In this document: positions 1 through 64,000 of the stretch, piece after piece
How positions within the stretch are numbered: the first letter of the stretch is position 1
How the letters are laid out: each line of letters begins with the position of its first letter
Assembly (NCBI GenBank): GCA_905182555.1
Contig: CAJJBX010000003.1
Location: forward strand, 1-64,000
DNA length: 64,000 nucleotides
Source of the DNA: an uncultured Ilumatobacter sp.
GTDB lineage: Bacteria; Actinomycetota; Acidimicrobiia; Acidimicrobiales; Ilumatobacteraceae
Reading direction: 5' to 3'
The notes under the pieces: generated by a model
What the model was told of the DNA's origin: nothing
Database searches by the model: none
The model's input: the letters and a program-made list of their open reading frames with translations, nothing else
Made by a program: the position numbers and the translations under genes

Positions 1-1304
<1,304 letters not shown>

Positions 1305-1308
<4 letters not shown>

Positions 1309-1631
1309 GACACACCCTTTGGTTCGTCGAGCCGGCCAGCGGTCTCGCCGCGCAGGCCCGGTATCACCCGATCGCCCACGAAGGGGACGAGGTCGACATC
1401 GGTGGCGATGCCCGGTTCGAATCGAATTGCCGTTCCAGCGGGCACGTCGAGCCGGCGGCCGTGGGCCAGCGGGCGATCAAACCGCAGCGACGGGTTCGCC
1501 TCAGCAAAGTGATAGTGCGAACCGATCTGAATAGGCCGGTCCCCACCGTTTTCGACACGCAATGTCAGAACATTCCGCCCGACATTGATTTCGATCGGGA
1601 TATCAGGGCCTGCAATCTCTCCCGGAATCAT
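1305..1631 (-). CDS. ureB: Urease beta subunit UreB
   Basis: Intact 108-residue urease beta subunit, a structural chain of the urease complex. It opens with MIPGEI and contains [18 protein letters not shown] and the conserved FEPG element, all typical of the family; the length is also typical. The start ATG overlaps the ureA stop (ATGA at 1628-1631) and its own stop overlaps the ureC start in the same way, so the three subunits should be translationally coupled. Together with ureA it is one of only two intact genes in the left 7 kb, where its neighbours are frame-broken. Confidence 0.95.
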
Positions 1632-1939
1632 TGGCTCGCTCCAATCGGGTTGTGCAGCGTGACGAGTTTGGTCCCGTCCGCAAATGTCGCCTCGACTTGA
1701 ACGTCGCGGACCATCGCTGCATCTACTTCCATCACGTCATCGCGCGTCAGCACGTGACGGCCTGCGTCCATCAGGTCGACAACCGTCCGCCCATCGCGGG
1801 CGGCCTCAAGGACCCAATCGGTGAGAATCGCCACCGCCTCGGGGTAATTCAGCTGGAGGCCGCGGGCCATCCGGCCGCGTGCAACATCGGCCGCCACGTG
1901 GACCATCAGCCGTTCTTGTTCGTGTGGTGTGAGATACAT
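1628..1939 (-). CDS. ureA: Urease gamma subunit UreA
   Basis: Urease gamma subunit of 103 residues. The start at 1939 is chosen because [11 protein letters not shown] is the canonical N-terminus of the family; the frame runs further upstream to 2041, but that part overlaps the 3' end of the formamidase gene in another frame. [21 protein letters not shown] and VTLHNPI are family hallmarks. Only 22 bases separate it from the formamidase stop. No accessory genes (ureD/E/F/G) are visible; they would have to lie left of the window or elsewhere. Confidence 0.94.
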
Positions 1940-1961
1940 ATAGGCCTTTGAACGTGATGAG

Positions 1962-3034
1962 TCAGCGGTCGAGAATCGAGTGCGCGATACCGGCGTGGCA
2001 GCCAACCGTGCCATCAACAACTTGGGTGATGCCGAGGTCAATCGCTACCGAGGCGAGCGAGTACGCCTCGTCCATTGTGAAACCGCCTCGGTCAACCATC
2101 AGTTTAAGCATCTGTTCCGCTGCCATTGCCATCGCCACACCGAGGCCGTCGACGCCCTCTCAGAGCCACCGGAGAAGCCGTGCGTATACCAGTGGGTGTC
2201 GGTTCGGAGCAACGGGGCTGCAACCGGCAGGTCATTGGCCAACGACAAACGGAGCGTGACGTTCAGCGAAGCCTCGATTGCTGTGCCGCAGATCTCGCCG
2301 TCGCCTTGCGCGAAATGTGGGTCCCCGACGTAAAAACCGGCGCCCTCATGAAAGACCGGGTAGTGCACAGTGGCGCCGGGACCGAAGCGCCAGTTGTCGA
2401 CGTTGCCGCCGAACACCCCTGGCGGGATGCTGCTCACGCGACCGCCCTGCGGAGCGCCACCCCCATCACCCCCAGGTGCGGCCGCACCGGCACCTTGACC
2501 GGCTCGGCGGAAGGGCTCACGCTTGGCCGGCTCCGCTGCGGCGAAATGACTCCCGGGACGTCGTACAACTCCAGTGCGGTGAAGTCGAACCCGAACATCG
2601 GGCGACGCTGCTGCGTGGGAAATCCGCCGAGCCGGATCCGGATCGACAAGTTCGTAGATCGTGATGCGCTCCTTGCTGAACTGCTGTGTGGAACAACCCC
2701 CAATTCGCCGCGCAGGTTGGAGCCGTACGGCATCCGCGGCGTCATCGACAGCAGTTCCACGCGCAGCGTGTCGCCCGGCTTGGCGCCCTCGCACTTCAAT
2801 CGGACCGGTCATGATGTGCACACCGGGCGTCCGCGTCTCCGGCGCAATGCCGTCCCAGATCGCCGTCACGCCGTCGTCCATCAGCAGGTCGGGCGCATCA
2901 CCCGAGTGGTGCGTGACCGCCTCGATCGTGATGGTGTCGCCGGGTGCCACGCTCAGCACTGAGGCTGCTCAGCTGCGTCGAGATACCCCCAGAAGCACGT
3001 GTCCGGCGTCGCTGTCAGGCAGACGAGCGCTCAT
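1962..3034 (-). pseudogene. Formamidase/acetamidase (FmdA/AmdA family), frame-broken
   Basis: This enzyme family hydrolyses short amides such as formamide or acetamide to ammonia and the acid. Reading across frames gives, in order, DTCFWGYLDAAEQP, VLSVAPGDTITIEAVTHHSG, PGVHIMTGPI, GDTLRVELLSMTPRMPYGSN, FGFDFTALELYDVP, the core GVFGGNVDNWR and GDPHFAQGDGEICGTAIEAS, and a C-terminus ending [10 protein letters not shown] with stop at 1962-1964. That is about 357 residues, a normal length, but at least four single-base shifts interrupt it. The start at 3034 is the first ATG compatible with the N-terminus. Its place directly before ureA suggests formamide and urea are both end products of the pathway served by this operon. 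Formamide versus acetamide preference cannot be read from sequence. Confidence 0.85.
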
Positions 3035-3112
3035 ATGGATCTGACCATAAGACCGCTCTGTGAACGCTCTAGTTTCGACGCAGATCACAACATCAGCTTG
3101 TCTCTGGCGAGC

Positions 3113-3857
3113 TCACCACAGGCCAACGAGCCGCCCGGCAAGGAAGAGCGCCGCGCCGACCATGAACACTCGCACCATCCGCTCGCCGCCCTGCACCGCG
3201 AGCTTGGCACCGAAGCCAGCCGCCAGCCAAGGAACCCGGCAGCAAGCACCAGGGCCGGCGCCCACACCACGTTGCCCTGGAGGACATGAACACCGGCAGG
3301 GCAATCATCGGTGACGATCAGGTTGACCATCACCTTCACGCTGTTCGCTGTCACCAGGTCGAACCCGGCGCGCGTCAGCGCAGCGAGCATCACCAGGCCG
3401 ACCCCTGCCTGGAACGCGCCGCCGTACAGCCCGATGGCACAAAACATGCATCGCTGTGACGGGCACCGACCACGGCTCGGCATCCGACGTTCGGCTTCGG
3501 CTTGAAGATCGTGAGGACGATGATCGGAACGAGCAGGTAACCCGAAGATCGTCTCGAACGTCTCATCGGCGACCTGGCTGATGCCGAACGCGCCGATCAT
3601 CGAGCCCACCACCGCCGGTCCGAGCACCGGCGCTGCGCCCTTCAGCCCATCGACACCCAGACCGTCGGAACGACGCGACCGCTGCCCCACTCGCCGCGAG
3701 CACCCCCACGCGGTTCGAGCCGTTTGCCTGGTTGCCGGGCACACCTGCGAGCACCAGCAGCGGAACGGTCAGCGCCGAACCACCACCCGCCATCGTGTTG
3801 ATCACGCCGGCAGCCAAGTCCGCCGCCGACCAACAGCAGCGCTTCCCACACCGTCAT
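3113..3857 (-). pseudogene. TauE/SafE-family membrane exporter, frame-broken
   Basis: About 248 residues of a TauE/SafE-type multi-pass membrane protein, a family that exports sulfite, sulfonates or other organic anions. Segments in different frames align with the family: MTVWEALLLVGGGL at the start, INTMAGGGSALTVPLLVLAG and NQANGSNRVGVLAASGAAVA, then GPAVVGSMIGAFGISQVADE, and a C-terminus VRVFMVGAALFLAGRLVGLW. At least three frame changes are needed. It lies between the ABC permeases (17 bases upstream) and the formamidase, so it belongs to the same operon. Its substrate is unknown; in this setting it may export an acid by-product, which is inference. Confidence 0.8.
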
Positions 3858-3873
3858 CGCAGGCCGTAAATGG

Positions 3874-4813
3874 CTACTTCAGGCCGCGGACGAACGGCTG
3901 GGCCAGCGCAGCCGGGGCGCGCACGCGATGGGCGAACACTGCCATCCCGCCGAGCGTCACGATGAACGGCAGCGACTGCAACAGCTCACTATTGACCTGA
4001 TAGCCCAGCCCCTGCACCGAGAGCCGGAACGACAGCGCTCCGGCAAAGATCACGCAACCCGCCACGGTGCCGCGCAGCGTCCAGCCTCCAAAGATGACCG
4101 CAGCAATTGCGATGAACCCGCGGCCGCCGACCACCGAATCCTCGAACAGGCCGACCTGGCCAAAGATCAGGAAACCATCCGCCCATGCCCGAGGTGAAGC
4201 CGGCGTAGTAGATGCTCTGGCGGCGTCGCTTGTTGACATCGATCCCCGACACGTCGGCCGACTGGGGGTTTTCGCCAACCGACCGCAGCTCGAGGCCCCA
4301 GCGGGTGCGGAAGACAAGCCACCAGGTCGCCGGGAGCAACAGGATACAGGAAATAGAAGGGCCAGCGCTGGCCGAAAAGCGCTTGACCAACAGCGGGATG
4401 TCGCTGCAGCAAGTGGTATCTCCCAGCGACTGCAAGCTGGGTCTCGGGCTCGAATCTCGTTGTCGAGGAACCCGGCCAGCCCAAACACCAAGATGTTGAG
4501 CGTCAGACCAACCACAAACTGATCGGCGCTCAGGCGATGGCTCATCTCGGCTTGCACGCCCGCGACGATCAATCCACCGCAACACCGGTCACAGAGTCGA
4601 TCAACATCGAATCGGTGATGTGATAGCCGATGGCGCTGGTGAAGGCGCCGCCCAGCAGCATCCCCTCGACCGAGATGTTGAGTGTGCCGGCGCGTTCGGC
4701 AACCAACTCGCCCGACGCCGCAAAGGCCAAGAACGCGGCGAACAGCGCGCCATTGATGTAGGTCGATTCGCTGGAAACGATGTCGATGATCGCGCTCGAA
4801 CGAATCCGGACAT
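3874..4813 (-). pseudogene. Second BMP-type ABC permease (YufQ/BmpG-like), frame-broken
   Basis: Inner-membrane permease of the BMP (basic membrane protein) ABC importer encoded upstream. Recoverable pieces include SSAIIDIVSSESTYINGALF, AASGELVAERAGTLNISVEG, VGLTLNILVFGLAGFLDNEI, the family signature GVNPQSADVSG-like segment (here GENPQSADVSG), GRGFIAIAAVIFGGW, RGTVAGCVIFAGALSFRL and the C-terminus QPFVRGLK. They fall in at least three frames. The ATG at 4813 is the only candidate start at the junction with permease 1; a one-base change just after it restores the N-terminal frame. Known relatives move nucleosides; the substrate here may differ because the operon ends in formamidase and urease. 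Confidence 0.8.
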
Positions 4814-5927
4814 CTACACCCTCTCCGCTGCTGCAGCTCGGGCACGTCGACGGTCACGGATGAAACATCACCGCTGGCGGGACCAGCAACGCCAAGCACC
4901 AAGAACCCTTGGATGACGTCGGTGATTCGTCCTTCGACCCCAGTCGCGCCGACGAAGCTCGAGCCGGTCCGCAGACCAGCGAACACGAACGCCACCGGAA
5001 TGGCAACAAGCGCTTTCTCTCGCGCCACCAGCGCGACGAGCAGCCCAGTCCAACCAATGTTCGTGGCGAATCCGGGAACGAGTTGATAGTTGCCGAAGGC
5101 GAACCCGCCCCCCGCCAACATGACCGCTCCGGCCAGCCCGGCAAACGCACCGCTGATCATGAGCGCCGAGGCGCCGTAGCCGGTCTGCGACACACCCGAT
5201 CGTTGCGCGGCGCGAGAATTTCGACCGAGCATCCGCAGACGGAATCCCCACACTGTTCGAGCGAGGACCGCACTGACCGCCACCGCCGACACGAGGCCGA
5301 TCACTACCGCCAACGGAATCTCGGTTGCCGAACACTTCGAGGACTCGGCAGGCGATTGTCTTTCGGGAGTTGCTGGCTGACCTGGTTGCGGTTGCCGCGG
5401 TCCCCGAGCGGCGCAAGGAGCAGCCACGATTGGCCCAGCCCATAGGCAACGACTTGCCCGCCGACGGCCACGAGCAGGAGTGTCGACAGCACCTCCGGCA
5501 CGTTGCGCCAGAACTTAAGCAAAGCGGCGACACCTGCCCAGAGGGCCCCACCGACAGCGCCGAAAATCACAATGATCACCAGGTTGAACGGCCCAGGTCC
5601 GCCGACTAAGAAGCCAAAGTAGGTAGCGAACGCGGCGCCGACGAACAGTTGGCCTTCCTGGCCGATGTTGACGAGCCCGGCCTTACCGGAAATGATCGTG
5701 CCCACCGCAACGAGCAACATCGGCGCCGCAGTGCCGAGCGTTTCGCCCCACCGACCGGGCCTGCGCAGGCTGCCATCGAGCAGCGCGCTGACCACCGGGC
5801 GCCAATCTCCGCCCGTCGCTTCCACGAGCAGTGCTGACAGAAGCAGCGCGACCAGCACACTCAGCCCGTAAAAGGCGAGCCATTCACCAATTCGCGCGCC
5901 TTGCCTGGAGGTCGTCATTTCGGTCAT
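4814..5927 (-). pseudogene. First BMP-type ABC permease (YufP/BmpF-like), frame-broken
   Basis: Permease partner of the BMP importer. The first 190 residues are intact from 5927 and contain several membrane helices and the signature GKAGLVNIGQEGQLFVGA. A shift near 5340 moves the remainder to another frame: PLAVVIGLVSAVAVSAVLAR, RTVWGFRLRMLGRNSRAAQR, IGWTGLLVALVAREKALVAI and GRITDVIQGFLVLGVAG. A further shift before the TAG at 4814-4816 gives a stop that abuts the permease 2 start. The start overlaps the ATPase stop as ATGA. The domain order and neighbours leave little doubt about the family. Confidence 0.82.
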
Positions 5928-7491
5928 GTCGCCGCTCCACCCATGAGCAAACCGAGCTGCTCGATATCGACGGCCGCTCGGTTCATTTCTCCGACGATTC
6001 GACCGGAGTGCATAACAACGATTCGGTGCGAAAGGTCAAGGATTTCTTCGAGCTCGCTGGAGATCACTCCGCCACCGAGACCACCCGAGGTGCGGCCGCT
6101 TCGCGCGAGGCGGCGGCGGCGGCGGCGGCGGCAGGCGCAGCCACGAGCACCACGGGATGCTGTGCGAGTTCGCGAGCAAGGACAACACGTTGCTGGTTGC
6201 CACCGGAGAGCGACCACATCGGTGCATGAGGCCCAGCACACAGGATCCCGAATTGTTCGATCAACTCCACCGCGAATGCTTCGAGCGCGTGTTGGTCGAT
6301 TAAGCCTCGATTGGCAACGTTCGACTGATCGACCAAGACCAGGTTCTCTGCAACGGACATGTCGAGTACGACGCCGCTGTCGTGACGATCTTCGGGGATC
6401 ACGCCGACGCCAGCCTTGGCCATGGCACCCGATCGGCCAGCAGGAATGTGTTCGCCATTGACACTCACCGACCCAGCGTCAAGCGATACCAGGCTCGACA
6501 GCAAGTCGCCGAGTTCGCGTTGGCCGTTGCCTTCAACTCCTGCAACACCGACGATCTCACCCGCCCGCAATTCAATCGACAGATCGTCCAGCGCGCGAAT
6601 CCCGCTCAAACCGCGAACCGTCACGCCGCTCATCGTGAGCACAACGTCGCCGATTTGATTGTCGTGCACGGCCGTCGGCGCATCATTGGCCGCGAGTAGC
6701 CCAAACGCGGCGCGTTCGGAACGCAACGATACTTCACGGCCGACCATCCCGCGAGCGAGTGTTGGAGCGTCGGCATCTTCAGCCAGTAAGCGATTCACAA
6801 CTGCGCCTTGGCGCATAATCGAAATGTCATCAGTGGCGTGCAGAATCTCATCGAGCTTGTGACTCACCAACACCACTGCACGACCCTCATCTGCGACGAC
6901 GTGGCGGAGTGATTCGAAAAGTTGAGCAGACTCTTCGGGAGTGAGCACCGACGTGGGCTCGTCAAAGATCACGATGCTGGGATCGCGCCGCAGGCACTTG
7001 ATGATCTCGACCCGCTGTCGGAGACCGGCGGTCAGATTACCGACCTGCGCATCAGGCTCAATGACGAGGCCATATTGATCGGCGATATCACCGATCCGGT
7101 TGCGGATTGCGGTTGGGTCAAGTCGACCCGTTTCGCCGAGCGCGACATTTTCCCAGACCGTCAGCGCCTCGACGAGGCTGAAGTGTTGATGCACCATGCC
7201 GAGGCCCAGCCGCGAAGCGTCAGACGGGCTGTGGATCTTCTGCTCGACGCCGTCGATGCAGATCGTGCCTTCGTCGGGGAGCACAAGGCCGATGAGCATC
7301 TTCATCAGCGTCGATTTACCCGCCCCGTTCTCGCCGAGGATGCCGTGAATGCGCCCTCGTCGAAGCGCAAGATCAACACTGTCACACGCTGTGACTGCGC
7401 CGAATCGTTTCGTTATTTTTCGGAGATCAACCGCCAGTGCGGACCCCGCGTGGGGGTCCGCACCATTACGGTCTGTGGAACTCGGTGTCAT
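5924..7491 (-). CDS. BMP-type ABC importer ATPase (two nucleotide-binding domains), one shift near the C-terminus
   Basis: Duplicated ABC ATPase of the YufO/BmpE type, about 520 residues. The first domain has a Walker A GENGAGKST, signature LTAGLRQRVEI and Walker B IVIFDEPTS; the second has GVEGNGQREL, LSGGNQQRVVLARELAQHP and, in the next frame, VISSELEEILDLSHRIVVM. Between the second Walker B-like LVAA and VISSEL the expected PTRGLD element is missing and replaced by a GCC/GGC triplet run (about 6109-6133) that reads as polyalanine and is followed by a frameshift. The start shares one base with the stop of the binding-protein gene (TGATG), and the stop overlaps the permease 1 start. Confidence 0.9.
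6109..6133. repeat. GGC triplet microsatellite inside the ABC ATPase gene
   Basis: About eight consecutive GGC units on the plus strand, read as alanines in the minus-strand ATPase gene. It sits where the second nucleotide-binding domain should carry its D-loop region, and the reading frame is lost just downstream. It may be a collapsed or misassembled GC-rich stretch or a real slippage tract. Confidence 0.85.
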
Positions 7492-8740
7492 CAGCCGCCG
7501 TATGCCGCACCCGAGATCGCACCGAGGTCCGCATAGAGTGCGTCGTCAAACGAAGCGAGCAATCCAAATGCTCCATCGACAGCGGCGCTCGCCTCAGCCG
7601 ACGGATCGCAGAGCAGCGCGCCGTTGAGCCCGGCCTCGGTCGGGAACTGGTAGGTCGAACCCTCGCTAAGGTCACCGTCGATGATCAGCGTCAGCGCCTG
7701 CGAAGCGTAGACACCGCCGTCGAAGACAACGCTGCCGGTCCAGGGTATGTCACGTTCGCACGCGTCGGCCGGACCTGCGGCGAAGACGGCAATGCCTTCA
7801 TCAGCGGCAAGCTGGCCAACCGGGTCAAGTGCTCCACCGAGGTAGGCGTATGCCAGCGTGGCGCCGTTCGCCTGTGCGTTGGTCAACGCAGCCGTGGCGT
7901 TCGCCGAGTTGTCGAAGTCAAAAGCGAAGTCGCCCGTGCCGACGTACTCCATCGTGAAGCTCGGATCGACCGACTGGATTCCGTACAACGTTGCCTGGTA
8001 TGCCTCGACCTCAAAGTTGATGTCGCAGCAGCCGAGGAACACCGAACTCGTGCTCCCTTGCTCTTGAAGGACGGCACCCATGGCGACCCCGGCTGAGTAG
8101 TGCACCGCAGCGCCCCAATCAGTGGCCTGCGCGAGACCTGGTAGCTCCTGGAAGCCCGCACCGCAATTGCAGTACCAGAAAATGTCCGGGAACTGCTCGG
8201 TGAGGTCAGGCAATGGCTCGGCGATCTCACTGGCCCCGACCATCAAGATGTCGACACCCTGTTGAGCGAGGTCGGCAAGCGATTGGGCCGCTTCAGCCGG
8301 ACCAATATTGTCGCTCACGATTGGCGGTGCAAACCCGTTTTCGCTCGAGTACTCCTCGGCAAAGTTGACCAACGACTGGTAGTAGCCGTTGTCATCGCGC
8401 GGTCCCGCCGCTGCGACACCGATGGTCACTGTGCCATCACCGTTCGCGTCGAATGCTGCAATGATCGCATCGACCTCCGGTTCTCAACAGGAGCTTCAGC
8501 AGGCTCCTCAACAGGAGCTTCAGCAGGCTCCTCAACAGGAGCTTCAGCAGGCTCCTCAACAGGAGCTTCAGCAGGCTCCTCAACAGGAGCTTCGGCCACA
8601 CCGACGGCCACGACGGGCTCCGGCTCGGCTGCGTCGTCACTACCGCATGCGGCAGCAAAAAGCGTCAACGCTGCCACTCCGGCAATAGTGCGCTGCAAAC
8701 GGCGACGCTTCGGGCTTTGGATCTTGTCGGTGATGAGCAT
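7491..8740 (-). CDS. BMP-family substrate-binding lipoprotein (PnrA-like), one frameshift after the N-terminal repeat
   Basis: Solute-binding lipoprotein for the downstream ABC importer. The N-terminus carries a signal peptide ending in a lipobox (LTLFAAAC), then an acidic linker of repeated EEPAEAPV units encoded by a 24-bp tandem repeat, then a periplasmic-binding fold beginning GDGTVTIGVAAAGPRDDNGY and ending SGAAYGG. Two long frames meet at about 8480: the last repeat unit reads GTTGAGAACCGG where GTTGAGGAACCGG would keep the frame, a one-base G loss in a homopolymer. Restored length is 416 residues. A strong ribosome site (AGGAGGAGGAACC) precedes the ATG at 8740. Family members bind nucleosides or purines; the ligand here is unproven. 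Confidence 0.88.
8483..8600. repeat. 24-bp tandem repeat, about 4.6 copies, in the BMP lipoprotein linker
   Basis: Near-perfect repeats with a 24-base period (unit beginning CTCAACAGGAGCTTCAGC on the plus strand) coding for an 8-residue Glu/Pro/Ala/Val repeat between the lipidated cysteine and the binding domain. The period keeps the frame, so copy-number change would only alter linker length. The frameshift at the edge of the array is a separate one-base loss. Confidence 0.95.
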
Positions 8741-8770
8741 GTGCTCGGTTCCTCCTCCTAATTGGCCTGA

Positions 8771-8781
8771 TGGTCAGACCA
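8771..8781. promoter_or_regulatory. GntR/FadR-type operator in the BMP-urease operon promoter
   Basis: Perfect palindrome TGGTCAGACCA (13 bp as ATGGTCAGACCAT) 30 bases upstream of the binding-protein start. On the minus strand a -10-like TACTATATAT lies directly upstream of it, so a bound regulator would cover the region around or just after the transcription start and act as a block. The same palindrome occurs at four other promoters nearby and is the classic core bound by FadR-subfamily GntR proteins, one of which is encoded at 17350-18066. Confidence 0.8.
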
Positions 8782-8817
8782 TTTGATATATAGTAGACCT
8801 TCTCGGTTCCGCCGCTG

Positions 8818-10005
8818 TTACGAGACGACTGACGCCGCTTGTCCAGCCCGATACCGCTGAACCAGCCAGCGGTTGAATTGGATGTGACTTTCCTCTTGCC
8901 ACGAGTACCGCCCCCGCGGCGCAAAGCGAGAGCGCAGTCCTTGCTGAACCTTCGCCGTGGCGTCTTGGTCCTGGTCGACAAAGACCTGGACACCCGCATC
9001 CGACAACGCCATCTTCTGCTCAAAGAGCGGATCTTCGAGGGCTGACGGATGGAAGATGTAGCCGATCTCAATGTCGACCGTCTCCGGGCCTGTAGGACGA
9101 ACGAGAAAGAAGAAGCACTGGTCTGGCGCCGTGCCAAAACACAGGGTGGGCGGCATGAGTGCGAAAGTCGAACGTGTTCGTTCTTCATCGGTGAGATCAG
9201 GGAATACATCCATGATCACTCGATGCGTGGCATTGAATCCGCCGTCGATGTGCGTGTAGCCGCCGGTCCGGAAAATCACGTTGGAATCGTCCGACCATGG
9301 CACCGGAAACTCCGACATGCTGGACGGGCAAAAGTCCTGGACGTACTGATGAAGTCGATTGGCGTGGTAGCCGTCATTGAAATTCTCGAACATCACTTTC
9401 CAATTCCACGGCAAATTTTCAAGCGTAAATGTGCCAGGACAGATTGCATTTTCGAGGTCAAAATTGTGAACGAAAGGTGAATAGCGCTCAAGCGTCGGGG
9501 CGAGCGGTGCAGCGTCGCTGTCAAAGTTGACAAAGACGAATCCGAGCCACTCTTCAACTCGCAGTTGCGGAAGCCCGAAGTCCGCTTTGTTGAAGGCTTC
9601 GGTCCGTTCCATCGCTGGAGCACCGAGCAAGCGGCCATCGAGTCCGTAGTTCCAGTGGTGGTACGGACACTTGAAGGTTGTGCTGTTTCCTTCGCCTTCA
9701 CAAACCTGCATCGCGCGGTGCTGGCAGACAGCCGACATCGCACACACCTCACCGCTCTTGTTGCGCGCGACAATGATCGGCTCGTCAACAATGGTGACGG
9801 TAAACCAGTCACCGATGTTCGGGATCCTCTCGGCTCGCCCGACGCAGAGCCATTCCTTCATGAAAAGCGCCTCGGCTTCAAAAGCGAGCACTTCAGCCGA
9901 TGTGTATAACTCAGCCGGCAACGTCACGGCCTGCGACACATCGGCAGTCGATGCCTCGAGGCTCGCCAAGAGCTGGTCGCTCATCGACAACGGATTGGTG
10001 GTCAT
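8818..10005 (-). CDS. Rieske non-heme iron oxygenase, alpha-subunit type (1)
   Basis: 395-residue oxygenase component with an N-terminal Rieske [2Fe-2S] domain (C94-x-H96 and C113-x2-H116, in VCQHRAM and CPYHHW) and a C-terminal catalytic domain whose mononuclear iron ligands lie in ENFNDGYHANRLH (D211, H214, H219 region). Such enzymes hydroxylate or N/O-dealkylate small molecules using electrons from a separate reductase, which is not present in the cluster. The single-subunit form and overall look recall the choline/carnitine monooxygenase branch rather than two-subunit ring dioxygenases, but substrate cannot be assigned. Its start overlaps the stop of the CoA ligase (ATGA), making it the last gene of the 16098-8818 operon. 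Confidence 0.9.
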   Translation of the reverse strand: MTTNPLSMSDQLLASLEASTADVSQAVTLPAELYTSAEVLAFEAEALFMKEWLCVGRAERIPNIGDWFTVTIVDEPIIVARNKSGEVCAMSAVCQHRAMQVCEGEGNSTTFKCPYHHWNYGLDGRLLGAPAMERTEAFNKADFGLPQLRVEEWLGFVFVNFDSDAAPLAPTLERYSPFVHNFDLENAICPGTFTLENLPWNWKVMFENFNDGYHANRLHQYVQDFCPSSMSEFPVPWSDDSNVIFRTGGYTHIDGGFNATHRVIMDVFPDLTDEERTRSTFALMPPTLCFGTAPDQCFFFLVRPTGPETVDIEIGYIFHPSALEDPLFEQKMALSDAGVQVFVDQDQDATAKVQQGLRSRFAPRGRYSWQEESHIQFNRWLVQRYRAGQAASVVS

Positions 10006-11525
10006 GTCTGCAACACCTTGTCTTTCAACATGAATTTTCGGATCTTGCCCACGCTGGTGCGGGGGAGTTCTTCGAGCAGTGTGATCTCACGCGGCTGCTT
10101 CGCCTTGCCGAGTCGGCTCTGGCACCACTCGTGCAACGCAGCAATCGACGGCGGCGAGTCAGGCTCGGCAGCCACAACAAAGGCAACAGGCACTTCGTCT
10201 CGCACCGGATCGGGAGCCCCAATGACCGAGGCTTCGAGCACGCCGGGGTGCGCAGTGAGAACGGCTTCAACCTCGACGGTCGAAACGTTCTCGCCCGCAA
10301 CTTTGAGGACGTCGGAGCGGCGCCCGTCGAAGAAGAACCGACCATCCGAGTCCTGAGATGCCCGATCACCAGTGCGGAACCATTTGCCGCCAAAGCAAGC
10401 GGCCGTCGTGTCCGGGTCGGCGAGGTACTCCGAGAACAACGTCAGGCCGGGTGTAGCGCGGACGACGATCTCGCCGACTTCGCCATGGCCCACCCGAACG
10501 CCATCGGCGTCGTGGATTTCAACATCGCAACCGGCGGTGACGAAGCCCATCGAGTCGGCGCGGGGATGGTTGGCCTCGTCGGTCAGCACTGCGGGAATGG
10601 TTTCGGTCATCCCGTACAACTGACGCGGTCGGCACCCGAACCACTCGGTGATCACTCGGTGTTGATCATCGGCAATATTCTGGGCGAACCAGCAGTGGCG
10701 TAGTTGCAGCCCGTCGACCGGACCACCTCGAGCGAGGATCATTCGCAGCGGGGCAGCGAACAGGCTCGCGCATGTTGCAGCGTGCCGTTGCGCCTGCGGC
10801 AAGAAGCCACTGGCCGAGAACGTGTGCATCAGGGCGACCGATGCTCCGGCCCAAATCGCTGCAGCAAATGAGTAGTACTGCGCGTTGGCGTGGAATATCG
10901 GCAGGACAACGAGGTAGCGATCGTCGCTCGTGAGGTCGGCTGCCTCCGCCATGGTCTTGCCCGCGAAGGCGTAGTTCGCCTGCGAAACAACGACCCCTTT
11001 GGGCCGACCCGTCGTGCCACTGGTGAACATCACAGCGGCCACATCGCGCAATCCCGGCTCGGGCCACCGGCCGAACTCTTCGGTTGGCAGCCACTCGAAA
11101 TCGACGTCGGCCTCGTCGACCGGGATCAACGCAACGTTTGTTGCTGCAGCTCGGTACACAGCTGCGCGATCCCGGGCAAAGAAGCCGACCACCGGGTCGG
11201 TGCGCTCGATATGGTCTTCGAGCTCCGTGCTGCGACCCATCGGATCTGATGGAACTATCCAACCACCGAGCCGGATGGTCGCAATCCAAACCGCCACGAA
11301 CGTCGGCGAGTTGGCGAGCGCGAGATGCACCGCAGCACCGGGGCCCACTCCGTGACTGGCCAGTTCAGTTGCAGTGCGGGCGACCACCCGATCGAACTCG
11401 CCATAGGTCCAGTCAGCGACGCTGCCGTCAGGCCCTTCGAACGTGAGGAAGGGCGCGTCAGGACGCGTCGACACGGCGTTGGCCCAGACGTGGGCAAACG
11501 TCGTCGGATCGGCCCATCCGTTCAT
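10002..11525 (-). CDS. AMP-forming acyl-CoA ligase (CaiC-like)
   Basis: 507-residue ANL-superfamily ligase. Motifs in order: the nucleotide loop FTSGTTGRPKG (residues 168-177), YGMTETIPAV, the hinge region WFRTGDRASQDSDGR and RRSDVLKVAGENVS, and the C-terminal catalytic lysine in RTSVGKIRKF. It should activate a carboxylic acid to its CoA thioester through an acyl-AMP. It resembles the crotonobetaine/carnitine-CoA ligase group in general layout, but the acid is unknown. It starts three bases after the hyuB stop and overlaps the Rieske gene, so all are co-transcribed. Confidence 0.88.
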   Translation of the reverse strand: MNGWADPTTFAHVWANAVSTRPDAPFLTFEGPDGSVADWTYGEFDRVVARTATELASHGVGPGAAVHLALANSPTFVAVWIATIRLGGWIVPSDPMGRSTELEDHIERTDPVVGFFARDRAAVYRAAATNVALIPVDEADVDFEWLPTEEFGRWPEPGLRDVAAVMFTSGTTGRPKGVVVSQANYAFAGKTMAEAADLTSDDRYLVVLPIFHANAQYYSFAAAIWAGASVALMHTFSASGFLPQAQRHAATCASLFAAPLRMILARGGPVDGLQLRHCWFAQNIADDQHRVITEWFGCRPRQLYGMTETIPAVLTDEANHPRADSMGFVTAGCDVEIHDADGVRVGHGEVGEIVVRATPGLTLFSEYLADPDTTAACFGGKWFRTGDRASQDSDGRFFFDGRRSDVLKVAGENVSTVEVEAVLTAHPGVLEASVIGAPDPVRDEVPVAFVVAAEPDSPPSIAALHEWCQSRLGKAKQPREITLLEELPRTSVGKIRKFMLKDKVLQT

Positions 11526-11527
11526 GG

Positions 11528-13108
11528 CTATTCCGCTGCCCCGTATCCCCCACCGCCAGGGAGTTCAAGCCTGATGACGTCGGTGCCGGTCAGGTTGAGG
11601 CGCGCCTGAGTGTCGACAGCCTTGCCATTGAGCAGGAAGCTTCCAGTGGCTCCAGGTTCTCCACCGAACACGCCCAGCGGAGCATCGGCAAGCCGGCTCG
11701 TGACCGCATTCAGCTGCCACGCTCGGTCGGTATCGACGCTGAATGCGATTGCCTGACCGAGCCCACCGACCTGCGCCCCTGCTCCACCAGAATCTTTCCG
11801 AAGCGACTTCTCGTGGAACCGGATCGGCGCCGACGCTTCGACGACTTCGATCGGAACCGCCGAGATGCCTGTCGGATACGAGCAAGCACTCAGCCCAGGC
11901 TTGGTAGCGCGGGCTCCAACGCCGCCCGCATAGGTGAACATCGCCGTGATGAACGGGCTGCCGTCAGGGTGGCTGCCATTGACCTGCATCGTCCACACAG
12001 CACCAGAACCTTCGGCCATAGCTGCTTCGGGGCGGATCTGCGCCAGTGCTTTGAGAAGCGCGTTCGGCAGGAACATCCCGACGACATGGCGGGCGGTACC
12101 CGGCTGCGGCGAGACTGCGTTGACAATCGAACCCTCAGGTGCCTTGACCTTGATTGGCCCCAGGCTGCCGTGGTTGTTCGGGATGTCGGGGTTGAGGACC
12201 GAACGCACGCAGAATGTCGTGTATGCGTGCGTGTAGTTCATCACCACATTGATGCCCCAGGGCGAGGCTTCAGAGGTGCCCTCGTAGTCAACGGTGATTT
12301 CACCCGTGTCGCTATCGACGGTGAGTGCACACACGATGTCGATCTTGGACCCGTCGGCGAGGTCAAGAATCGCGCTGGAATTGTATGTACCACTCGGCAA
12401 CTCGCGAATGCTCGCTCGGGTTGCTTCCTCCGAACGCGTGATGATCTCGTCGGCGAGTTCTTCGATGTCGTCGAGCCCGTGCGCTGCACAGAGCGTGTTC
12501 AAGCGTTGCGCACCGATTTCACCCGACGCCATTTGAGCATGAAGGTCGCCAGCCATGTGATCGGGTTGACGCACATTGGACAGGATGAACTTCCAAACGT
12601 CGCTATTGCGCTCGCCCTTCTTCATCAGCTTGCAGATCGGAATCCACAGCCCTTCTTCAAATACGTCACGGCCGCCGGCACCGATGCCGTAGCCGCCAAC
12701 ATCGGTGTGGTGGATAGTGGAGCCGAACAGCGCAATGATCTTGCCGTCGCGCCACGCAGGCACCAGCACCGTGACGTCGAGCAGTTGCCCTGCCGTCTTG
12801 TACGGGTCATTCGTAATAAGTACGTCACCCTCTTCGAGGGTGTCGAGCGGGTACTCCTCGAGCATCTTTGCCGCACCGATGGCCAGTGAATTGATGTGGC
12901 CAGGCGTCCCGGTAACTGCCTGAGCAACCATGCGGCCCCGACGGTCGAACACCGCATTGGCGAGGTCTCCGGCTTCGCGCACAATCGGCGAGAACGCCGA
13001 ACGCTGCAATGCTCGCGCCTGCTCGTTGACTGTGGAGATCAAGGACTGCCACAGAATCTCGAGTTCAATCGGGTCGAACCCAGACGGGCGTGTTTCAACG
13101 ATGGTCAT
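11528..13108 (-). CDS. hyuB: Hydantoinase B/oxoprolinase-family protein HyuB
   Basis: 526-residue HyuB-family protein that pairs with HyuA to hydrolyse cyclic or linear amides with ATP; the family covers N-methylhydantoinase, 5-oxoprolinase, caprolactamase and acetone/acetophenone carboxylase relatives. The N-terminus DPIELEILWQSLISTVNEQA and the segments TGTPGHINSLA and LITNDPYKTAGQLLDV are typical. The start at 13108 is chosen over the upstream in-frame ATG because it has a strong GAAGGAG ribosome site and overlaps the hyuA stop (ATGA). C-terminal LELPGGGGYGAAE is the usual family ending. Confidence 0.92.
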   Translation of the reverse strand: MTIVETRPSGFDPIELEILWQSLISTVNEQARALQRSAFSPIVREAGDLANAVFDRRGRMVAQAVTGTPGHINSLAIGAAKMLEEYPLDTLEEGDVLITNDPYKTAGQLLDVTVLVPAWRDGKIIALFGSTIHHTDVGGYGIGAGGRDVFEEGLWIPICKLMKKGERNSDVWKFILSNVRQPDHMAGDLHAQMASGEIGAQRLNTLCAAHGLDDIEELADEIITRSEEATRASIRELPSGTYNSSAILDLADGSKIDIVCALTVDSDTGEITVDYEGTSEASPWGINVVMNYTHAYTTFCVRSVLNPDIPNNHGSLGPIKVKAPEGSIVNAVSPQPGTARHVVGMFLPNALLKALAQIRPEAAMAEGSGAVWTMQVNGSHPDGSPFITAMFTYAGGVGARATKPGLSACSYPTGISAVPIEVVEASAPIRFHEKSLRKDSGGAGAQVGGLGQAIAFSVDTDRAWQLNAVTSRLADAPLGVFGGEPGATGSFLLNGKAVDTQARLNLTGTDVIRLELPGGGGYGAAE

Positions 13109-15198
13109 GTTGACTCCTTCACAGTTCTGCTGGCGATAAGGCTTCCGTCGGCGGCGACTTCGACGTCCCAACCGGGGCGGATCACCGAAGTAGTTTCGCG
13201 CTCTTCGACGACGGCGGGACCGGTAAATCTGGCCCCTGCGCCAAGCGTCAATCGGTCGTAGACCGGAGCTTCAACGGCGTCGACGCCGCGTGAGAACACC
13301 ATCGGGCGCGTGCTCTTGGGCACGACGTCGCCCTCGTGCGGCGCAATCGAGTCGTCGGGTTCGACGTGCGACGTTGTGGCCGACGCAGAGAGCCGCCAGG
13401 TGATCGCCTCGACGGCAACGTCAGGGATGGTCATCCCGTAGATGCGGCGATATTCGATTTCAAAGGCACTGGTGACGTCTGCTGCGGTGGCAGGCCAGGC
13501 ATCGCCCTCTCCAACCCAGATGGTGATCTCGTTGCCTTGGCCTGAGTACCGAGCATCAACGCCATAACGGAAGATGATGGCGTCGTCGGGAACACCGGCA
13601 CCGCGCAAGACACGTCGGCCTTCGTTACGGAGTTCGTCGAGGAGATGATCGCGCTCGTCGTCAGTGACCTTGTCGATCAATCGTGGCATCGATCGCGCCA
13701 GATCGATACGGACTGGCGACACGAGCGTGCCGAAGGCTGAGAGCACCGACGCGTTGACCGGAAAGATGACCCGATCTGACTCGAGGAGTTCCGCCACGCC
13801 ACATGCGTGGACCGGGCCGGCCCCACCGAAAGCAATCAACGGGATACCGCGGAGATCGACACCCATTTCAACACCGTGCATGCTGGCCGCAGCTGCCATG
13901 TTCTGGTTCACGACTTCATGGATACCTGCCGCAGTGTCGAGCATTTCGAGGCCAAGGCCGTCGGCAACCGTTTGTGCAGCGCTCTCAGCCAGCGAACGAT
14001 CCAGGGGCATGTCGCCACCGAGGAACGCAGCCGGATCGAGGAGACCGAGGATCACATCCGAGTCGGTCACGGCCGGGATGGTTCCGCCCTGGCCGTAGCT
14101 TGCCGGACCGGGGTCGGCTCCAGATGATTCTGGACCGACCTTTAAGAGACCGAACTGGTCGACACGGGCCAGGCTTCCGCCACCGGCACCGATCTCGACG
14201 AGGTCAACCGACGGGACCGATACAGGAAAACCGGAGCCCTTCTTGAAGCGATAGGCACGAGCAACCTCAAACGTGTTGGTGAGTTCGGGCTCACCGTGCT
14301 CGATGAGGCACGCCTTGGCAGTAGTTCCACCCATGTCGAAGCACAGCAGCCGGTCGATGCCGAGCCGCTTGGCGAACCAGCTTCCAGCGAGAGCGCCTGC
14401 AGCCGGACCGGACTCGACAAGGCGAATTGGGCCACTTGCTGCCTCATCGGCTGAGACGACTCCGCCGTTGGACAGCATCATGAGAACTGAACCGCCAAAG
14501 CCTTCGGCCGCAAGCCATTTCTGCAGTTCATCAAGGTACGGCCCGATGACGGGCATTGTGGCGGCGTTGCAAGCAGTGGTGACCATCCGTGGATACTCGC
14601 GGATCTGCGGGGAGATCTCCGCTGAAATACACACGGGGACACCAAGGGCGCTCCGCAGATGCTCTGCGATCTTGAGCTCGTTCGACCCGTTGACGTAGGA
14701 GTTCAGGCAGCAGATCGCTACCGCTTCAACATCGGCTCGGCGGAGTTCTTCGACCAGCGCATCGAGGTCGGCAGTGGACGGGTCGGTAATGACTGAGCCG
14801 TCGGCCCCCACGCGTTCGTTGATTTCGAAGGTGAGGTCGCGCGGGATGGGCGGCGCGGGAAACTCGATCTGCAAGTCGTACATGTCGTAGCGATGCTCGT
14901 CCCGGATGAGCAGGGTGTCACCAAAACCGGTTGTGGTGACGAGGCCCGCTCGCCCAGTTTTGCCTTCGATCAGCGCGTTTGTGATCAGCGTCGTGGCGTG
15001 CACGATCGGTGCGGTGATGTCGCCCGGGAGAACTCCTGCTTTGGCAAGCAGTTGGGTGACACCGGTGCGCACTCCGTCGAGCGGCGCCGACGGCGTGGTG
15101 AGTGTCTTGTCGACGACCACACGGCCCGACGCAGCATCAAGTAATACGACGTCGGTGAACGTGCCGCCGATATCGACGGCGAGTCTCCAGTCAGCCAT
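13105..15198 (-). CDS. hyuA: Hydantoinase A/oxoprolinase-family protein HyuA
   Basis: 697-residue ATP-binding partner of HyuB, with the actin/acetate-kinase-like phosphate loop VDIGGTFTDVVLLD at residues 8-21 and family blocks HATTLITNALIEGK, SGPAAGALAGSWFAKRLG, CFDMGGTTAKACLIEHGEPE and AFGGAGPVHACGVAELL. It phosphorylates an amide or lactam carbonyl for attack by the HyuB subunit. ATG 15198 follows an AAAGGATC ribosome site and lies inside the last codons of the cupin gene (8-base overlap). Which amide is cleaved is unknown; the neighbouring formamidase and urease make an N-heterocycle such as a hydantoin-like ring plausible. Confidence 0.93.
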   Translation of the reverse strand: MADWRLAVDIGGTFTDVVLLDAASGRVVVDKTLTTPSAPLDGVRTGVTQLLAKAGVLPGDITAPIVHATTLITNALIEGKTGRAGLVTTTGFGDTLLIRDEHRYDMYDLQIEFPAPPIPRDLTFEINERVGADGSVITDPSTADLDALVEELRRADVEAVAICCLNSYVNGSNELKIAEHLRSALGVPVCISAEISPQIREYPRMVTTACNAATMPVIGPYLDELQKWLAAEGFGGSVLMMLSNGGVVSADEAASGPIRLVESGPAAGALAGSWFAKRLGIDRLLCFDMGGTTAKACLIEHGEPELTNTFEVARAYRFKKGSGFPVSVPSVDLVEIGAGGGSLARVDQFGLLKVGPESSGADPGPASYGQGGTIPAVTDSDVILGLLDPAAFLGGDMPLDRSLAESAAQTVADGLGLEMLDTAAGIHEVVNQNMAAAASMHGVEMGVDLRGIPLIAFGGAGPVHACGVAELLESDRVIFPVNASVLSAFGTLVSPVRIDLARSMPRLIDKVTDDERDHLLDELRNEGRRVLRGAGVPDDAIIFRYGVDARYSGQGNEITIWVGEGDAWPATAADVTSAFEIEYRRIYGMTIPDVAVEAITWRLSASATTSHVEPDDSIAPHEGDVVPKSTRPMVFSRGVDAVEAPVYDRLTLGAGARFTGPAVVEERETTSVIRPGWDVEVAADGSLIASRTVKEST

Positions 15199-15613
15199 TG
15201 GTGGTGATCCTTTTTGTAGATGTTGATTGCGGGTCCTGTCGGAACTCGTCGCGCGGCGGCGAGAAAATATCGAGGATCCAGCATTCGTTGAGTTCATCGT
15301 CGCCGACGAACAAACTGTCGCCGTGCCAGACTCCGGCAGGCGCCAGGTAGACCTGATTTTCTCCGATGACTTGGCGTTCAGTGTTGTCGGAGTCGTCGTC
15401 GATCAGGAAGTCGAGTGCGCCACGCACGATGATGCCAAGCTGTTCGTGCTCGTCGTGCTTATGTAAGTACGAGCCTTTCGCTCCACCGGCAATCCGCCAG
15501 AAGCAGAGCTGCAGGTTGTCGCCGGTGAGGACGCGGCGTCGGAAGCCGGGCCGGTCGGTCTCGACGAATTCGTCGTCGTCGAAGAAGTGGCAGTACTGGT
15601 TCGCGAGGTTCAT
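15191..15613 (-). CDS. Small single-domain cupin protein
   Basis: 140-residue cupin. The metal-binding motif is visible as HKHDEHEQLGIIVRGALDF (the H-x-H and downstream E of cupin motif 1), with a second motif around PAGVWHGD. It may be a dioxygenase, isomerase or a small-molecule sensor; the fold does not decide. It overlaps hyuA at its 3' end and the VOC gene at its 5' end (ATGA), so it is an integral part of the pathway operon. Confidence 0.8.
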   Translation of the reverse strand: MNLANQYCHFFDDDEFVETDRPGFRRRVLTGDNLQLCFWRIAGGAKGSYLHKHDEHEQLGIIVRGALDFLIDDDSDNTERQVIGENQVYLAPAGVWHGDSLFVGDDELNECWILDIFSPPRDEFRQDPQSTSTKRITTNG

Positions 15614-16098
15614 GACGAAACCGCCATCATGTCGGGGAAGCGTTGGGCCTCAGCCGCAAGGTCAAGCGGCCGGACGATCGCCTCGTGTTCTTCGTCGCCC
15701 CATCGGTCAGCAGGAACGAGCCACATCACTTCGAATTCGAGACCATCGGGATCCGTGCAGTACAAGCTCTTATTCGGGCCGTGGTCCGATGATCCCTTGA
15801 TCACGCCCGCTGCATCCAATCGCTGCTGCATCTCCATCAGGTCACCGAGCGTCTCGACTTCCCATGCAAGGTGATACATCCCGACCGTTTCGCTTCCCGC
15901 CGCCGACGGGCCGGCGCCAGCACCAATGCTGAAGAAGGCGATGTCGTGGTGGTTGTTTGACCGGGGCGCCCGCATGAATGCGAATTGACCCGGAGTCTCT
16001 ATCACTGTGACAAACCCCAGGACCTCTTCATAAAACGCGCGATGTCGCGCGGAATCCCGGACGTACAGGACTGCATGATTCATACCGGTGATACTCAT
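15610..16098 (-). CDS. VOC-family (glyoxalase/extradiol dioxygenase fold) protein (1)
   Basis: 162-residue vicinal-oxygen-chelate protein, first gene of the operon that runs down to 8818. The metal ligands expected for the fold are visible: H8 in MNHAVLYV, a mid-protein His in MYHLAWEV, and the C-terminal DPDGLEFEVMW with its Glu. VOC enzymes include extradiol dioxygenases, lyases and epimerases. The ATG at 16098 has an AGGAGCGACG ribosome site and the GntR operator lies 29 bases upstream. Confidence 0.82.
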   Translation of the reverse strand: MSITGMNHAVLYVRDSARHRAFYEEVLGFVTVIETPGQFAFMRAPRSNNHHDIAFFSIGAGAGPSAAGSETVGMYHLAWEVETLGDLMEMQQRLDAAGVIKGSSDHGPNKSLYCTDPDGLEFEVMWLVPADRWGDEEHEAIVRPLDLAAEAQRFPDMMAVSS

Positions 16099-16126
16099 CG
16101 TCGCTCCTTGGTCGATGGTGGACTGA

Positions 16127-16137
16127 TGGTCAGACCA
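16127..16137. promoter_or_regulatory. GntR/FadR-type operator before the VOC-cupin-hyuAB operon
   Basis: Palindrome TGGTCAGACCA, 13 bp as ATGGTCAGACCAT, identical to the one in front of the BMP operon. It lies in the 94-base gap between the second Rieske gene and the VOC start and presumably controls a promoter reading leftward. Confidence 0.8.
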
Positions 16138-16192
16138 TAGCGAACAGTTGGGACTCTCGCCGAATTATTCAAGTCTGTGCCACACGGCGCCT

Positions 16193-17185
16193 CTATTTAA
16201 GGTCAAGGATCGCCGCAAACTGGCGGCGCCATTCGACCGACGGCTTATCGGACTGCACATTGACCAAACCCGTTCGCTGCAACGGCAGCGTGCCCGGAAC
16301 ACGCTCCAGCATCGCTCGGTCTTCGGCACCGATTGCACGGTCGAACTTAAGGATCTCTTCGGGATCCGTCGAATGATCATCATTGCGCCACACGACGAAC
16401 GTGAACAACGAGTTGAGATCGTCGACCGGCGTACTGCAGAGCAACAGGATGTGTTCGAGCCCGTCGTCGTAACGAATGGTGCTGCGCACCACGAACGGGA
16501 GTGCAAATCCCGTACTCATCGAGCGGTGCACAACGTCGTCATCGCTTCCGCTGACTGCCACTGCTTCGTCAGGATTCGACGCATCGACCTCGTACGCGTA
16601 ACCAAAAAAATCATCGTCCAACGGCCCGATATCGAGCTTTGGAACAATGGGGTCTTGGCCTCCGCCGAAGGTCCCCGTATGCACCCAGGGAAAGTGGCTG
16701 AAGTCCATAAAGTTGTCAACCAGGCGGGGCGTCGAGGTTGCCCAGGTCTCGACATCTGTATTGAGACGACGGAAGGCAGGGTCGCTGTCTTGCACCACTC
16801 GCGGGATGTCCATTGCTGGCTCACCCGGGCACACCCACACCAATCCGTACTGCTCGCGAGCATGCATGCACGGCAGATGAGCGGTCCGTGGGATGGCAGC
16901 GTTGGGGCCAGACGACGGGATCGCGACGCACGTGCCGAGTGAGCCGAATGTCCAGCCGTGATAGGCGCAGGCGAGCTCGCCATCGGTCACGGTTCCAATC
17001 GAAAGCGGTGCTTCGCGATGTGGGCACCGGTCCGGAGCGACCACGAGCGCACCGTCGGCACTCCGCCACACCACGAGGTCTTGCGCCAGCAGCCGAACGG
17101 CGAACGGCCGGTCAGCGATGTCGGAAACCCGCGCGACCGGATACCACGCAGTGCGGAGTGCGTTGTTGTGTACAAATGAAGTCAT
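16193..17185 (-). CDS. Rieske non-heme iron oxygenase, vanillate-demethylase-like type (2)
   Basis: 330-residue oxygenase component. Rieske ligands are in DRCPHREAPLS and CAYHGWTF near residues 50-75; the mononuclear iron site is in NFMDFSHFPWVHTGTFG. The compact length and N-terminal WYPVARVSDIADRPFAVRLL are like the VanA/PdmO/O- and N-demethylase branch, distinct from oxygenase 1. The start at 17185 (MTSFVHNN) is preferred to the in-frame 17266 because homologous sequence begins here, GGGAG lies upstream and the longer form would overlap the operator. No reductase partner is encoded nearby. Confidence 0.88.
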   Translation of the reverse strand: MTSFVHNNALRTAWYPVARVSDIADRPFAVRLLAQDLVVWRSADGALVVAPDRCPHREAPLSIGTVTDGELACAYHGWTFGSLGTCVAIPSSGPNAAIPRTAHLPCMHAREQYGLVWVCPGEPAMDIPRVVQDSDPAFRRLNTDVETWATSTPRLVDNFMDFSHFPWVHTGTFGGGQDPIVPKLDIGPLDDDFFGYAYEVDASNPDEAVAVSGSDDDVVHRSMSTGFALPFVVRSTIRYDDGLEHILLLCSTPVDDLNSLFTFVVWRNDDHSTDPEEILKFDRAIGAEDRAMLERVPGTLPLQRTGLVNVQSDKPSVEWRRQFAAILDLK

Positions 17186-17246
17186 ATAGCCATTGCTCCC
17201 TTGTCTCCACGAAACGGGTCTGGCCCGCAAGTCTGAGACATCTCGG

Positions 17247-17265
17247 TGGTCAGACCAACTGACCA
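17247..17265. promoter_or_regulatory. GntR/FadR-type operator before Rieske gene 2
   Basis: TGGTCAGACCA followed directly by ACTGACCA, giving an extra half-site; the 19-mer differs by one base from the one at 18177-18195. On the minus strand GGTGGTCAG and CTGACCACC form a wider inverted repeat around the core. Position is about 60 bases upstream of the Rieske start. Confidence 0.78.
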
Positions 17266-17320
17266 CCTGAGGCGAGCCTACGTCATCGAGGTCAGGCAGT
17301 GCTGCAAATGAACGTCGAGC

Positions 17321-17360
17321 CAGTGCAGGTCAGTGCAGGTCAGTGCAGATCAGTGCAGAT
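17321..17360. repeat. Four tandem 10-bp repeats at the 3' end of the GntR gene
   Basis: Four exact-period copies of CAGTGCAGRT (two ending GT, two ending AT). The stop codon of the GntR gene (17350-17352) falls within the third copy, so slippage here would change or remove the stop and alter the C-terminus. Confidence 0.9.
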
Positions 17361-18066
17361 CGTCGACCATCGACTGTTCGACTGAGTCCAGGTGTGATTC
17401 GCTCGCAAGGCGGACTGCGAGGGCATCGCCCGTGCAGAAAGCATCGGCGATGCGACGGTGCGCATCGCAGGATTCAGCGATGATCTGGGCGACTTCGAGC
17501 TGATTACTCTGAGCTGAAAGCAGCGTGAAAAACTCCATGGAGCGAAAGAGTTGGTCCAGGACCTTCCCATACAACTCGATCAGGAGCGGGTTCCCACATG
17601 CGGCTGCAAGCGTTGTATGAAACTCACGATCGAGGCGACGGAATTCCACGATGTCGAGCGATGCATCGAAGCGCGCTGCTACCGCTGCCACCCGATCGCG
17701 CTCAGCGTCGGTGGCCTGTTCGGCTGCCATCTCGAACAACGGCACTTCGAGGAGCCGTCGCGTTTGGAACAACTCAGCCACGAACGACTTGCTCTGATCA
17801 TGGGGCTCAACAACAACGTCGGGCAAATGTTCGGCGACGTACGCTCGGTTCCCGCGCCGTTCAACGACCCGCATCGACACGAGGCCCTGCATGGCCTCTC
17901 GAACCGATGTCCGCGCTACTTGGAACTTGTCGGACAACTCGCGCTCGGAGGGCATCTTGGCACCCGGGCCCAGCTCGCCATTCGAGATCCGTCCGAGGAG
18001 CTGGTTGCGAATCTGCGAGCTCACGGTCTCTCGAGAAATAGGGGCAAATGGTGACGTGTCAGGCAT
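17350..18066 (-). CDS. GntR-family regulator, FadR subfamily with FCD ligand domain
   Basis: About 238 residues: an N-terminal winged helix (ETVSSQIRNQLLGRISNGEL, MPSERELSDKFQVARTSVRE) and an all-helical FCD domain with the expected metal or ligand histidines (LDREFHTTLAAACGNPLL, CDAHRRIADAF, SESHLDSVEQ). ATG 18066 is chosen; a TTG 30 bases upstream is an alternative. FadR-type proteins bind TGGTCNGACCA-like palindromes and release on binding a carboxylic acid metabolite. Two such sites lie between this gene and the divergent VOC gene, so autoregulation is likely, and three more sit at neighbouring catabolic promoters. Confidence 0.9.
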   Translation of the reverse strand: MPDTSPFAPISRETVSSQIRNQLLGRISNGELGPGAKMPSERELSDKFQVARTSVREAMQGLVSMRVVERRGNRAYVAEHLPDVVVEPHDQSKSFVAELFQTRRLLEVPLFEMAAEQATDAERDRVAAVAARFDASLDIVEFRRLDREFHTTLAAACGNPLLIELYGKVLDQLFRSMEFFTLLSAQSNQLEVAQIIAESCDAHRRIADAFCTGDALAVRLASESHLDSVEQSMVDDLH

Positions 18067-18116
18067 CGAAACGGCGTTCTTGCGGCATACGCACAATAGT
18101 GATCACATTGGATGGT

Positions 18117-18127
18117 TGGTCCGACCA
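18117..18127. promoter_or_regulatory. GntR/FadR-type operator in the GntR promoter
   Basis: Palindrome TGGTCCGACCA, extended to TTGGTCCGACCAA at 18116-18128 and flanked by ATGGT and ACCAT half-sites. It lies about 50 bases upstream of the regulator start, consistent with autorepression. Confidence 0.8.
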
Positions 18128-18176
18128 ACATACCATTTCGAATCAGTATCGGAGCAAGAACAGGGACGATTTGTCC

Positions 18177-18195
18177 TGGTCTGACCAACTGACCA
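18177..18195. promoter_or_regulatory. GntR/FadR-type operator before VOC gene 2
   Basis: TGGTCTGACCA followed by ACTGACCA, almost identical to the site before Rieske gene 2, then ATGGTATGGTC. It lies about 60 bases upstream of the GTG start at 18254 and 60 bases from the site at 18117, so the divergent region holds two operators about six helical turns apart. Confidence 0.8.
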
Positions 18196-18253
18196 ATGGT
18201 ATGGTCATCATTCTTTCGAGGCCACGGCGGTCTCCACACCGAACGAGGGCCCT

Positions 18254-18736
18254 GTGAACGAATCAAACCACAACACCCATCCAACAGAACCCCGATGGAC
18301 CCACATTGCGCTCCGCGTAAGCAACATGGACGCGACAGTCGAGTGGTATTTGACGTATACCCCCCTCGAGCTGATCGATCGCAGAGAAGACGAGATGGGT
18401 TACGGGGCTTGGCTTGGGATGCCTGACAAGACGAACAATCCGTTCATTCTTGTCATCGCCCAGTTCTATCCCGACAAGGATCCGTTCGCGAACGCACCGA
18501 TCGCGACACTCGCACCATTCGCGCACCTCGGGATGGAGCTCCCGACAAAAGAGGACGTCGAAGCCATCGCCGAGCGGGCCAAGCTCGCCGGCTGTCTCGC
18601 CATGCCGCCAACAATGATGCCGCAGCCAATTGGCTTCGTCACCATGCTCCGCGACCCCGACGGCAACATGGTCGAGTTCTCCTGGGACCAGGGCGTGTTT
18701 TCCACGCTCCAGGAACGTTGGAACACACCCGCATAA
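18254..18736 (+). CDS. VOC-family (glyoxalase fold) protein (2)
   Basis: 160-residue VOC protein, divergent from the GntR gene and preceded by two operators. It starts at GTG 18254 with GAGGGCCCT upstream. The fold's ligands are visible as WTHIALRVSNMDATVEWY near the N-terminus, FAHLGMELP in the middle and LRDPDGNMVEFSW at the C-terminus. Distinct from VOC 1 in sequence; probably acts on an intermediate of the same pathway. Confidence 0.82.
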   Translation: MNESNHNTHPTEPRWTHIALRVSNMDATVEWYLTYTPLELIDRREDEMGYGAWLGMPDKTNNPFILVIAQFYPDKDPFANAPIATLAPFAHLGMELPTKEDVEAIAERAKLAGCLAMPPTMMPQPIGFVTMLRDPDGNMVEFSWDQGVFSTLQERWNTPA

Positions 18737-18919
18737 ACAAATCTTTGCTTTCGTCGTGACCGAGTAGCGCTGGCCGGACAGTCCGCGCGCCCAGTCGGTC
18801 TTGTAGACGAGTGGCTCGCCATGTTCGGACATGATCGGCGTCTTCGCCGTGACCGGCTCGCCATTGCTCACCAGGTACGGGCCGCCTGCGGCCACCGTGG
18901 TCTTCTGTTCGTCCGACAT
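18725..18919 (-). pseudogene. Truncated CDGSH iron-sulfur domain-like protein
   Basis: A good start (ATG 18919 after AAAGGGCAGCGC) opens a frame with clean codon use reading GGPYLVSNGEPV, IMSEHGEPLVYKTDW and a terminal ICLCGC, which resembles the first half of a CDGSH-type [2Fe-2S] protein up to the first cysteines. The expected PxCDGTH part is absent: the frame runs on as the antisense of the VOC gene. It therefore looks like the 5' stump of a gene cut at the VOC 3' end. The family call rests on weak resemblance. Confidence 0.4.
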
Positions 18920-18976
18920 GCGCTGCCCTTTGTTCCTTGGGGCTCTGCATGCGTCGGGTGATCGGACTGCGCGGAC

Positions 18977-19489
18977 TTACGAAATTCTCCGGGCGACCAC
19001 TGCAACCTCAAGTTGCAGGTCCTGGCCGACAACGAAGGTCGGCAACTTTCCAACGCCGATCGCCTTGCGGTCAACGGTTGCAGTTGCCGTGAAGGACCCG
19101 GTGTCCCCGGTGACGTCGACGTCAGCGATTGCCACGTCGACCGACGAGGACTGACCCTTGATCGTGACGACCCCAGCCGAGGTATAGGTGGTGTCGGCGA
19201 ACGAGACGAGTTTGGTTCGAAAGCTGATTGTTGCATGGTTGTCGGCGTCGAGGAAGTCGCTGCCCAAGACGCTCTTGTTGCGCTTGGCGTTCTTGCTCGA
19301 ATACGACGACGCGTCGACGGTGATGTCGACTCCAGCCACTTCGTGGTTCGCGTCAATCTCAATCGTCCCAGAGGCAACTGCGAGGGTGGCGGGGATCGTG
19401 AAGAGTCCGAGCTTTTTGACCGACACATTGACGGTTGTCGCGCCGGTGTCGAGCTGCCATGTGCCGGCGGGGAGTTGGGTGGTGGCCAT
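18977..19489 (-). CDS. YceI-family protein
   Basis: 170-residue YceI-like protein, a lipocalin-like beta barrel that binds isoprenoid or other lipophilic ligands in relatives. LPAGTWQLDTGATTVNVSVKK, the NKSVLGSDFLDADNHATISF block and VTIKGQSSSVDVAI match the family layout. No signal peptide is present, so it is likely cytoplasmic, as in several actinobacterial paralogues. AGGAGATCTC precedes the ATG. It is divergent from a MarR gene, and two operator-like palindromes lie between them. Confidence 0.85.
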   Translation of the reverse strand: MATTQLPAGTWQLDTGATTVNVSVKKLGLFTIPATLAVASGTIEIDANHEVAGVDITVDASSYSSKNAKRNKSVLGSDFLDADNHATISFRTKLVSFADTTYTSAGVVTIKGQSSSVDVAIADVDVTGDTGSFTATATVDRKAIGVGKLPTFVVGQDLQLEVAVVARRIS

Positions 19490-19545
19490 GAGATCTCCTG
19501 GAGAGTTGTGAGGGTTTCGAGAACGAGGAAATAGTCACCAATTAC

Positions 19546-19577
19546 TTGATCTATCAACTAGTTACTTGACGTGTCAA
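19546..19577. promoter_or_regulatory. Paired MarR-type operators between yceI-like and marR genes
   Basis: Two inverted repeats, TTGATCTATCAA (19546-19557) and TTGACGTGTCAA (19566-19577), sit in a directly repeated context (TTACTTGAYNTNTCAAC) with centres exactly 20 bases apart, two helical turns. AT-rich and in a divergent intergenic region, they are the natural target for the adjacent MarR regulator on both genes. Confidence 0.7.
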
Positions 19578-19621
19578 CATAACGGGAGAAACTTGTCGCG
19601 TCAACCACTACAATGAAATGC

Positions 19622-20200
19622 ATGACAGAACCCCGTTGGCTCGACGACACGCAGCAAGCGGCCTGGCGGGCTCTACTGGCAATCGTCAACCGCGGGCTCC
19701 CCCAGCTTGAGCGCACGTTCAAGGCCCATGGCCTGCTCTCAGTGCACTACTCAATTCTCGTTGGGTTATCGGCATCCGCAGACGACACGATGCGGCTCTC
19801 CGACCTCGCCGACGCCGCGAACGTCTCACAGAGCCGCCTCACCCATCGACTTCGAACCCTGGTCGACCGCAACATCATCGAGGTGACTGCCGACTCGGCT
19901 GACGGCCGTGGCAAGAACGCCACACTCACTGCATCTGGGCGCCAGCTGCTCGAATCACTTGCGCCGTCTCACGTCGAAGATGTGCAGCGAATGATCTTCG
20001 ATCATCTCACCGCGACCGAAACCGCAAATATCGCGACCGGGCTGGCAACGATCGCCGCGAACCTCTGCAATCCCAGAGCAGACCCAGAGGCAACCGACTT
20101 GGAAACCCGACCATTCGCTGACTCCCAGTCAGGCGAGATCTCAGCCAAGACGCCTCCCATGTCTCCCAGACGAGCGAGCCCTGTCACACTCGAACGATGA
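19622..20200 (+). CDS. MarR-family transcriptional regulator
   Basis: 192-residue winged-helix regulator. The core is SVHYSILVGLSASADDTMRL, LSDLADAANVSQSRLTHRLR (recognition helix) and a wing with VTADSADGRGKNATLTASG. The C-terminal 40 residues are unusually long and polar for the family. ATG 19622 is preferred to 19613. The stop overlaps the methyltransferase start (ATGA), so regulator and methyltransferase are co-expressed and probably both under the paired operators upstream. Confidence 0.88.
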   Translation: MTEPRWLDDTQQAAWRALLAIVNRGLPQLERTFKAHGLLSVHYSILVGLSASADDTMRLSDLADAANVSQSRLTHRLRTLVDRNIIEVTADSADGRGKNATLTASGRQLLESLAPSHVEDVQRMIFDHLTATETANIATGLATIAANLCNPRADPEATDLETRPFADSQSGEISAKTPPMSPRRASPVTLER

Positions 20201-21165
20201 GCATGAGCAAGGCAGCCCGCACCATCAACGCAACGGCGTTCAGCTATATCTCGTCCTGGGCACTCCTCACCGCAGCTGAGCTTCGCGTCTTCGACCACCT
20301 GCCGGCCCGTAGCCAGGACCTCAGTGCGATATCCCCGGACCCCGACCTCGTCGACACCTGGATGCTGACGCTCGCCGACGCTGGGATTGTGTTCAACAAT
20401 GAGGGTGTCTGGAACCAGACCGACGATATGGCCACCTTGCTCTCGGGTGACAATTCCTACGTCGACTACCTCGGCGGCCAGGTCATGCAGCAAATGACAC
20501 CGCGGCTCACCCTCGGCCATACCGGCGAGAATGTGCTCGCCTCAGTCCTCGCCAACCCAGCCTCGCGTCGCGGCTACCAGGGGTGGTTCGCCGACCCGGA
20601 CGAGGCGCGCGCCTACCAGTCATCGCAACACGCAGGCTCGCTCGGCCCGGCCAAGGCGCTTGCCCGAGCCCTTCCAGATCCGACAGGCCGCGTCCTCGAC
20701 CTCGGAGGCGGCTGGGGTGCGATTGCCCAGGCGGTCGCGAAGCGCCACAACGTCGATGTGGACGTTGTCGACTTCGCCACCGTCGTTTCCAGCGCGCCAG
20801 CGGGCAGCGAGCGTGTGAAGTTTCTCGCAGGCAATGCGCTCGATCCCGCGACCTGGCCGGAACAGGCATACGACGGTGTCGTCCTGAGCTACTTGTTCTC
20901 ATCGATCCCCGGCTCAGCACAGGAACCGCTGCTCGCAGCCCTCGCTGACCGAGGCGTTCAATGGATAGCGATTCACGACTTCATGGCGGGGAGCGGTCGG
21001 TGGGCGTCTGCGTGGTCGCTGCAGCATGCAGTCTTCGTACCAGAACATCGGTCGCGCTCCGCAGATGCCATTGGTGCGATGTTGAACGCTGCGGGCTTCG
21101 ACACAGTCAGTAGCGCACCCTTAATCGACGAGATGACCACGCTGGTCGTCGGCACTCGCGGCTGA
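20197..21165 (+). CDS. SAM-dependent O-methyltransferase
   Basis: 322-residue methyltransferase of the acetylserotonin/hydroxyneurosporene O-methyltransferase type: an N-terminal winged-helix dimerisation region (LTAAELRVFDHLPARSQDL) and a Rossmann domain with motif I VLDLGGGWGAIAQAV and ILYDV-type acidic position in VDVVDFATV. C-terminal LLNAAGFDTVSSAPL is typical. It likely methylates a hydroxyl on a small molecule; substrate unknown. Coupled to the MarR gene. Confidence 0.82.
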   Translation: MSMSKAARTINATAFSYISSWALLTAAELRVFDHLPARSQDLSAISPDPDLVDTWMLTLADAGIVFNNEGVWNQTDDMATLLSGDNSYVDYLGGQVMQQMTPRLTLGHTGENVLASVLANPASRRGYQGWFADPDEARAYQSSQHAGSLGPAKALARALPDPTGRVLDLGGGWGAIAQAVAKRHNVDVDVVDFATVVSSAPAGSERVKFLAGNALDPATWPEQAYDGVVLSYLFSSIPGSAQEPLLAALADRGVQWIAIHDFMAGSGRWASAWSLQHAVFVPEHRSRSADAIGAMLNAAGFDTVSSAPLIDEMTTLVVGTRG

Positions 21166-21192
21166 CTTGGGCGGCGCGACCATTCGCTGATC

Positions 21193-21417
21193 GTGATCGC
21201 TGTCTCAAGCTGGCGACTCGCTCTCGGAGTCTCCGGCGTGATCGTCATCGCCTCGCCCATGGCACCAGCGAAACTGAACCGAAGGCTGAACATCTCCGTC
21301 AGCATCTTCTATGCGATCACGATCGCTGGCCTCTGCATCGGCGAGAGCTGGATCTACTCCCTCCTTGGCAGCTTCTTCGAAGTCGCCCTCCTCCTGATCG
21401 CCGTCCGGATCGCGTGA
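21193..21417 (+). pseudogene. C-terminal remnant of a small membrane protein (DUF6326-like)
   Basis: 74-residue frame with MAPAKLNRRLNISVSIFYAI and ESWIYSLLGSFFEVALLLIA, two hydrophobic helices that look like the end of a four-helix DUF6326-type protein. The N-terminal half is missing and no ribosome site is visible. Likely a truncated gene; the following 270 bases to the HutC-type regulator hold nothing recognisable. Confidence 0.4.
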
Positions 21418-21687
21418 CGCTGGCCCACCACCGACATCAACTCGCTCTGAGCGTGCGACACACTTTTCGACCGCAACTGTCCGGCGCCACTTCATCAACG
21501 TCAGCTGCGTGCAGCCACATTGCTCGCGACTACCGGACCCGAGGCGTCGTCGAGGTCGAACACGGCGGTCTACCAGGACGGCGGCCTCCGAGGGTGCCAC
21601 CGATCACCCGCATAACAGCGGTTCGCGGGCACCGCGCAAACGGGGCAAACGTTCCTGGACACTGCACGAGGTAGGGACGGCGCTTCG

Positions 21688-22443
21688 TCAGAGCGTTTGG
21701 AAGGCGACGCGCATCCCGGCTGCTGAACGCTCGGTACGAATTTCGGTGGCCTCGCCGCGCAGCAACGCTCGGTCGTACAGAAACGCCACGCCGTCGACCG
21801 TTCGCGACACTCGAATTGACTCAAGCGCTGCGCTGCCCGGCGTGACTCCGAACAGCGCTGCCGCGTCGTCGTCGAGGCTCACTGCCCGAATCGTTTCCGA
21901 CGCCCGATCGAGCGCGATGCCGCACTGTTCGCCGAGCACGTCGTACAACGACCGGCTCGCAAAGTCAGCGTTCGAGATCTCGGACCACAGCGATGTAGCG
22001 AGCACGCTGCGCTGCAACACCAGTGCCTCGCCACCGGTCGAACGAAGGCGGACAAGCGCGACCATCGCGACATCGTCTGCCATGGCGAGTGCCGCGCGAA
22101 CCGCGTTGGCATCGGTTGGGTCGGTCTCGATTGCCAGCACGTCGGTCGAAACGTCGATGCCCTGGTGCGTCATCTCCTGCGTAAAGCTGGAGAGATGGTC
22201 GAGGTCGTATCTGACGCTCGGCGGCTCCGACACAAACGTGCCTTTACCCTTCGCGGCGCGCACCAACCCTTCGGCTTCGAGCTCGGCGATTGCCTGGCGC
22301 AGCGTCATCACCGTGACGCCGTACTCCTCGGCGAGGGCGTGCTGCGCCGGCAAGCGCTCCCCTGTCGAGAACTCGTTCTGCGCGATGCGTTCGCGCAGGT
22401 CGTTCGAGATCGACTGGTACTTCGGCAGCTCGCTCAGGCCCAT
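21688..22443 (-). CDS. GntR-family regulator, HutC subfamily with UTRA domain
   Basis: 251 residues: winged helix (YQSISNDLRERIAQNEFSTG, LAEEYGVTVMTLRQAIAELE, GKGTFV) followed by a UTRA ligand domain (LVRLRSTGGEALVLQRSVLA, LYDVLGEQCGIALDRASETI). It lies 11 bases downstream of trpA on the same strand, so it may be co-transcribed with trpBA. Its ligand is unknown; HutC-type regulators respond to small metabolites such as urocanate, sugars or fatty acids. Confidence 0.85.
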   Translation of the reverse strand: MGLSELPKYQSISNDLRERIAQNEFSTGERLPAQHALAEEYGVTVMTLRQAIAELEAEGLVRAAKGKGTFVSEPPSVRYDLDHLSSFTQEMTHQGIDVSTDVLAIETDPTDANAVRAALAMADDVAMVALVRLRSTGGEALVLQRSVLATSLWSEISNADFASRSLYDVLGEQCGIALDRASETIRAVSLDDDAAALFGVTPGSAALESIRVSRTVDGVAFLYDRALLRGEATEIRTERSAAGMRVAFQTL

Positions 22444-22454
22444 ACCGAACGGCC

Positions 22455-23342
22455 CTAGAACGCTTCGTCGAGGGCAACTCGCATCGCGTTGACCTGCGAT
22501 GCGACCTGATCGATTGACCCACCGTCGAGCAACGTCCGCATCAGCGCGGAAGCAACAATCACACCATCGGATGCACGTGCCGCCGCGACTGCGTGCTCGG
22601 GGTTGGAGATGCCAAACCCGATGATCACCGGCAGGTCGGAAATCGCCTTGACCCGCTGGCTCAGGACCGATGCAGCATTGTCGAGTTCTGCGCGTTCACC
22701 CGTCGTACCCATCGTGCTGACGGTGTAGATGAATCCACTGGTGCGTTCGACAAGTTGCGCCAGCCGCTCGTCGGAACTGACAGGCGCAGCGAGCAGCACG
22801 TTCTCGATGCCGTGCGCTACGGCAGCTTCGTGCCACTCCCCGGCCAGCTCGAACGGCAGGTCGGGCAGGATCGCAGCGGCACACCCGGCAGCTGCCAGGT
22901 CAGAGGCAAAGCGCTCGTTGCCGTACCGAAACACGAGGTTGAAGTAGGTCATTGCGATGAGCGGAACGGCGAACTCGCGCGTCCGGAGCTCGCTCAACGC
23001 GCCGTGCGGCGTGATCCCGTTATCGAGTGCCTGAACCGATGCCTGCTGGATCGTCGGGCCGTCCATTGCCGGGTCGGAGAAGGGGATCCCGATCTCGACG
23101 GCGTCAGCACCTGCCTCAATCACTGCTTCAACGCAGTCCATCCAGTTCCCCACGATGCCCGCTGTGACGTACGGGAGAAGCAACTTGCGGCCGCTGTCGC
23201 GCTTGGCCGTCAGTTCGGCTTGGAGCGACCGGGTGTTGATGTGGTTATCGGTGATCTCAATTCCAAGCGCAGCGGCAACAGTAAATATATCTTTATCGCC
23301 GCGGCCAGACTGGTTAATCAAAATAACTTCATCCTTGCCCAT
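22455..23342 (-). CDS. trpA: Tryptophan synthase alpha chain TrpA, carrying the TrpB tail in its frame
   Basis: Converts indole-3-glycerol phosphate to indole and glyceraldehyde 3-phosphate for transfer to TrpB. Catalytic positions are visible in [10 protein letters not shown] (Glu) and [10 protein letters not shown] (Asp), plus the phosphate-binding GFGISNPEH. The true TrpA start is obscure: homologous sequence begins around [19 protein letters not shown], but no start codon lies between it and the ATG at 23342. The first 25 codons from that ATG encode the conserved TrpB C-terminus ([15 protein letters not shown]). Either this is a TrpB-TrpA fusion broken by one extra G, or the TrpB tail is now attached to TrpA. 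The junction segment is AT-rich compared with its surroundings. Confidence 0.88.
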
Positions 23343-24444
23343 CGTCGGCGTTCTCGATCACCCAGGCAATTGCATGGGCCGACTCAAGTGCGGGGATGAT
23401 GCCCTCGCGCTTCGATAGAACCTGGAAGGCGTCGACCACCATGTCGTCGGTCACTGGGTAGTACTCGGCGCGGCCCATGTCGGCGAGGTTCGAGTGTTCG
23501 GGCCCGACACCCGGATAATCGAGGCCAGCCGAGATCGACTCGGCTTCGACCACTTGACCGACTTCATCTTGCAGAAAGTGCGCCTTCATGCCGTGCACGA
23601 CGGCAGGAACACCCCGGCCAACTGCAGCGCCGCCAGCAGGCTCGACACCGACGAGGCGGACCTCGGGATGATCGACGAAGCCAGCAAACAGCCCCGCCGC
23701 ATTCGATCCGCCGCCGACGCAGGCAACGGCCACGTCGGGCATCTTGCCGAGGCGGGCAACGACTTGGCGTTGCGCTTCGCAGCCAATGATCTCGTGGAAG
23801 CTGCGCACCATCCAGGGATAAGGGTGCGGGCCCATCACGGTGCCGATGCAGTAGTAGGTGTGTTCGACTTCGGTGACCCAGGCACGCATGGCCTCGTTCA
23901 CCGCGTCCTTCAACGTGCGGCTTCCCGAGGAGGCGGGGATGACAGTCGCTCCGAGCAGGCCCATCCGGTAGACGTTGAGCTCTTGGCGCTTGATGTCGAC
24001 TTCGCCCATGTAGACGGTGCAGGTCATGCCGAACAGCGCGGCTGCGGTTGCGGTGGCGACACCGTGCTGGCCGGCACCGGTTTCGGCGATCAAGTGCGTC
24101 TTGCCCATGCGCTTCGCGAGGAGTGCCTGGCCAATCACGTTATTGATCTTGTGGCTGCCCGTGTGGTTGAGGTCTTCACGCTTGAGCATCAGCCGGAGGC
24201 CGAGGTCTTCGCTGAGGTTGACGCAGTCGGTGAGTGGTGATGGACGGCCGACGTAATTCGTCAGGATGTCGAGGAACTCCTGTCGGAAGGCAGTGTCGGA
24301 CCAAGCGTCGCGGAAGGCTGCTTCGACTTCCTGGCACGCACCGACGAGAGGTTCGGGGACGTAGCGCCCGCCGTACTCGCCGAAAAAGCCCAGCGCATTG
24401 GGCTCCGTCATCTTCTTGCGTTGTACCGAACTGACTTCCAGCAT
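23329..24444 (-). CDS. trpB: Tryptophan synthase beta chain TrpB, C-terminal tail out of frame
   Basis: PLP enzyme that condenses indole with serine. The PLP lysine is K99 in [24 protein letters not shown] and the phosphate-binding GGGSNA follow. ATG 24444 has a strong GGAAAGGGAG ribosome site; [15 protein letters not shown] at 24411 is an alternative start. The frame ends with ENADDGQG at 23329, about 25 residues short of normal, because GATGGGCAAGG holds one G more than would continue into the conserved SGRGDKD tail, which carries the serine that contacts PLP nitrogen in the family. The tail is read in the next frame as the start of the trpA ORF. Confidence 0.92.
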
Positions 24445-24460
24445 CGGGCTCCCTTTCCTC

Positions 24461-24499
24461 ATCATGGTTCGACATGATGATTCGACATCATGGTTCGAC
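24461..24499. repeat. Three tandem 13-bp repeats in the trpB leader
   Basis: ATCATGGTTCGAC, ATGATGATTCGAC, ATCATGGTTCGAC run head to tail 16 bases upstream of the chosen trpB start, followed by the palindrome CTTCTAGAAG (24501-24510). They could be regulator half-sites or leader RNA elements. No Trp-rich leader peptide or attenuator pair is evident. Confidence 0.7.
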
Positions 24500-24629
24500 T
24501 CTTCTAGAAGTCTAGACAGGTCGTGACCGAAACACGATCAATGTTCGGCAACCAAAATCAGACGGGTGCCAGCAGCCAGCTGCAGCAACGAGCGACGCCG
24601 AACGTCAGACGACGAAGGATGTTGATGGG

Positions 24630-25826
24630 TCAGCCCTGCGGCGCCCCGCCGGGATCGGGAAGCGCGGCCTGCAGTTCGTCAACCGTGACACCCAGCGTTT
24701 CGGCGGCGGCATCGAAGTCCGGCGGCGGGCCACCGAGTGCTGCCTGCAGCTCTTGCTGGGTCACGCCCAGGGTGGCGGCTGCTTCGCTCAAATCGGGTGC
24801 TGCACCCTCGGCTCCTGCTGCGTCTTCGCCACCGCCACCACCGGGGCCGGTCGCAGTGAACTCACCGTTGAGACAGCGGCTGATGAACGGGTACTCATCT
24901 GTGATGACGTAGGCGTAGGTGCCGTCGATCTCGGTGCCGTTGCACTCGTCCAAGAACAGGTTGTCGTTGCCGTTGGCGTCGCTGAACTGCCAGTCGGCGG
25001 CGTAGGTGCCGTCCGCCATGGTTCCCTCAACTTCCACAGCGTCGCCGCCGAGTGCCATCGAGCCGACGCAATCGGTGCCTGAGCGAGCGTCGGTCGACAA
25101 CGAGTAGCTCGGCGAGTAAACGCCCGACTTCGAGTAGTACATGAAGAAGCCGTCAGCTGCGAAGCCGACGTGCACGAGGTCGTTGTCGGTCGAGTAGGCG
25201 TTGGCGAGCAGTTCAGAGATGCCGTGGTAGTGATATTCGCCGGTCGGCTGAACGTGGGCGTTGTTGAAGTCGAGGCCGAGGTCGTAAATGTCCTGCAGTG
25301 CTTCGACACGGAACGTCTCGCCTGATTCGCAGGTGACGGTTTCGGCTGTGGCCGGTTCGAACTTCAGACCGTTGACCGCCACGCCGGGCGTCATGGCATT
25401 TGTTGCACTCCCGACGTACACCGGGTCGGCGGGATACTCGTACGAGACGTTCTGCTCAGAGATCGTGTTCGGGTTACCGGGGTTCGGGAACTCGCCGACT
25501 TCGTGGTCGGGCAGTGCATTCGACACGATCGTGCGAATGCCGTCGGCAACGGTCACCGTCGTCATCGTGCCGAACTCTTCGTCGGCCAGCGCATACGAAC
25601 CGGTGTAATCGGTATCGGGGTCGCCCATCGTCGCTGGGACTTCGGTGTCAGCGACTTCGGTGTCAGCGACTTCGGTGTCAGCGACTTCGGTGTCGGCGGG
25701 TGCGACTTCGGCGGGTGCGGTCGTGTCTTCGGCGGCAGGTTCGTCCGAGCCGCACGCCGCGAACGCGAGCGTGGCCGCGAGCGAAAGAGCGAGGACGGAT
25801 CGTCGACGGGGGATTGTTGCTTTCAT
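24630..25826 (-). CDS. YHYH-domain lipoprotein with threonine/acid linker and duplicated C-terminal helix
   Basis: 398-residue exported protein. ATG 25826 begins a signal peptide ending in a lipobox (LAATLAFAAC), followed by a linker of repeated ADTEV units encoded by a 15-bp tandem repeat (about 25639-25695). The main domain carries PTGEYHYHGI, the hallmark of YHYH-domain proteins, with two cysteine pairs around it. The C-terminus ends in two near-identical 20-residue units (ATLGVTQQELQAALG and ETLGVTVDELQAALP), each likely a short helical hairpin. Function is unknown; the histidine cluster suggests metal binding. Confidence 0.8.
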   Translation of the reverse strand: MKATIPRRRSVLALSLAATLAFAACGSDEPAAEDTTAPAEVAPADTEVADTEVADTEVADTEVPATMGDPDTDYTGSYALADEEFGTMTTVTVADGIRTIVSNALPDHEVGEFPNPGNPNTISEQNVSYEYPADPVYVGSATNAMTPGVAVNGLKFEPATAETVTCESGETFRVEALQDIYDLGLDFNNAHVQPTGEYHYHGISELLANAYSTDNDLVHVGFAADGFFMYYSKSGVYSPSYSLSTDARSGTDCVGSMALGGDAVEVEGTMADGTYAADWQFSDANGNDNLFLDECNGTEIDGTYAYVITDEYPFISRCLNGEFTATGPGGGGGEDAAGAEGAAPDLSEAAATLGVTQQELQAALGGPPPDFDAAAETLGVTVDELQAALPDPGGAPQG

Positions 25827-26089
25827 ATCGACCACCATGCCAGTCATCTGTTCGAGCACTCCTTGCGAATCCACAAGGTTCAGTAAAGAGATGTGTGGTC
25901 ATCGCTGGCGCTTGCCCGTCGACGGCATCGGGCTACGAGTAACAACGCTGTGGCGGAGAGCACGAAGTACGATCAATGACTGTTCCCGATCGGGCGATAC
26001 GCATCCCCGGTCCAGGCCTGCGCTACCGCCACGCACGCGCTCATGAGGCACACTCACCCTCTCACCTGACAGAAAGATTTGGAGACGAC

Positions 26090-27002
26090 ATGGCTGGCGG
26101 ACTTGCCGGATTGCTTGATGACATCGCGGCGCTCGCGAAACTCGCCGCTGCGTCAATTGATGACGTCGGTGCCGCAGCTGGCCGGGCCAGCGCGAAGGCC
26201 GCAGGCGTGGTGATCGACGACACCGCAGTGACCCCGGCCTACGTCCGCGGGCTTGCCGCCGACCGTGAGTTGCCGATCATCAAACGAATCGCCGTTGGCT
26301 CATTACGCAACAAGCTGTTGCTGATCCTGCCGATCGCATTGGTCCTCAGCGCGATCGCTCCGACACTGGTCGAAGTCATCTTGATGCTCGGCGGTACATA
26401 CCTCTGTTTTGAAGGTGCGGAGAAGATCTATCACCGGCTCAAACGCGATGACAGCCACGTCGTGCCTGCAGTGATGAAGGGCCCCGAGGCCGAAGAAGAA
26501 GTTGTCAAAGGCGCGGTGCGAACCGACCTCATCCTCTCGGCAGAAATCATGGTCATCTCGCTGAAAGAAGTCATCGACGAGCCGATCGTCCAGCGCGCCA
26601 TGGCTTTTTCTGCTGCACATGATCATCACGATCATCGTCTACGGCGTGGTCGCCCTCATTTTGAAGATGGACGACATCGGCCTGAAGCTCGCTGGGCAAA
26701 GATCCGACAGCTCACAGAAGCTGGGCCGAGCAATGGTCAACGGCATGCCGAAGCTGCTGACAGCACTGACGGTCGTTGGCACAGCGGCCATGCTCTGGGT
26801 CGGGGGCCACATCCTGTTGATCGGAACCGACGAGCTCGGCTGGCACGGCCCGTACGACTTCGTGCACGACCTCGAGAAGCAGGTCGAAGACATCGGTGGC
26901 ATCGGCGGCCTGTTCGCCTGGCTGATCAACACCGGCATCTCGGCGATCGTTGGCCTCGCCGTCGGCGCGATCGTCGTGGCGGTCATCTCTCGCTTCCACT
27001 GA
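26090..27002 (+). CDS. DUF808-family inner membrane protein (YedI-like), one frameshift
   Basis: About 303 residues when repaired. It opens MAGGLAGLLDDIAALAKLAA after a GGAG ribosome site, then LRNKLLLILPIALVLSAIAP, TYLCFEGAEKIYHRL, VKGAVRTDLILSAEIMVISL, and in the next frame HMIITIIVYGVVALILKMDD, IGLKLAG and a C-terminal double helix ending ISRFH. The break is at about 26605, where a run of five T would have to be four; a homopolymer error is likely. Function of the family is unknown; it has several membrane helices. Confidence 0.88.
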
Positions 27003-27009
27003 TGCAAGC

Positions 27010-27040
27010 GTTTCAGTTGGGGTCTGACCCCAACTGAAAC
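27010..27040. terminator. Perfect 31-bp palindrome, possible bidirectional terminator or REP-like element
   Basis: Two 15-base arms (GTTTCAGTTGGGGTC and its exact complement) around a single T. It lies 8 bases after the DUF808 stop and 8 bases before the stop of the convergent SRPBCC gene, an ideal spot for a shared terminator. The core GGGGTCTGACCCC is related to the GGGGTCAGGCCCC core of the REP copies elsewhere in the window. Confidence 0.75.
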
Positions 27041-27047
27041 CCCACGT

Positions 27048-27506
27048 CTAGCTTTCGAGTGCTGCGGCCAGACGTTCCAGGGTGGCTTCCATCCCGGCTC
27101 GGTTGTGAGACAGGCGATCTGCCACGCCAGAGATCGACTCGCTCCGGGCCTTGGATGCTTCAGGTCGCAGGTCTTGTGCGTACTCGGTGACCAGGCAACC
27201 CGTCGCGGTCGGCTCGATGGCGTATCCCCACTTGGCGAATACGAAATCACGGGAACTGCAGTCAAAGAAGAAGCGCTCGCTCGGCACCAGTTCGACAATC
27301 GTGGCCATGATGCTCCACTCCTTCTCGCCGTTCTGGTTGTGGCCCGTGTACTGGGCCCCGACTTCGGCCTGGTCGAAGCCCTCGTTCCATTCGGCGCGGC
27401 GCGTCTCAGGCGACCATTCGCCCATGCGCGTGATGTCGGTGATCGCGGCGAAGACCGCTTCGGGCGATGCAGCAATGTCGCGGGACACTTCAATGTCAGG
27501 AGTCAT
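27048..27506 (-). CDS. SRPBCC (START-like) family protein
   Basis: 152-residue helix-grip protein: MTPDIEVSRDIAASPEAVFA, ITDITRMGEWSPET, FAKWGYAIEPTATGCLVTEY and a C-terminal amphipathic helix ending LERLAAALES. The fold binds hydrophobic ligands; a polyketide-cyclase/dehydrase-type annotation would be usual. ATG 27506 is chosen because the fold begins there. It probably forms a unit with the alpha/beta hydrolase 70 bases upstream. Confidence 0.8.
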   Translation of the reverse strand: MTPDIEVSRDIAASPEAVFAAITDITRMGEWSPETRRAEWNEGFDQAEVGAQYTGHNQNGEKEWSIMATIVELVPSERFFFDCSSRDFVFAKWGYAIEPTATGCLVTEYAQDLRPEASKARSESISGVADRLSHNRAGMEATLERLAAALES

Positions 27507-27576
27507 GTCGCGACCGTAGGCGGCCACGGTGCTCCTGCTGCGATGCAGCCGCGCCAGACGATCCCTGCCCCTGGCC

Positions 27577-28380
27577 TCAGGTCGACCGGAGGAACTCCGC
27601 AACTTCATCGATGAAATCGATGAAGTTCTCACGATGGATGTTGTGCCCGGCACCATCGATCCGCCGACAAGTGACCAGAGAGTTGAGTTCACCAACTCGC
27701 CGGGCCACCGCATCATCCACGATGCCACCCCTGTCGACGTCGCCGTGGAGGAGCAGCGTCCGACAGGCGAGCGCGGACACGACCGAGCCCCAACCAACCG
27801 AATCGAGCGCGTCGGCGGCCTCCGGTCGGACCTGCTGCTTGGACTCGATCCATGTGGAGTACTCGACTTCGGGCCAGTCAGGATGCTGTTGCCGTGCGAG
27901 CCCCGCGAGGTCGTGCTCGGTGGCCTCACCCAACGAAACGAGCCAAGCGCGCACAATCTCGCGTCGATCGTCTGGGATAGTCCCATCGTGTTCCTGATTG
28001 CCCGTCCATGGAGGATCGACAAGCACCAAAGCGGACGCTGCCCCCGGGTGGGAAGCGGCAAATTCTGCCATTGTGCGGGCACCGACCGAGTGGCCAATCA
28101 GCATCGGGCGACCGAGTCCGGCGGTATCGATGATCGCGGCAAGGTCGTCGACGAGACCCGTCGATGAGCCAGCCACAGTCGACGACGCTCCGTGATTGCG
28201 GGCGTCGTAGGCGATCACGTCGTACTGCTCGGCGAGCGCACCGGCGACGCGCCACCAACACTTCGCGCTGTCACTGAGTCCATGGGCGAGCAACACGGAC
28301 GGGCGACCAGCACGACCGGTCCGATACAGACGAAAATCACCATGGTCGGTCTGGAGGTCACCCTCTATCCAGTTGGTCAT
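27577..28380 (-). CDS. Alpha/beta-hydrolase
   Basis: 267-residue hydrolase. Oxyanion region LLAHGLSDSAKCWW, nucleophile elbow IGHSVGARTM (Ser), acid in LLLHGDVDRGGIVDD and the catalytic His in IDGAGHNIHREN. ATG 28380 (MTNWIEGDL) has a GAGGAAGG ribosome site. Likely an esterase, lactonase or C-C hydrolase; substrate unknown. Confidence 0.82.
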   Translation of the reverse strand: MTNWIEGDLQTDHGDFRLYRTGRAGRPSVLLAHGLSDSAKCWWRVAGALAEQYDVIAYDARNHGASSTVAGSSTGLVDDLAAIIDTAGLGRPMLIGHSVGARTMAEFAASHPGAASALVLVDPPWTGNQEHDGTIPDDRREIVRAWLVSLGEATEHDLAGLARQQHPDWPEVEYSTWIESKQQVRPEAADALDSVGWGSVVSALACRTLLLHGDVDRGGIVDDAVARRVGELNSLVTCRRIDGAGHNIHRENFIDFIDEVAEFLRST

Positions 28381-28509
28381 CACGACGCCTTCCTCGGCGC
28401 AAACCCGGCCGGTCAACGCTCGCCAGCAAGAGCGTAGACGGCCTGATCCAGACTTGATCTTTCCTTGGCAATCGGCAGATCCGACGCAACCAAACTCATA
28501 TTGCAATAA

Positions 28510-28674
28510 TTTGACACCAGTAAGAAATTCCCAACCGGTGCCAACATCACGGCGATGTCGTACGACGGTGCTTTCGACATCAGCATCTTCTGTGACCCCG
28601 CTGCGATTACCGACCCTGGCGGGTTCCGCGATGACATCATTGCGTCGTTCGCTGACTTGGTCGCCCTTACCTGA
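28510..28674 (+). pseudogene. C-terminal remnant of a wax-ester synthase/diacylglycerol acyltransferase-like gene
   Basis: In the 430-base gap before the enoyl-CoA hydratase one frame, bounded by a TAA at 28507 and ending in TGA at 28672, reads PTGANITAMSYDGAFDISIF and GFRDDIIASFADLVAL, which resembles the conserved end of WS/DGAT enzymes (LNIT-x-SYxG then a helical tail). No start and no upstream domain are present, so it is a fossil fragment. The rest of the gap shows nothing else. Confidence 0.45.
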
Positions 28675-28809
28675 CGCGAACCAATGAGTGAAACGGTCGA
28701 CGTCGCCCTGCGCCCACCCGACCTTCTTTCCCGCTCTCCCGCAAGCTGATCACCCCAAGCCGCTGTGCCAAGTCGCTGGGATTCGTTGCGGGACGCGAGA
28801 CTTTGACCC

Positions 28810-29556
28810 ATGACCGAACCTGCGAACGACCTGGTGCTGCGGAGCGATGTCGACGGGCTGGCCACACTCACGTTGAACCGCCCGGACAAGCTCAACGCCC
28901 TCTCACCGGCGTCGTTCATCGCATTGCGCGCACACATCGACGCAATCGCGGTCGATGGCTCGGTCGGGTGCGTCGTGCTGACAGGGGCCGGTCGCGCGTT
29001 CTGCGCTGGCCACGACCTTGCGTCCATCGCCACGGAAGAGAAAGCGCCCAGCCGGCACTTCGAGACCGAGACGGTTGACGCACTCGAAGCACTACCCCAA
29101 CCAACCATCGCCCGCATCAACGGCCACTGCTACACCGGCGGCCTCGAACTGGCGTTGGGCTGTGATCTGTTAATTGCTGGCGAGTCGGCCAAGCTCGGCG
29201 ACACTCACGGCCAATGGGGCCTCGTGCCCATTTGGGGCATGTCGGTACGGCTTCCCGAACGCGTCGGCCGGTCGACCGCAAAGGAATTGATGTTCACCAG
29301 CCGCCGCGTCTCGGGCACCGACGCGGCTTCGATTGGGCTTGTTGACCGTTGCGTCGCCGACGATTTGTTGGACAACACCGTCGCCGCGCTTGCCGCCGAA
29401 GTGCTCAACAACTCAAGAGGCACGAACCGCATCGTCAAACAACTCATCGATGATCACGCGCAGCGCAGCCGCATCGATGCACTCCTGCATGAGCGGGCTC
29501 TCCCCCACGGCGTTCCCCACGACATGCAGGAACGCCTCCGCGCCGGCGGCCGATAG
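28810..29556 (+). CDS. Enoyl-CoA hydratase/isomerase (crotonase) family
   Basis: 248-residue crotonase. The oxyanion-hole segments are GAGRAFCAGHDL and INGHCYTGGLELALGCDLLI. Start ATG 28810. The second acid normal for hydratases is not obvious at LGDTHGQWGLVPIWG, so dehydration versus isomerase or hydrolase activity is open. The TAG stop at 29554-29556 lies within the arm of a REP hairpin shared with the convergent gene. Confidence 0.88.
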   Translation: MTEPANDLVLRSDVDGLATLTLNRPDKLNALSPASFIALRAHIDAIAVDGSVGCVVLTGAGRAFCAGHDLASIATEEKAPSRHFETETVDALEALPQPTIARINGHCYTGGLELALGCDLLIAGESAKLGDTHGQWGLVPIWGMSVRLPERVGRSTAKELMFTSRRVSGTDAASIGLVDRCVADDLLDNTVAALAAEVLNNSRGTNRIVKQLIDDHAQRSRIDALLHERALPHGVPHDMQERLRAGGR

Positions 29557-29587
29557 TTGCGTATGGGGTCAGGCCCCTTTCGCAACT
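29555..29587 (+). repeat. REP-like palindrome, copy 1
   Basis: 33-base element with outer arms AGTTGCG and CGCAACT and the inner core GGGGTCAGGCCCC; arms extend to GATAGTTGCG / CGCAACTATC here. The same element recurs at 52877, 52931 (inverted) and 63503 (inverted). In this copy the stop codons (TAG) of both convergent genes lie in the two arms, so it can serve as a bidirectional terminator. Confidence 0.9.
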
Positions 29588-30677
29588 ATCTGGGCACGCC
29601 AATCGGCCAGCCGTCAACGACCTGATCGAGAAATTCGCTCATTCCGAGACCAACGTGGCCATCGCATTCGTAGCGAGTCATTGCTTCGGTAATCCGGGTA
29701 TGTAACTGGTTGCCGTCGGGAGTGGTCCGCCGGCTGCGCAGCGGAATCATCGAGAGCACCTCGCCGGTCACCTCGTACTCACGCTCGTCGGTCTGCGCCC
29801 AGCAGCGCATCGCCGTCTGCTCGCCGGCCTCGTTCCAGTCGGCCTCAATGCGACAGTCAGTCACCCGGTGGTACTCGTTGCCGACCAAGACCATCCCACT
29901 CGCCGATGGCGTGCGAGCCGACCCGTCATCACGAATGCCGCGGTCAATGACTGAGAGCATCATCGCGAAGTTTTCGTTAAAGACCATTGGAAGCCAGCGG
30001 TACCACGTCAGTGCCTGCCAGTAACGGGGCCCCCATGATTTGTCGCGCAAGCCCATGCCGTCGATCTCCATGACGACACCATCCCGACCATCCCGACCAT
30101 CGACATCGACAGCGTCTCCGACGGTGATCGTGCCGATCACCGAACAGTGCTGTTCGTAGTGCGCTTTGGCGAATCCGTTGAGCGTCTCTATCTCCCGGCC
30201 GTCGGCGTACTGGGGCCTGCCGCCGTACATTGGTGACACGGCGCGGTAGTCGAGCCTGACCGAGCAATCGACCATCGGGTTGGTGCCGAACGCAGCGCGC
30301 GGATCAGCCATTTCACTCGGGTCGTCGAGCAAACAGACTCGGCCCTCGTAGGTGACCGTGAGATGCTCGAACGGCTCGACCACGGTGATCGTCAAGCCAC
30401 CGGCGTCCATTGCATCGTTGTTGTCGATCTTCGGACGGTCGTACATGAAACCGACTCGGCCGTCGGGCAGATAAATGCAAACCGACATCTCGGCGTGGCC
30501 CTCGTTGACCCGGTTGCCAAGTCGGAACCAGCCACCCACCTCCAGACCGAGGTCGAAGACGTTGAGGTACATCGACTCGTTGTAGTTCTCGGCCGCATCA
30601 GGCGTATGCGTGTACTCGTCCTCCGGCAGCAGGACGGTCACGATCTCGTCGGGGTCGGTTTGATCAGATTCGCGCAT
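29586..30677 (-). CDS. Uncharacterised DUF7064-like (lipocalin/AttH-type) protein
   Basis: 363 residues without signal peptide. YNESMYLNVFDLGLEVGGWF, HAEMSVCIYLPDGRVGFMYD and GVVMEIDGMGLRDKSWGPRY are typical of the large family of double-lipocalin proteins related to AttH/CrtC that actinobacteria and proteobacteria carry next to acyl-CoA or steroid catabolism genes. ATG 30677 follows AGGAGAGAG. The neighbouring crotonase fits a role in acyl or steroid breakdown, but this is inference. Confidence 0.7.
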   Translation of the reverse strand: MRESDQTDPDEIVTVLLPEDEYTHTPDAAENYNESMYLNVFDLGLEVGGWFRLGNRVNEGHAEMSVCIYLPDGRVGFMYDRPKIDNNDAMDAGGLTITVVEPFEHLTVTYEGRVCLLDDPSEMADPRAAFGTNPMVDCSVRLDYRAVSPMYGGRPQYADGREIETLNGFAKAHYEQHCSVIGTITVGDAVDVDGRDGRDGVVMEIDGMGLRDKSWGPRYWQALTWYRWLPMVFNENFAMMLSVIDRGIRDDGSARTPSASGMVLVGNEYHRVTDCRIEADWNEAGEQTAMRCWAQTDEREYEVTGEVLSMIPLRSRRTTPDGNQLHTRITEAMTRYECDGHVGLGMSEFLDQVVDGWPIGVPR

Positions 30678-30834
30678 TGCATTCTCTCTCCTAGTCGAAC
30701 CAACATCCTCGCTGCCCCCGCCACTGCCAATCGCAGCGAACGGGAGCGCCCTGTTCCCCGACATGGTGAGGAGCAGGACCAATGTCCCATCTGCTGGCAC
30801 TGGCGGTGGCCAGCGCTGAACGTATGCTCGGGCC

Positions 30835-31446
30835 GTGAGCGCAACCGAGTACGACGCATCGACCGCATTAATCGTGGTCGACATGCAGAACGACTTCGCC
30901 CACCCCGACGGATCACTGTTCGTCGAATGTGGCGATCAGCTTGTCGAGCCAATCAACATCGAGATCGCCACTGCCGCTCAGGCACGCTCTGTCATCGTCG
31001 TCACACAGGATTGGCATCCGGGCACTACACCCCATTTCATCGACGACGGCGGCGTCTGGCCGACCCACTGCGTTGCCGGCACATGGGGTGCAGATCTGAT
31101 CGACGGCCTCGACCCCGACTCGCGAGCGAGTGCAGTCATCCGCAAGGGCACCAATGGCGAAGACGGGTACTCAGCGTTCTCGATGCGCGAACCCGGCGGC
31201 ATTGTCGACATTCCGACAGGCCTCGCCGGCCTGCTCCGGGAGCGCGGCATCGAGCGTGTCGTTGTGTGCGGTATCGCGACCGACGTCTGCGTCTCGGCGA
31301 CTGCGCTGAGCGCCACCAAGGCTGGGTTCAATACGACCGTGCTGTGGGACTCGACTCGGCCGGTGTCCGCCGACAATGCAACCATTACTCGGGTGCTCAG
31401 CGAATTCGCCGACGCACTGGTCACCGTCATTGGAGCGCCAGCATGA
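30835..31446 (+). CDS. pncA: Nicotinamidase PncA
   Basis: 203-residue isochorismatase-fold amidase converting nicotinamide to nicotinate. The catalytic triad is visible: D16 in VVDMQNDFAHPDGSL, Lys in VIRKGTNGEDGYSAF, Cys in GIATDVCVSAT; the metal-site WHP is in TQDWHPGTTPHF. Start GTG 30835. The stop overlaps the pncB start (ATGA), which supports the specific nicotinamidase assignment. Confidence 0.93.
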   Translation: MSATEYDASTALIVVDMQNDFAHPDGSLFVECGDQLVEPINIEIATAAQARSVIVVTQDWHPGTTPHFIDDGGVWPTHCVAGTWGADLIDGLDPDSRASAVIRKGTNGEDGYSAFSMREPGGIVDIPTGLAGLLRERGIERVVVCGIATDVCVSATALSATKAGFNTTVLWDSTRPVSADNATITRVLSEFADALVTVIGAPA

Positions 31447-33014
31447 GTCACGAACCACTCGCAACGACGGTCGCCGATCGATGGACAGCCACACGCGGGC
31501 CACTGTTCACCGACATGTACGAGCTGACGATGGCGCAGGTGTACGTCACGCAGGGCATCTCCGAGCAACGCGCCCACTTCGATTATTTCTTCCGGTCGAC
31601 CCCGGATTACGGCACCCACCAAGCTGGTTTCGGCGTCTTCGCCGGACTCGACCCATTCCTCTCCTGGGTCAACAACCTTGAAATCACCGCCGCCCACATC
31701 GAAGCACTCGCTGCCATGACCGCACCGACTGGCACGCCAGTTTTTGGTACTCAGTTCCTCGACTGGCTGGCCACTCCCAGTCGCTTTGATGACATCGAGA
31801 TCCGGTCGATCGCCGAGGGTCGCGTCGTCCATCCGCACGTCCCGATCGTGACCGTGACCGGGCCGCTTGCTGTGTGTCAACTGCTCGAAACGTCGCTTCT
31901 CAACCACTTCAACTATCCGACACTCATTGCAACGAAGGCGGCACGTGTCGTGCAAAGCGCTCGAGGTGGAAGCGTCCTCGAGTTCGGGATGCGCCGCGGG
32001 CCATCGACCGGAGTCAACGAAGGCATCCGCGCTGCGCTCATCGGTGGTTGCGTTTCGACCTCCAACGTCGAAGCAGCAATCGCCCTCGGCAAACAGCCGA
32101 TCGGCACGCACGCCCACGCGCTCGTCCAGGCGTACATGGCCCTCGGCGATGGAGAGATCGGCGCCTTCCGCGCAATGGCGGCCACCGCCCCCGATGAGTG
32201 CATCTTGCTCGTCGACACGGTCAACACCCTCGACTCCGGCGTGCCGAACGCGATCACTGTCTTCGATGAACTGCGCGCCGCTGGCCACGAGCCCGTTGGC
32301 GTCCGCCTCGACTCCGGTGACCTTGCCTACCTTGCAGTGCAAGCCGCTCAGCTTCTCGATGCAGCCGGCTATCCGGACGCGTCGATCGTGCTGTCGAGCG
32401 ACCTTGACGAGCTCAACATTTGGCAGATCCTCACCCAGATCGCCGACTATGCCGAGCTGCTGGGCATCGATGCCGTCAGTGTCAGCAAACGCCTCGTTTA
32501 CGGCGTTGGCACCCGGCTGATCACGTCACACGGATCAGGTGCTCTGAACGGCGTCTACAAGCTCGTTGGCATTGAAAATCGCGATGGCGATTGGACCCCA
32601 GCGATCAAGATTTCCGAGGACCCCGGCAAGGTGCCGCTGCCCGGCCGTAAGGCCGTCTGGCGCCTGTACGACCAGCGCGGCGCAGCCGTTGTCGATCTGA
32701 TCGGACTCGCCGACGAGGAGCCGCTCGCTGACGAGGTCACGGTCGTCCACCACCCGAGCCATGACGGCATCAATCAAGTGATTCGTCGCGCCGACATTTC
32801 CCACATCGAGTTGCTGCACGACACAGTGTTCAGCGAGGACATCGACGCGACGTCGACGCCCACGATCGACGAGCTCGCCGAACGATGCCGGGTCGACGTC
32901 GACCGGTTGGACATCGGCGTGCGCCGCCTCGTCAACCCGCACCGGTATCACGTGAGCTTGACGAGCAAGTTGTACGAGCTCCGCAAGACGCTCGTCGCCG
33001 ACGCTCAGGTCTGA
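31443..33014 (+). CDS. pncB: Nicotinate phosphoribosyltransferase PncB
   Basis: 523-residue enzyme that makes nicotinate mononucleotide from nicotinate and PRPP, the step after PncA in the NAD salvage route. FTDMYELTMAQVY, LEFGMRRGPS with the GTHAHA block (PIGTHAHALVQAYM), VDTVNTLDSG, VRLDSGDLAYLA and LVYGVGTRLIT are family motifs. It starts at 31443, overlapping pncA. Confidence 0.94.
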   Translation: MSHEPLATTVADRWTATRGPLFTDMYELTMAQVYVTQGISEQRAHFDYFFRSTPDYGTHQAGFGVFAGLDPFLSWVNNLEITAAHIEALAAMTAPTGTPVFGTQFLDWLATPSRFDDIEIRSIAEGRVVHPHVPIVTVTGPLAVCQLLETSLLNHFNYPTLIATKAARVVQSARGGSVLEFGMRRGPSTGVNEGIRAALIGGCVSTSNVEAAIALGKQPIGTHAHALVQAYMALGDGEIGAFRAMAATAPDECILLVDTVNTLDSGVPNAITVFDELRAAGHEPVGVRLDSGDLAYLAVQAAQLLDAAGYPDASIVLSSDLDELNIWQILTQIADYAELLGIDAVSVSKRLVYGVGTRLITSHGSGALNGVYKLVGIENRDGDWTPAIKISEDPGKVPLPGRKAVWRLYDQRGAAVVDLIGLADEEPLADEVTVVHHPSHDGINQVIRRADISHIELLHDTVFSEDIDATSTPTIDELAERCRVDVDRLDIGVRRLVNPHRYHVSLTSKLYELRKTLVADAQV

Positions 33015-33020
33015 TCACCA

Positions 33021-34355
33021 ATGCGTTGCTCGTTTACCGTCAGAGCCCGGGTAATGCACACCCCCGAGCGCACCCGGTTGACTGTCCTTGATGACGTGAT
33101 CATCACCGTTGACGATGACGGGATGATTGCAGCCATCGAACCGGCAGCTCGTCTCGCCCCAGGCAACGACGTCGACCACGAACTCGGTCCTGACACCGTG
33201 TTGCTTCCGGGCCTAATCGACACGCACCTTCATGCGCCGCAGTGGCAACAGCTCGGCACCGGGCTCGACCTGCCGCTCGAAGACTGGCTGTTCCAACACA
33301 CCTTCCCACTCGAACAGCGGTTGACCGACCCGGCAGTTGCAGCCGAAGTGTGGCCGCACATGGTGTCGACGTTGCTTGCGCATGGCACGACAGCTGTTGC
33401 TTACTACGCCACCGTGTCCGTTGAAACAACGACCATGCTCGCTGCCACCTGTGCCAAGCTCGGCCAACGCGCGTTCGTTGGACGAGTCGGCATGGACCAT
33501 CCCGAAGGCACGCCTGACTGGTATCGGGATGCCGACGCTGCTGCCGGTATCGACGCATCACGCCGGTCGATCGTCGAAATCCGTGCAATTGGCTCGCCGC
33601 TCGTCGAACCAATCGTTACCCCCCGCTTCACGCCAGCGTGTACCGATGACCTGCTCGCTGGCCTCGGTGCACTTGCTGCCGAGACCAACACGATCATCCA
33701 GACGCACTGCTCCGAGAGCGACTGGGAACATGGTGCAGCGCTCGAGCGCTTTGGTCGCTCAGACACGTCAGCGCTCGACGGTTTCGAACTGATCAAGGAC
33801 CACACCGTGCTCGCCCACGGCGACCATCTTGGCGACGACGACTTCGAGCTCATCCGAAATGCAGGTGCCGGTGTTGCTCACTGCCCACTGTCGAATGCCT
33901 ACTTCGGCAACGCTGTCTTCCCGGCGCGCCGTGCCCTTGATGCCGGCGTGCGGATCGGGTTGGGGTCAGACGTCGCTGGTGGTGCTCGACCCGGCTTGCT
34001 CGCGCAGTGTGCCGACGCCGTCACGGCGTCGCGCTATCTCGAGGACGGCGTCGACCCGCGGCAGGCTGCCGAGGATCGCGGGACCCCTAACTCGCGGATC
34101 TCAATCGTCGAAGCGTTCTGGATGGCAACGATGGGCGGCGCCGAGTTGCTCGGCCTTCCGACCGGGGCGTTAGAAGTCGGTCGGCCGTTCGATGCCCTCG
34201 CGGTCGACACGCGCCGCACCGGATCTCCCCTCCAAGCCTGGCCCGGCCTCGACAACGATGCCCGCACCTTCGAGAAGATCGTTCGCCTCGCCACGCCAGC
34301 CGACATCACCGACGTGTGGGTCGCTGGCCACCGCGTCGCCGGCTCCCGCCCCTGA
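33021..34355 (+). CDS. guaD: Guanine deaminase GuaD (amidohydrolase superfamily)
   Basis: 444-residue zinc amidohydrolase that turns guanine into xanthine and ammonia. Metal and substrate motifs: PGLIDTHLHAPQWQQLG, TPRFTPACTDDLLAGLG, IQTHCSESDWE, VLAHGDHLGDDD and LGSDVAGGARPGLL. It follows pncB by 6 bases, so guanine and nicotinamide salvage are co-expressed. Length and motifs fit the bacterial guanine deaminase family well. Confidence 0.9.
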   Translation: MRCSFTVRARVMHTPERTRLTVLDDVIITVDDDGMIAAIEPAARLAPGNDVDHELGPDTVLLPGLIDTHLHAPQWQQLGTGLDLPLEDWLFQHTFPLEQRLTDPAVAAEVWPHMVSTLLAHGTTAVAYYATVSVETTTMLAATCAKLGQRAFVGRVGMDHPEGTPDWYRDADAAAGIDASRRSIVEIRAIGSPLVEPIVTPRFTPACTDDLLAGLGALAAETNTIIQTHCSESDWEHGAALERFGRSDTSALDGFELIKDHTVLAHGDHLGDDDFELIRNAGAGVAHCPLSNAYFGNAVFPARRALDAGVRIGLGSDVAGGARPGLLAQCADAVTASRYLEDGVDPRQAAEDRGTPNSRISIVEAFWMATMGGAELLGLPTGALEVGRPFDALAVDTRRTGSPLQAWPGLDNDARTFEKIVRLATPADITDVWVAGHRVAGSRP

Positions 34356-34447
34356 GGACCGTCTTGCTGCACGTTTTTCGCCCGATCACTACGTCAACCC
34401 TCGCCGTTGATCAGTGTTGTCGTCAGAAATCGCCACTTCGAGAGCAA

Positions 34448-34762
34448 TCAGCTCTTGCCCGCTTTCCATGGCCGCCCCCAATCGGCAGGCATCCAATTAC
34501 CAGGCTGTGTTACTTCGTCGGTGATCCACAGCGTGTCGTTCACAAAAGGTCCGAGCGCCCGGACGCCGCAATGCGTTCCAACAACGACTGCGTACGCCTC
34601 ACCCACTGGTAATGAGTCACCGGGTTCGAGTGTTGGGAGAAGGGCATCAATCGAATTTGCTGGACCGCTGAACGTCTCGGATGAATCCTGATCGGAGCAT
34701 CCCGCAGCCAGAACTCCGACAGGAAAGGCCAGAGCCAGTCACCGACCTTGCGGCCACCTCAC
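34448..34762 (-). pseudogene. Small lipoprotein gene with an in-frame TGA in its signal peptide
   Basis: In the 510-base gap after guaD one minus-strand frame reads GTG-start RWPQGR, then TGA (34739-34741), then LALAFPVGVLAAGCSDQDSS (a hydrophobic core and lipobox ending at Cys) and a mature domain with YAVVVGTHCGVRALGPFVND and a C-terminus GRPWKAGKS, 104 codons in all. Without the TGA at codon 8 it would be an ordinary small lipoprotein. Either a nonsense mutation, a base-call error, or a start missed downstream (no ATG/GTG/TTG lies between the TGA and the lipobox). The rest of the gap shows nothing else. Confidence 0.5.
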
Positions 34763-34865
34763 GACATCGACACCAGCCTTGGCGCGGTCAACCGAAGTTC
34801 GCGAGGAACGATGACGCGAATATCCTGCTGAGTAGACCGTGGCGTAGCGGCCGTAGCCTGCCGCG

Positions 34866-35969
34866 ATGAACGACTGGACACCCGAGACCTGGCTGATTGC
34901 TGCAGGACGCAACCGCACACCAGGTGAGCCGCTCAATGTAGCGCCTGTGCTGGCCTCAAATTTCTACCTCCCAGACGATCGGTTGTACAGCCGATCAGAC
35001 GGCACCCCGACGTCAGACGCACTCGAAGAACTCCTCGGCGGCATGGAAAACGGTAAAGCGTTGTCGTTCGCATCGGGGATGGCGGCCGCCGCAGTGATCC
35101 TCCATCGGCTCCCGGTGGGCTCCTCCATCGCTGTGCCTGTCGACCCGTATCACGGCGTTGCCGGCATCGTCAACGAAGGCGAAGCCCAAGGTCGGTGGAG
35201 TGTGCTCAGGCTCGATCAGGCCGACACACCGGCGTGGCTCGACGCGCTGCAGACCTGCGACCTGGTCTGGCTGGAAACGCCGGAGAACCCGCTGATGACG
35301 GTGGCCGACCTGCCAACCATCTGCGCAGCGCCGCGTCGCGACGGCACGATCGTCGCAGTCGACAGCACCTTTGCAACGTCGCTCAACCAGCAGCCACTCG
35401 ACCTCGGTGCCGACGTCGTGATGCACTCGGCCACGAAGTTCATTGGCGGCCATTCCGACCTACTGGCCGGCGTGTTGATTACCCGAAACGACGAACTGCT
35501 CGAAGAGTTCCGCCACCGGCGACTCCTGTACGGGGCCACGATCGGCGGAATGGAAGCGTTCCTGACAATCCGGGGCGCACGCACCATGGCACTCCGGATG
35601 GAACGAGCACAGCAGAACGCCATGGAATTGGCGATGCGACTTACAGGACACCCAGAGATCAGCCGCGTGCTGTATCCCGGCCTACCGAGCCACCCGACGC
35701 ATGCCGTGGCAGCGACGTTCATGACCGGCTTCGGTGCCATGATGTCGTTCGAGACAACCGGCGCCGGTGAGCGTGCGACCGACGTCTGCAACCGGATGGA
35801 ACTCGTCAACCATGCAACCAGCCTCGGCGGCGTCGAAACCACGATGGAACGCCGCTCAGTGATTCCTGGTCAGGAACGAATCCCCCCGACGCTCATCCGC
35901 TTGAGTGTCGGCTGTGAGCAGGTCGAGGACCTCTGGGCTGACTTCGTGCAGGCCCTCACCGCGTCCTGA
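34866..35969 (+). CDS. PLP-dependent trans-sulfuration enzyme (cystathionine gamma-synthase/lyase family)
   Basis: 367-residue Cys/Met-metabolism PLP enzyme. The PLP lysine is in MHSATKFIGGHSD; YHGVAGIVNEG, LETPENPLMTVADLP and VDSTFATSLNQQPLDLGAD are family blocks. It may be a cystathionine gamma-synthase or lyase, methionine gamma-lyase, or a homoserine sulfhydrylase; the segment does not discriminate. Monocistronic in this window. Confidence 0.85.
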   Translation: MNDWTPETWLIAAGRNRTPGEPLNVAPVLASNFYLPDDRLYSRSDGTPTSDALEELLGGMENGKALSFASGMAAAAVILHRLPVGSSIAVPVDPYHGVAGIVNEGEAQGRWSVLRLDQADTPAWLDALQTCDLVWLETPENPLMTVADLPTICAAPRRDGTIVAVDSTFATSLNQQPLDLGADVVMHSATKFIGGHSDLLAGVLITRNDELLEEFRHRRLLYGATIGGMEAFLTIRGARTMALRMERAQQNAMELAMRLTGHPEISRVLYPGLPSHPTHAVAATFMTGFGAMMSFETTGAGERATDVCNRMELVNHATSLGGVETTMERRSVIPGQERIPPTLIRLSVGCEQVEDLWADFVQALTAS

Positions 35970-36041
35970 CCAGTCCGACCAGCCGGCTTTCCGCAAAGTT
36001 AGGGTTGCTTTACAACACCCGGTGACGTTACCTTTCAGACC

Positions 36042-38609
36042 GTGAGTCTGGATGAGGAATTTCGTGTCAGCTCACCGGCTCCCTCCGCGTATCAGCCCGG
36101 CGTTGCGCTGAACGCTCTCACACTCAAGCAGCTGCGTTCCTTTGGTGCTCGACCTGCGGTAATCGCCGGAGATCGCGTCATTGCATTCGACGAGCTCGCC
36201 GAACGCATCGACGATCGAATTGCCGAACGCGGTACCAACCAACGCCATGTCGAAGTCATCGTGGGCCGCCCGGACCTGGAGACTGTGGTCGACTTTCTGG
36301 CTGCTCTGAACATTGGGAACCCTGTTGCTCTCGCTTCAGGCGAGGTCGCAGCGGCACAGCTTGAGACCCGGTTCGGCAACACCGAGGCAGGCGACATCCA
36401 TCCTGACTTGGCGCTCCTGATGAGCACATCGGGCACGACTGGCAAGAGCAAGCTAGTTCGGCTCTCGAAGACCGCCGTGACGTCCAATGCGATTGCCATT
36501 GCCGATTACCTCGCACTCGGCACGGATGATCGGGCGATCACCTCACTGCCACTGCACTACTGCTACGGGCTGTCGGTGCTGACATCGCATCTCGCTGTCG
36601 GAGCCTCCGTCGTGCTGACAGAAAATGCAGTCGTCGATCCGTGCTTCTGGGCAGCGGTCGACCGGTGGGACGTCACCGGCCTCGCTGGCGTTCCATACAC
36701 ATTCGAACTCCTTGATCGCCAACGTGCGACAGGCGTCGAACGGCTCGCCGCCCGGTCTCTGCGCTACGTCACCCAGGCCGGAGGGCGCCTCGACCCGGCA
36801 GACGTCGATCACCTCGTCCGCCTAGGCGACCAACACGACTTCGACATGTTCGTCATGTACGGCCAGACCGAGGCCACAGCCCGGATGGCATATCTCGACC
36901 CCGACGCCGCCCGAACCTGGCCCGGTTCGATCGGTCGACCAATTCCTGGCGGCGCAATCGAGTTGCGACCCGTGCAAGACGCCGAACCCGGCATCGGCGA
37001 AATCGTCTACAGCGGCCCCAACGTCATGATGGGCTACGCAACATGCCCTGAAGATCTCACACGTGGCCACGAATTCCCCGACCTGCCGACCGGCGATCTC
37101 GCACGGATCAACGACGCCGGGCTGTTGGAGATTACGGGCCGAGTAAATCGCACTGTCAAGGTCCACGGCCTACGCACGGATCTCGACCAGCTCGAAGCCG
37201 ACCTTGCGGACCGTGGCATCATCGCCCGTTGTGCCGGCGACGACGGGGGGCTCGTCATCGCCCGGCTCGACGAGGCGATCGAATCAGTTACCCACGACAC
37301 CGAGCTACTGAACGCCGCCGCCCAGCTGGTCGCCATCCCCCGTGCGCTATTGGCCGCAGTCTCGTTGCCAGCATGGCCACGAACGCTGTCCGGCAAGATC
37401 GACCTACCGTCGATCACCACTGCGGCGCGATCAATCTCACGGGCACACGTCGGTCCGCACGACACGGTGCAAGCCGTGTTCGAGTTAATCGTCGGACCAG
37501 TGAGGGCGCCGACGACGCAGACGTTTGCCTCGCTCGGAGGCGACTCGTTCAGCTACGTCGAGATGTCGATCCGCCTCGAGGAACTCATTGGCAGGCTCCC
37601 GGTTGATTGGCACCTTCAAAGCGTCAGCAAACTGACTGCCCTGGCAAATGAACACGAACCGGATCCGACGAGACGCTGGGTTCGCCTCGACACCAGCATT
37701 GCGATCCGGGCACTCGCGATCGTCATGATCGTCTGCACCCACATGGGTCTCTATCGAGTTCCCGGCGGGGCACACACGCTGCTGCTGGTCCTCGGGTACA
37801 ACATTGCACGCTTTCAGCTCAGTTCCGCAGATACGCCTGGACGCCTCCGCAAGGTGTTGGGAACCGTCGCTCGGGTGGCCGTTCCCACTGTGGCGTGGAT
37901 CGGCATGCAGATGCTCCTATTCGGCGGGTACAGCCTCGGAGCCCTCTTCCTTGTCAACAACTATTTCGGCTCTGCCTGGCGCCGCAACGGCCGCTGGGAA
38001 TACTGGTACTTCGAGACCTTCGTCCAATCGATAATCGTGATCGGGCTACTCTTCGCTATTCCGGTAGTTCGTCAGGCTGAACGGCGGGCCCCGTTCGAAT
38101 TCGCACTCGGGGTTGTTGCGATCACACTGCTCTTCAGGTTTCAGATCATCGAATTGGGCGACTCGTACAACTCAATGTTCCGTCCTCATACCGTCGCGTG
38201 TTTCATCGCGCTCGGTTGGGCAGCGCAGCGCGCCCGCCAGATATGGCAAGGACTCCTGGTGACCGCGCTCCTCGCAGTGACCAGCGTCGGATATTTCGAC
38301 CAGGTCGATCGCGAATGGCGCATCATTCTGCTCGGCGCCGCACTCATTTGGCTGCCGACAATTCCCTTGCCCCGCCTCGCGGTAAGGCCCATCAGCGTGA
38401 TCGCTGCTGCCTCGATGCACATCTTCTTGGTTCACTGGCAAGTCTGGCCCGTATTCACCCCATGGCTCGATCTTCACCTGGCGCTGGTCGCCACGATCGC
38501 GACCGGCGTCGCAGTGTGGTGGACGTTCGACCGGCTGTGTTCGAAAGCACGCCAGCACCGCAGGTCAGCCTTGCGCCCACATGGGCAGGCCACGACCTTC
38601 GCGATCTAG
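36042..38609 (+). CDS. Fusion: AMP-forming adenylation domain, carrier protein, integral-membrane acyltransferase
   Basis: 855 residues in three parts. Residues 1-460: adenylation domain with MSTSGTTGKSKLVR (residues 127-140), YGQTEATARM, TGDLARINDAG, TGRVNRTVKVHGLRTD and the C-terminal lysine in RTLSGKIDLP. Residues 470-540: a carrier domain whose phosphopantetheine serine is S502 in LGGDSFSYVEM. Residues 548-835: about nine or ten membrane helices resembling the acyltransferase-3/OafA fold, starting RLDTSIAIRALAIVMIVCTH and containing an RPH-type loop (MFRPHTVACFIALGW). The layout implies activation of an acid, loading on the carrier and transfer across or at the membrane. GTG start with no clear ribosome site. 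Confidence 0.82.
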   Translation: MSLDEEFRVSSPAPSAYQPGVALNALTLKQLRSFGARPAVIAGDRVIAFDELAERIDDRIAERGTNQRHVEVIVGRPDLETVVDFLAALNIGNPVALASGEVAAAQLETRFGNTEAGDIHPDLALLMSTSGTTGKSKLVRLSKTAVTSNAIAIADYLALGTDDRAITSLPLHYCYGLSVLTSHLAVGASVVLTENAVVDPCFWAAVDRWDVTGLAGVPYTFELLDRQRATGVERLAARSLRYVTQAGGRLDPADVDHLVRLGDQHDFDMFVMYGQTEATARMAYLDPDAARTWPGSIGRPIPGGAIELRPVQDAEPGIGEIVYSGPNVMMGYATCPEDLTRGHEFPDLPTGDLARINDAGLLEITGRVNRTVKVHGLRTDLDQLEADLADRGIIARCAGDDGGLVIARLDEAIESVTHDTELLNAAAQLVAIPRALLAAVSLPAWPRTLSGKIDLPSITTAARSISRAHVGPHDTVQAVFELIVGPVRAPTTQTFASLGGDSFSYVEMSIRLEELIGRLPVDWHLQSVSKLTALANEHEPDPTRRWVRLDTSIAIRALAIVMIVCTHMGLYRVPGGAHTLLLVLGYNIARFQLSSADTPGRLRKVLGTVARVAVPTVAWIGMQMLLFGGYSLGALFLVNNYFGSAWRRNGRWEYWYFETFVQSIIVIGLLFAIPVVRQAERRAPFEFALGVVAITLLFRFQIIELGDSYNSMFRPHTVACFIALGWAAQRARQIWQGLLVTALLAVTSVGYFDQVDREWRIILLGAALIWLPTIPLPRLAVRPISVIAAASMHIFLVHWQVWPVFTPWLDLHLALVATIATGVAVWWTFDRLCSKARQHRRSALRPHGQATTFAI

Positions 38610-38785
38610 CATTGAACTGTGGATTCCGCCGCTACTGATCTCAGCGGTCGCCGACCAAATCATTGCTCGATTCGGTCCGACATTGTCTCAGGACGACAAC
38701 TCAGGCGACGCCGTGTGCCTGGTGCTCCAGCAGCACGTGCACCGTCACCTTGAGGCGTAGTGATCAGCGATACGCCGGCGCTGGG

Positions 38786-40331
38786 TCAGCCCAGGTAACG
38801 GTCGAGTAAATTAGATGTCACTTGTTGCACGTCGGGATCGTCGCCGAGCCCAAATGCCCAGTCCGTCGTACCGATCACGACAACTTCGCCGCCACCAGCA
38901 CCGTATGGTTCAACGACCATCATCACCGAGTTGCCATGTCGAACGCGCGCCAGGCTGTCAGCGTCGACCCGCCCGTGCAGCCGAGACGCGATGAACTCAA
39001 GGTCGCCTTGGTCACTGAGTGCTGAAATCGACGCCGGATACTCGCCCACTCCGACATTGCTCGACGGCGTGAATGCAACGACGACCGTTTGCTCGCCGCT
39101 CGGCGCCTTGGCGTGGGCCCGAGTGATCGGGAGCTGGTAGTCGTCGAAGTCGAGCAGCCGACCGGTCGTCTCATACCCGACAACGCCGTGCTTGGTCCCG
39201 AGCAAGTCGCCGTAGGCCAGGCCTGTGCCAGCAACCAACCAGTGGTCGGCTCGATAGACCGTGTAGCCGCCCGATCCGCGCGGCGTGGCCTGTCCGAAGC
39301 GGCTGTACAAACCCCAGGCCGAACCAGCGCCGAACAGCGACCACTCGGGGTTCGCAATGATTGGATCACACCACATGCCCGACATCTCGGCCTCACGGCC
39401 TTCGGCCATCACCGGATCGGTCTCGTGCGCCGAGTACTTGTGGCAGACCATCGCATTGCCTTCGAGGCGGACTTGCCAGAACATGGTGTTGCCCGACATA
39501 GATGCGATGTTGGCGCCCCGCTCGACGTGGCGTTCAAGTGTCCTTCGCTGTGACGCCGACCAGTACTCGTCGTGTCCGACATCGATAAACAGGTCGTAGC
39601 CGTCGAGTGCGTCCGGGTCTTCCAAATCACTCGAAACGCAGTAGTCGAACCGGTAGCCAGCTCGTTCGGCCCACTCGACGAATCGTCGCTCGTGGGCAAA
39701 CCATCCGGTGGAGCCGATGGCTGCCGGGTAGCCGTGCGCGAACCGGTACTGCTGGAAGCTGTCGCCGTTGACGTCGGGCTCTTCGCCCCAGCGCGTCGGC
39801 CGTGACTTCCGATCGTCCCGATCGACTTCCGGCCGGCTGAGCATCCCGCGGCTCCACGGCCGCTCAAAACTCACCTGCTTGCCACCTTTCGTGTACAGGC
39901 TCTTGCCACCCCACGTGTTGTACGCGTTCCAGGTGTTCGTTGACAGCATGAGCACTGCGCTCGCCCGATCGTCCGGGTTGCCGGTGACAACAAAGCCAGA
40001 GTACGACACGTCACGGCCAGGCTCAGGGTTAGCAGCAGTGACCGTTACGAGGTAAAAGCCCGACCTCCACGACGCGCCAGCGCAATCGACAGCGAGGTCG
40101 GCCAGCCGCATCCGACATGCTCGTCAGGCAGCGACGCGGTGGCGGCGTCGACACGCCCGGGTTGCCAAGCGACTTCCACACGATCTCACGTGCTCCACCC
40201 CACCGTTCAACAATCACGTCGAACGTGGCCGCCTCGGTGGAGACGTGCAGATCGATCGAGCCACCGGGCGCTGTGCTCAGCTGCACGCAGTAGCTCTCGA
40301 TTTCGTCGTAGAACGTGATGTCGTCGGCCAT
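38786..40331 (-). pseudogene. N,N-dimethylformamidase large-subunit-like protein, two frameshifts at the N-terminus
   Basis: About 515 residues when joined. The 442-residue main frame (from 40111) holds WRSGFYLVTVTA, NTWNAYNTWGGKSLY, VSSDLEDPDALDGYDLFIDV, GHDEYWSASQRRTLE and GTGLAYGDLLGTKHGVVGYE, typical of the C-terminal domain of dimethylformamidase, an iron enzyme that splits DMF into dimethylamine and formate. The N-terminus continues in two other frames (GCGWPTSLSIAL near 40100, then SIDLHVSTEAATFDVIVERW near 40220) up to a start near 40331. No separate small subunit is present, so substrate may differ from DMF. It follows the beta-lactamase-fold gene closely. Confidence 0.78.
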
Positions 40332-40347
40332 GTCGTCGCGCAATCGA

Positions 40348-41592
40348 TCAGGCTTCGTTGACGCGTCATCGATGATGCCATACAGCTGGCTCTGCGAGGG
40401 CGTTGCCGTCACCGAAGTTGGATTCAACAACGAGGTATGCGCCGTAGCCGTCTTCCAGATCGAGCCACGGAACCGTGCCGTAGGCGCCGGCGTCGCTGAT
40501 TCGATCACTCTCACGGTCAACCCACCAGCCCATGCCGTACCCGGTTCCGGCACCACCGGCTGAGCCGCCATAGGCCGCAGCGATCCGGTCGGCGTGCATC
40601 GTGTCGAGCGCCTCCTGGGAGAGCACCTGCTCGTCGCCACACAGGCCATTGCGCAGATGCATGAGGAGGAGTTGGCCGTAGTCGGGGGCCGTGATGTAGG
40701 CGCCGCCTTCGAGATTCGGGTTGTCGGTAGCGATCAACGTCGACGGGTCCGAGTTGAACTCGACCGGGTAGTTGAAGCCTTCACCCATCTGTGTGAAGTG
40801 GTTGTTGAACGCCAGCGATTCGACTCCGCACGGCTGGACGTAGGTCTCGTTGACAAGTTCGGCCCAGGACTTGCCAGACACTGCTTCGGCCACGGCGCCA
40901 GCGACCTGCCACTGGGCACCGCCATAGTTGAAGGCCACATCCGGCGGCGTGATGTCGCCATCGTCATTCGGCGAGGTGAAGATGCTCTCGGCGCAGTCCT
41001 GCAGTGTTCCGGCCGGAAGGAATTGGCAGACGTACGGGCCGTAGCCAGGATCGGGGAACAGACCGATCAGCCCCGAACTGTTGGACAGGAGGTGCGCTGG
41101 CGTGATCTGCGGGTTGCTCGACCCCCAGTCGACCGCATCGGCAATTGGCGCGTCGATGTCGAGCAGTCCATCGTCTTGGAGGCTCAGCAGAACGCCGGCC
41201 ACAAGCATCTTGCTTGACGATGCAATGAGTGAGGAACGTTCCGGGCCGAACTCGCCCCAGTACCGCTCAAGGATCACGCCGTCGTCGGCATCGACGATCA
41301 CGAGGCCCGCACCGTTCAACCCGCGGTCATCGACAAATGCTTGCACGACCGGGTCAACACCAGCGAAGTCGTACGCAATCGGTTCGGGTTCAGGTTCGGG
41401 TTCAGGTTCGGGGTCAGGTTCGGGCTCGGTCATGACCGGGTCAGCATCCGGCACGGGTTCGGCGGTGGGCACCTCTGTGGTAGCCACGGACAGCTCGGTG
41501 GCTGAGGTGGCGGCCTCATCATCGCTGCCAGCACAGCCCGCAACACCCAATGCAGCGACGATCGAAAGAGACAAGAGTCGATGTGCCTTCAC
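40348..41592 (-). CDS. Beta-lactamase-fold serine hydrolase lipoprotein (class C/esterase type), frame broken at the C-terminus
   Basis: About 413 residues. Signal peptide and lipobox (VAALGVAGC), a Glu/Pro repeat linker (hexamer repeats near 41390-41420), then the serine hydrolase domain with the nucleophile motif SSSK in LIASSSKMLVAGVLLSLQDD, FNYGGAQWQVAG, and TGYGMGWWVDRESDRISDAG. The main frame stops at 40366; one base change near 40395 gives QLYGIIDDA and another restores the natural ending VNEA with TGA at 40348. An exported esterase, D-aminopeptidase or carboxypeptidase-like enzyme; true beta-lactamase activity is not implied. Confidence 0.85.
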
Positions 41593-41691
41593 GTCGTCGA
41601 CCGTACAACGCTGCCACCGGGTCGGCCGATTCGAGTTCTCATTTCACCGGTGGGCACACCGGCGGACCATCCAACGTGTCAGCATCATTGG

Positions 41692-43626
41692 ATGGTCGCT
41701 TCTCCAAAACCACCGACGCAGCACACACTCGACATCCTCGCGACATCAGCAAGCCAGTTCACTGCCGACCCAGCCGACACCGAACGAGCCAACCGCGGCC
41801 TGGTCGCGACGCACGCGACCGGTTTAATCGAGGAACACGGGCGCACCGTCTGGGACATCAGCCGACACGACTTCGTGCGCGAGTCTGAGGTTCCTCCGAG
41901 TTCAGTCCACGCCAGCCTCTGGCACCAAGCCCGGCTCAATGCGGTACACGGCCTGTTCGAAGTTGCCCCCGGCCTGTGGCAGGCGCGTGGCTACGACATC
42001 TCCAACATCAGCTTTCTCGCTGGCGATCGCGGCTGGGTCATCATCGACCCGCTGACCAGCGAGGCGTGTGCTCGAGCATGCCTTGACCTCGCCAACGCCG
42101 AACTCGGCGAGCGCCCCGTCACCGCAGTGATTTACACCCACAGCCACATCGACCACTTCGGTGGCGTGCGCGGCGTGGTTGACGAGGCCGCGGTCGACGC
42201 TGGTGAGGTGCAGATCATTGCCCCTGACCAGTTCATGCGCGAAGCCGTCTTCGAGAACGTCATTGCCGGCCCAGCAATGGGCCGTCGTGCGTCCTACCAG
42301 TTCGGCATGACGCTCCCGGCCGGACCGCTACAGCACGTTGACTGCGGTCTCGGCAAGGCCACACCGATGGGCATGGTCGGGCTCATTCCACCAACGATCT
42401 CGATCATGGAGACCGGCCAGGAACTGCTCGTCGACGGCATCCGGATCATCTTCCAGCTGACGCCTGAGGCCGAAGCCCCCGCCGAGATGAACTTCTTCTT
42501 CCCCGACAAGGGCGAAGCTGGTCCCGATGGCAAGCCGATGGGCTGGCTGTGCATGGCCGAGAACTGCTCGCACAACATGCACAACCTCCTCACCGCTCCG
42601 CGGTGCGCAGGCTGCAGTACGACGGTGCGGACGACGTGCTGCTTGTGCTCCACGCTCGCGCGGTGGACTGCGCTGATGTTTGCGAGCCACCACTGGCCGC
42701 GCTGGGGGACCGACGACGTCGCTGGGTTCCTGCGCCAGCAGCGCGATCTGTACCGCTGGATGCACGATCAGACCATGCGTTTGGCGAACAAGGGTCTCAC
42801 GCCGACCGAAATTGCTGACGAACTCGCGTTGCCGAGCGCGTTCACCGATCAGATCCACACGCGCGGCTACTACGGCGCACTCGTCCACAACGTCAAGGCC
42901 GTGTACCAGCGCTACCTCGGCTGGTACGACGGAAACCCTGCCCGCCTCTGGAACCACCGGCCCACCGAGGCAGGTCGCCGCTATGTGGAACTTGCGGGAG
43001 GTCCCGACGCACTGCTCGCACATGCCCAGGCAGCATTCGACCAGGGCGACTACCGCTGGGTGGCCGAAGTGGTGAATCATCTCGTGTTCGCCGACCCAAC
43101 CAACGGCGCTGGCCGCGAGCTGCAGGCCGACGCATTGGAACAGCTCGGCTATCAGTCCGAGTCAGCCACGTGGCGCAATGCGTACCTGACCGGCGCAATG
43201 GAACTCCGTGATGGCCCGCCGCCAGCAGGCCCTGCACCGTCTCGGCCAGGCATGGCGGTGGCGCTGACAATCGACATGATCTTCGATGCCCTCGCTATAC
43301 GCCTGAAGGCCGAAGAGGTTGCCGGCGAGCGGGTCGTCTCCAACTGGCAGTTCACCGACCTTGACGACGGCGCAGGCTCCGGGTCATGGGTGCTGGCGCT
43401 CGAGAATCAAGCAATCCACTACGTGCACGGTCGCCACGCTGACAATGCCGCAGTGACGGTGACCCTGACCAAGAGCGACTTCGTTCAGATCACCGGCGGA
43501 GCCATGACCTTCATCGACGCGGTCACCGAAGGCAAGGTGCAACTCGACGGTGACCCATCCGTCCTCGTCACGATCTTTGGGAACCTCGACGCCTTCGAAA
43601 CCGGGTTCCCCATCGTCGAGCCATAA
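41692..43626 (+). CDS. Alkyl sulfatase (SdsA1-like) with metallo-beta-lactamase and SCP2-like domains
   Basis: 644 residues. N-terminal MBL domain with the zinc motif VIYTHSHIDHFGG and FASHHWPRWGTDD, a middle helical dimerisation region (DQTMRLANKGLTPTEIADEL, YLGWYDGNPARLW) and a C-terminal SCP2-like domain ending FGNLDAFETGFPIVEP, as in SDS hydrolase SdsA1, which cleaves primary alkyl sulfates. Between HNMHNLLT and FASHHW (about 42595-42675) the peptide is unlike the family (cysteine and threonine rich) and reads better in other frames, suggesting two compensating indels. No signal peptide is evident from ATG 41692. Confidence 0.85.
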   Translation: MVASPKPPTQHTLDILATSASQFTADPADTERANRGLVATHATGLIEEHGRTVWDISRHDFVRESEVPPSSVHASLWHQARLNAVHGLFEVAPGLWQARGYDISNISFLAGDRGWVIIDPLTSEACARACLDLANAELGERPVTAVIYTHSHIDHFGGVRGVVDEAAVDAGEVQIIAPDQFMREAVFENVIAGPAMGRRASYQFGMTLPAGPLQHVDCGLGKATPMGMVGLIPPTISIMETGQELLVDGIRIIFQLTPEAEAPAEMNFFFPDKGEAGPDGKPMGWLCMAENCSHNMHNLLTAPRCAGCSTTVRTTCCLCSTLARWTALMFASHHWPRWGTDDVAGFLRQQRDLYRWMHDQTMRLANKGLTPTEIADELALPSAFTDQIHTRGYYGALVHNVKAVYQRYLGWYDGNPARLWNHRPTEAGRRYVELAGGPDALLAHAQAAFDQGDYRWVAEVVNHLVFADPTNGAGRELQADALEQLGYQSESATWRNAYLTGAMELRDGPPPAGPAPSRPGMAVALTIDMIFDALAIRLKAEEVAGERVVSNWQFTDLDDGAGSGSWVLALENQAIHYVHGRHADNAAVTVTLTKSDFVQITGGAMTFIDAVTEGKVQLDGDPSVLVTIFGNLDAFETGFPIVEP

Positions 43627-43627
43627 C

Positions 43628-43672
43628 GCGAGACAGGGGTCATCAGCATCTCGCTGACGACCCCTGTCTCGC
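43628..43672. terminator. Strong bidirectional terminator hairpin
   Basis: Perfect 14-base arms (GCGAGACAGGGGTC and its complement) with a nested imperfect stem (ATCAGC / GCTGAC) and a short loop, placed two bases after the alkyl sulfatase stop and 14 bases before the stop of the convergent binding-protein gene. No U-tract, but the stem is long and GC-rich. Confidence 0.8.
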
Positions 43673-43686
43673 TGGCGACTCGGGTC

Positions 43687-44850
43687 TTAGTTGCCACCCT
43701 CCTTGAGGACAACGGTCTCGGGGGCGTAATCGTTACCGAAGAGATCTGCGCCGTCGCCGACGAGGGCCCATGCGGCCTTGGTGATCTCCGTGGTGAATGC
43801 ACCATCGCTCGGAGCGGCGGTGAGAACCGTTGCGCCTTCGAGGTTTGGCGTGCTCTGGCTGATCGTTACGGTGCGGTCCCAGTCAGCGCTGTTCAAGAGG
43901 CCGACGCCGTCGGGTGCCGGCCAGATGAGCTTGTTGACTTCGTTCATCATCCACTGCTGATGGCTCTCGCCAAGCGTTGAGCCTGCGTTCGTGACAATCG
44001 TGGCGCACTCGGCCAGGTTGTCACGGCAGTAGGCCCACCCTTGCAAGGACGCTGCAACGAATCGGGTGGCCTGATCCTTGTACTCGGCATCGTCGGCGAG
44101 GCGACCAGCGTCGGCCCAAACGGCGTCCTGGAGCATGCCAACGCCAGCTTCTTCATAGCTGATGACGTTGAAGTCGTCGGCAGTGAAGAGCTCACCGGTG
44201 TCAGGGTTGATGGCCTCGAGGACCATGGCGTACTCGTTATACGTCATTGCCTCGGCGGCATCGATCTCGCCTTCGAGTAGTGCGACCATGTCGAACTGCT
44301 GGCCAACAAGGGTGACATCGCTCGCGGGGTCGAGGCCTTCGGCGCCGATCGCAGCGAACAATTCGTACTCGTTACCGTAACCCCAGTTGCCGATCGTTTT
44401 GCCAGCAAAGTCGGCCGGCGAGGTGATACCCGAGTCAGCAAAGCTGACCTGCAGTGTGCCGGACCGCGCGAACACCTGCGAAATGTTGACGATGTCAGCG
44501 CCTGCCTCACGGGTCTGGAGTGCCTTGGGAACCCACGCAATGGCGAAGTCGACGTTGCCGGTCGCAAGTTCGGCCTGCGGCACGATCTCGACGGCCCCTT
44601 CCTTGATTTCAACGTCGAGGCATTGGGCTGCGTAGAAGCCCTTGTCGGCTGCTGCGTAGTAGCCAGCGAACTGTGCCTGGGTGAACCACTGCAGTTGCAA
44701 GCTGACCGAACCGGTCGTCTCGCATGCCGCAGCGTCGCTGCCCGAACCTCCCGAATCTGTTGCGTCGTCACTGCCGCAGGCCGCTGCAACAAGCCCCAGC
44801 ACCGTCGCACCAACGGCAATTGCCTTCAATGATTTCTTCCTGTTGGTCAT
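43687..44850 (-). CDS. NMT1/THI5-type ABC substrate-binding lipoprotein
   Basis: 387 residues. Lipobox at VLGLVAAAC, a short Ser/Gly linker, then the family signature VSLQLQWFTQAQFAGYYAAA and DKGFY, with EIVPQAELATGNVDFAIAW and GNWGYGNEYELFAAIGAEGL. Relatives bind pyrimidine precursors of thiamine, riboflavin or sulfonates; the QLQWF..QFAGYY form is the NMT1/THI5 pattern. GGGGGAGAAAACC precedes the ATG. It is the last gene of a four-gene importer operon. Confidence 0.9.
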   Translation of the reverse strand: MTNRKKSLKAIAVGATVLGLVAAACGSDDATDSGGSGSDAAACETTGSVSLQLQWFTQAQFAGYYAAADKGFYAAQCLDVEIKEGAVEIVPQAELATGNVDFAIAWVPKALQTREAGADIVNISQVFARSGTLQVSFADSGITSPADFAGKTIGNWGYGNEYELFAAIGAEGLDPASDVTLVGQQFDMVALLEGEIDAAEAMTYNEYAMVLEAINPDTGELFTADDFNVISYEEAGVGMLQDAVWADAGRLADDAEYKDQATRFVAASLQGWAYCRDNLAECATIVTNAGSTLGESHQQWMMNEVNKLIWPAPDGVGLLNSADWDRTVTISQSTPNLEGATVLTAAPSDGAFTTEITKAAWALVGDGADLFGNDYAPETVVLKEGGN

Positions 44851-44891
44851 GGTTTTCTCCCCCGAGGCTTCCCTCAGCTGTTGTCGGATAT

Positions 44892-45674
44892 TCAGATGGA
44901 TTGATCCGCTGGTTGCTTGCCCCGCTGGACGCGCTCAAGCGCGACCGAAAACATGTAGAACGTCAGACCCAACGCCGAAGCTCCAATCACATAGGCCCAG
45001 GTGACGTCTTTACTGCCGTTGAGGCTGCTCCGGACGCCGGTGGCAAGACCGTTCTGGACGCCGCCGAAGTACTCCGCTACGAAAGCCGTGATCACCGCAA
45101 GGGGAGCCGAGATCCGCAACGCTGTGAAGAGATAGCCAAGAGCATTTGGCACACGAACTTTCAGCAAGATTGCTGACGGGGACGCCGCATACGAGCGCAT
45201 CAAGTCGAGGTGTGTTGCTGACACCTGGCGAAGGCCTTTGCTGACATTGACGAAGACCACGAAAAAGACGATGAGTGCCACCATGAGGCGGCGCGGAATC
45301 TGGCTTGTCGTGCCGAACAACATGTTGTTGAGCACCGGCACGATCACCACGATCGGGACTGCGTTGAGCGCAACTGCTAACGGCGTGACGAGTTCCTCAA
45401 GCAGCCGGAAACGAACGGTGATCAAGCTCATCAGGACGCCCATGAAAGTGCCGATGAGCAAGCCCACCAAGGCGTTCGTGCCAGTCACCAGCGTCTGGTC
45501 AAACACCTCGCTGAACCGCACGGTGAAGGCCGACCAGATCGCGGTCGGCGCCGGCAGCACGAACGGTTGGATGTCAAAGACTCGAACGAGAAGCTCCCAG
45601 ATCGCGAGGAAGCCAACACCGAAGGCGAGGGGCGGCCAGACTGCTCGGAAGAATCGGCGCATCGCGATGCTCAC
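44892..45674 (-). CDS. ABC importer permease (NMT1-type system, second permease)
   Basis: 260-residue permease of the TauC/SsuC type with about six helices: LAFGVGFLAIWELLVRVFDI, VGLLIGTFMGVLMSLITVRF and the conserved cytoplasmic EAA loop region around SYAASPSAILLKVRVPNALG. Start overlaps the ATPase stop (ATGA). Works with the other permease at 46477-47346 as a heterodimer. Confidence 0.88.
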   Translation of the reverse strand: MSIAMRRFFRAVWPPLAFGVGFLAIWELLVRVFDIQPFVLPAPTAIWSAFTVRFSEVFDQTLVTGTNALVGLLIGTFMGVLMSLITVRFRLLEELVTPLAVALNAVPIVVIVPVLNNMLFGTTSQIPRRLMVALIVFFVVFVNVSKGLRQVSATHLDLMRSYAASPSAILLKVRVPNALGYLFTALRISAPLAVITAFVAEYFGGVQNGLATGVRSSLNGSKDVTWAYVIGASALGLTFYMFSVALERVQRGKQPADQSI

Positions 45675-46480
45675 CGGTCTTCGATCCCCCGAGCGCCGTC
45701 TCCCAACTCAGCGCCGCGCAGTGCTTCTCGGACTTCGGTGATCTTCTTGTAGAACGAATCGTTCTCGCGGGTGTCTTCATCACGGTTCTTGCCGAGGCCA
45801 ACGTCGATCACGTCGGTGATCCGGCCGGGACCCGCCGACATGACCACGACGCGATCAGACAGGTAGACCGCCTCGGGAATCGAGTGCGTGACGAAAACCA
45901 CCGTGGTGTTGGTGACCTCGCAGATCTGCAGCAGCTCGGCCTGCATGTGTTCGCGAGTCATCTCGTCGAGCGCACCGAACGGTTCGTCCATCAACAACAG
46001 GGGCGGGTGCGACGCCAAGGCACGGGCGATGGCGATGCGCTGTTGCTGGCCGCCCGACAGCTGCCACGGCATGTGCGCGCCGCGGTCAGGCAACTTGACC
46101 AGGTCGAGCATCTCTTGTGAGCGAGCCGCCCGCTTCGCTTTGTCCCAGCCTTTGAGCTCGAGCGGCAGTTCGATGTTCTTGGCAACGGACCGCCAATCGA
46201 ATAGGCCTGACTGCTGAAACGCCATGCCGTAGTCCTGGTCAGCACACGCTTGCTTCGCCGACTTGCCATTCACCAAGACGGTGCCCGCCGTTGGCTCAAT
46301 CAGGTTGGCAATCAGGCGAAGCAAGGTCGACTTCCCGCAGCCCGAAGGCCCGATCAGCGACACGAATTCGCCCGGGTCAACAGTCAAGTCGACGTCGCGC
46401 AACGCGTCGACTTGTCCTGAAGTTTCGGCGTTGAACACCATCGAGACGCCCCGAACACTGACTGCCGATTGGTCTGTCAC
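45671..46480 (-). CDS. ABC importer ATPase (NMT1-type system)
   Basis: 269-residue ATPase of the SsuB/TauB type: Walker A LIGPSGCGKSTLLRLIANL, Q-loop YGMAFQQSGLFDW, signature LSGGQQQRIAIARALA, Walker B LLLMDEPFGALDEMTREHMQ and the H-loop FVTHSIPEAVYLSDR. Both ends overlap neighbouring permease genes by four bases. The C-terminal extension after the core is short and acidic. Confidence 0.93.
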   Translation of the reverse strand: MTDQSAVSVRGVSMVFNAETSGQVDALRDVDLTVDPGEFVSLIGPSGCGKSTLLRLIANLIEPTAGTVLVNGKSAKQACADQDYGMAFQQSGLFDWRSVAKNIELPLELKGWDKAKRAARSQEMLDLVKLPDRGAHMPWQLSGGQQQRIAIARALASHPPLLLMDEPFGALDEMTREHMQAELLQICEVTNTTVVFVTHSIPEAVYLSDRVVVMSAGPGRITDVIDVGLGKNRDEDTRENDSFYKKITEVREALRGAELGDGARGIEDR

Positions 46481-47346
46481 CCTCGCTCCTCCTGCGGACG
46501 ATTCCGCATTACGTACGTCTCACAACCGACGATCATGGCGAACATCACGAGGCCGAGTGCCGCTGCAGCAAACACTGCGGCGTACACCGACGCCGGCTGT
46601 GACGTGACCTTCTGGCTGTAGTCGATCGTTGCATACCCAACGCCACGCAGCCCACCGAGGGTGATCTCGGTGACGATCACGCCGATCACCGATGCGGTTG
46701 CAGCAAGCTTCAGGCCAGGGACCATGTACGGAATCGCTGTCGGGAACCGCAGCTTTCGTAGAGTCGTCCACCACCCTGAGGCATAGCTCGCCATCAACTC
46801 CAGTGAGGCTGCTGGTGCAGCTTGCAAACCGCGCAAGGTCGACACCGTGATCGGAAAGAACGACAGGAAGGCTGCAAGCGCTACCGCCGATGTCCATTGA
46901 GGCCAATCGAGGCTGCCACGAATCGCCGTGACCTGCGGGGCGAGCGCAATCAGCGGGATGGTCTGCGACAGGACAACGTATGGCAGCAGGCCTCGCTCGA
47001 CGATTCCGAAGCGCGCCATAAGCACCGCCAGCAGTACACCGATTGCGGTGCCAGCAATCAAACCGGCGACCGACATTTGGAAGGTGTACCAGGAGTACCC
47101 AAGCAGCACTTGCCACACCTGCTGGTCGCCCCGGCCAATCGCTGGACGCGTCAACTCCGCGAACATTTCCCAGGTGTGCGGCATCACACGGTCGTTGGTC
47201 TTAGGAATGAGCTTCCACCCGAAGATGTCGCCTCCGGCATCGGGCCCCAGAGCCTTGTAGACCTCCCAGCCAACAGCGACAAGCCCCAGCGCGACGACGA
47301 ACAAGACGGACCGCCGGACGGCACTTCTCGCTCTCCTGGTCACCAT
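46477..47346 (-). CDS. ABC importer permease (NMT1-type system, first permease)
   Basis: 289-residue permease, first gene of the operon. Helices include SVLFVVALGLVAVGWEVYKA, AGLIAGTAIGVLLAVLMARF and AAVFAAAALGLVMFAMIVG; the EAA loop is around ELMASYASGWWTTLRKLRFP. The loop between the first two helices is longer than in the other permease (DRVMPHTWEMFAELTRPAIG). Overlaps the ATPase start by four bases. Confidence 0.88.
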   Translation of the reverse strand: MVTRRARSAVRRSVLFVVALGLVAVGWEVYKALGPDAGGDIFGWKLIPKTNDRVMPHTWEMFAELTRPAIGRGDQQVWQVLLGYSWYTFQMSVAGLIAGTAIGVLLAVLMARFGIVERGLLPYVVLSQTIPLIALAPQVTAIRGSLDWPQWTSAVALAAFLSFFPITVSTLRGLQAAPAASLELMASYASGWWTTLRKLRFPTAIPYMVPGLKLAATASVIGVIVTEITLGGLRGVGYATIDYSQKVTSQPASVYAAVFAAAALGLVMFAMIVGCETYVMRNRPQEERG

Positions 47347-47512
47347 GTCGTCACGAACCTTCCCTGGGCGCCACTCACTGCTTGTCGAGCATGAATTGTT
47401 CTCGTTCCCGCTCCAAAGGTAGTCGGTGAGCGAGTGGGGCAGTGGAAAGCGGGGCTGCCGCGGTCACACGGACCCAACCTGCGTTGCGCTGCAATCGGTC
47501 GCGCCGCTGATC

Positions 47513-47550
47513 GTCGGATCTCGTCCGACTCGCACCACAACTAAGGTGCG
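47513..47550. promoter_or_regulatory. Two adjacent inverted repeats in a divergent promoter region
   Basis: GTCGGA-5-TCCGAC (47513-47529) and CGCACC-8-GGTGCG (47531-47550) lie between the importer operon and the divergent DUF1185 gene. The 244-base region otherwise shows no coding sequence. They may be operators shared by both transcripts; no regulator is encoded next to them. Confidence 0.35.
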
Positions 47551-47590
47551 GGTCGCGCTGTACACCACCTTCAATCCTGAAAGGCATTGC

Positions 47591-48175
47591 ATGCTCTTCC
47601 CCGTTCGCAAGATCGTGAGTCTGGTCGAAGAAATTCGCTTCGAGCACGGCCCTGTTCCCGCCCTCCCACTACTCAAAGGGGCGATCGCGGCGGTCGTCGG
47701 CAACCCGTATGTTGGGCAGTACGTCGACGACCTCTCACCGGCTACGGCTGAGCTGCGCGAGCTCGGCGAAGAGTTGGGCGGTCAGCTCATCACCCGCCTC
47801 GGAGGCGATCCTTCCAGCATTGAGAGTTACGGCAAGGGAGCCATCGTCGGAGCTGCTGGCGAAATCGAACACGGCGCCATGTGGCACATTCCCGGCGGTG
47901 GCGGCATGCGCGCCGCCATTGGCCGAGGTACGTCGATTGTTCCTTCAACGAAGAAGGTTGGCGCGATGGGCGCTCGGCTCGATGTTCCGCTCACGCACCT
48001 CGACTGGTCGTACGTCGGTAGCCATTACGACGCCATCGAGATGGGCGTGTCTGATGGCCCCCGGCCCGACGAGATGGTGTTGATCTTGGCCATGGCGACC
48101 GGCGGGCGAATCAATGCTCGCCTCGCTGGCGGATTCACGCTCGATGACCAGGGCAAGCCGGGGATGCCAGCATGA
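47591..48175 (+). CDS. DUF1185 (amino acid synthesis family) protein
   Basis: 194-residue protein: FPVRKIVSLVEEIRFEHGP, AAVVGNPYVGQYVDDLSPAT, SYGKGAIVGAAGEIEHGAMW, SIVPSTKKVGAMGARLDVPL. These are signature blocks of the DUF1185 family, of unknown reaction. ATG 47591 after GAAAGG is chosen over the longer in-frame 47426 because the conserved region begins there. It overlaps the next gene by four bases (ATGA), so the two enzymes probably act together. Confidence 0.82.
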   Translation: MLFPVRKIVSLVEEIRFEHGPVPALPLLKGAIAAVVGNPYVGQYVDDLSPATAELRELGEELGGQLITRLGGDPSSIESYGKGAIVGAAGEIEHGAMWHIPGGGGMRAAIGRGTSIVPSTKKVGAMGARLDVPLTHLDWSYVGSHYDAIEMGVSDGPRPDEMVLILAMATGGRINARLAGGFTLDDQGKPGMPA

Positions 48176-49065
48176 GGGTTGCAGTCATCGGGCTCGGGCG
48201 AATGGGTTGGCCAATCGCTGGACATCTGGCCAATCCCGAACATGGCCATGAGGTGAAGGTGTTCGATATCGCAGCCGCAGCTTCGGCTGCTTGGGCTGAC
48301 GAGCATGCCGGTGCGGCCGCTGGGTCGGTTGCCGACGCAGTGGGCCAGGCCGATGTCATTATCTCGTCACTGCCCGCCGACAAACAGATGCAGGTCGTTG
48401 TCGAGGAAGCGCTACCCCATATTGCCGCTGGCGCGATCTGGCTCGACCACTCCACTATTTCAGCCGCGGGCGCACGCCGGTTCGCCGACGAACTCAGCGA
48501 GCGTGGGGCTCACTTCCTGGATGCGCCGGTCTCGGGCGGAGTCGATGGTGCTCGCAACGGTTCGCTCACCGTCATGGTCGGCGGCGATGAGGACGCGTTT
48601 ATCCAAGTCGAACCGACAATGGCTGCGTACGCCGGGCGCGTCACCCACATGGGGCCCTCCGGAGCTGGCCAGATCACGAAGATGACCAACCAAATTTGTG
48701 TCGTTGGCGTTGCTCAAGCGCTCGCCGAGGGGCTTGACTTCGCAATCAACGCGGGGCTCGACCCCGACAAGGTCGTGCACGTGATGACCCAGGGCTCATC
48801 GACGTCGTGGGAAATGGAGAACCGGGCTGCGCAAATGATCGCCGGCGAATACGACTTCGGTTTCTCGACCACGCTGATGCGCAAAGACGTCGGGCTTGTC
48901 CTTGACGAAGCAAGCGCCATGAACGTATCGCTGCCGGTCACTGCACTCGTCGCCCAGTTCCTGGCCGATGTGCACGCCCTGGGCGGAGCCGACTGGGACT
49001 GGTGCAGCCTGATGGAACGCCAGCGCCGGCTCTCATCGCCGGGCGACGCGCCTCGGTCAGACTGA
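48172..49065 (+). CDS. 3-hydroxyisobutyrate dehydrogenase-family NAD(P) oxidoreductase
   Basis: 297 residues. The Rossmann motif is VAVIGLGRMGWPIAGHLANP; the substrate motif is FLDAPVSGGVDGARNGSLTV, and the catalytic lysine region is GAGQITKMTNQICVVG, as in beta-hydroxyacid dehydrogenases. Substrate likely a short 3-hydroxy acid related to the DUF1185 product. Co-transcribed with DUF1185. Confidence 0.88.
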   Translation: MRVAVIGLGRMGWPIAGHLANPEHGHEVKVFDIAAAASAAWADEHAGAAAGSVADAVGQADVIISSLPADKQMQVVVEEALPHIAAGAIWLDHSTISAAGARRFADELSERGAHFLDAPVSGGVDGARNGSLTVMVGGDEDAFIQVEPTMAAYAGRVTHMGPSGAGQITKMTNQICVVGVAQALAEGLDFAINAGLDPDKVVHVMTQGSSTSWEMENRAAQMIAGEYDFGFSTTLMRKDVGLVLDEASAMNVSLPVTALVAQFLADVHALGGADWDWCSLMERQRRLSSPGDAPRSD

Positions 49066-50076
49066 TCAATCGTCGAAGTTGAGCATGCTCGATCGGCCTT
49101 GGCCTGCGCCTGCGACGTCGGGCTGCTTGACCGTTGCCGACGTCGCTGCTTTCCAGAATGCTCGGTAGCTCGGGTATTCAATTGCTTCGGTCACCCAGCC
49201 TGATGCGACGAGTTCGGCATGGAGCTTTGGAAGGTTGCGCCACGGGACACCCATATCGACGTGGTGGGCAAGGTGCCAGCCAGTGTTATACGGCACCATC
49301 CACATGCGTGCGGTCAGGCTCTGGCGGACGACGTGCGTCGTGAGGCGACGGTCGGCCGATTGGATCATTCCGCCGTGCTCGGCAATCGATCGTGCCCGAT
49401 TCGAGACGCGCCACAGGGTCGACCAGGCCAGAACCCACACAACGTACATGAGTGGCCGCATCACGGCAATCGACGCACCAAGCATCACTACTTGCACGAG
49501 CAGGATCTGTCGAGCTTCGAGGGCACCCTTGCGAACGGCACGAAAGAGGCCGCGGAAGTTCTTGTAGGCGCTGATGCCCGTGGCGTCACGCCGCAGCTTG
49601 CGCCGCCACGAATCGAGGGGAGTCGGGTAGCCCGAGTACAGCGAGAGATCAGGTTCTTCGGGGCCCATCTCGTCGCGATGATGGGCAAAGTGTGAGCGGC
49701 GGTAGGCGAGCATTGCCTGATAGCTCGGGTATGACAGCAGCCACCGGCCGACGAGATCGTTGGCGCGTCGGTTGGAGAACAACAGGCGGTGGGCTGCTTC
49801 GTGGCCGAGGATGTTGAGCCGGGCGTGGCCGCCACCGAGCGACAGGAAGGCCAGGAGGTACGACCACCAGGTGTTGACATAGCCAGCAACGGCGACGGCG
49901 CCGACCGTTTGCGCGAGCGCACCGACCACGGTGAACACATTGCCGACGTTGTTGATCTTGCGGAGTTGGTCGCGCAGCGCTCGGGTGGCCATGCCGCGTT
50001 CGTTCAACCGGTCGGTCGGCAAGACATCGGGCAGTTGTGCACCCGATGGAACCAGCGTTGGAGTCATCGTTGACAT
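49066..50076 (-). CDS. Membrane fatty acid desaturase family protein
   Basis: 336 residues with the three histidine boxes of membrane di-iron desaturases: HEAAHRLLF, HFAHHRDE and WHLAHHVDM, and hydrophobic helices between them. It would introduce a double bond or hydroxylate a lipid or carotenoid-like substrate. ATG 50076 (MSTMTPTLVPSG). It is divergent from a PaaX-like regulator, with only a short AT-rich spacer (ATGATACACTTTAAGTTCA) that may hold both promoters and an operator. Confidence 0.88.
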   Translation of the reverse strand: MSTMTPTLVPSGAQLPDVLPTDRLNERGMATRALRDQLRKINNVGNVFTVVGALAQTVGAVAVAGYVNTWWSYLLAFLSLGGGHARLNILGHEAAHRLLFSNRRANDLVGRWLLSYPSYQAMLAYRRSHFAHHRDEMGPEEPDLSLYSGYPTPLDSWRRKLRRDATGISAYKNFRGLFRAVRKGALEARQILLVQVVMLGASIAVMRPLMYVVWVLAWSTLWRVSNRARSIAEHGGMIQSADRRLTTHVVRQSLTARMWMVPYNTGWHLAHHVDMGVPWRNLPKLHAELVASGWVTEAIEYPSYRAFWKAATSATVKQPDVAGAGQGRSSMLNFDD

Positions 50077-50104
50077 GTCTTGAATGATACACTTTAAGTT
50101 CACC

Positions 50105-50878
50105 ATGAACACAATAAGTAATATTGAGGGTCTTGAGATCGAGCCGTTCTCTGCTCGTTCGGTCATCCTCTCGGCGCTCCTTGGGTTGCACCCTCCGGTG
50201 CTCCCAGTCCAAGCACTCATCCGGCTCGCTGAGCGCTTCGACGTCCGGCCTGGAACGACCCGGACCTCGTTGTCACGCATGGTTGCCAATGGCGAACTCA
50301 CCGTGACTGAGGGCGAGTACGCGCTCGCTGGGCGGCTGCTCGAACGGCAGCGCGAACAAGATGAGGGGCGTCGAGCCACCACGCAGGAGTGGAACGGCGA
50401 TTGGATCACTGCCATTGCCACAGGGGACCGTCGCACGATGGCCGAGCGTCGCGCCTTTCGTCAGGCAATGATCGGCTCGCGGCTTGCCGAACTCCGACCT
50501 GACATTTGGCTCCGGCCTGCAAACGTAGGCAACCCGCCGCGCCCAGCCCAGGTGATCGTCACTCGAGGAGCGATCGCAGTCGATGACGCCGCTGATCTGG
50601 TCGACCGCCTGTGGCCACTCGCCGCTATCGACGCCCGCTCCCAGCAACTCATCCACATGCTCACTGCTCATCGAGCTGAGGTCGACCGGCAAGACGATCA
50701 GCTGCTGCCAACAACGTTCGCCATTTCAGCCGCTGTGGTCCGATTCCTCCGCACCGAGCCGCAACTCCCCGACGACTTGCTTCCGAACGATTGGTCGGCG
50801 CGCGAACTGCGTCCTCTGTACGACGACTTCGCGAAGGCCTTCGACCAACAGCTGCGCCGATTCTTCGCCTCTACGTGA
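50105..50878 (+). CDS. PaaX-family transcriptional regulator
   Basis: About 257 residues: an N-terminal winged helix (SARSVILSALLGLHPPVLPV, GTTRTSLSRMVANGELTVTE) and a C-terminal domain with AFRQAMIGSRLAELRPDIWL and LPNDWSARELRPLYDDF, the typical PaaX end. PaaX proteins repress acyl/aryl-CoA pathway genes and respond to CoA thioesters. ATG 50105 is chosen; ATG 50084 is an alternative. It probably controls the divergent desaturase. Confidence 0.85.
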   Translation: MNTISNIEGLEIEPFSARSVILSALLGLHPPVLPVQALIRLAERFDVRPGTTRTSLSRMVANGELTVTEGEYALAGRLLERQREQDEGRRATTQEWNGDWITAIATGDRRTMAERRAFRQAMIGSRLAELRPDIWLRPANVGNPPRPAQVIVTRGAIAVDDAADLVDRLWPLAAIDARSQQLIHMLTAHRAEVDRQDDQLLPTTFAISAAVVRFLRTEPQLPDDLLPNDWSARELRPLYDDFAKAFDQQLRRFFAST

Positions 50879-50933
50879 AACCCGCTGGCATGGTCCGTCC
50901 AACGCTCTGGCCACACCGGACATCTGGTCAACT

Positions 50934-51740
50934 ATGAAGATGATCGTCGACGCCCACACGCACCTGCTCCCTGACCGTTTAGCGGCAGCAATCAGGCGAT
51001 TCTTCGCCGACCGTGGGTTGGCCGACTTCTCGTACCCGACCGACCATCGCACGGTGCTCGACCGCCACCACGCCGACGGCATCGACACGATCTGGAACCT
51101 GCCGTACGCCCACAAAGCTGGCATGGCCAGGGCCCTGAACGAAGCGATGCTCGAAGCCAGCGCCGCAGTCGCCGACCACCCCGTCACCGTGTTGCCGGGT
51201 TGCACTGTGCACCCTGACGATGCGGATCCTGTTGCCGACTTCGACGCGGCGATCGACGCAGGGGCGAAGATTCTCAAGCTGCACTGTTCGGTTGGCGACT
51301 ACGAGGCCGACGATCCTCGACTCGCTCCCGTCCTCGCATCGGCCGGCCAACGCCATGTCCCCGTCGTCATTCACGCCGGACACTCCCCGACCGGCTTCAC
51401 CATGGAAAACGAGATCGCCCCGATCGGCCGCGCTGCAGCGGCGAACCCGGGTACAACGATCATCCTTGCCCACTTCGGCCACGAAGCATTTCTGCAGGCG
51501 GTCACACTCCTCGACGAACAGCCGAACGTCGTTGCCGACCTGACGCCGGTGACGGGCAGCCCGGTTCCCCTGACCGTCAAGATCGCCGAGCGGCTGGGCG
51601 ACCGCATCATCTTCGGGAGCGATGCCCCGAACACCAGGATGGCCGCAGGCGAGTTGTTGGCCGGGCTGCGCACGCTCGGAATATCTGATTCAACACTCGA
51701 CAAGATCCTGTCGACCAACGCCCGGGCGCTCACCGCCTGA
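50934..51740 (+). CDS. Amidohydrolase (TIM-barrel, amidohydrolase-2 type)
   Basis: 268-residue metal hydrolase or decarboxylase: the HxH motif in IVDAHTHLLPDR, a central His in LKLHCSVGDYE and VVIHAGHSP, and the C-terminal acid in IIFGSDAPNTRM. The family includes metal-dependent decarboxylases and lactonases. It follows the PaaX gene by 55 bases on the same strand. Confidence 0.82.
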   Translation: MKMIVDAHTHLLPDRLAAAIRRFFADRGLADFSYPTDHRTVLDRHHADGIDTIWNLPYAHKAGMARALNEAMLEASAAVADHPVTVLPGCTVHPDDADPVADFDAAIDAGAKILKLHCSVGDYEADDPRLAPVLASAGQRHVPVVIHAGHSPTGFTMENEIAPIGRAAAANPGTTIILAHFGHEAFLQAVTLLDEQPNVVADLTPVTGSPVPLTVKIAERLGDRIIFGSDAPNTRMAAGELLAGLRTLGISDSTLDKILSTNARALTA

Positions 51741-51743
51741 GGT

Positions 51744-52046
51744 CGCGCTGATGTCGAGGCAGCCATTGCAGCAGTCGACCTCGCTGCTTTGAAAGAAAGA
51801 ACGCTCGCCGTCACCGACCTGGCAGAAATACGCCGTGACGTCCGCAATGAACCTCTCCGCGAAGCACCGGCGCGAACCGTTCGGGTCGCAACTACCGAGG
51901 TCCGCATCGGTGAGGTCGGCGTCGCTGCTGGTGAGACGGTCGAGGTCAGTCTCCAAGGCAAGGGCCACCAGTTTGGCGTCGGTCTCCACAGCTGTCCGGG
52001 TGCCGAAATGGCCGGGACAACGTCGGGGCAATCCCAGCCGTATTGA
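51744..52046 (+). pseudogene. C-terminal remnant of a cytochrome P450 gene
   Basis: About 100 codons with the sequence before and around the heme ligand of a P450: RTVRVATTEVRIGEVGVAAG, then HQFGVGLHSCPGAEMA, which matches FxxGxHxCxG including the cysteine. The I-helix and ExxR parts are missing, and about 25 residues between VEVSL and the heme loop also seem lost. Not expressed as an enzyme; a fossil. It occupies most of the gap between the amidohydrolase and the next hydrolase. Confidence 0.65.
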
Positions 52047-52123
52047 GGCGCTCCGTCGCTCCGTCGCTCTGGGTGATGGTCGCAGGGCGTGCATGGCCGC
52101 TGTGGCAGAACTATCTTTGGCTT

Positions 52124-52867
52124 ATGGACCTGCTTGAAGAGATCCTCGACGTCCCCACCAGCGAGGGTGAGATGGCCGTAGTGATCAAGCAGCCCATCGA
52201 CTCGCCGGCCAATGGTGGCAGTTGGCCGACCGTGATGATCATGATCGACGCGCCGGGCATCCGCAAGGCCACACACCAATTCATGGCCAAGCTCGCCTCG
52301 ACCGGCTACCGGGTGATCACGCCCGATCTCCACCATCGACAAGGGCGCATGGTCCATGTCGAGCCCGAACAGGCCGCTGCTGACCCATCAATCCGTGGGC
52401 ACGTGCAGGCCTGGATCAAGGCGATGACCGACGAGCAGATCCAGCGCGACATCGACGACGCGTTGGCCGCAACCGGCGCTAACCAGGGCCCACTCGGCAC
52501 CATCGGCTTCTGTCTCGGTGCACGCGCTGTGGTCCGGGTAATGACGCGTCTGCCCAATCGGTTCGTGTGCGGCGCGGGTTGGCATCCGTCATTCCTCGCC
52601 GACGACCAAGCCGACTCGCCACACCTCACACCCGAACAGATCGTCGGCAACCTTTACCTCGGCATCGGCGACGCTGACAAGGTGCAATCAATCGCCATGC
52701 ATCAGCGCTTCCTCGATGCCACAGCCGAAATGCCTCACGTCAAGGTCGACATCTGGCTGGGCGCAGACCACGGCTTCACCTGGCCGGGCTACGCGACCTA
52801 CAACGAGGTCGCGTCAAATGGCTGCTGGACAAAAACAATCGCCATGTTCGAACGTCACCTCACCTAA
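52124..52867 (+). CDS. Dienelactone hydrolase-family protein
   Basis: 247-residue alpha/beta hydrolase of the dienelactone hydrolase type. The nucleophile is the cysteine in GTIGFCLGARAV, the acid is in LGIGDADKVQS and the catalytic His in GADHGFTWPGY. It may hydrolyse lactones or esters from ring cleavage. ATG 52124 (MDLLEEIL) is preferred to the longer frame, which begins inside the P450 remnant. Confidence 0.86.
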   Translation: MDLLEEILDVPTSEGEMAVVIKQPIDSPANGGSWPTVMIMIDAPGIRKATHQFMAKLASTGYRVITPDLHHRQGRMVHVEPEQAAADPSIRGHVQAWIKAMTDEQIQRDIDDALAATGANQGPLGTIGFCLGARAVVRVMTRLPNRFVCGAGWHPSFLADDQADSPHLTPEQIVGNLYLGIGDADKVQSIAMHQRFLDATAEMPHVKVDIWLGADHGFTWPGYATYNEVASNGCWTKTIAMFERHLT

Positions 52868-52876
52868 CTCCCACAC

Positions 52877-52963
52877 AGTTGCGTATGGGGTCAGGCCCCT
52901 TTCGCAACTCTGTCTCAGAGCAGCTCACAGAGTTGCGAAAGGGGCCTGACCCCATACGCAACT
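52877..52963. repeat. REP-like palindromes in an inverted pair (REPIN-like), copies 2 and 3
   Basis: Copy 2 (52877-52909, plus orientation) and copy 3 (52931-52963, inverted) of the 33-base element face each other across 21 bases (CTGTCTCAGAGCAGCTCACAG). The pair forms a near-perfect inverted repeat with arms of nearly 40 bases, the structure of a REPIN. Each copy is itself a hairpin. The pair separates convergent genes and could terminate both. Confidence 0.88.
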
Positions 52964-52977
52964 ATCTGTGCGGCTGT

Positions 52978-53287
52978 TTAGAAGAAGCGGCTGGCGTTGA
53001 CCGGGGTGTATTTCTCGCCGCCGTCTTGTTCGGCAAGAAATGCGCCGCGGGTGAACTCCGTAAGGAACCTCTGCCTTGACGGCGTCGGTGTCGACTGCGC
53101 CCGGATCGGCGACCGCGACGATCACCTCGACGTGCATGTCGTCACGCGTCTTGTCTGCTGCCCCGAAGAAGTTCAGGCTGCTGTGACGCAACGCATCAGA
53201 CACCGCGCGCCGCGCCGCCTTGGTGTAATCGTGACCATGGACGTCGACGCCCATGCCCATTTCGGTGACCCAGCGGACGAGAGCCAT
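52978..53287 (-). CDS. Lin0512-family conserved hypothetical protein, one frameshift
   Basis: About 103 residues. The first 75 read ALVRWVTEMGMGVDVHGHDY, KAARRAVSDALRHSSLNFFG and MHVEVIVAVADPGAVDTDAV, the Lin0512 pattern. After VPYG the frame must change by one base to give EFTRGAFLAEQDGGEKYTPV and the terminal NASRFF with TAA at 52978. Function unknown. The start shares one base with the stop of the upstream reductase (TGATG). Confidence 0.8.
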
Positions 53288-54312
53288 CAGGCGTTCGGGT
53301 CCACGACGATGCGACCACGAACCTGACCGGCCATGATTGCCTCAGCCTGATCGGGCAGTGCGCTCATGGGGACAACCTCGGTCATTGCGTCGAGCAGGTC
53401 AGACGGGAGGTCGGTCAGTAGTCGAGCCCAGGCGGCGTCTCGCGCCTCGACCGGCGCCATCACGGAGTCGATGCCCTGGAGGCGAACGCCGCGCAGAATG
53501 AACGGCATCACGGTGGTGGGCAAGTCGACGCCGCCAGCAAGGCCGCAAGCCGTGACCACGCCCTGGTACTTGGTTTGGGCGATGACCTTCGCGAGCATCG
53601 TCGAGCCAACAGTGTCGACTGCTCCGGCGAAGTTCTCTGCCTCGAGCGGCTTCGGTGCCTCGCTCATCTCCTTGCGCGAGAGGAAGTTCGTTGCGCCCAG
53701 CGCGCGGAGGTAGTCGTGTTGCTCAGGCCGGCCCGTGACTGCGGTGACGTCGTAACCGAGGTGGGTGAGGACCGCGACCGCCACACTGCCGACGCCACCG
53801 GCTGCACCGGTGACCACGATCGGGCCGTCGGTCGGCTTCACGCCTCCGTTTTCGAGGCCAAGCACGCACATCATGGCCGTAAGCCCTGCTGTGCCAATCC
53901 CCATTGCCTGCATGGCGCTCATGCCGATAGGTCGACGCACGAGCCAGCCAGCTTTGACCTTCTGACGCTGCGAATAGCCGCCCCAGTAGCGCTCGCCGAC
54001 GGCCCAGCCGGTGAGGATCACTTCGTCACCCGAGGCGAACTTCGGTGATTCAGACGAGATAACCGTTCCGGAGAAATCGATACCCGGCACCATCGGGTAC
54101 GACCGCAGGATCCTGCCCTTGCCGGTCAGCGCCATGCCGTCCTTGTAGTTGAGCGACGAGTAGTCGATCTGCACGACGACATCGCCGGCGTCGTAATCAG
54201 GCAGGTCGGCGTCGGTCAACTGCTCGATCGACGCTGACGCCGACTTCGGGTTGCCCTCTTCGGTTTCGCGGACGACGAGGGCGTTGAACGTGCCGTTGGA
54301 GTTATCGGTCAT
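53287..54312 (-). CDS. acuI: Acrylyl-CoA reductase-like quinone oxidoreductase (YhdH/AcuI family)
   Basis: 341-residue medium-chain reductase. IDYSSLNYKDGMALTGKGRI, YPMVPGIDFSGTV, GWAVGERYWGGYSQ, the NADPH site VVTGAAGGVGSVAVAVL and PFILRGVRLQGIDSV match the YhdH/AcuI branch, which reduces acryloyl-CoA or similar enoyl thioesters. No zinc ligands of alcohol dehydrogenases. It is preceded on the same strand by the selenoprotein gene (68-base gap). Confidence 0.82.
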   Translation of the reverse strand: MTDNSNGTFNALVVRETEEGNPKSASASIEQLTDADLPDYDAGDVVVQIDYSSLNYKDGMALTGKGRILRSYPMVPGIDFSGTVISSESPKFASGDEVILTGWAVGERYWGGYSQRQKVKAGWLVRRPIGMSAMQAMGIGTAGLTAMMCVLGLENGGVKPTDGPIVVTGAAGGVGSVAVAVLTHLGYDVTAVTGRPEQHDYLRALGATNFLSRKEMSEAPKPLEAENFAGAVDTVGSTMLAKVIAQTKYQGVVTACGLAGGVDLPTTVMPFILRGVRLQGIDSVMAPVEARDAAWARLLTDLPSDLLDAMTEVVPMSALPDQAEAIMAGQVRGRIVVDPNA

Positions 54313-54380
54313 GGACCTGATCGTTGCAGCTCATGAGGTTCCGGATCGAATGCGGCCGGCTCCTCTCGCGAGGCAGTCGG

Positions 54381-55634
54381 TCAGAAGGCGCTGCCACCTT
54401 TGTAGCGACCTTCGGGAATCAGAAGGCCGCGCACGAGGGCGGCCATCGGGTCGTCGGCCTGGGTGAGTCGATCGGCAACTGCCTGCAACGTGTCGCCGAG
54501 TGCGGTCCCACCGAAGATCCAGTCGTTCAGCGCGTCGTGATTCGGCGTCGCCGAGCCAGGCTGGGCCGCAATGGCCTCGTGGTAAAAGGTCCGTAAATCA
54601 TCGGCGAGGTGGCGAACGAGGAGCGGCATGTCGAAGGCCCATTCGATGTCGTCGGCCCCGGCCAAATCGGGCAGGTCCGTGATCGACTCAGCATCGACGA
54701 TCGAGGCCAGCGCTCGAGCAACGTCGTCGATCTGGTCAGGCCCGGCACCGCTAACACCGAACAACGTCCGGCGGCGCGCCGCACGCGTCTGTGACGACCA
54801 GGTCTTCAATCGACCAACTTCGGCCAGAAGCCGACCGGTCAGTGTGTCGTCGATGACGGGTCCCAAGTTCAACGGGCAGGCCCACTGCCCCGGGCCAGCT
54901 TCTTCGGGGAGCGGCCCGTCGTAGTCGGCAATCGTTGGCTCAGTGGCCGTGACGAGCAACGCGAACGCGTCGCGCATCACCCGTTTCTGGAAGTCCGGAT
55001 CTTCAGCCGAACCGAGTGGCCGACCTAGGGCGAACGGTACCCAGAGCGCCCGAGTCGGGCCAACGGCTTCGCTCTGTTCCCGTACCAGGCTGATCGATGT
55101 GCATGCCACGCCGGCCCGCTCGATGAAGTTGCTGAGGGCGCCAACTGCGCCCGTGCACAACGGTCAAACAGGAACGAGCAGTGCAACGTCGACACCATCG
55201 GCGGCCAGCAGCCGGCCGACCTCGGTGCCGGTGTCTTCGAACAACTGCGGAGCAGGCATCGCGCCCATGAACGAGTAGTGCCACTTGCTGACACCACCGA
55301 TCTCGCCGACGTCTGCCATCTCACGCAACCGCTCCGCCGGAAACGAGATGTTCGGGTCTTGTTGGAACGCGCTGCGATCGAAGTTGGTGCTCACGTGGCT
55401 CAAGACCACGTCGCCCCAATCGGCATCGCTCGGCATGACCCGGTAGTCGAGTGCGCCGAGGGTGAACGGCGCGTCGGATCGCAGATGCAGGCCTGCAGTC
55501 GACACGATCGCCACCGTCGACTCAGCCAAGGGCTTGGGCGTGATCCACACCCCCGGCTCGATACGCGGCATCGCATCGGCACGCGCTTGCAGGTGCTCAG
55601 CTTCCGCTTCGTGAAGATCGCTCAGTCGCACCAT
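54381..55634 (-). CDS. Selenoprotein B-like reductase (glycine/betaine/proline reductase family) with an in-frame UGA at codon 157
   Basis: 417 residues if UGA is read as selenocysteine. Upstream of it: VAIVSTAGLHLRSDAPF, VLSHVSTNFDRSAFQQDPNI, SFPAERLREMADVGEIGGVS, HYSFMGAMP and DGVDVALLVPV; then TGA (55164-55166); then PLCTGAVGALSNFIERAGV and WVPFALGRPLG in exactly the same frame. The UGA occupies the redox position of the UxxC motif (U157, C160). A hairpin with a GU-containing loop follows at SECIS distance. Start ATG 55634 shares a base with the GST stop. Members in aerobes are poorly characterised; the pathway and electron donor are unknown. selA/B/D are not in the window. Confidence 0.78.
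55128..55161 (-). promoter_or_regulatory. SECIS-like hairpin downstream of the in-frame UGA
   Basis: Read on the minus strand, starting 2 bases after the UGA: lower stem GTTGT/GCAAC, a small internal loop, then a perfect GGGCGC/GCGCCC upper stem with the five-base loop AGTTG. The apical loop begins 17 bases after the UGA and has G at its second position and a GU pair of bases, as bacterial SelB-binding elements do. Six upper-stem pairs in coding sequence are unlikely by chance but not proof. Confidence 0.6.
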
Positions 55635-56704
55635 TAGACGAAGAGGATCTCACAACCGGTGCCCGCGAGAAGCAGATCGACGGTCGCCCGATCGGCATCG
55701 GCGAGTGCCGAATACTGCTCGCTTAGCCACACCAAACATTTTCCCTGATACCCAAACGGGCTCTGGGAGTATGTCTGGCCATCGATCGTGCACACCATCT
55801 CGTCGGCGCCCGATCGCAGCGCTGCAGCATTGGCGACCATGAACGGGGCATAGGTCCGACCGGCTTCTCTAAGCAGGCGGCGCACAGTGGGTGCCAACGC
55901 GTCGGTTGCATCCCAACCACCTTGCTCGTCGGCAACAGGCCACGACGACAAGTCGTCAACGCGCTCAATCCAGTTCACTGCTCGGGGTGCCCGGGCCGTC
56001 GCCAAGGCCGCCGACGTCGGATCCCACCACAACATCGGCTTGAGTTGGCCGTACAGCGCCATGTCAGATCGCGCCGGTCGCACGCCGAGCATGAACGGTT
56101 GGTGCGCCAGATGTTCCTGCAAAATCTCGAGGAGCCGCTCGAACGAACCTTCAAGGACGGGCTGGTTCTGATCGGTCGATCCAACGAGTGCTCGACGGCC
56201 GACCTGGCGCTCAATAATGAAGTCGTGCGCTTTGGCAAGCTGCTCGTCAGGAGCCTGCAGGTTCTGATCGAGCGGCAGCAGCAGGCCCGCTTTTTCGATG
56301 TCTGCGTTGTAGGTCCACCGGTAGTGGTACATCGCCTTGGTCACCCATTCGTCGGCGAAGTCCTCAAGCAGGAAGTCGATGAACGCAAGGGCACCGTCCG
56401 TCGGCACGAGACTGCGCTGCGCGTGATCGGCCTCGAGCCGGGCGATCTGCGGCGACGAGTCGACGAGTGTCTCAGAGTATGCGCCGTCGTCGCCCGCAAA
56501 GATCAGTACCGGGATGATCGGCACCGACCCAGGCGGAAATGTGTCGAGTGCTGAGCCCTTCAGTACCCATCGGAACGGGATGTGCCGGTAACGCAGCACT
56601 GCGCGCATCTTGAGGCTGTACGGCGAGCTATACGCCCCGCGAATAACGATCGGCTGCTCCGACGAGGTCGTCGTGCCTGCCAGCAACGGATGCTGCGGAC
56701 TCAC
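55634..56704 (-). CDS. Glutathione S-transferase-family protein
   Basis: 356 residues, longer than a usual GST. The thioredoxin-like N-terminus begins IVIRGAYSSPYSLKMRAVLR (SSPYS in place of a CPFC-type site) with VPIIPVLIF as the cis-proline region; the helical C-domain includes FIDFLLEDFADEWVTKAMYH and a second partial unit. Start GTG 56704 overlaps the upstream stop (GTGA). It may conjugate or reduce halogenated or ester substrates together with the dehalogenase upstream. Confidence 0.78.
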   Translation of the reverse strand: MSPQHPLLAGTTTSSEQPIVIRGAYSSPYSLKMRAVLRYRHIPFRWVLKGSALDTFPPGSVPIIPVLIFAGDDGAYSETLVDSSPQIARLEADHAQRSLVPTDGALAFIDFLLEDFADEWVTKAMYHYRWTYNADIEKAGLLLPLDQNLQAPDEQLAKAHDFIIERQVGRRALVGSTDQNQPVLEGSFERLLEILQEHLAHQPFMLGVRPARSDMALYGQLKPMLWWDPTSAALATARAPRAVNWIERVDDLSSWPVADEQGGWDATDALAPTVRRLLREAGRTYAPFMVANAAALRSGADEMVCTIDGQTYSQSPFGYQGKCLVWLSEQYSALADADRATVDLLLAGTGCEILFV

Positions 56705-57540
56705 GAGTCGATCGATGCTTCGAGTTCGTTGAGACGGGCGCGAACGATCATCGTGTACGTGTCGGCAATGGCGGCTTCGCGGTGGTCCTTTTGAGCTTCG
56801 AGGCGGACCGGGTCCATGACGACGGCCATGAACGCTGCCTTGCTCGGGAACTCGTTGAAACGGACCTGATGCCATGCCCGACCGTCGCCGATGATCGTGT
56901 CTTCGACGGCGAACCAGCCACTGATCCGAACACCGTGACCGAGCGCAACCTTGGCCGCCGCGGTCTGATACTGCTCCATCTGATTGGGTGTCCTTTCGGC
57001 CGCCGCTGTTCCTTGAGCAGTGTCATGAAAGCGCAGGACATGGACCACCACGACCGGGCCGTCATCGGCGGTCGGCGGGTGGGGCACGTCAGCCCAGTCG
57101 GCCTGCTCGAACCCTTCCGGGGGCGTCGGCATCTCCATGGGTTGCGAGCCGATGACGATCGTCGACTCCATCCCAGCGTCCTTGTGGTGATGCGACTTCT
57201 GGAAACTCGGGAGCGACTGCATATCGATGAACGCCTTGCGCGTCGGGTACTTCACGACGCCGACGCGGTCCCACGTAGTTTCATCACCCAGCAGTTGCTG
57301 ATCGACGTCACCGAAGAACACCGGTGCAGCACCGACGGCGGCGAGCGAGTCGAGCGGCGAGTAAGCATCGTCGGCATCACGCCCACTGATTGCTGACTCG
57401 CGGCCATCGGCGTAGTCGGCGACCTCGCGATATTTCATGAGGTTAACCATCCACACCGGGCCGTCATCTTCGGGCGGCATCATCGCCATCGACATTGCGT
57501 ATTCCGTGTTCGGTGTTCCGTAGCGAACCGTGTTACTCAT
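56701..57540 (-). CDS. Tandem DUF1330-like dimeric alpha/beta-barrel protein
   Basis: 279 residues that look like two ferredoxin-like barrel units: the first around PVWMVNLMKYREVADYAD and VVKYPTRKAFIDMQSLPSFQ, the second around VVVVHVLRFHDTAQGTAAAE and VRFNEFPSKAAFMAVVMDP. This duplicated arrangement resembles DUF1330/NIPSNAP-type proteins. No function is assigned. It overlaps the sulfatase/DJ-1 stop by four bases. Confidence 0.7.
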   Translation of the reverse strand: MSNTVRYGTPNTEYAMSMAMMPPEDDGPVWMVNLMKYREVADYADGRESAISGRDADDAYSPLDSLAAVGAAPVFFGDVDQQLLGDETTWDRVGVVKYPTRKAFIDMQSLPSFQKSHHHKDAGMESTIVIGSQPMEMPTPPEGFEQADWADVPHPPTADDGPVVVVHVLRFHDTAQGTAAAERTPNQMEQYQTAAAKVALGHGVRISGWFAVEDTIIGDGRAWHQVRFNEFPSKAAFMAVVMDPVRLEAQKDHREAAIADTYTMIVRARLNELEASIDS

Positions 57541-60179
57541 GAGGTACTCGCCTTTTCGCCGGTGTCGGCAAGTTCGGTGGGTGCTGTAGTTGAAGGAGAT
57601 ATCTGCGCAACGAGAAGTTGCATCATTTCGCGAGCCACCATCGGCCCGGCGTTCTGGTTCTGGCCGGTGACGATGTTGCCGTCAACGACCCAGTGATTGG
57701 CAAGCGGGTCGCGCCGCCTCGTCTGGCTCTCGAAAGCAGCGCCAACACCGCGCAGTTCGCGCTCCGGATGGTGCGGTGTCGATTGGATGCCGAGTTCCTT
57801 TACCTGCTTGTCGGTGACTGCAGAGATCTTGCGGCCGTCGACGAGCGGGCTGCCATCGGCCGCCTTCGCGTTGAGGAGGCCGAGCGGCCCATGGCACACG
57901 CCGCCCATCACCAATCCGGCGGCGTTGGCCTCAGTCATCTTGTCGCCCAGCGCGGCGGAGAAGCCAAAGTCGAAGGCGGCACCCCAGCCCCCGGCGAGGA
58001 ACACGATGTCGTAGTCGTCCATCTCGAGATCAGCGATGGCGAGCGATGTGGTGACCTTTACCTTGAAGTCGTCGTCAGCGAGGAAGCGGTCGTCGTCGGC
58101 ACATCGGATGACCGGCTTGATCGACTGCGGGTCGACCGGAACCACGCCACCAAGCGGGCTCGCCACATCGACCGCCATTCCGGCATCAAGGAAGGCGTAG
58201 TAGGGGACCGTCATCTCGCTGGCGAACACGCCGGTCGGCTTGCCGATGTCCATCACTGCAGTGTTTGTCGCAACGATCAATGCCCGCTTGCCGGCGAGGT
58301 CGAAGGTGGTGGCGTCGGGATCTTCTGGGTGCATGCCAGCGCGCTGCAGGACCTTGCGGAGTAGACGGGCGGGTGGGGGTGCTTTCTTCATGGGGGCTCC
58401 AGCGGTGGGTTGGCGTGACGCATACGGCCACGGGTTGTTGCGCTCAGGCACAGCCCGGGCGCGCTCGGTTTGCAATGCGGTTCGCATATGCGCGAACACG
58501 TCGGATACTGATTCGTCGTTCCAACGATTGGCTATTTCGATCGGGTCAGCGTCAAGGTTGTACAGCTCCCACTGGTCGGGGAGCGCAACCGTTCGATACT
58601 CATTGCCACCCGGGCCCGACGCAGCAAGATGACAGATGCCAGGTTCGGTCCAGGTGTCTGGGTCGTCGAACGTGCGGACGAGCTTCCACAGGTTGCCAGC
58701 GCCATCGACATTGGTGGGAACGCGCAGTACGAGCCCCTCGAAGTTGGATGCAACATGTGCAGGTACCTGGATGCGCAACGGCGCCGGAGGCTTGGCGGAC
58801 CGGCCAAGCCGGCGGGCGAGACCAGATGCTCCCGAATCACCTTCGAGCATGTTGTCGCGGGTCATGAGGTAGACCGGCCGATCGGGGTCGGCGGTGTCAG
58901 GTGCGTCGACCACCGGCATCAAATTTCGGCCTGGTAGCGAATGGATTTCGCTGAAATCAGACTGCAGCACGTTGGCAGCGATCGACTCATCGATACCGGC
59001 CGCGGCAAGGAGGGTCGGAACGAGGTCGACATGCGAGGTCGGCGCGCCTTCGATCGAAATACCGGTCGTCGGGTTTGCACCAACGCGAGCGATCGAGAAG
59101 GGCACGCGGGTTGCCTCGTCGTACAGGGTGAACCACTTTTGGTGCAAGCCGCCGTGGGCGCCGAGAAGGTCGCCGTGGTCGGAGGTGCGCACGATGACGC
59201 TGTCGTTGCCACCCTGATCGACCGAGGCGGTGACCGCACGACGAACCTGATCGATCGGGCCGTCGACCTCGGCATGCAGCCGGTAGTACAAGTCGCGATA
59301 TTCCTGCGCCTTCTTCGAATAGGTCGCTGCGACTGCCGGAATCGGCCCGTAGCCCGACGGGTACGTCTCACGGTACGCGATCTGGGCCGCTGGCTTGCTT
59401 GCAAGATCCTCGTTGGCGGTCGGCGCTTCCGGCACATGCGGTGGGTCAAGCGGGCCAACATCGAGCGGGTTACCGCGTCGCGCCCATGCAGGGAAGAGCA
59501 CGATGTCGTGCGGGTTGACGAAGCTCGCCACCAGCAAGAACGGACGTTGTGCATCGGCGTCACCGGCGGCACGTCTGGCGTAGCGATTTTCGAGCCAGTT
59601 GACGACCCGTTCGGCGATCAGGGGGTCGCGTCGAAACCCGCTGTCGGCGAGGTCACCGCCGTGCGGTTCGGGGCCGATCCAACCGTCGAAACCAAACGCG
59701 TTGAGTGGATTCGCAACGCGGTACTGCTCGACAGCCGCTGCATCAACATTGCCCTCGCCGTCGTTGGTCTCGACCCGGCTGCCATCGTTCGCCCCGCCAA
59801 CATGGTGGAGGTCGGCGTGGCTGATGTGCCACTTGCCGTCGTAGTGCGTGTCGTAGCCCGCAGCACGGAACCAGTTGCCGAGCGTCGGCACTTCGCCCTC
59901 GGGCAACCAGCGGAGCCGAGAGTCGTTAGCCCTCTTGCCGAGCCCGTCGGTCTGCGTGACGCCGTGGACATCGGGGTACTGGCCGGTGAAGATCGTTGGA
60001 CGACTGGGCACGCAGGCCAACGATCCGGTGTAGTGCCTGTTGAAGTTCACAGCATTGTCGTCAAACCACCTCCGACCGCTGAGGGCAGAGCGCCGCCAGG
60101 CAAGGACATCGTCCGCCTCGTAGGGCGGGATGGCCCGCTCTTCGTCGGTCATGATGATGATCACGTCGGGACGCGTCAT
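57537..60179 (-). CDS. Fusion of type I sulfatase and DJ-1/PfpI domain
   Basis: 880 residues. Residues 1-590 are a formylglycine sulfatase: metal ligands in IIIMTDEER, the FGly motif C56-V-P-S-R in LACVPSRPTIFTGQYP, DGKWHISHADLHHVGG, FVNPHDIV, TSDHGDLLGAHGGLHQKWF. Residues 640-860 are a DJ-1/PfpI domain: ASEMTVPYYAFLDAGMAVDV, IVFLAGGWGAAFDFGF, and the nucleophile-elbow cysteine in GGVCHGPLGLL. A proline-rich linker (MKKAPPPARLL) joins them. Maturation would need a formylglycine-generating enzyme elsewhere. The join of these two activities is unusual. ATGA overlaps at both ends. Confidence 0.86.
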   Translation of the reverse strand: MTRPDVIIIMTDEERAIPPYEADDVLAWRRSALSGRRWFDDNAVNFNRHYTGSLACVPSRPTIFTGQYPDVHGVTQTDGLGKRANDSRLRWLPEGEVPTLGNWFRAAGYDTHYDGKWHISHADLHHVGGANDGSRVETNDGEGNVDAAAVEQYRVANPLNAFGFDGWIGPEPHGGDLADSGFRRDPLIAERVVNWLENRYARRAAGDADAQRPFLLVASFVNPHDIVLFPAWARRGNPLDVGPLDPPHVPEAPTANEDLASKPAAQIAYRETYPSGYGPIPAVAATYSKKAQEYRDLYYRLHAEVDGPIDQVRRAVTASVDQGGNDSVIVRTSDHGDLLGAHGGLHQKWFTLYDEATRVPFSIARVGANPTTGISIEGAPTSHVDLVPTLLAAAGIDESIAANVLQSDFSEIHSLPGRNLMPVVDAPDTADPDRPVYLMTRDNMLEGDSGASGLARRLGRSAKPPAPLRIQVPAHVASNFEGLVLRVPTNVDGAGNLWKLVRTFDDPDTWTEPGICHLAASGPGGNEYRTVALPDQWELYNLDADPIEIANRWNDESVSDVFAHMRTALQTERARAVPERNNPWPYASRQPTAGAPMKKAPPPARLLRKVLQRAGMHPEDPDATTFDLAGKRALIVATNTAVMDIGKPTGVFASEMTVPYYAFLDAGMAVDVASPLGGVVPVDPQSIKPVIRCADDDRFLADDDFKVKVTTSLAIADLEMDDYDIVFLAGGWGAAFDFGFSAALGDKMTEANAAGLVMGGVCHGPLGLLNAKAADGSPLVDGRKISAVTDKQVKELGIQSTPHHPERELRGVGAAFESQTRRRDPLANHWVVDGNIVTGQNQNAGPMVAREMMQLLVAQISPSTTAPTELADTGEKASTS

Positions 60180-60649
60180 GCGTGCTGCTCCTGCAGCTGT
60201 CCAGGCTGTCCAGGTGATGTAGCAAAATGGGTCGCGAGGCCGGCAAGCATCTCGTCGGATGCCTGACCGAGCTTGCGGCCAACGGCCTTGGCAATGCCCT
60301 GCTGCGGCGGCCGGGGCCCGGCATCGATCTCGGTGGTCAGCGTGGCAGTGGTGGCATCACCGTCTGGTTCGATTGACCATGCGTTCGTGACCGACCGGAT
60401 GATCGGTGGCAGGCCCGTGATGGCGTATCGCAGCGCCACGCCGGGCTCCCAGTGCTCGACGGTTTCGACGACCGTGGTCCGACCCGTCTGGATGCGCCGG
60501 ACCATGCCAACACCTTCTGTTTGGTCCGACATCAGGCATGAGTGGTCGACATTCGGCGCCCACTGGCCGATTGCGGCAAAGTCGGCGAGTACCGCCCACA
60601 CCGCATCAACCGATGCGGGAATCGTCGTTGACTTCGTCACTGTCGCCAT
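60176..60649 (-). CDS. SRPBCC-family polyketide cyclase/dehydrase-like protein
   Basis: 157 residues: TKSTTIPASVDAVWAVLADF, AAIGQWAPNVDHSCLM and WEPGVALRYAITGLPPI match the helix-grip fold; the C-terminal helix is KAVGRKLGQASDEMLAGLAT. Start ATG 60649 follows GGGAGG. Its stop overlaps the sulfatase start (ATGA). The region just upstream (60685-60719) carries 15-bp tandem repeats. Confidence 0.8.
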   Translation of the reverse strand: MATVTKSTTIPASVDAVWAVLADFAAIGQWAPNVDHSCLMSDQTEGVGMVRRIQTGRTTVVETVEHWEPGVALRYAITGLPPIIRSVTNAWSIEPDGDATTATLTTEIDAGPRPPQQGIAKAVGRKLGQASDEMLAGLATHFATSPGQPGQLQEQHA

Positions 60650-60684
60650 GGCGACCTCCCTACTGGTGTCGTGCGCTGCTGCGT

Positions 60685-60719
60685 CACGGGTTGCTGCGGC
60701 ACGGGTTGCTGCGGCACGG
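60685..60719. repeat. 15-bp tandem repeat upstream of the SRPBCC gene
   Basis: CACGGGTTGCTGCGG occurs twice in a row, followed by a partial third copy (CACGG), ending at the SCO6745 gene stop at 60720. The 70-base gap otherwise holds only the SRPBCC ribosome site. Confidence 0.85.
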
Positions 60720-61616
60720 TCATCGAGCCACTCGGGTGCGTGCTGCAGGCATCCAGTTAGCTCCGCCCGTGGCATTGATCCGCTCGACGAACCGGTCGCC
60801 GACCGGTTCGATCAGATCGACGAATCGCAGAGTGGCCTCGGCGCCGAGCGCACGCCATGCAGGCAGCGACAGGGCGTCGAGTCGCGCTTCAAGCGTCGCC
60901 TTGTGGGCCACCCCCGCAGCGTTCACCGTGCCGTCAGTAACAAGGCCTCGCGCCTCGAGTTCGGCGTATCCAGCGGCGAGCGCTGCATCGTCGGCACCGC
61001 GGCTGCGTGGCAACCAGTCGCCGTCGTAGTTGCGGGCCGCCCCGTCAAGAATTCCAGCGGCGACGTCGCCCATATCGTCGACCAGTTGGATCGCCCAGTG
61101 CGTGTCGCCACGCCACTCGCGGATGCAGTTCACGGCAAGCCATGCCGACAACAGTTGGTCGTCTGGGCGAGCGCGTTCGCGCAGCGTCCCTGCAAGCGCC
61201 CGACCCGAGATCGTGATCGCGTCTGCAGCCGCCCACAGGACAGAAGCCATTGCTGCAAGTTCGTCGCAGATCTCCGGGGCGTGCGCTCGAAGCCCGGCAA
61301 CGACACCTGCGTCGCGGGCGTCGGCGACCTGTTCAAACGTCGTTGCGGCCCGGGCGTTGTCAAGTGACATCGCGATGAACGCTGGGCTGATCGAATAGAA
61401 CGCTGCAATCACCGCTTGGTTGCCGGCCGGGGCAAGTGATGCCCCCCGACTTGCGACGTAGTAACTCCATGCATCAGGCCCGAGTGCGGTGTAGTTCTCG
61501 ATGGCAGTTGGGTCCCAATAGATCCAGCCGATCAGCCGGTGCGACGCAAATGCGGAGCGCGCCGATAGCTCGCTCCATGCCCTGCCATCAGGTTCTGGCT
61601 GAGCTGGATCGGTCAT
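60720..61616 (-). CDS. SCO6745-family protein
   Basis: 298 residues resembling the actinobacterial SCO6745 family: FASHRLIGWIYWDPTAIENY, YYVASRGASLAPAGNQAVIA, AFYSISPAFIAMSLDNARAA and a C-terminal helical half with RALGAEATLRFVDLIEPVGD. The family is uncharacterised and often linked to winged-helix-like or thioesterase-like annotation. Start ATG 61616 (MTDPAQPE) lies 5 bases after the dehalogenase stop. Confidence 0.72.
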   Translation of the reverse strand: MTDPAQPEPDGRAWSELSARSAFASHRLIGWIYWDPTAIENYTALGPDAWSYYVASRGASLAPAGNQAVIAAFYSISPAFIAMSLDNARAATTFEQVADARDAGVVAGLRAHAPEICDELAAMASVLWAAADAITISGRALAGTLRERARPDDQLLSAWLAVNCIREWRGDTHWAIQLVDDMGDVAAGILDGAARNYDGDWLPRSRGADDAALAAGYAELEARGLVTDGTVNAAGVAHKATLEARLDALSLPAWRALGAEATLRFVDLIEPVGDRFVERINATGGANWMPAARTRVAR

Positions 61617-61620
61617 CGTC

Positions 61621-62529
61621 TCAGCCCCCGCTGACGGCGTCGATGAGGATCTGGGCGATCTGCGGCGCGCCGTCTTCCTGGAAGAAGTGGTGCGCGTTCG
61701 TGACCGTGGTGTGCCGCTGGCCCTGTGCGCCAGGCACGAGCTTCCGGAACGGCTTGTCGCCGCCGGTGGTGACCGGATCGTCATCGCTGAAGCAGCAGAT
61801 GAATGGCTTCTCCCACTGCTTCAGTACTTCCCAGGCGGCGAGGTTGTCGGGCGCCGCCGGGTCGTCAGTCGATGTGGGAACGAGCGACGGGAAGATGCGC
61901 GCGCCCTCCTTGAAGGTCTCGTCGGGGAACGGTGCGTCGTAGGCAGCCACTTCGCCCTCGGTCAATTCGCTGTTGGTTGCACCCTGCAGGATCTGGCCGA
62001 TTGGGAAAACGGGCGATTCCTGGCTGAACTTCTGCCACGCCATGAACGCATCACTTGGCGCGCTTTCACCAGTCGGCAGGCCGGTGTTGCCGATCACGAC
62101 GCTGGCGAACCGATCAGGGTTTGCTGCAACGAGGCGAAGGCCGACAAGGCCGCCCCAGTCCTGACCAAAGAACGTCGCGTTCTGCAGGTCAAGATGATCA
62201 ATGATCGCTTCCTGCATCCAAGCCACGTGCCGGGCGTAGGTGTAATCGCTCTTCTCACTCGGCTTGTCGCTCTTGCCAAATCCGACGAGATCGGGCGCGA
62301 TCACGCGCATCCCCGCACCGGTCAGCAGCGGGATGATCTTGCGGTAGAGGTAACTCCATGACGGCTCGCCATGCATCGCCAGGACAACCGGCCCGTCAGC
62401 CGGGCCCTCGTCGAGATAGTGGACGCGGAGGGTGCCGCCGTCCTGGTCGTCGATCTCGACGTAGTTCGGTGCGAAGGCGTAGCCCGCGAGATCAGCGAAA
62501 CGCTCGTCGGGTGTGCGGAGTGATTTCAT
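61621..62529 (-). CDS. Haloalkane dehalogenase (HLD-I type)
   Basis: 302-residue alpha/beta hydrolase that removes halide from alkyl halides. The nucleophile is D124 in FFGQDWGGLVG with the halide-binding W125; the other motifs are AMHGEPSWSYLYRKIIPLL, the acid in CFSDDDPVTTGGD and the catalytic His in NAHHFFQEDGA. The HGEP box and Asp-Trp are the diagnostic difference from epoxide hydrolases. First gene of the minus-strand operon to 54381. Confidence 0.9.
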   Translation of the reverse strand: MKSLRTPDERFADLAGYAFAPNYVEIDDQDGGTLRVHYLDEGPADGPVVLAMHGEPSWSYLYRKIIPLLTGAGMRVIAPDLVGFGKSDKPSEKSDYTYARHVAWMQEAIIDHLDLQNATFFGQDWGGLVGLRLVAANPDRFASVVIGNTGLPTGESAPSDAFMAWQKFSQESPVFPIGQILQGATNSELTEGEVAAYDAPFPDETFKEGARIFPSLVPTSTDDPAAPDNLAAWEVLKQWEKPFICCFSDDDPVTTGGDKPFRKLVPGAQGQRHTTVTNAHHFFQEDGAPQIAQILIDAVSGG

Positions 62530-62542
62530 GTTGGCTTCTTTC

Positions 62543-62588
62543 GTTCAACGGGGATTAATGGTGACGTTCAACGGGGATTGATGGTGAC
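62543..62588. repeat. 23-bp direct duplication of the MBL gene 3' end
   Basis: Two 23-base units (62543-62565 and 62566-62588), starting GTTCAACGGGGATT and differing by one base. The second unit contains the last codons and stop of the MBL gene (VTINPR); the first repeats them outside the gene. A recent tandem duplication. Confidence 0.85.
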
Positions 62589-63431
62589 GGTGTGGAGGTC
62601 GTCACCAACTTCGATGGTGCCTGCGAAGTGCGCTACTCCGAGTGCCCGCCAGTCGTCGGCGCTGCCGCTCACGGGCATCGGCGGGACGTAGTGCGTGTAG
62701 ATCAACGTGTCGATCTCGGCCTTGGCTGCGGTCTGCGCTGCCTCTTCGGGCGACGAGTGGTAGTCGAGCGTGTCCTGTATCCGTTGCAATGGCACGTTCG
62801 CAAGGATGTCCTTGCGGATCACGGTGTGGACCAGCGCGTTCGCGCCTTCGCATAGCGCATCGAGGCCGGCACACGGCACGGTGTCGCCGGCTGCGACGAC
62901 ACTTGCGACTCCTGCATCAGAACGGTGATCGAAACGGAAGCCGACGCTCGGCTCGACCGGTTTGTGATCGGTTTGCCCGCAGGTAATCCGAACGTTGCCG
63001 GGCAGGTCAACGACACCCTCGGTCACTTCGATCACGGTCACTGGTGGCCGATGATCGAGATCTGGGTGGTGGGCGAGGCGGTATTCGATGTCCGGGTCGA
63101 GTGACGCCAGGATGTGATCGACAACCTGCTGGGTGCCGACCGGGCCAACGATCGTCAGCGGTGTCTCCTCGAACGTCATCACCCAGCGCGTCGTGATCAC
63201 GTCGTTGAGGTCGGTGATGTGGTCACTGTGCAGATGGGTGATCAGGACCGCTGAAAGGTTCGGTGCCCCGAGCCCACACGCGGCGAGACGCATCAGCACG
63301 CCTCGACCAGCATCAACCAGGTAGTGCTCTGCGTCGGCACCCTCGCCGGCCGAGATCAGCGTGGCCGGGCCAGCGCGATCAGGTGCAGGCATCGGCGAAC
63401 CGGTACCCAGCAGCGTGACGGTCAAACTCAT
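62568..63431 (-). CDS. Metallo-beta-lactamase-fold hydrolase (RNase Z/AHL-lactonase-like)
   Basis: 287 residues. TVTLLGTGSPMPAPDRAGPA and the zinc motif VLITHLHSDHITDLNDVITT, then VAAGDTVPCAGLDALCEGAN, ALVHTV and IYTHYVPP supply the other ligands. The layout is that of the RNase Z/arylsulfatase-type MBL group acting on small organic substrates or RNA. Start ATG 63431 follows GGAG. Confidence 0.84.
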   Translation of the reverse strand: MSLTVTLLGTGSPMPAPDRAGPATLISAGEGADAEHYLVDAGRGVLMRLAACGLGAPNLSAVLITHLHSDHITDLNDVITTRWVMTFEETPLTIVGPVGTQQVVDHILASLDPDIEYRLAHHPDLDHRPPVTVIEVTEGVVDLPGNVRITCGQTDHKPVEPSVGFRFDHRSDAGVASVVAAGDTVPCAGLDALCEGANALVHTVIRKDILANVPLQRIQDTLDYHSSPEEAAQTAAKAEIDTLIYTHYVPPMPVSGSADDWRALGVAHFAGTIEVGDDLHTVTINPR

Positions 63432-63502
63432 CGGGAACTCCATCCCGGTAATGACATCGTTGCGAGGAAATCGTTGCGGGAGAACGAGCCGGGAGGGCAC
63501 AG

Positions 63503-63535
63503 AGTTGCGAAAGGGGCCTGACCCCATACGCAACT
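63503..63535 (-). repeat. REP-like palindrome, copy 4
   Basis: Same 33-base element as at 29555, in inverted orientation (AGTTGCGAAAGGGGCC at the left). It lies between the arylsulfatase stop, which its last base touches, and the MBL gene, both on the minus strand, so it may act as a terminator. Confidence 0.9.
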
Positions 63536-64000
63536 CACTGGCGGCTCATTTCACTTGCGGCGTTTGCTCGCTCGGCCTCGACGGCATCGCGCGACAGCAG
63601 CTGAACAACGACGTCGTGCAGCGTGCCTTCAAAGGGGAACGGTCCGGTGTAGCGCTGCGATACAGCAGAGCCGTAGTCGTACCCGACGCTCGGACCGACT
63701 GACGACATCATTGTCATGAACAGCGGCAGCTCGGTCGGCTCGGTTGCCACGCCATCGAGGCTCAGCGAGATCGTGCCTGTCTTGGCGCCGGTACGGCGCA
63801 CCTGGACGCCGAGGGCACTCGAGCCGACTGGCACGTCGATCTCGGACTCGACGATCAAATGGTCGTCGAATGCGTTGTAGTCAACGACCAGCTTGTTGTC
63901 CTGAACAAAGATCGACACGCCTGAGTTCTCGGTACCGGTCGCGTACAAAACTCCCTGCTCACCTGCTGCACGAGTAATGCGAGCTGTGAGGTCAAACGAG
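63535..64000 (-). CDS. Arylsulfatase, C-terminal part, cut by the window edge
   Basis: The last 154 residues of an arylsulfatase-type protein: FDLTARITRAAGEQGVLYAT, GVSIFVQDNKLVVDYNAF, LGVQVRRTGAKTGTISLSLD and a final helix. This beta-sandwich tail is usual for large soil arylsulfatases (about 780 residues). The catalytic domain with its formylglycine site lies right of the window, so activity cannot be judged. Confidence 0.72.
   Translation of the reverse strand, partial: SFDLTARITRAAGEQGVLYATGTENSGVSIFVQDNKLVVDYNAFDDHLIVESEIDVPVGSSALGVQVRRTGAKTGTISLSLDGVATEPTELPLFMTMMSSVGPSVGYDYGSAVSQRYTGPFPFEGTLHDVVVQLLSRDAVEAERANAASEMSRQ

What the first reader, a model, noticed from the sequence alone, without database searches (positions are those of the whole stretch)
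54381..55634. In-frame UGA with SECIS-like hairpin: a probable selenoprotein in an aerobic-type operon
Two homologous segments of a selenoprotein B-like reductase lie in exactly the same frame on either side of a TGA at the redox position of a UxxC motif. A stem GGGCGC/GCGCCC with loop AGTTG follows 12 bases after the UGA. Known relatives (glycine, betaine, D-proline reductases) are selenoproteins from anaerobes; here the gene sits with a dehalogenase, GST and sulfatase.
Basis: partly seen in the sequence, partly recalled or inferred. Interest (0 to 1): 0.8.

Follow-up and report, generated by a model that had tools for sequence, protein, structure and literature searches.

The report
Selenium-containing PrdB-like enzyme without partner
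A gene interrupted by a stop codon is almost certainly read through with the rare amino acid selenocysteine, giving a redox enzyme related to a known family from oxygen-avoiding bacteria but apparently lacking that family's partner protein; similar proteins are common in the sea, and what this one does is unknown.

Summary
Window 54381-55634 (-) is one 417-codon frame with TGA at codon 157 (V-U-P-L-C) and a terminal TGA. At the aligned codon 90 of 97 loci (one is the window gene itself) have TGA and 7 have TGC. The stem after the UGA keeps all six pairs in 64 of 81 distinct Sec sequences, against 4.6% after synonymous reshuffling, and in 0 of 7 Cys relatives. The host genome has tRNA-Sec, selA, selB, selD and a haem-copper oxidase. 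So this is a real selenoprotein, probably of an aerobic acidimicrobial actinobacterium. Sec-containing PrdB-type proteins are already reported as abundant in seawater, so the kind is not new. Less expected: (i) of 64 surveyed genomes with PrdB-type copies, 63 lack any PrdA/GrdE gene, so D-proline or glycine reductase activity is unlikely; (ii) this clade carries a C-terminal helical domain without a Pfam match or clear solved-structure match. Likeliest role: a stand-alone selenol/thiol (UxxC) reductase in catabolism or detoxification, substrate unknown. Linkage to a haloalkane dehalogenase and a GST-like gene is suggestive only. New variant of a known kind.

The parts
54381..55634 (-). Selenoprotein gene, 417 codons plus stop, PrdB/GrdB superfamily
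55164..55166 (-). UGA codon 157, read as selenocysteine (inferred)
   Evidence: TGA in 90 of 97 loci that cover the codon, TGC in 7
55155..55157 (-). Cys160 codon, second residue of the UxxC motif
   Evidence: invariant in the 14-row alignment; replaced by a second TGA in L061 and L062
55136..55152 (-). SECIS hairpin in the mRNA: six-pair stem, loop AGUUG, 17 bases between UGA and loop
   Evidence: fits the bSECIS model quoted
54384..54902 (-). C-terminal helical domain of the long form
   Evidence: alignment A3, model pLDDT 86.2, no Pfam match for this sequence, no clear PDB match
55634..56875 (-). GST-like gene; its TAA shares a base with the ATG of the selenoprotein gene; true start may lie further in (neighbour)
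   Evidence: relatives near the selenoprotein gene in L021 and L074
56701..57540 (-). DUF1330-like gene (neighbour)
   Evidence: PF07045 20.4 bits, under its cut-off of 23
57537..60179 (-). Sulfatase plus DJ-1/PfpI domain (neighbour)
61621..62529 (-). Haloalkane dehalogenase (neighbour)
   Evidence: NF002043 456.9 bits, cut-off 265; an 84% identical copy ends directly before the selenoprotein gene in L023
53287..54312 (-). Acrylyl-CoA reductase family gene (neighbour)
   Evidence: TIGR02823 431.4 bits, cut-off 297.25

Best explanation
The gene encodes a genuine selenoprotein of the PrdB/GrdB superfamily. Shown by computation: UGA157 is in frame, sits at a Sec/Cys position of a UxxC motif and is followed by a hairpin that evolution keeps; the genome encodes the Sec machinery. 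Inferred: SelB delivers Sec-tRNA to UGA157, and the UxxC pair is a selenol/thiol redox centre on a Rossmann-like domain. Also inferred: because the PrdA/GrdE pyruvoyl subunit is missing from nearly all surveyed genomes with PrdB-type copies, it is not a D-proline or glycine reductase but a stand-alone reductase whose C-terminal helical domain helps bind substrate or partner. It most likely works in catabolism or detoxification, Sec157 attacking an electrophilic or oxidised small substrate and Cys160 resolving the selenosulfide, recharged by a cellular thiol system. My odds: selenoprotein 0.97; not a D-proline or glycine reductase 0.85; the reductase role as described 0.5.
For: Codon: TGA in 90 of 97, TGC in 7 of 97. 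SECIS: 64 of 81 distinct sequences with all six pairs, codon-shuffled mean 4.6%, 0 of 7 Cys relatives. Machinery in the own genome. selA found in 60 of 64 genomes with PrdB-type matches against 176 of 332 others; the four without are listed as 75-82% complete. Purifying selection on both sides of the UGA. No PF09338 in the own genome and in 63 of 64 PrdB-type genomes; PrdA over cut-off in 0 of 396. Haem-copper oxidase.
Against: No expression, protein or selenium data. The own genome is 72.7% complete, so its lack of PrdA/GrdE alone proves little; the argument rests on near-complete relatives, two of them single-contig. The hairpin of this gene alone is not exceptional. No conserved operon partner was found, so the role is inferred from motif and setting. 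Another pyruvoyl or binding subunit of an undescribed family cannot be excluded.
Confidence: 0.8

Rival explanations
1. It is a D-proline or glycine-type reductase subunit whose PrdA/GrdE partner was missed.
For: Best NCBIfam profile is PrdB; the assembly is 72.7% complete; the literature files such sequences under proline reductase PrdB.
Against: PF09338 absent in 63 of 64 genomes with PrdB-type copies; in the 64th, G289, it lies beside a GrdB-type match, not beside its two PrdB-type copies. PrdA over cut-off in 0 of 396. Score only a third of the PrdB cut-off.
Confidence: 0.1
2. The protein removes halogen or cleaves thioether/thiol adducts by selenol attack, working with the haloalkane dehalogenase and the GST-like protein (a special case of the best explanation).
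For: Haloalkane dehalogenase in the same gene run here and directly before the gene in L023; GST-like gene near it in the window, L021 and L074. GrdB-like genes are implicated in fluoroacetate defluorination in Synergistota (abstract).
Against: Of 34 neighbourhoods compared (window plus 33 loci), the dehalogenase is near the gene in 2 and the GST-like gene in 3; other relatives checked sit beside various other genes. The fluoroacetate case is anaerobic and has two GrdB-related genes.
Confidence: 0.12
3. The TGA is a real stop or a sequencing error in a pseudogene or split gene, and the downstream similarity is a relic.
For: The contig comes from a draft assembly; a ureC-like gene elsewhere in the window looks frame-shifted.
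Against: Same TGA in 89 loci other than the window's own; conserved hairpin; dN/dS about 0.07 after the TGA.
Confidence: 0.02
4. UGA is reassigned to a sense codon in this organism.
For: None found.
Against: 15 of the 17 window genes that I listed, this one included, end in TGA; tRNA-Sec and SelB are present.
Confidence: 0.01

Closest known systems
D-proline reductase subunit PrdB (TIGR04483)
   Same: Sequence match over residues 24-231 across the Sec codon; UxxC with Sec (motif)
   Different: 100.3 of 300 bits; extra C-terminal domain; no PrdA over cut-off in 396 genomes
Glycine/sarcosine/betaine reductase selenoprotein B, GrdB (PF07355, TIGR01918)
   Same: Homology around the UxxC motif (PF07355 26.4 bits, cut-off 22)
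   Different: GrdB is given as UxxCxxC (passage), here residue 163 is Ala; TIGR01918 under cut-off; no PF09338 partner gene; the five GrdB rows form a separate branch of the tree
'Proline reductase PrdB' selenoproteins of the Sargasso Sea and GOS sets
   Same: Probably the same broad group: marine, UxxC, PF07355-related
   Different: Those sequences were not compared here; the passages seen do not mention a missing PrdA or a C-terminal domain

Membership tests
Bacterial selenoprotein gene | In-frame UGA at a position that is Sec or Cys in homologues | tested here: met
   90 TGA and 7 TGC of 97 loci
Bacterial selenoprotein gene | bSECIS model: loop 3-9, stem 4-16 bp, G in the first two loop positions, 16-37 nt spacing, MFE -7.5 kcal/mol or lower (figure legend) | tested here: met
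   Loop 5, stem 6, G second in the loop, 17 nt, -18.2 kcal/mol for the 45 bases (L036)
Bacterial selenoprotein gene | selA, selB, selC, selD in the genome | tested here: met
Bacterial selenoprotein gene | Selenium in the protein | not testable with these tools
   needs 75Se labelling or mass spectrometry
GRDB superfamily (Pfam PF07355) | Score over the gathering cut-off | tested here: met
   26.4 bits, cut-off 22
D-proline reductase PrdB (TIGR04483 equivalog) | Score over the curated cut-off | tested here: not met
   100.3 bits, cut-off 300
D-proline reductase PrdB (TIGR04483 equivalog) | PrdA partner in the genome | tested here: not met
   No TIGR04480 or PF09338 match in the own genome; that assembly is 72.7% complete, near-complete relatives agree
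Glycine-type reductase selenoprotein B | NCBIfam TIGR01918/TIGR01917/NF040794/NF040795 over cut-off | tested here: not met
   43, 39.8, 49.9 and 47.9 bits against 65.45, 602.2, 800 and 775
Glycine-type reductase selenoprotein B | UxxCxxC motif | tested here: not met
   UPLCTGA
D-proline or glycine reductase | Catalytic activity | not testable with these tools
   needs an enzyme assay

The most novel reading that the evidence does not exclude
A widespread group of selenoproteins filed under 'proline reductase PrdB' is in fact a partner-free enzyme family of aerobic bacteria, in this clade with a new C-terminal domain and a new reaction, possibly selenol-driven cleavage of carbon-heteroatom bonds. 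That would change the reading of one of the commonest selenoproteins in the sea.
Probability: 0.3. Interest if true: 0.7.

Novelty: new variant of a known kind. Interest (0 to 1): 0.42.

Why it matters
PrdB-type proteins are among the more abundant selenoproteins in ocean metagenomes and carry the name of an anaerobic fermentation enzyme. The lack of a PrdA/GrdE gene in 63 of 64 surveyed genomes and the extra domain argue that the name misleads, and give a concrete protein, with close homologues in Actinomycetota, Pseudomonadota and Chloroflexota, on which to test what aerobes use it for. Gene callers that treat UGA only as stop would cut such genes in two (general knowledge, not tested).

Tried and rejected
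The sequence profile found no credible solved relative (only alpha-actinin-2 at E 0.95). Fold comparison of the whole model gave generic alpha/beta matches only (best Foldseek E 7.9e-4 to a photocobilin protein, TM 0.26 and 0.31; best VIA-align Z 8.1, rmsd 3.7, 133 residues): Rossmann-like, nothing about function. No GrdB or PrdB structure was among the rows shown; that excludes nothing. The C-terminal domain alone gave no clear match (best Foldseek E 1.3; best Z 4.7). I looked for a conserved operon partner in the window and 33 loci and found none common to many; flanks are at most 6-10 kb and some contigs end early, so partners can be missed. I rejected the hairpin alone as proof: 420 of 1999 TGA triplets in the window have a comparable one. 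Rfam gave no SECIS match in the window at gathering thresholds. Paper searches gave the Sargasso/GOS papers and reviews, and no functional study of a PrdB-like protein from aerobes among the listings seen; only this open-licence library was searched and the lists are cut. PMC1088965, PMC2398784, PMC13188914, PMC9312934, PMC9402790 and PMC5029168 were seen as passages, PMC10838667 as abstract and outline.

Rows dropped: of the matches, three were not fetched (weak ones in G124 and G253, a partial one in G111 C3). In one search, 8 of 105 loci did not cover the codon (L035, L103, L137, L140, L141, L142, L144, L145). In one search five GrdB-type rows were left out and 85 Sec rows collapsed to 81 distinct ones. 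In one search, 12 genomes were set aside as GrdB-type (motif seen in five, the rest judged by weak score and match range). Tree: 96 rows.

Full report
What is there. Window 55634-54381, minus strand, is one open frame of 417 codons interrupted by a single TGA at codon 157 and ended by another TGA. The motif is LLVPV-U-PLCTGAVGAL. One profile, TIGR04483 (PrdB), matches residues 24-231 across the TGA with E 1.1e-28, but with 100.3 bits against a cut-off of 300; GrdB-type profiles score less and are also under their cut-offs. TIGR04483 matches each of the 14 members of alignment A2 (window and 13 relatives) at E 0.01 or better. PF07355 is over its cut-off.

Is the UGA selenocysteine? Three lines agree. 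First, the codon. From named genomes (15 loci) and a survey of 396 genomes of the same phylum I examined 105 loci; 97 cover the aligned codon, 90 of them TGA (one is the window gene itself, L036) and 7 TGC. tblastn scores stops badly, so the sampling should not favour TGA. In the tree of 96 rows the Cys forms lie in several separate places among Sec forms as drawn; one of them, L112, is a long branch of unsure place. Second, the RNA. Sliding one arm by 1-3 bases gives 1.3-3.0 pairs on average instead of 5.7. Pairs switch on both sides (CG in 44 and GC in 24 sequences at pair 12-28), and GU stays at the same place of the loop in all 81, while the peptide varies: TGAVGAL, HRSVGLV, TRTVSVL, NRAVSLI. 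The sequences are related, so these are not independent trials. For this gene alone the stem is not significant (about 8% given the peptide; 420 of 1999 TGA triplets in the window pass a similar filter). Third, the machinery: tRNA-Sec with anticodon TCA, selB, selA and selD are over cut-off in the 2.56-Mb, 72.7%-complete assembly; selA and selB are neighbours on contig 11, and selD itself holds an in-frame TGA. dN/dS to L021 is about 0.09 before and 0.07 after the UGA. In the survey selA is found in 60 of 64 genomes with PrdB-type matches and in 176 of 332 others (kinship not corrected); the four exceptions are listed as 75-82% complete. Genomes with the Cys form have selA too, so this does not separate the two forms.

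What kind of protein. The AlphaFold2 model (mean pLDDT 82.1) has an alpha/beta N-terminal part with generic Rossmann-like matches only and a helical C-terminal part. That part, modelled alone (pLDDT 86.2), has no Pfam match for the window sequence (other members: hits no better than E 0.077) and no clear PDB match. One clade of the tree (25 rows, 100/98) holds the window gene, its relatives from Acidimicrobiia, Pseudomonadota and Chloroflexota, and a paralogue on contig 9 of the own genome; where the whole locus was available its rows align to residue 390 or beyond (L034 in two pieces), whereas most other rows of the survey end near residues 220-260. The six Pseudomonadota rows form one starred set (100/98) and lie among acidimicrobial rows as drawn, which suggests transfer between phyla; the fork that nests them is not starred (96/50) and the root is only a midpoint.

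Probably not a proline or glycine reductase. Those enzymes use a pyruvoyl subunit of the PrdA/GrdE kind (recalled; the title of the 1999 D-proline reductase paper in the reference lists names the pyruvoyl group). PF09338 is found in 15 of 396 genomes and in 13 of the 76 with any match to the query. Twelve of the 13 have only weak, GrdB-type matches (motif seen for five, the rest judged by score and match range). Of the 64 genomes with PrdB-type matches only G289 has PF09338, and there it lies beside a weak GrdB-type match on contig 11, not beside the two PrdB-type copies on contig 12. PrdA itself is over cut-off in 0 of 396; its weak matches, in 13 genomes, fall in genomes that have PF09338. 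G331 serves as positive control: its GrdB match and its PF09338 gene lie less than 1 kb apart.

Setting and role. The genome has a haem-copper oxidase, so aerobic respiration is likely. Upstream lie a GST-like gene whose TAA shares a base with the ATG, a DUF1330-like gene (20.4 bits, under the cut-off of 23), a sulfatase/DJ-1 gene, an SRPBCC-type gene (PF10604), a gene with PF21863 and a haloalkane dehalogenase; downstream an acrylyl-CoA reductase family gene. Among 34 neighbourhoods (window plus 33 loci) several of these genes are kept together only in L021; the GST-like gene recurs in L021 and, divergent, in L074; the dehalogenase in L023, directly in front of the selenoprotein gene; the PF21863 gene in L066 and L068. 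Other relatives sit beside enoyl-CoA hydratase, SDR, aldo/keto reductase, luciferase-like or 2OG-oxygenase genes. This fits a catabolic or detoxification reductase but names no substrate. GrdB-like genes are implicated in fluoroacetate defluorination in Synergistota (abstract), so the superfamily's chemistry may be wider than amino acids.

Known or new. Sec-containing PrdB with a UxxC motif was reported with 42 genes from the Sargasso Sea and 235 from GOS, where 110 Cys homologues were also counted (passages); a later marine survey gives proline reductase as 6.4% of selenoprotein genes (passage), and a survey of sequenced bacteria counts 131 in 110 organisms (passage). The missing partner and the C-terminal domain are not stated in the passages and listings that I saw; I did not read these papers whole, nor their supplements.

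Noticed in passing
L061 (G114 C19:14690-15316) and L062 (G081 C4:547435-548031): PrdB-like genes with UPIU: two in-frame TGAs two codons apart. The usual stem after the first UGA is lost (1-2 of 6 pairs for the two lowest rows), but a hairpin GCGCU-CGUGC-AGCGC puts its loop 18 bases after the second UGA, the register used elsewhere. Found in 2 of 16 genomes of that order. UxxU is reported in other selenoprotein families.
   Followed up: partly
G000 C9:149876-150985, C6:77047-77652, C6:95788-96507: The own genome holds three more homologues, each with TGA at the Sec position (L086, L105, L128); only the C9 copy is of the long form.
   Followed up: partly
L018 (G000 C1:68369-69286): The genome's selD has an in-frame TGA (GAG-U-GCK), so the selenophosphate synthetase appears to be a selenoprotein too.
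   Followed up: partly
window 59970-60014 (+): The Rfam hit Ms_AS-5 (RF02465) lies exactly antisense to codons 56-70 of the sulfatase gene (CVPSRPTIFTGQYPD), so the match may reflect a conserved protein motif rather than an RNA gene.
   Followed up: partly
window 857-1146 (+): The Rfam hit 5_ureB_sRNA (RF02514) lies opposite a ureC-like stretch on the minus strand (recognised from memory) that looks frame-shifted; assembly error or decay not told apart.
   Followed up: no
window 33012 (+): Longest frame in the window interrupted by a single TGA (926 and 447 codons on either side); may be two adjacent genes.
   Followed up: no
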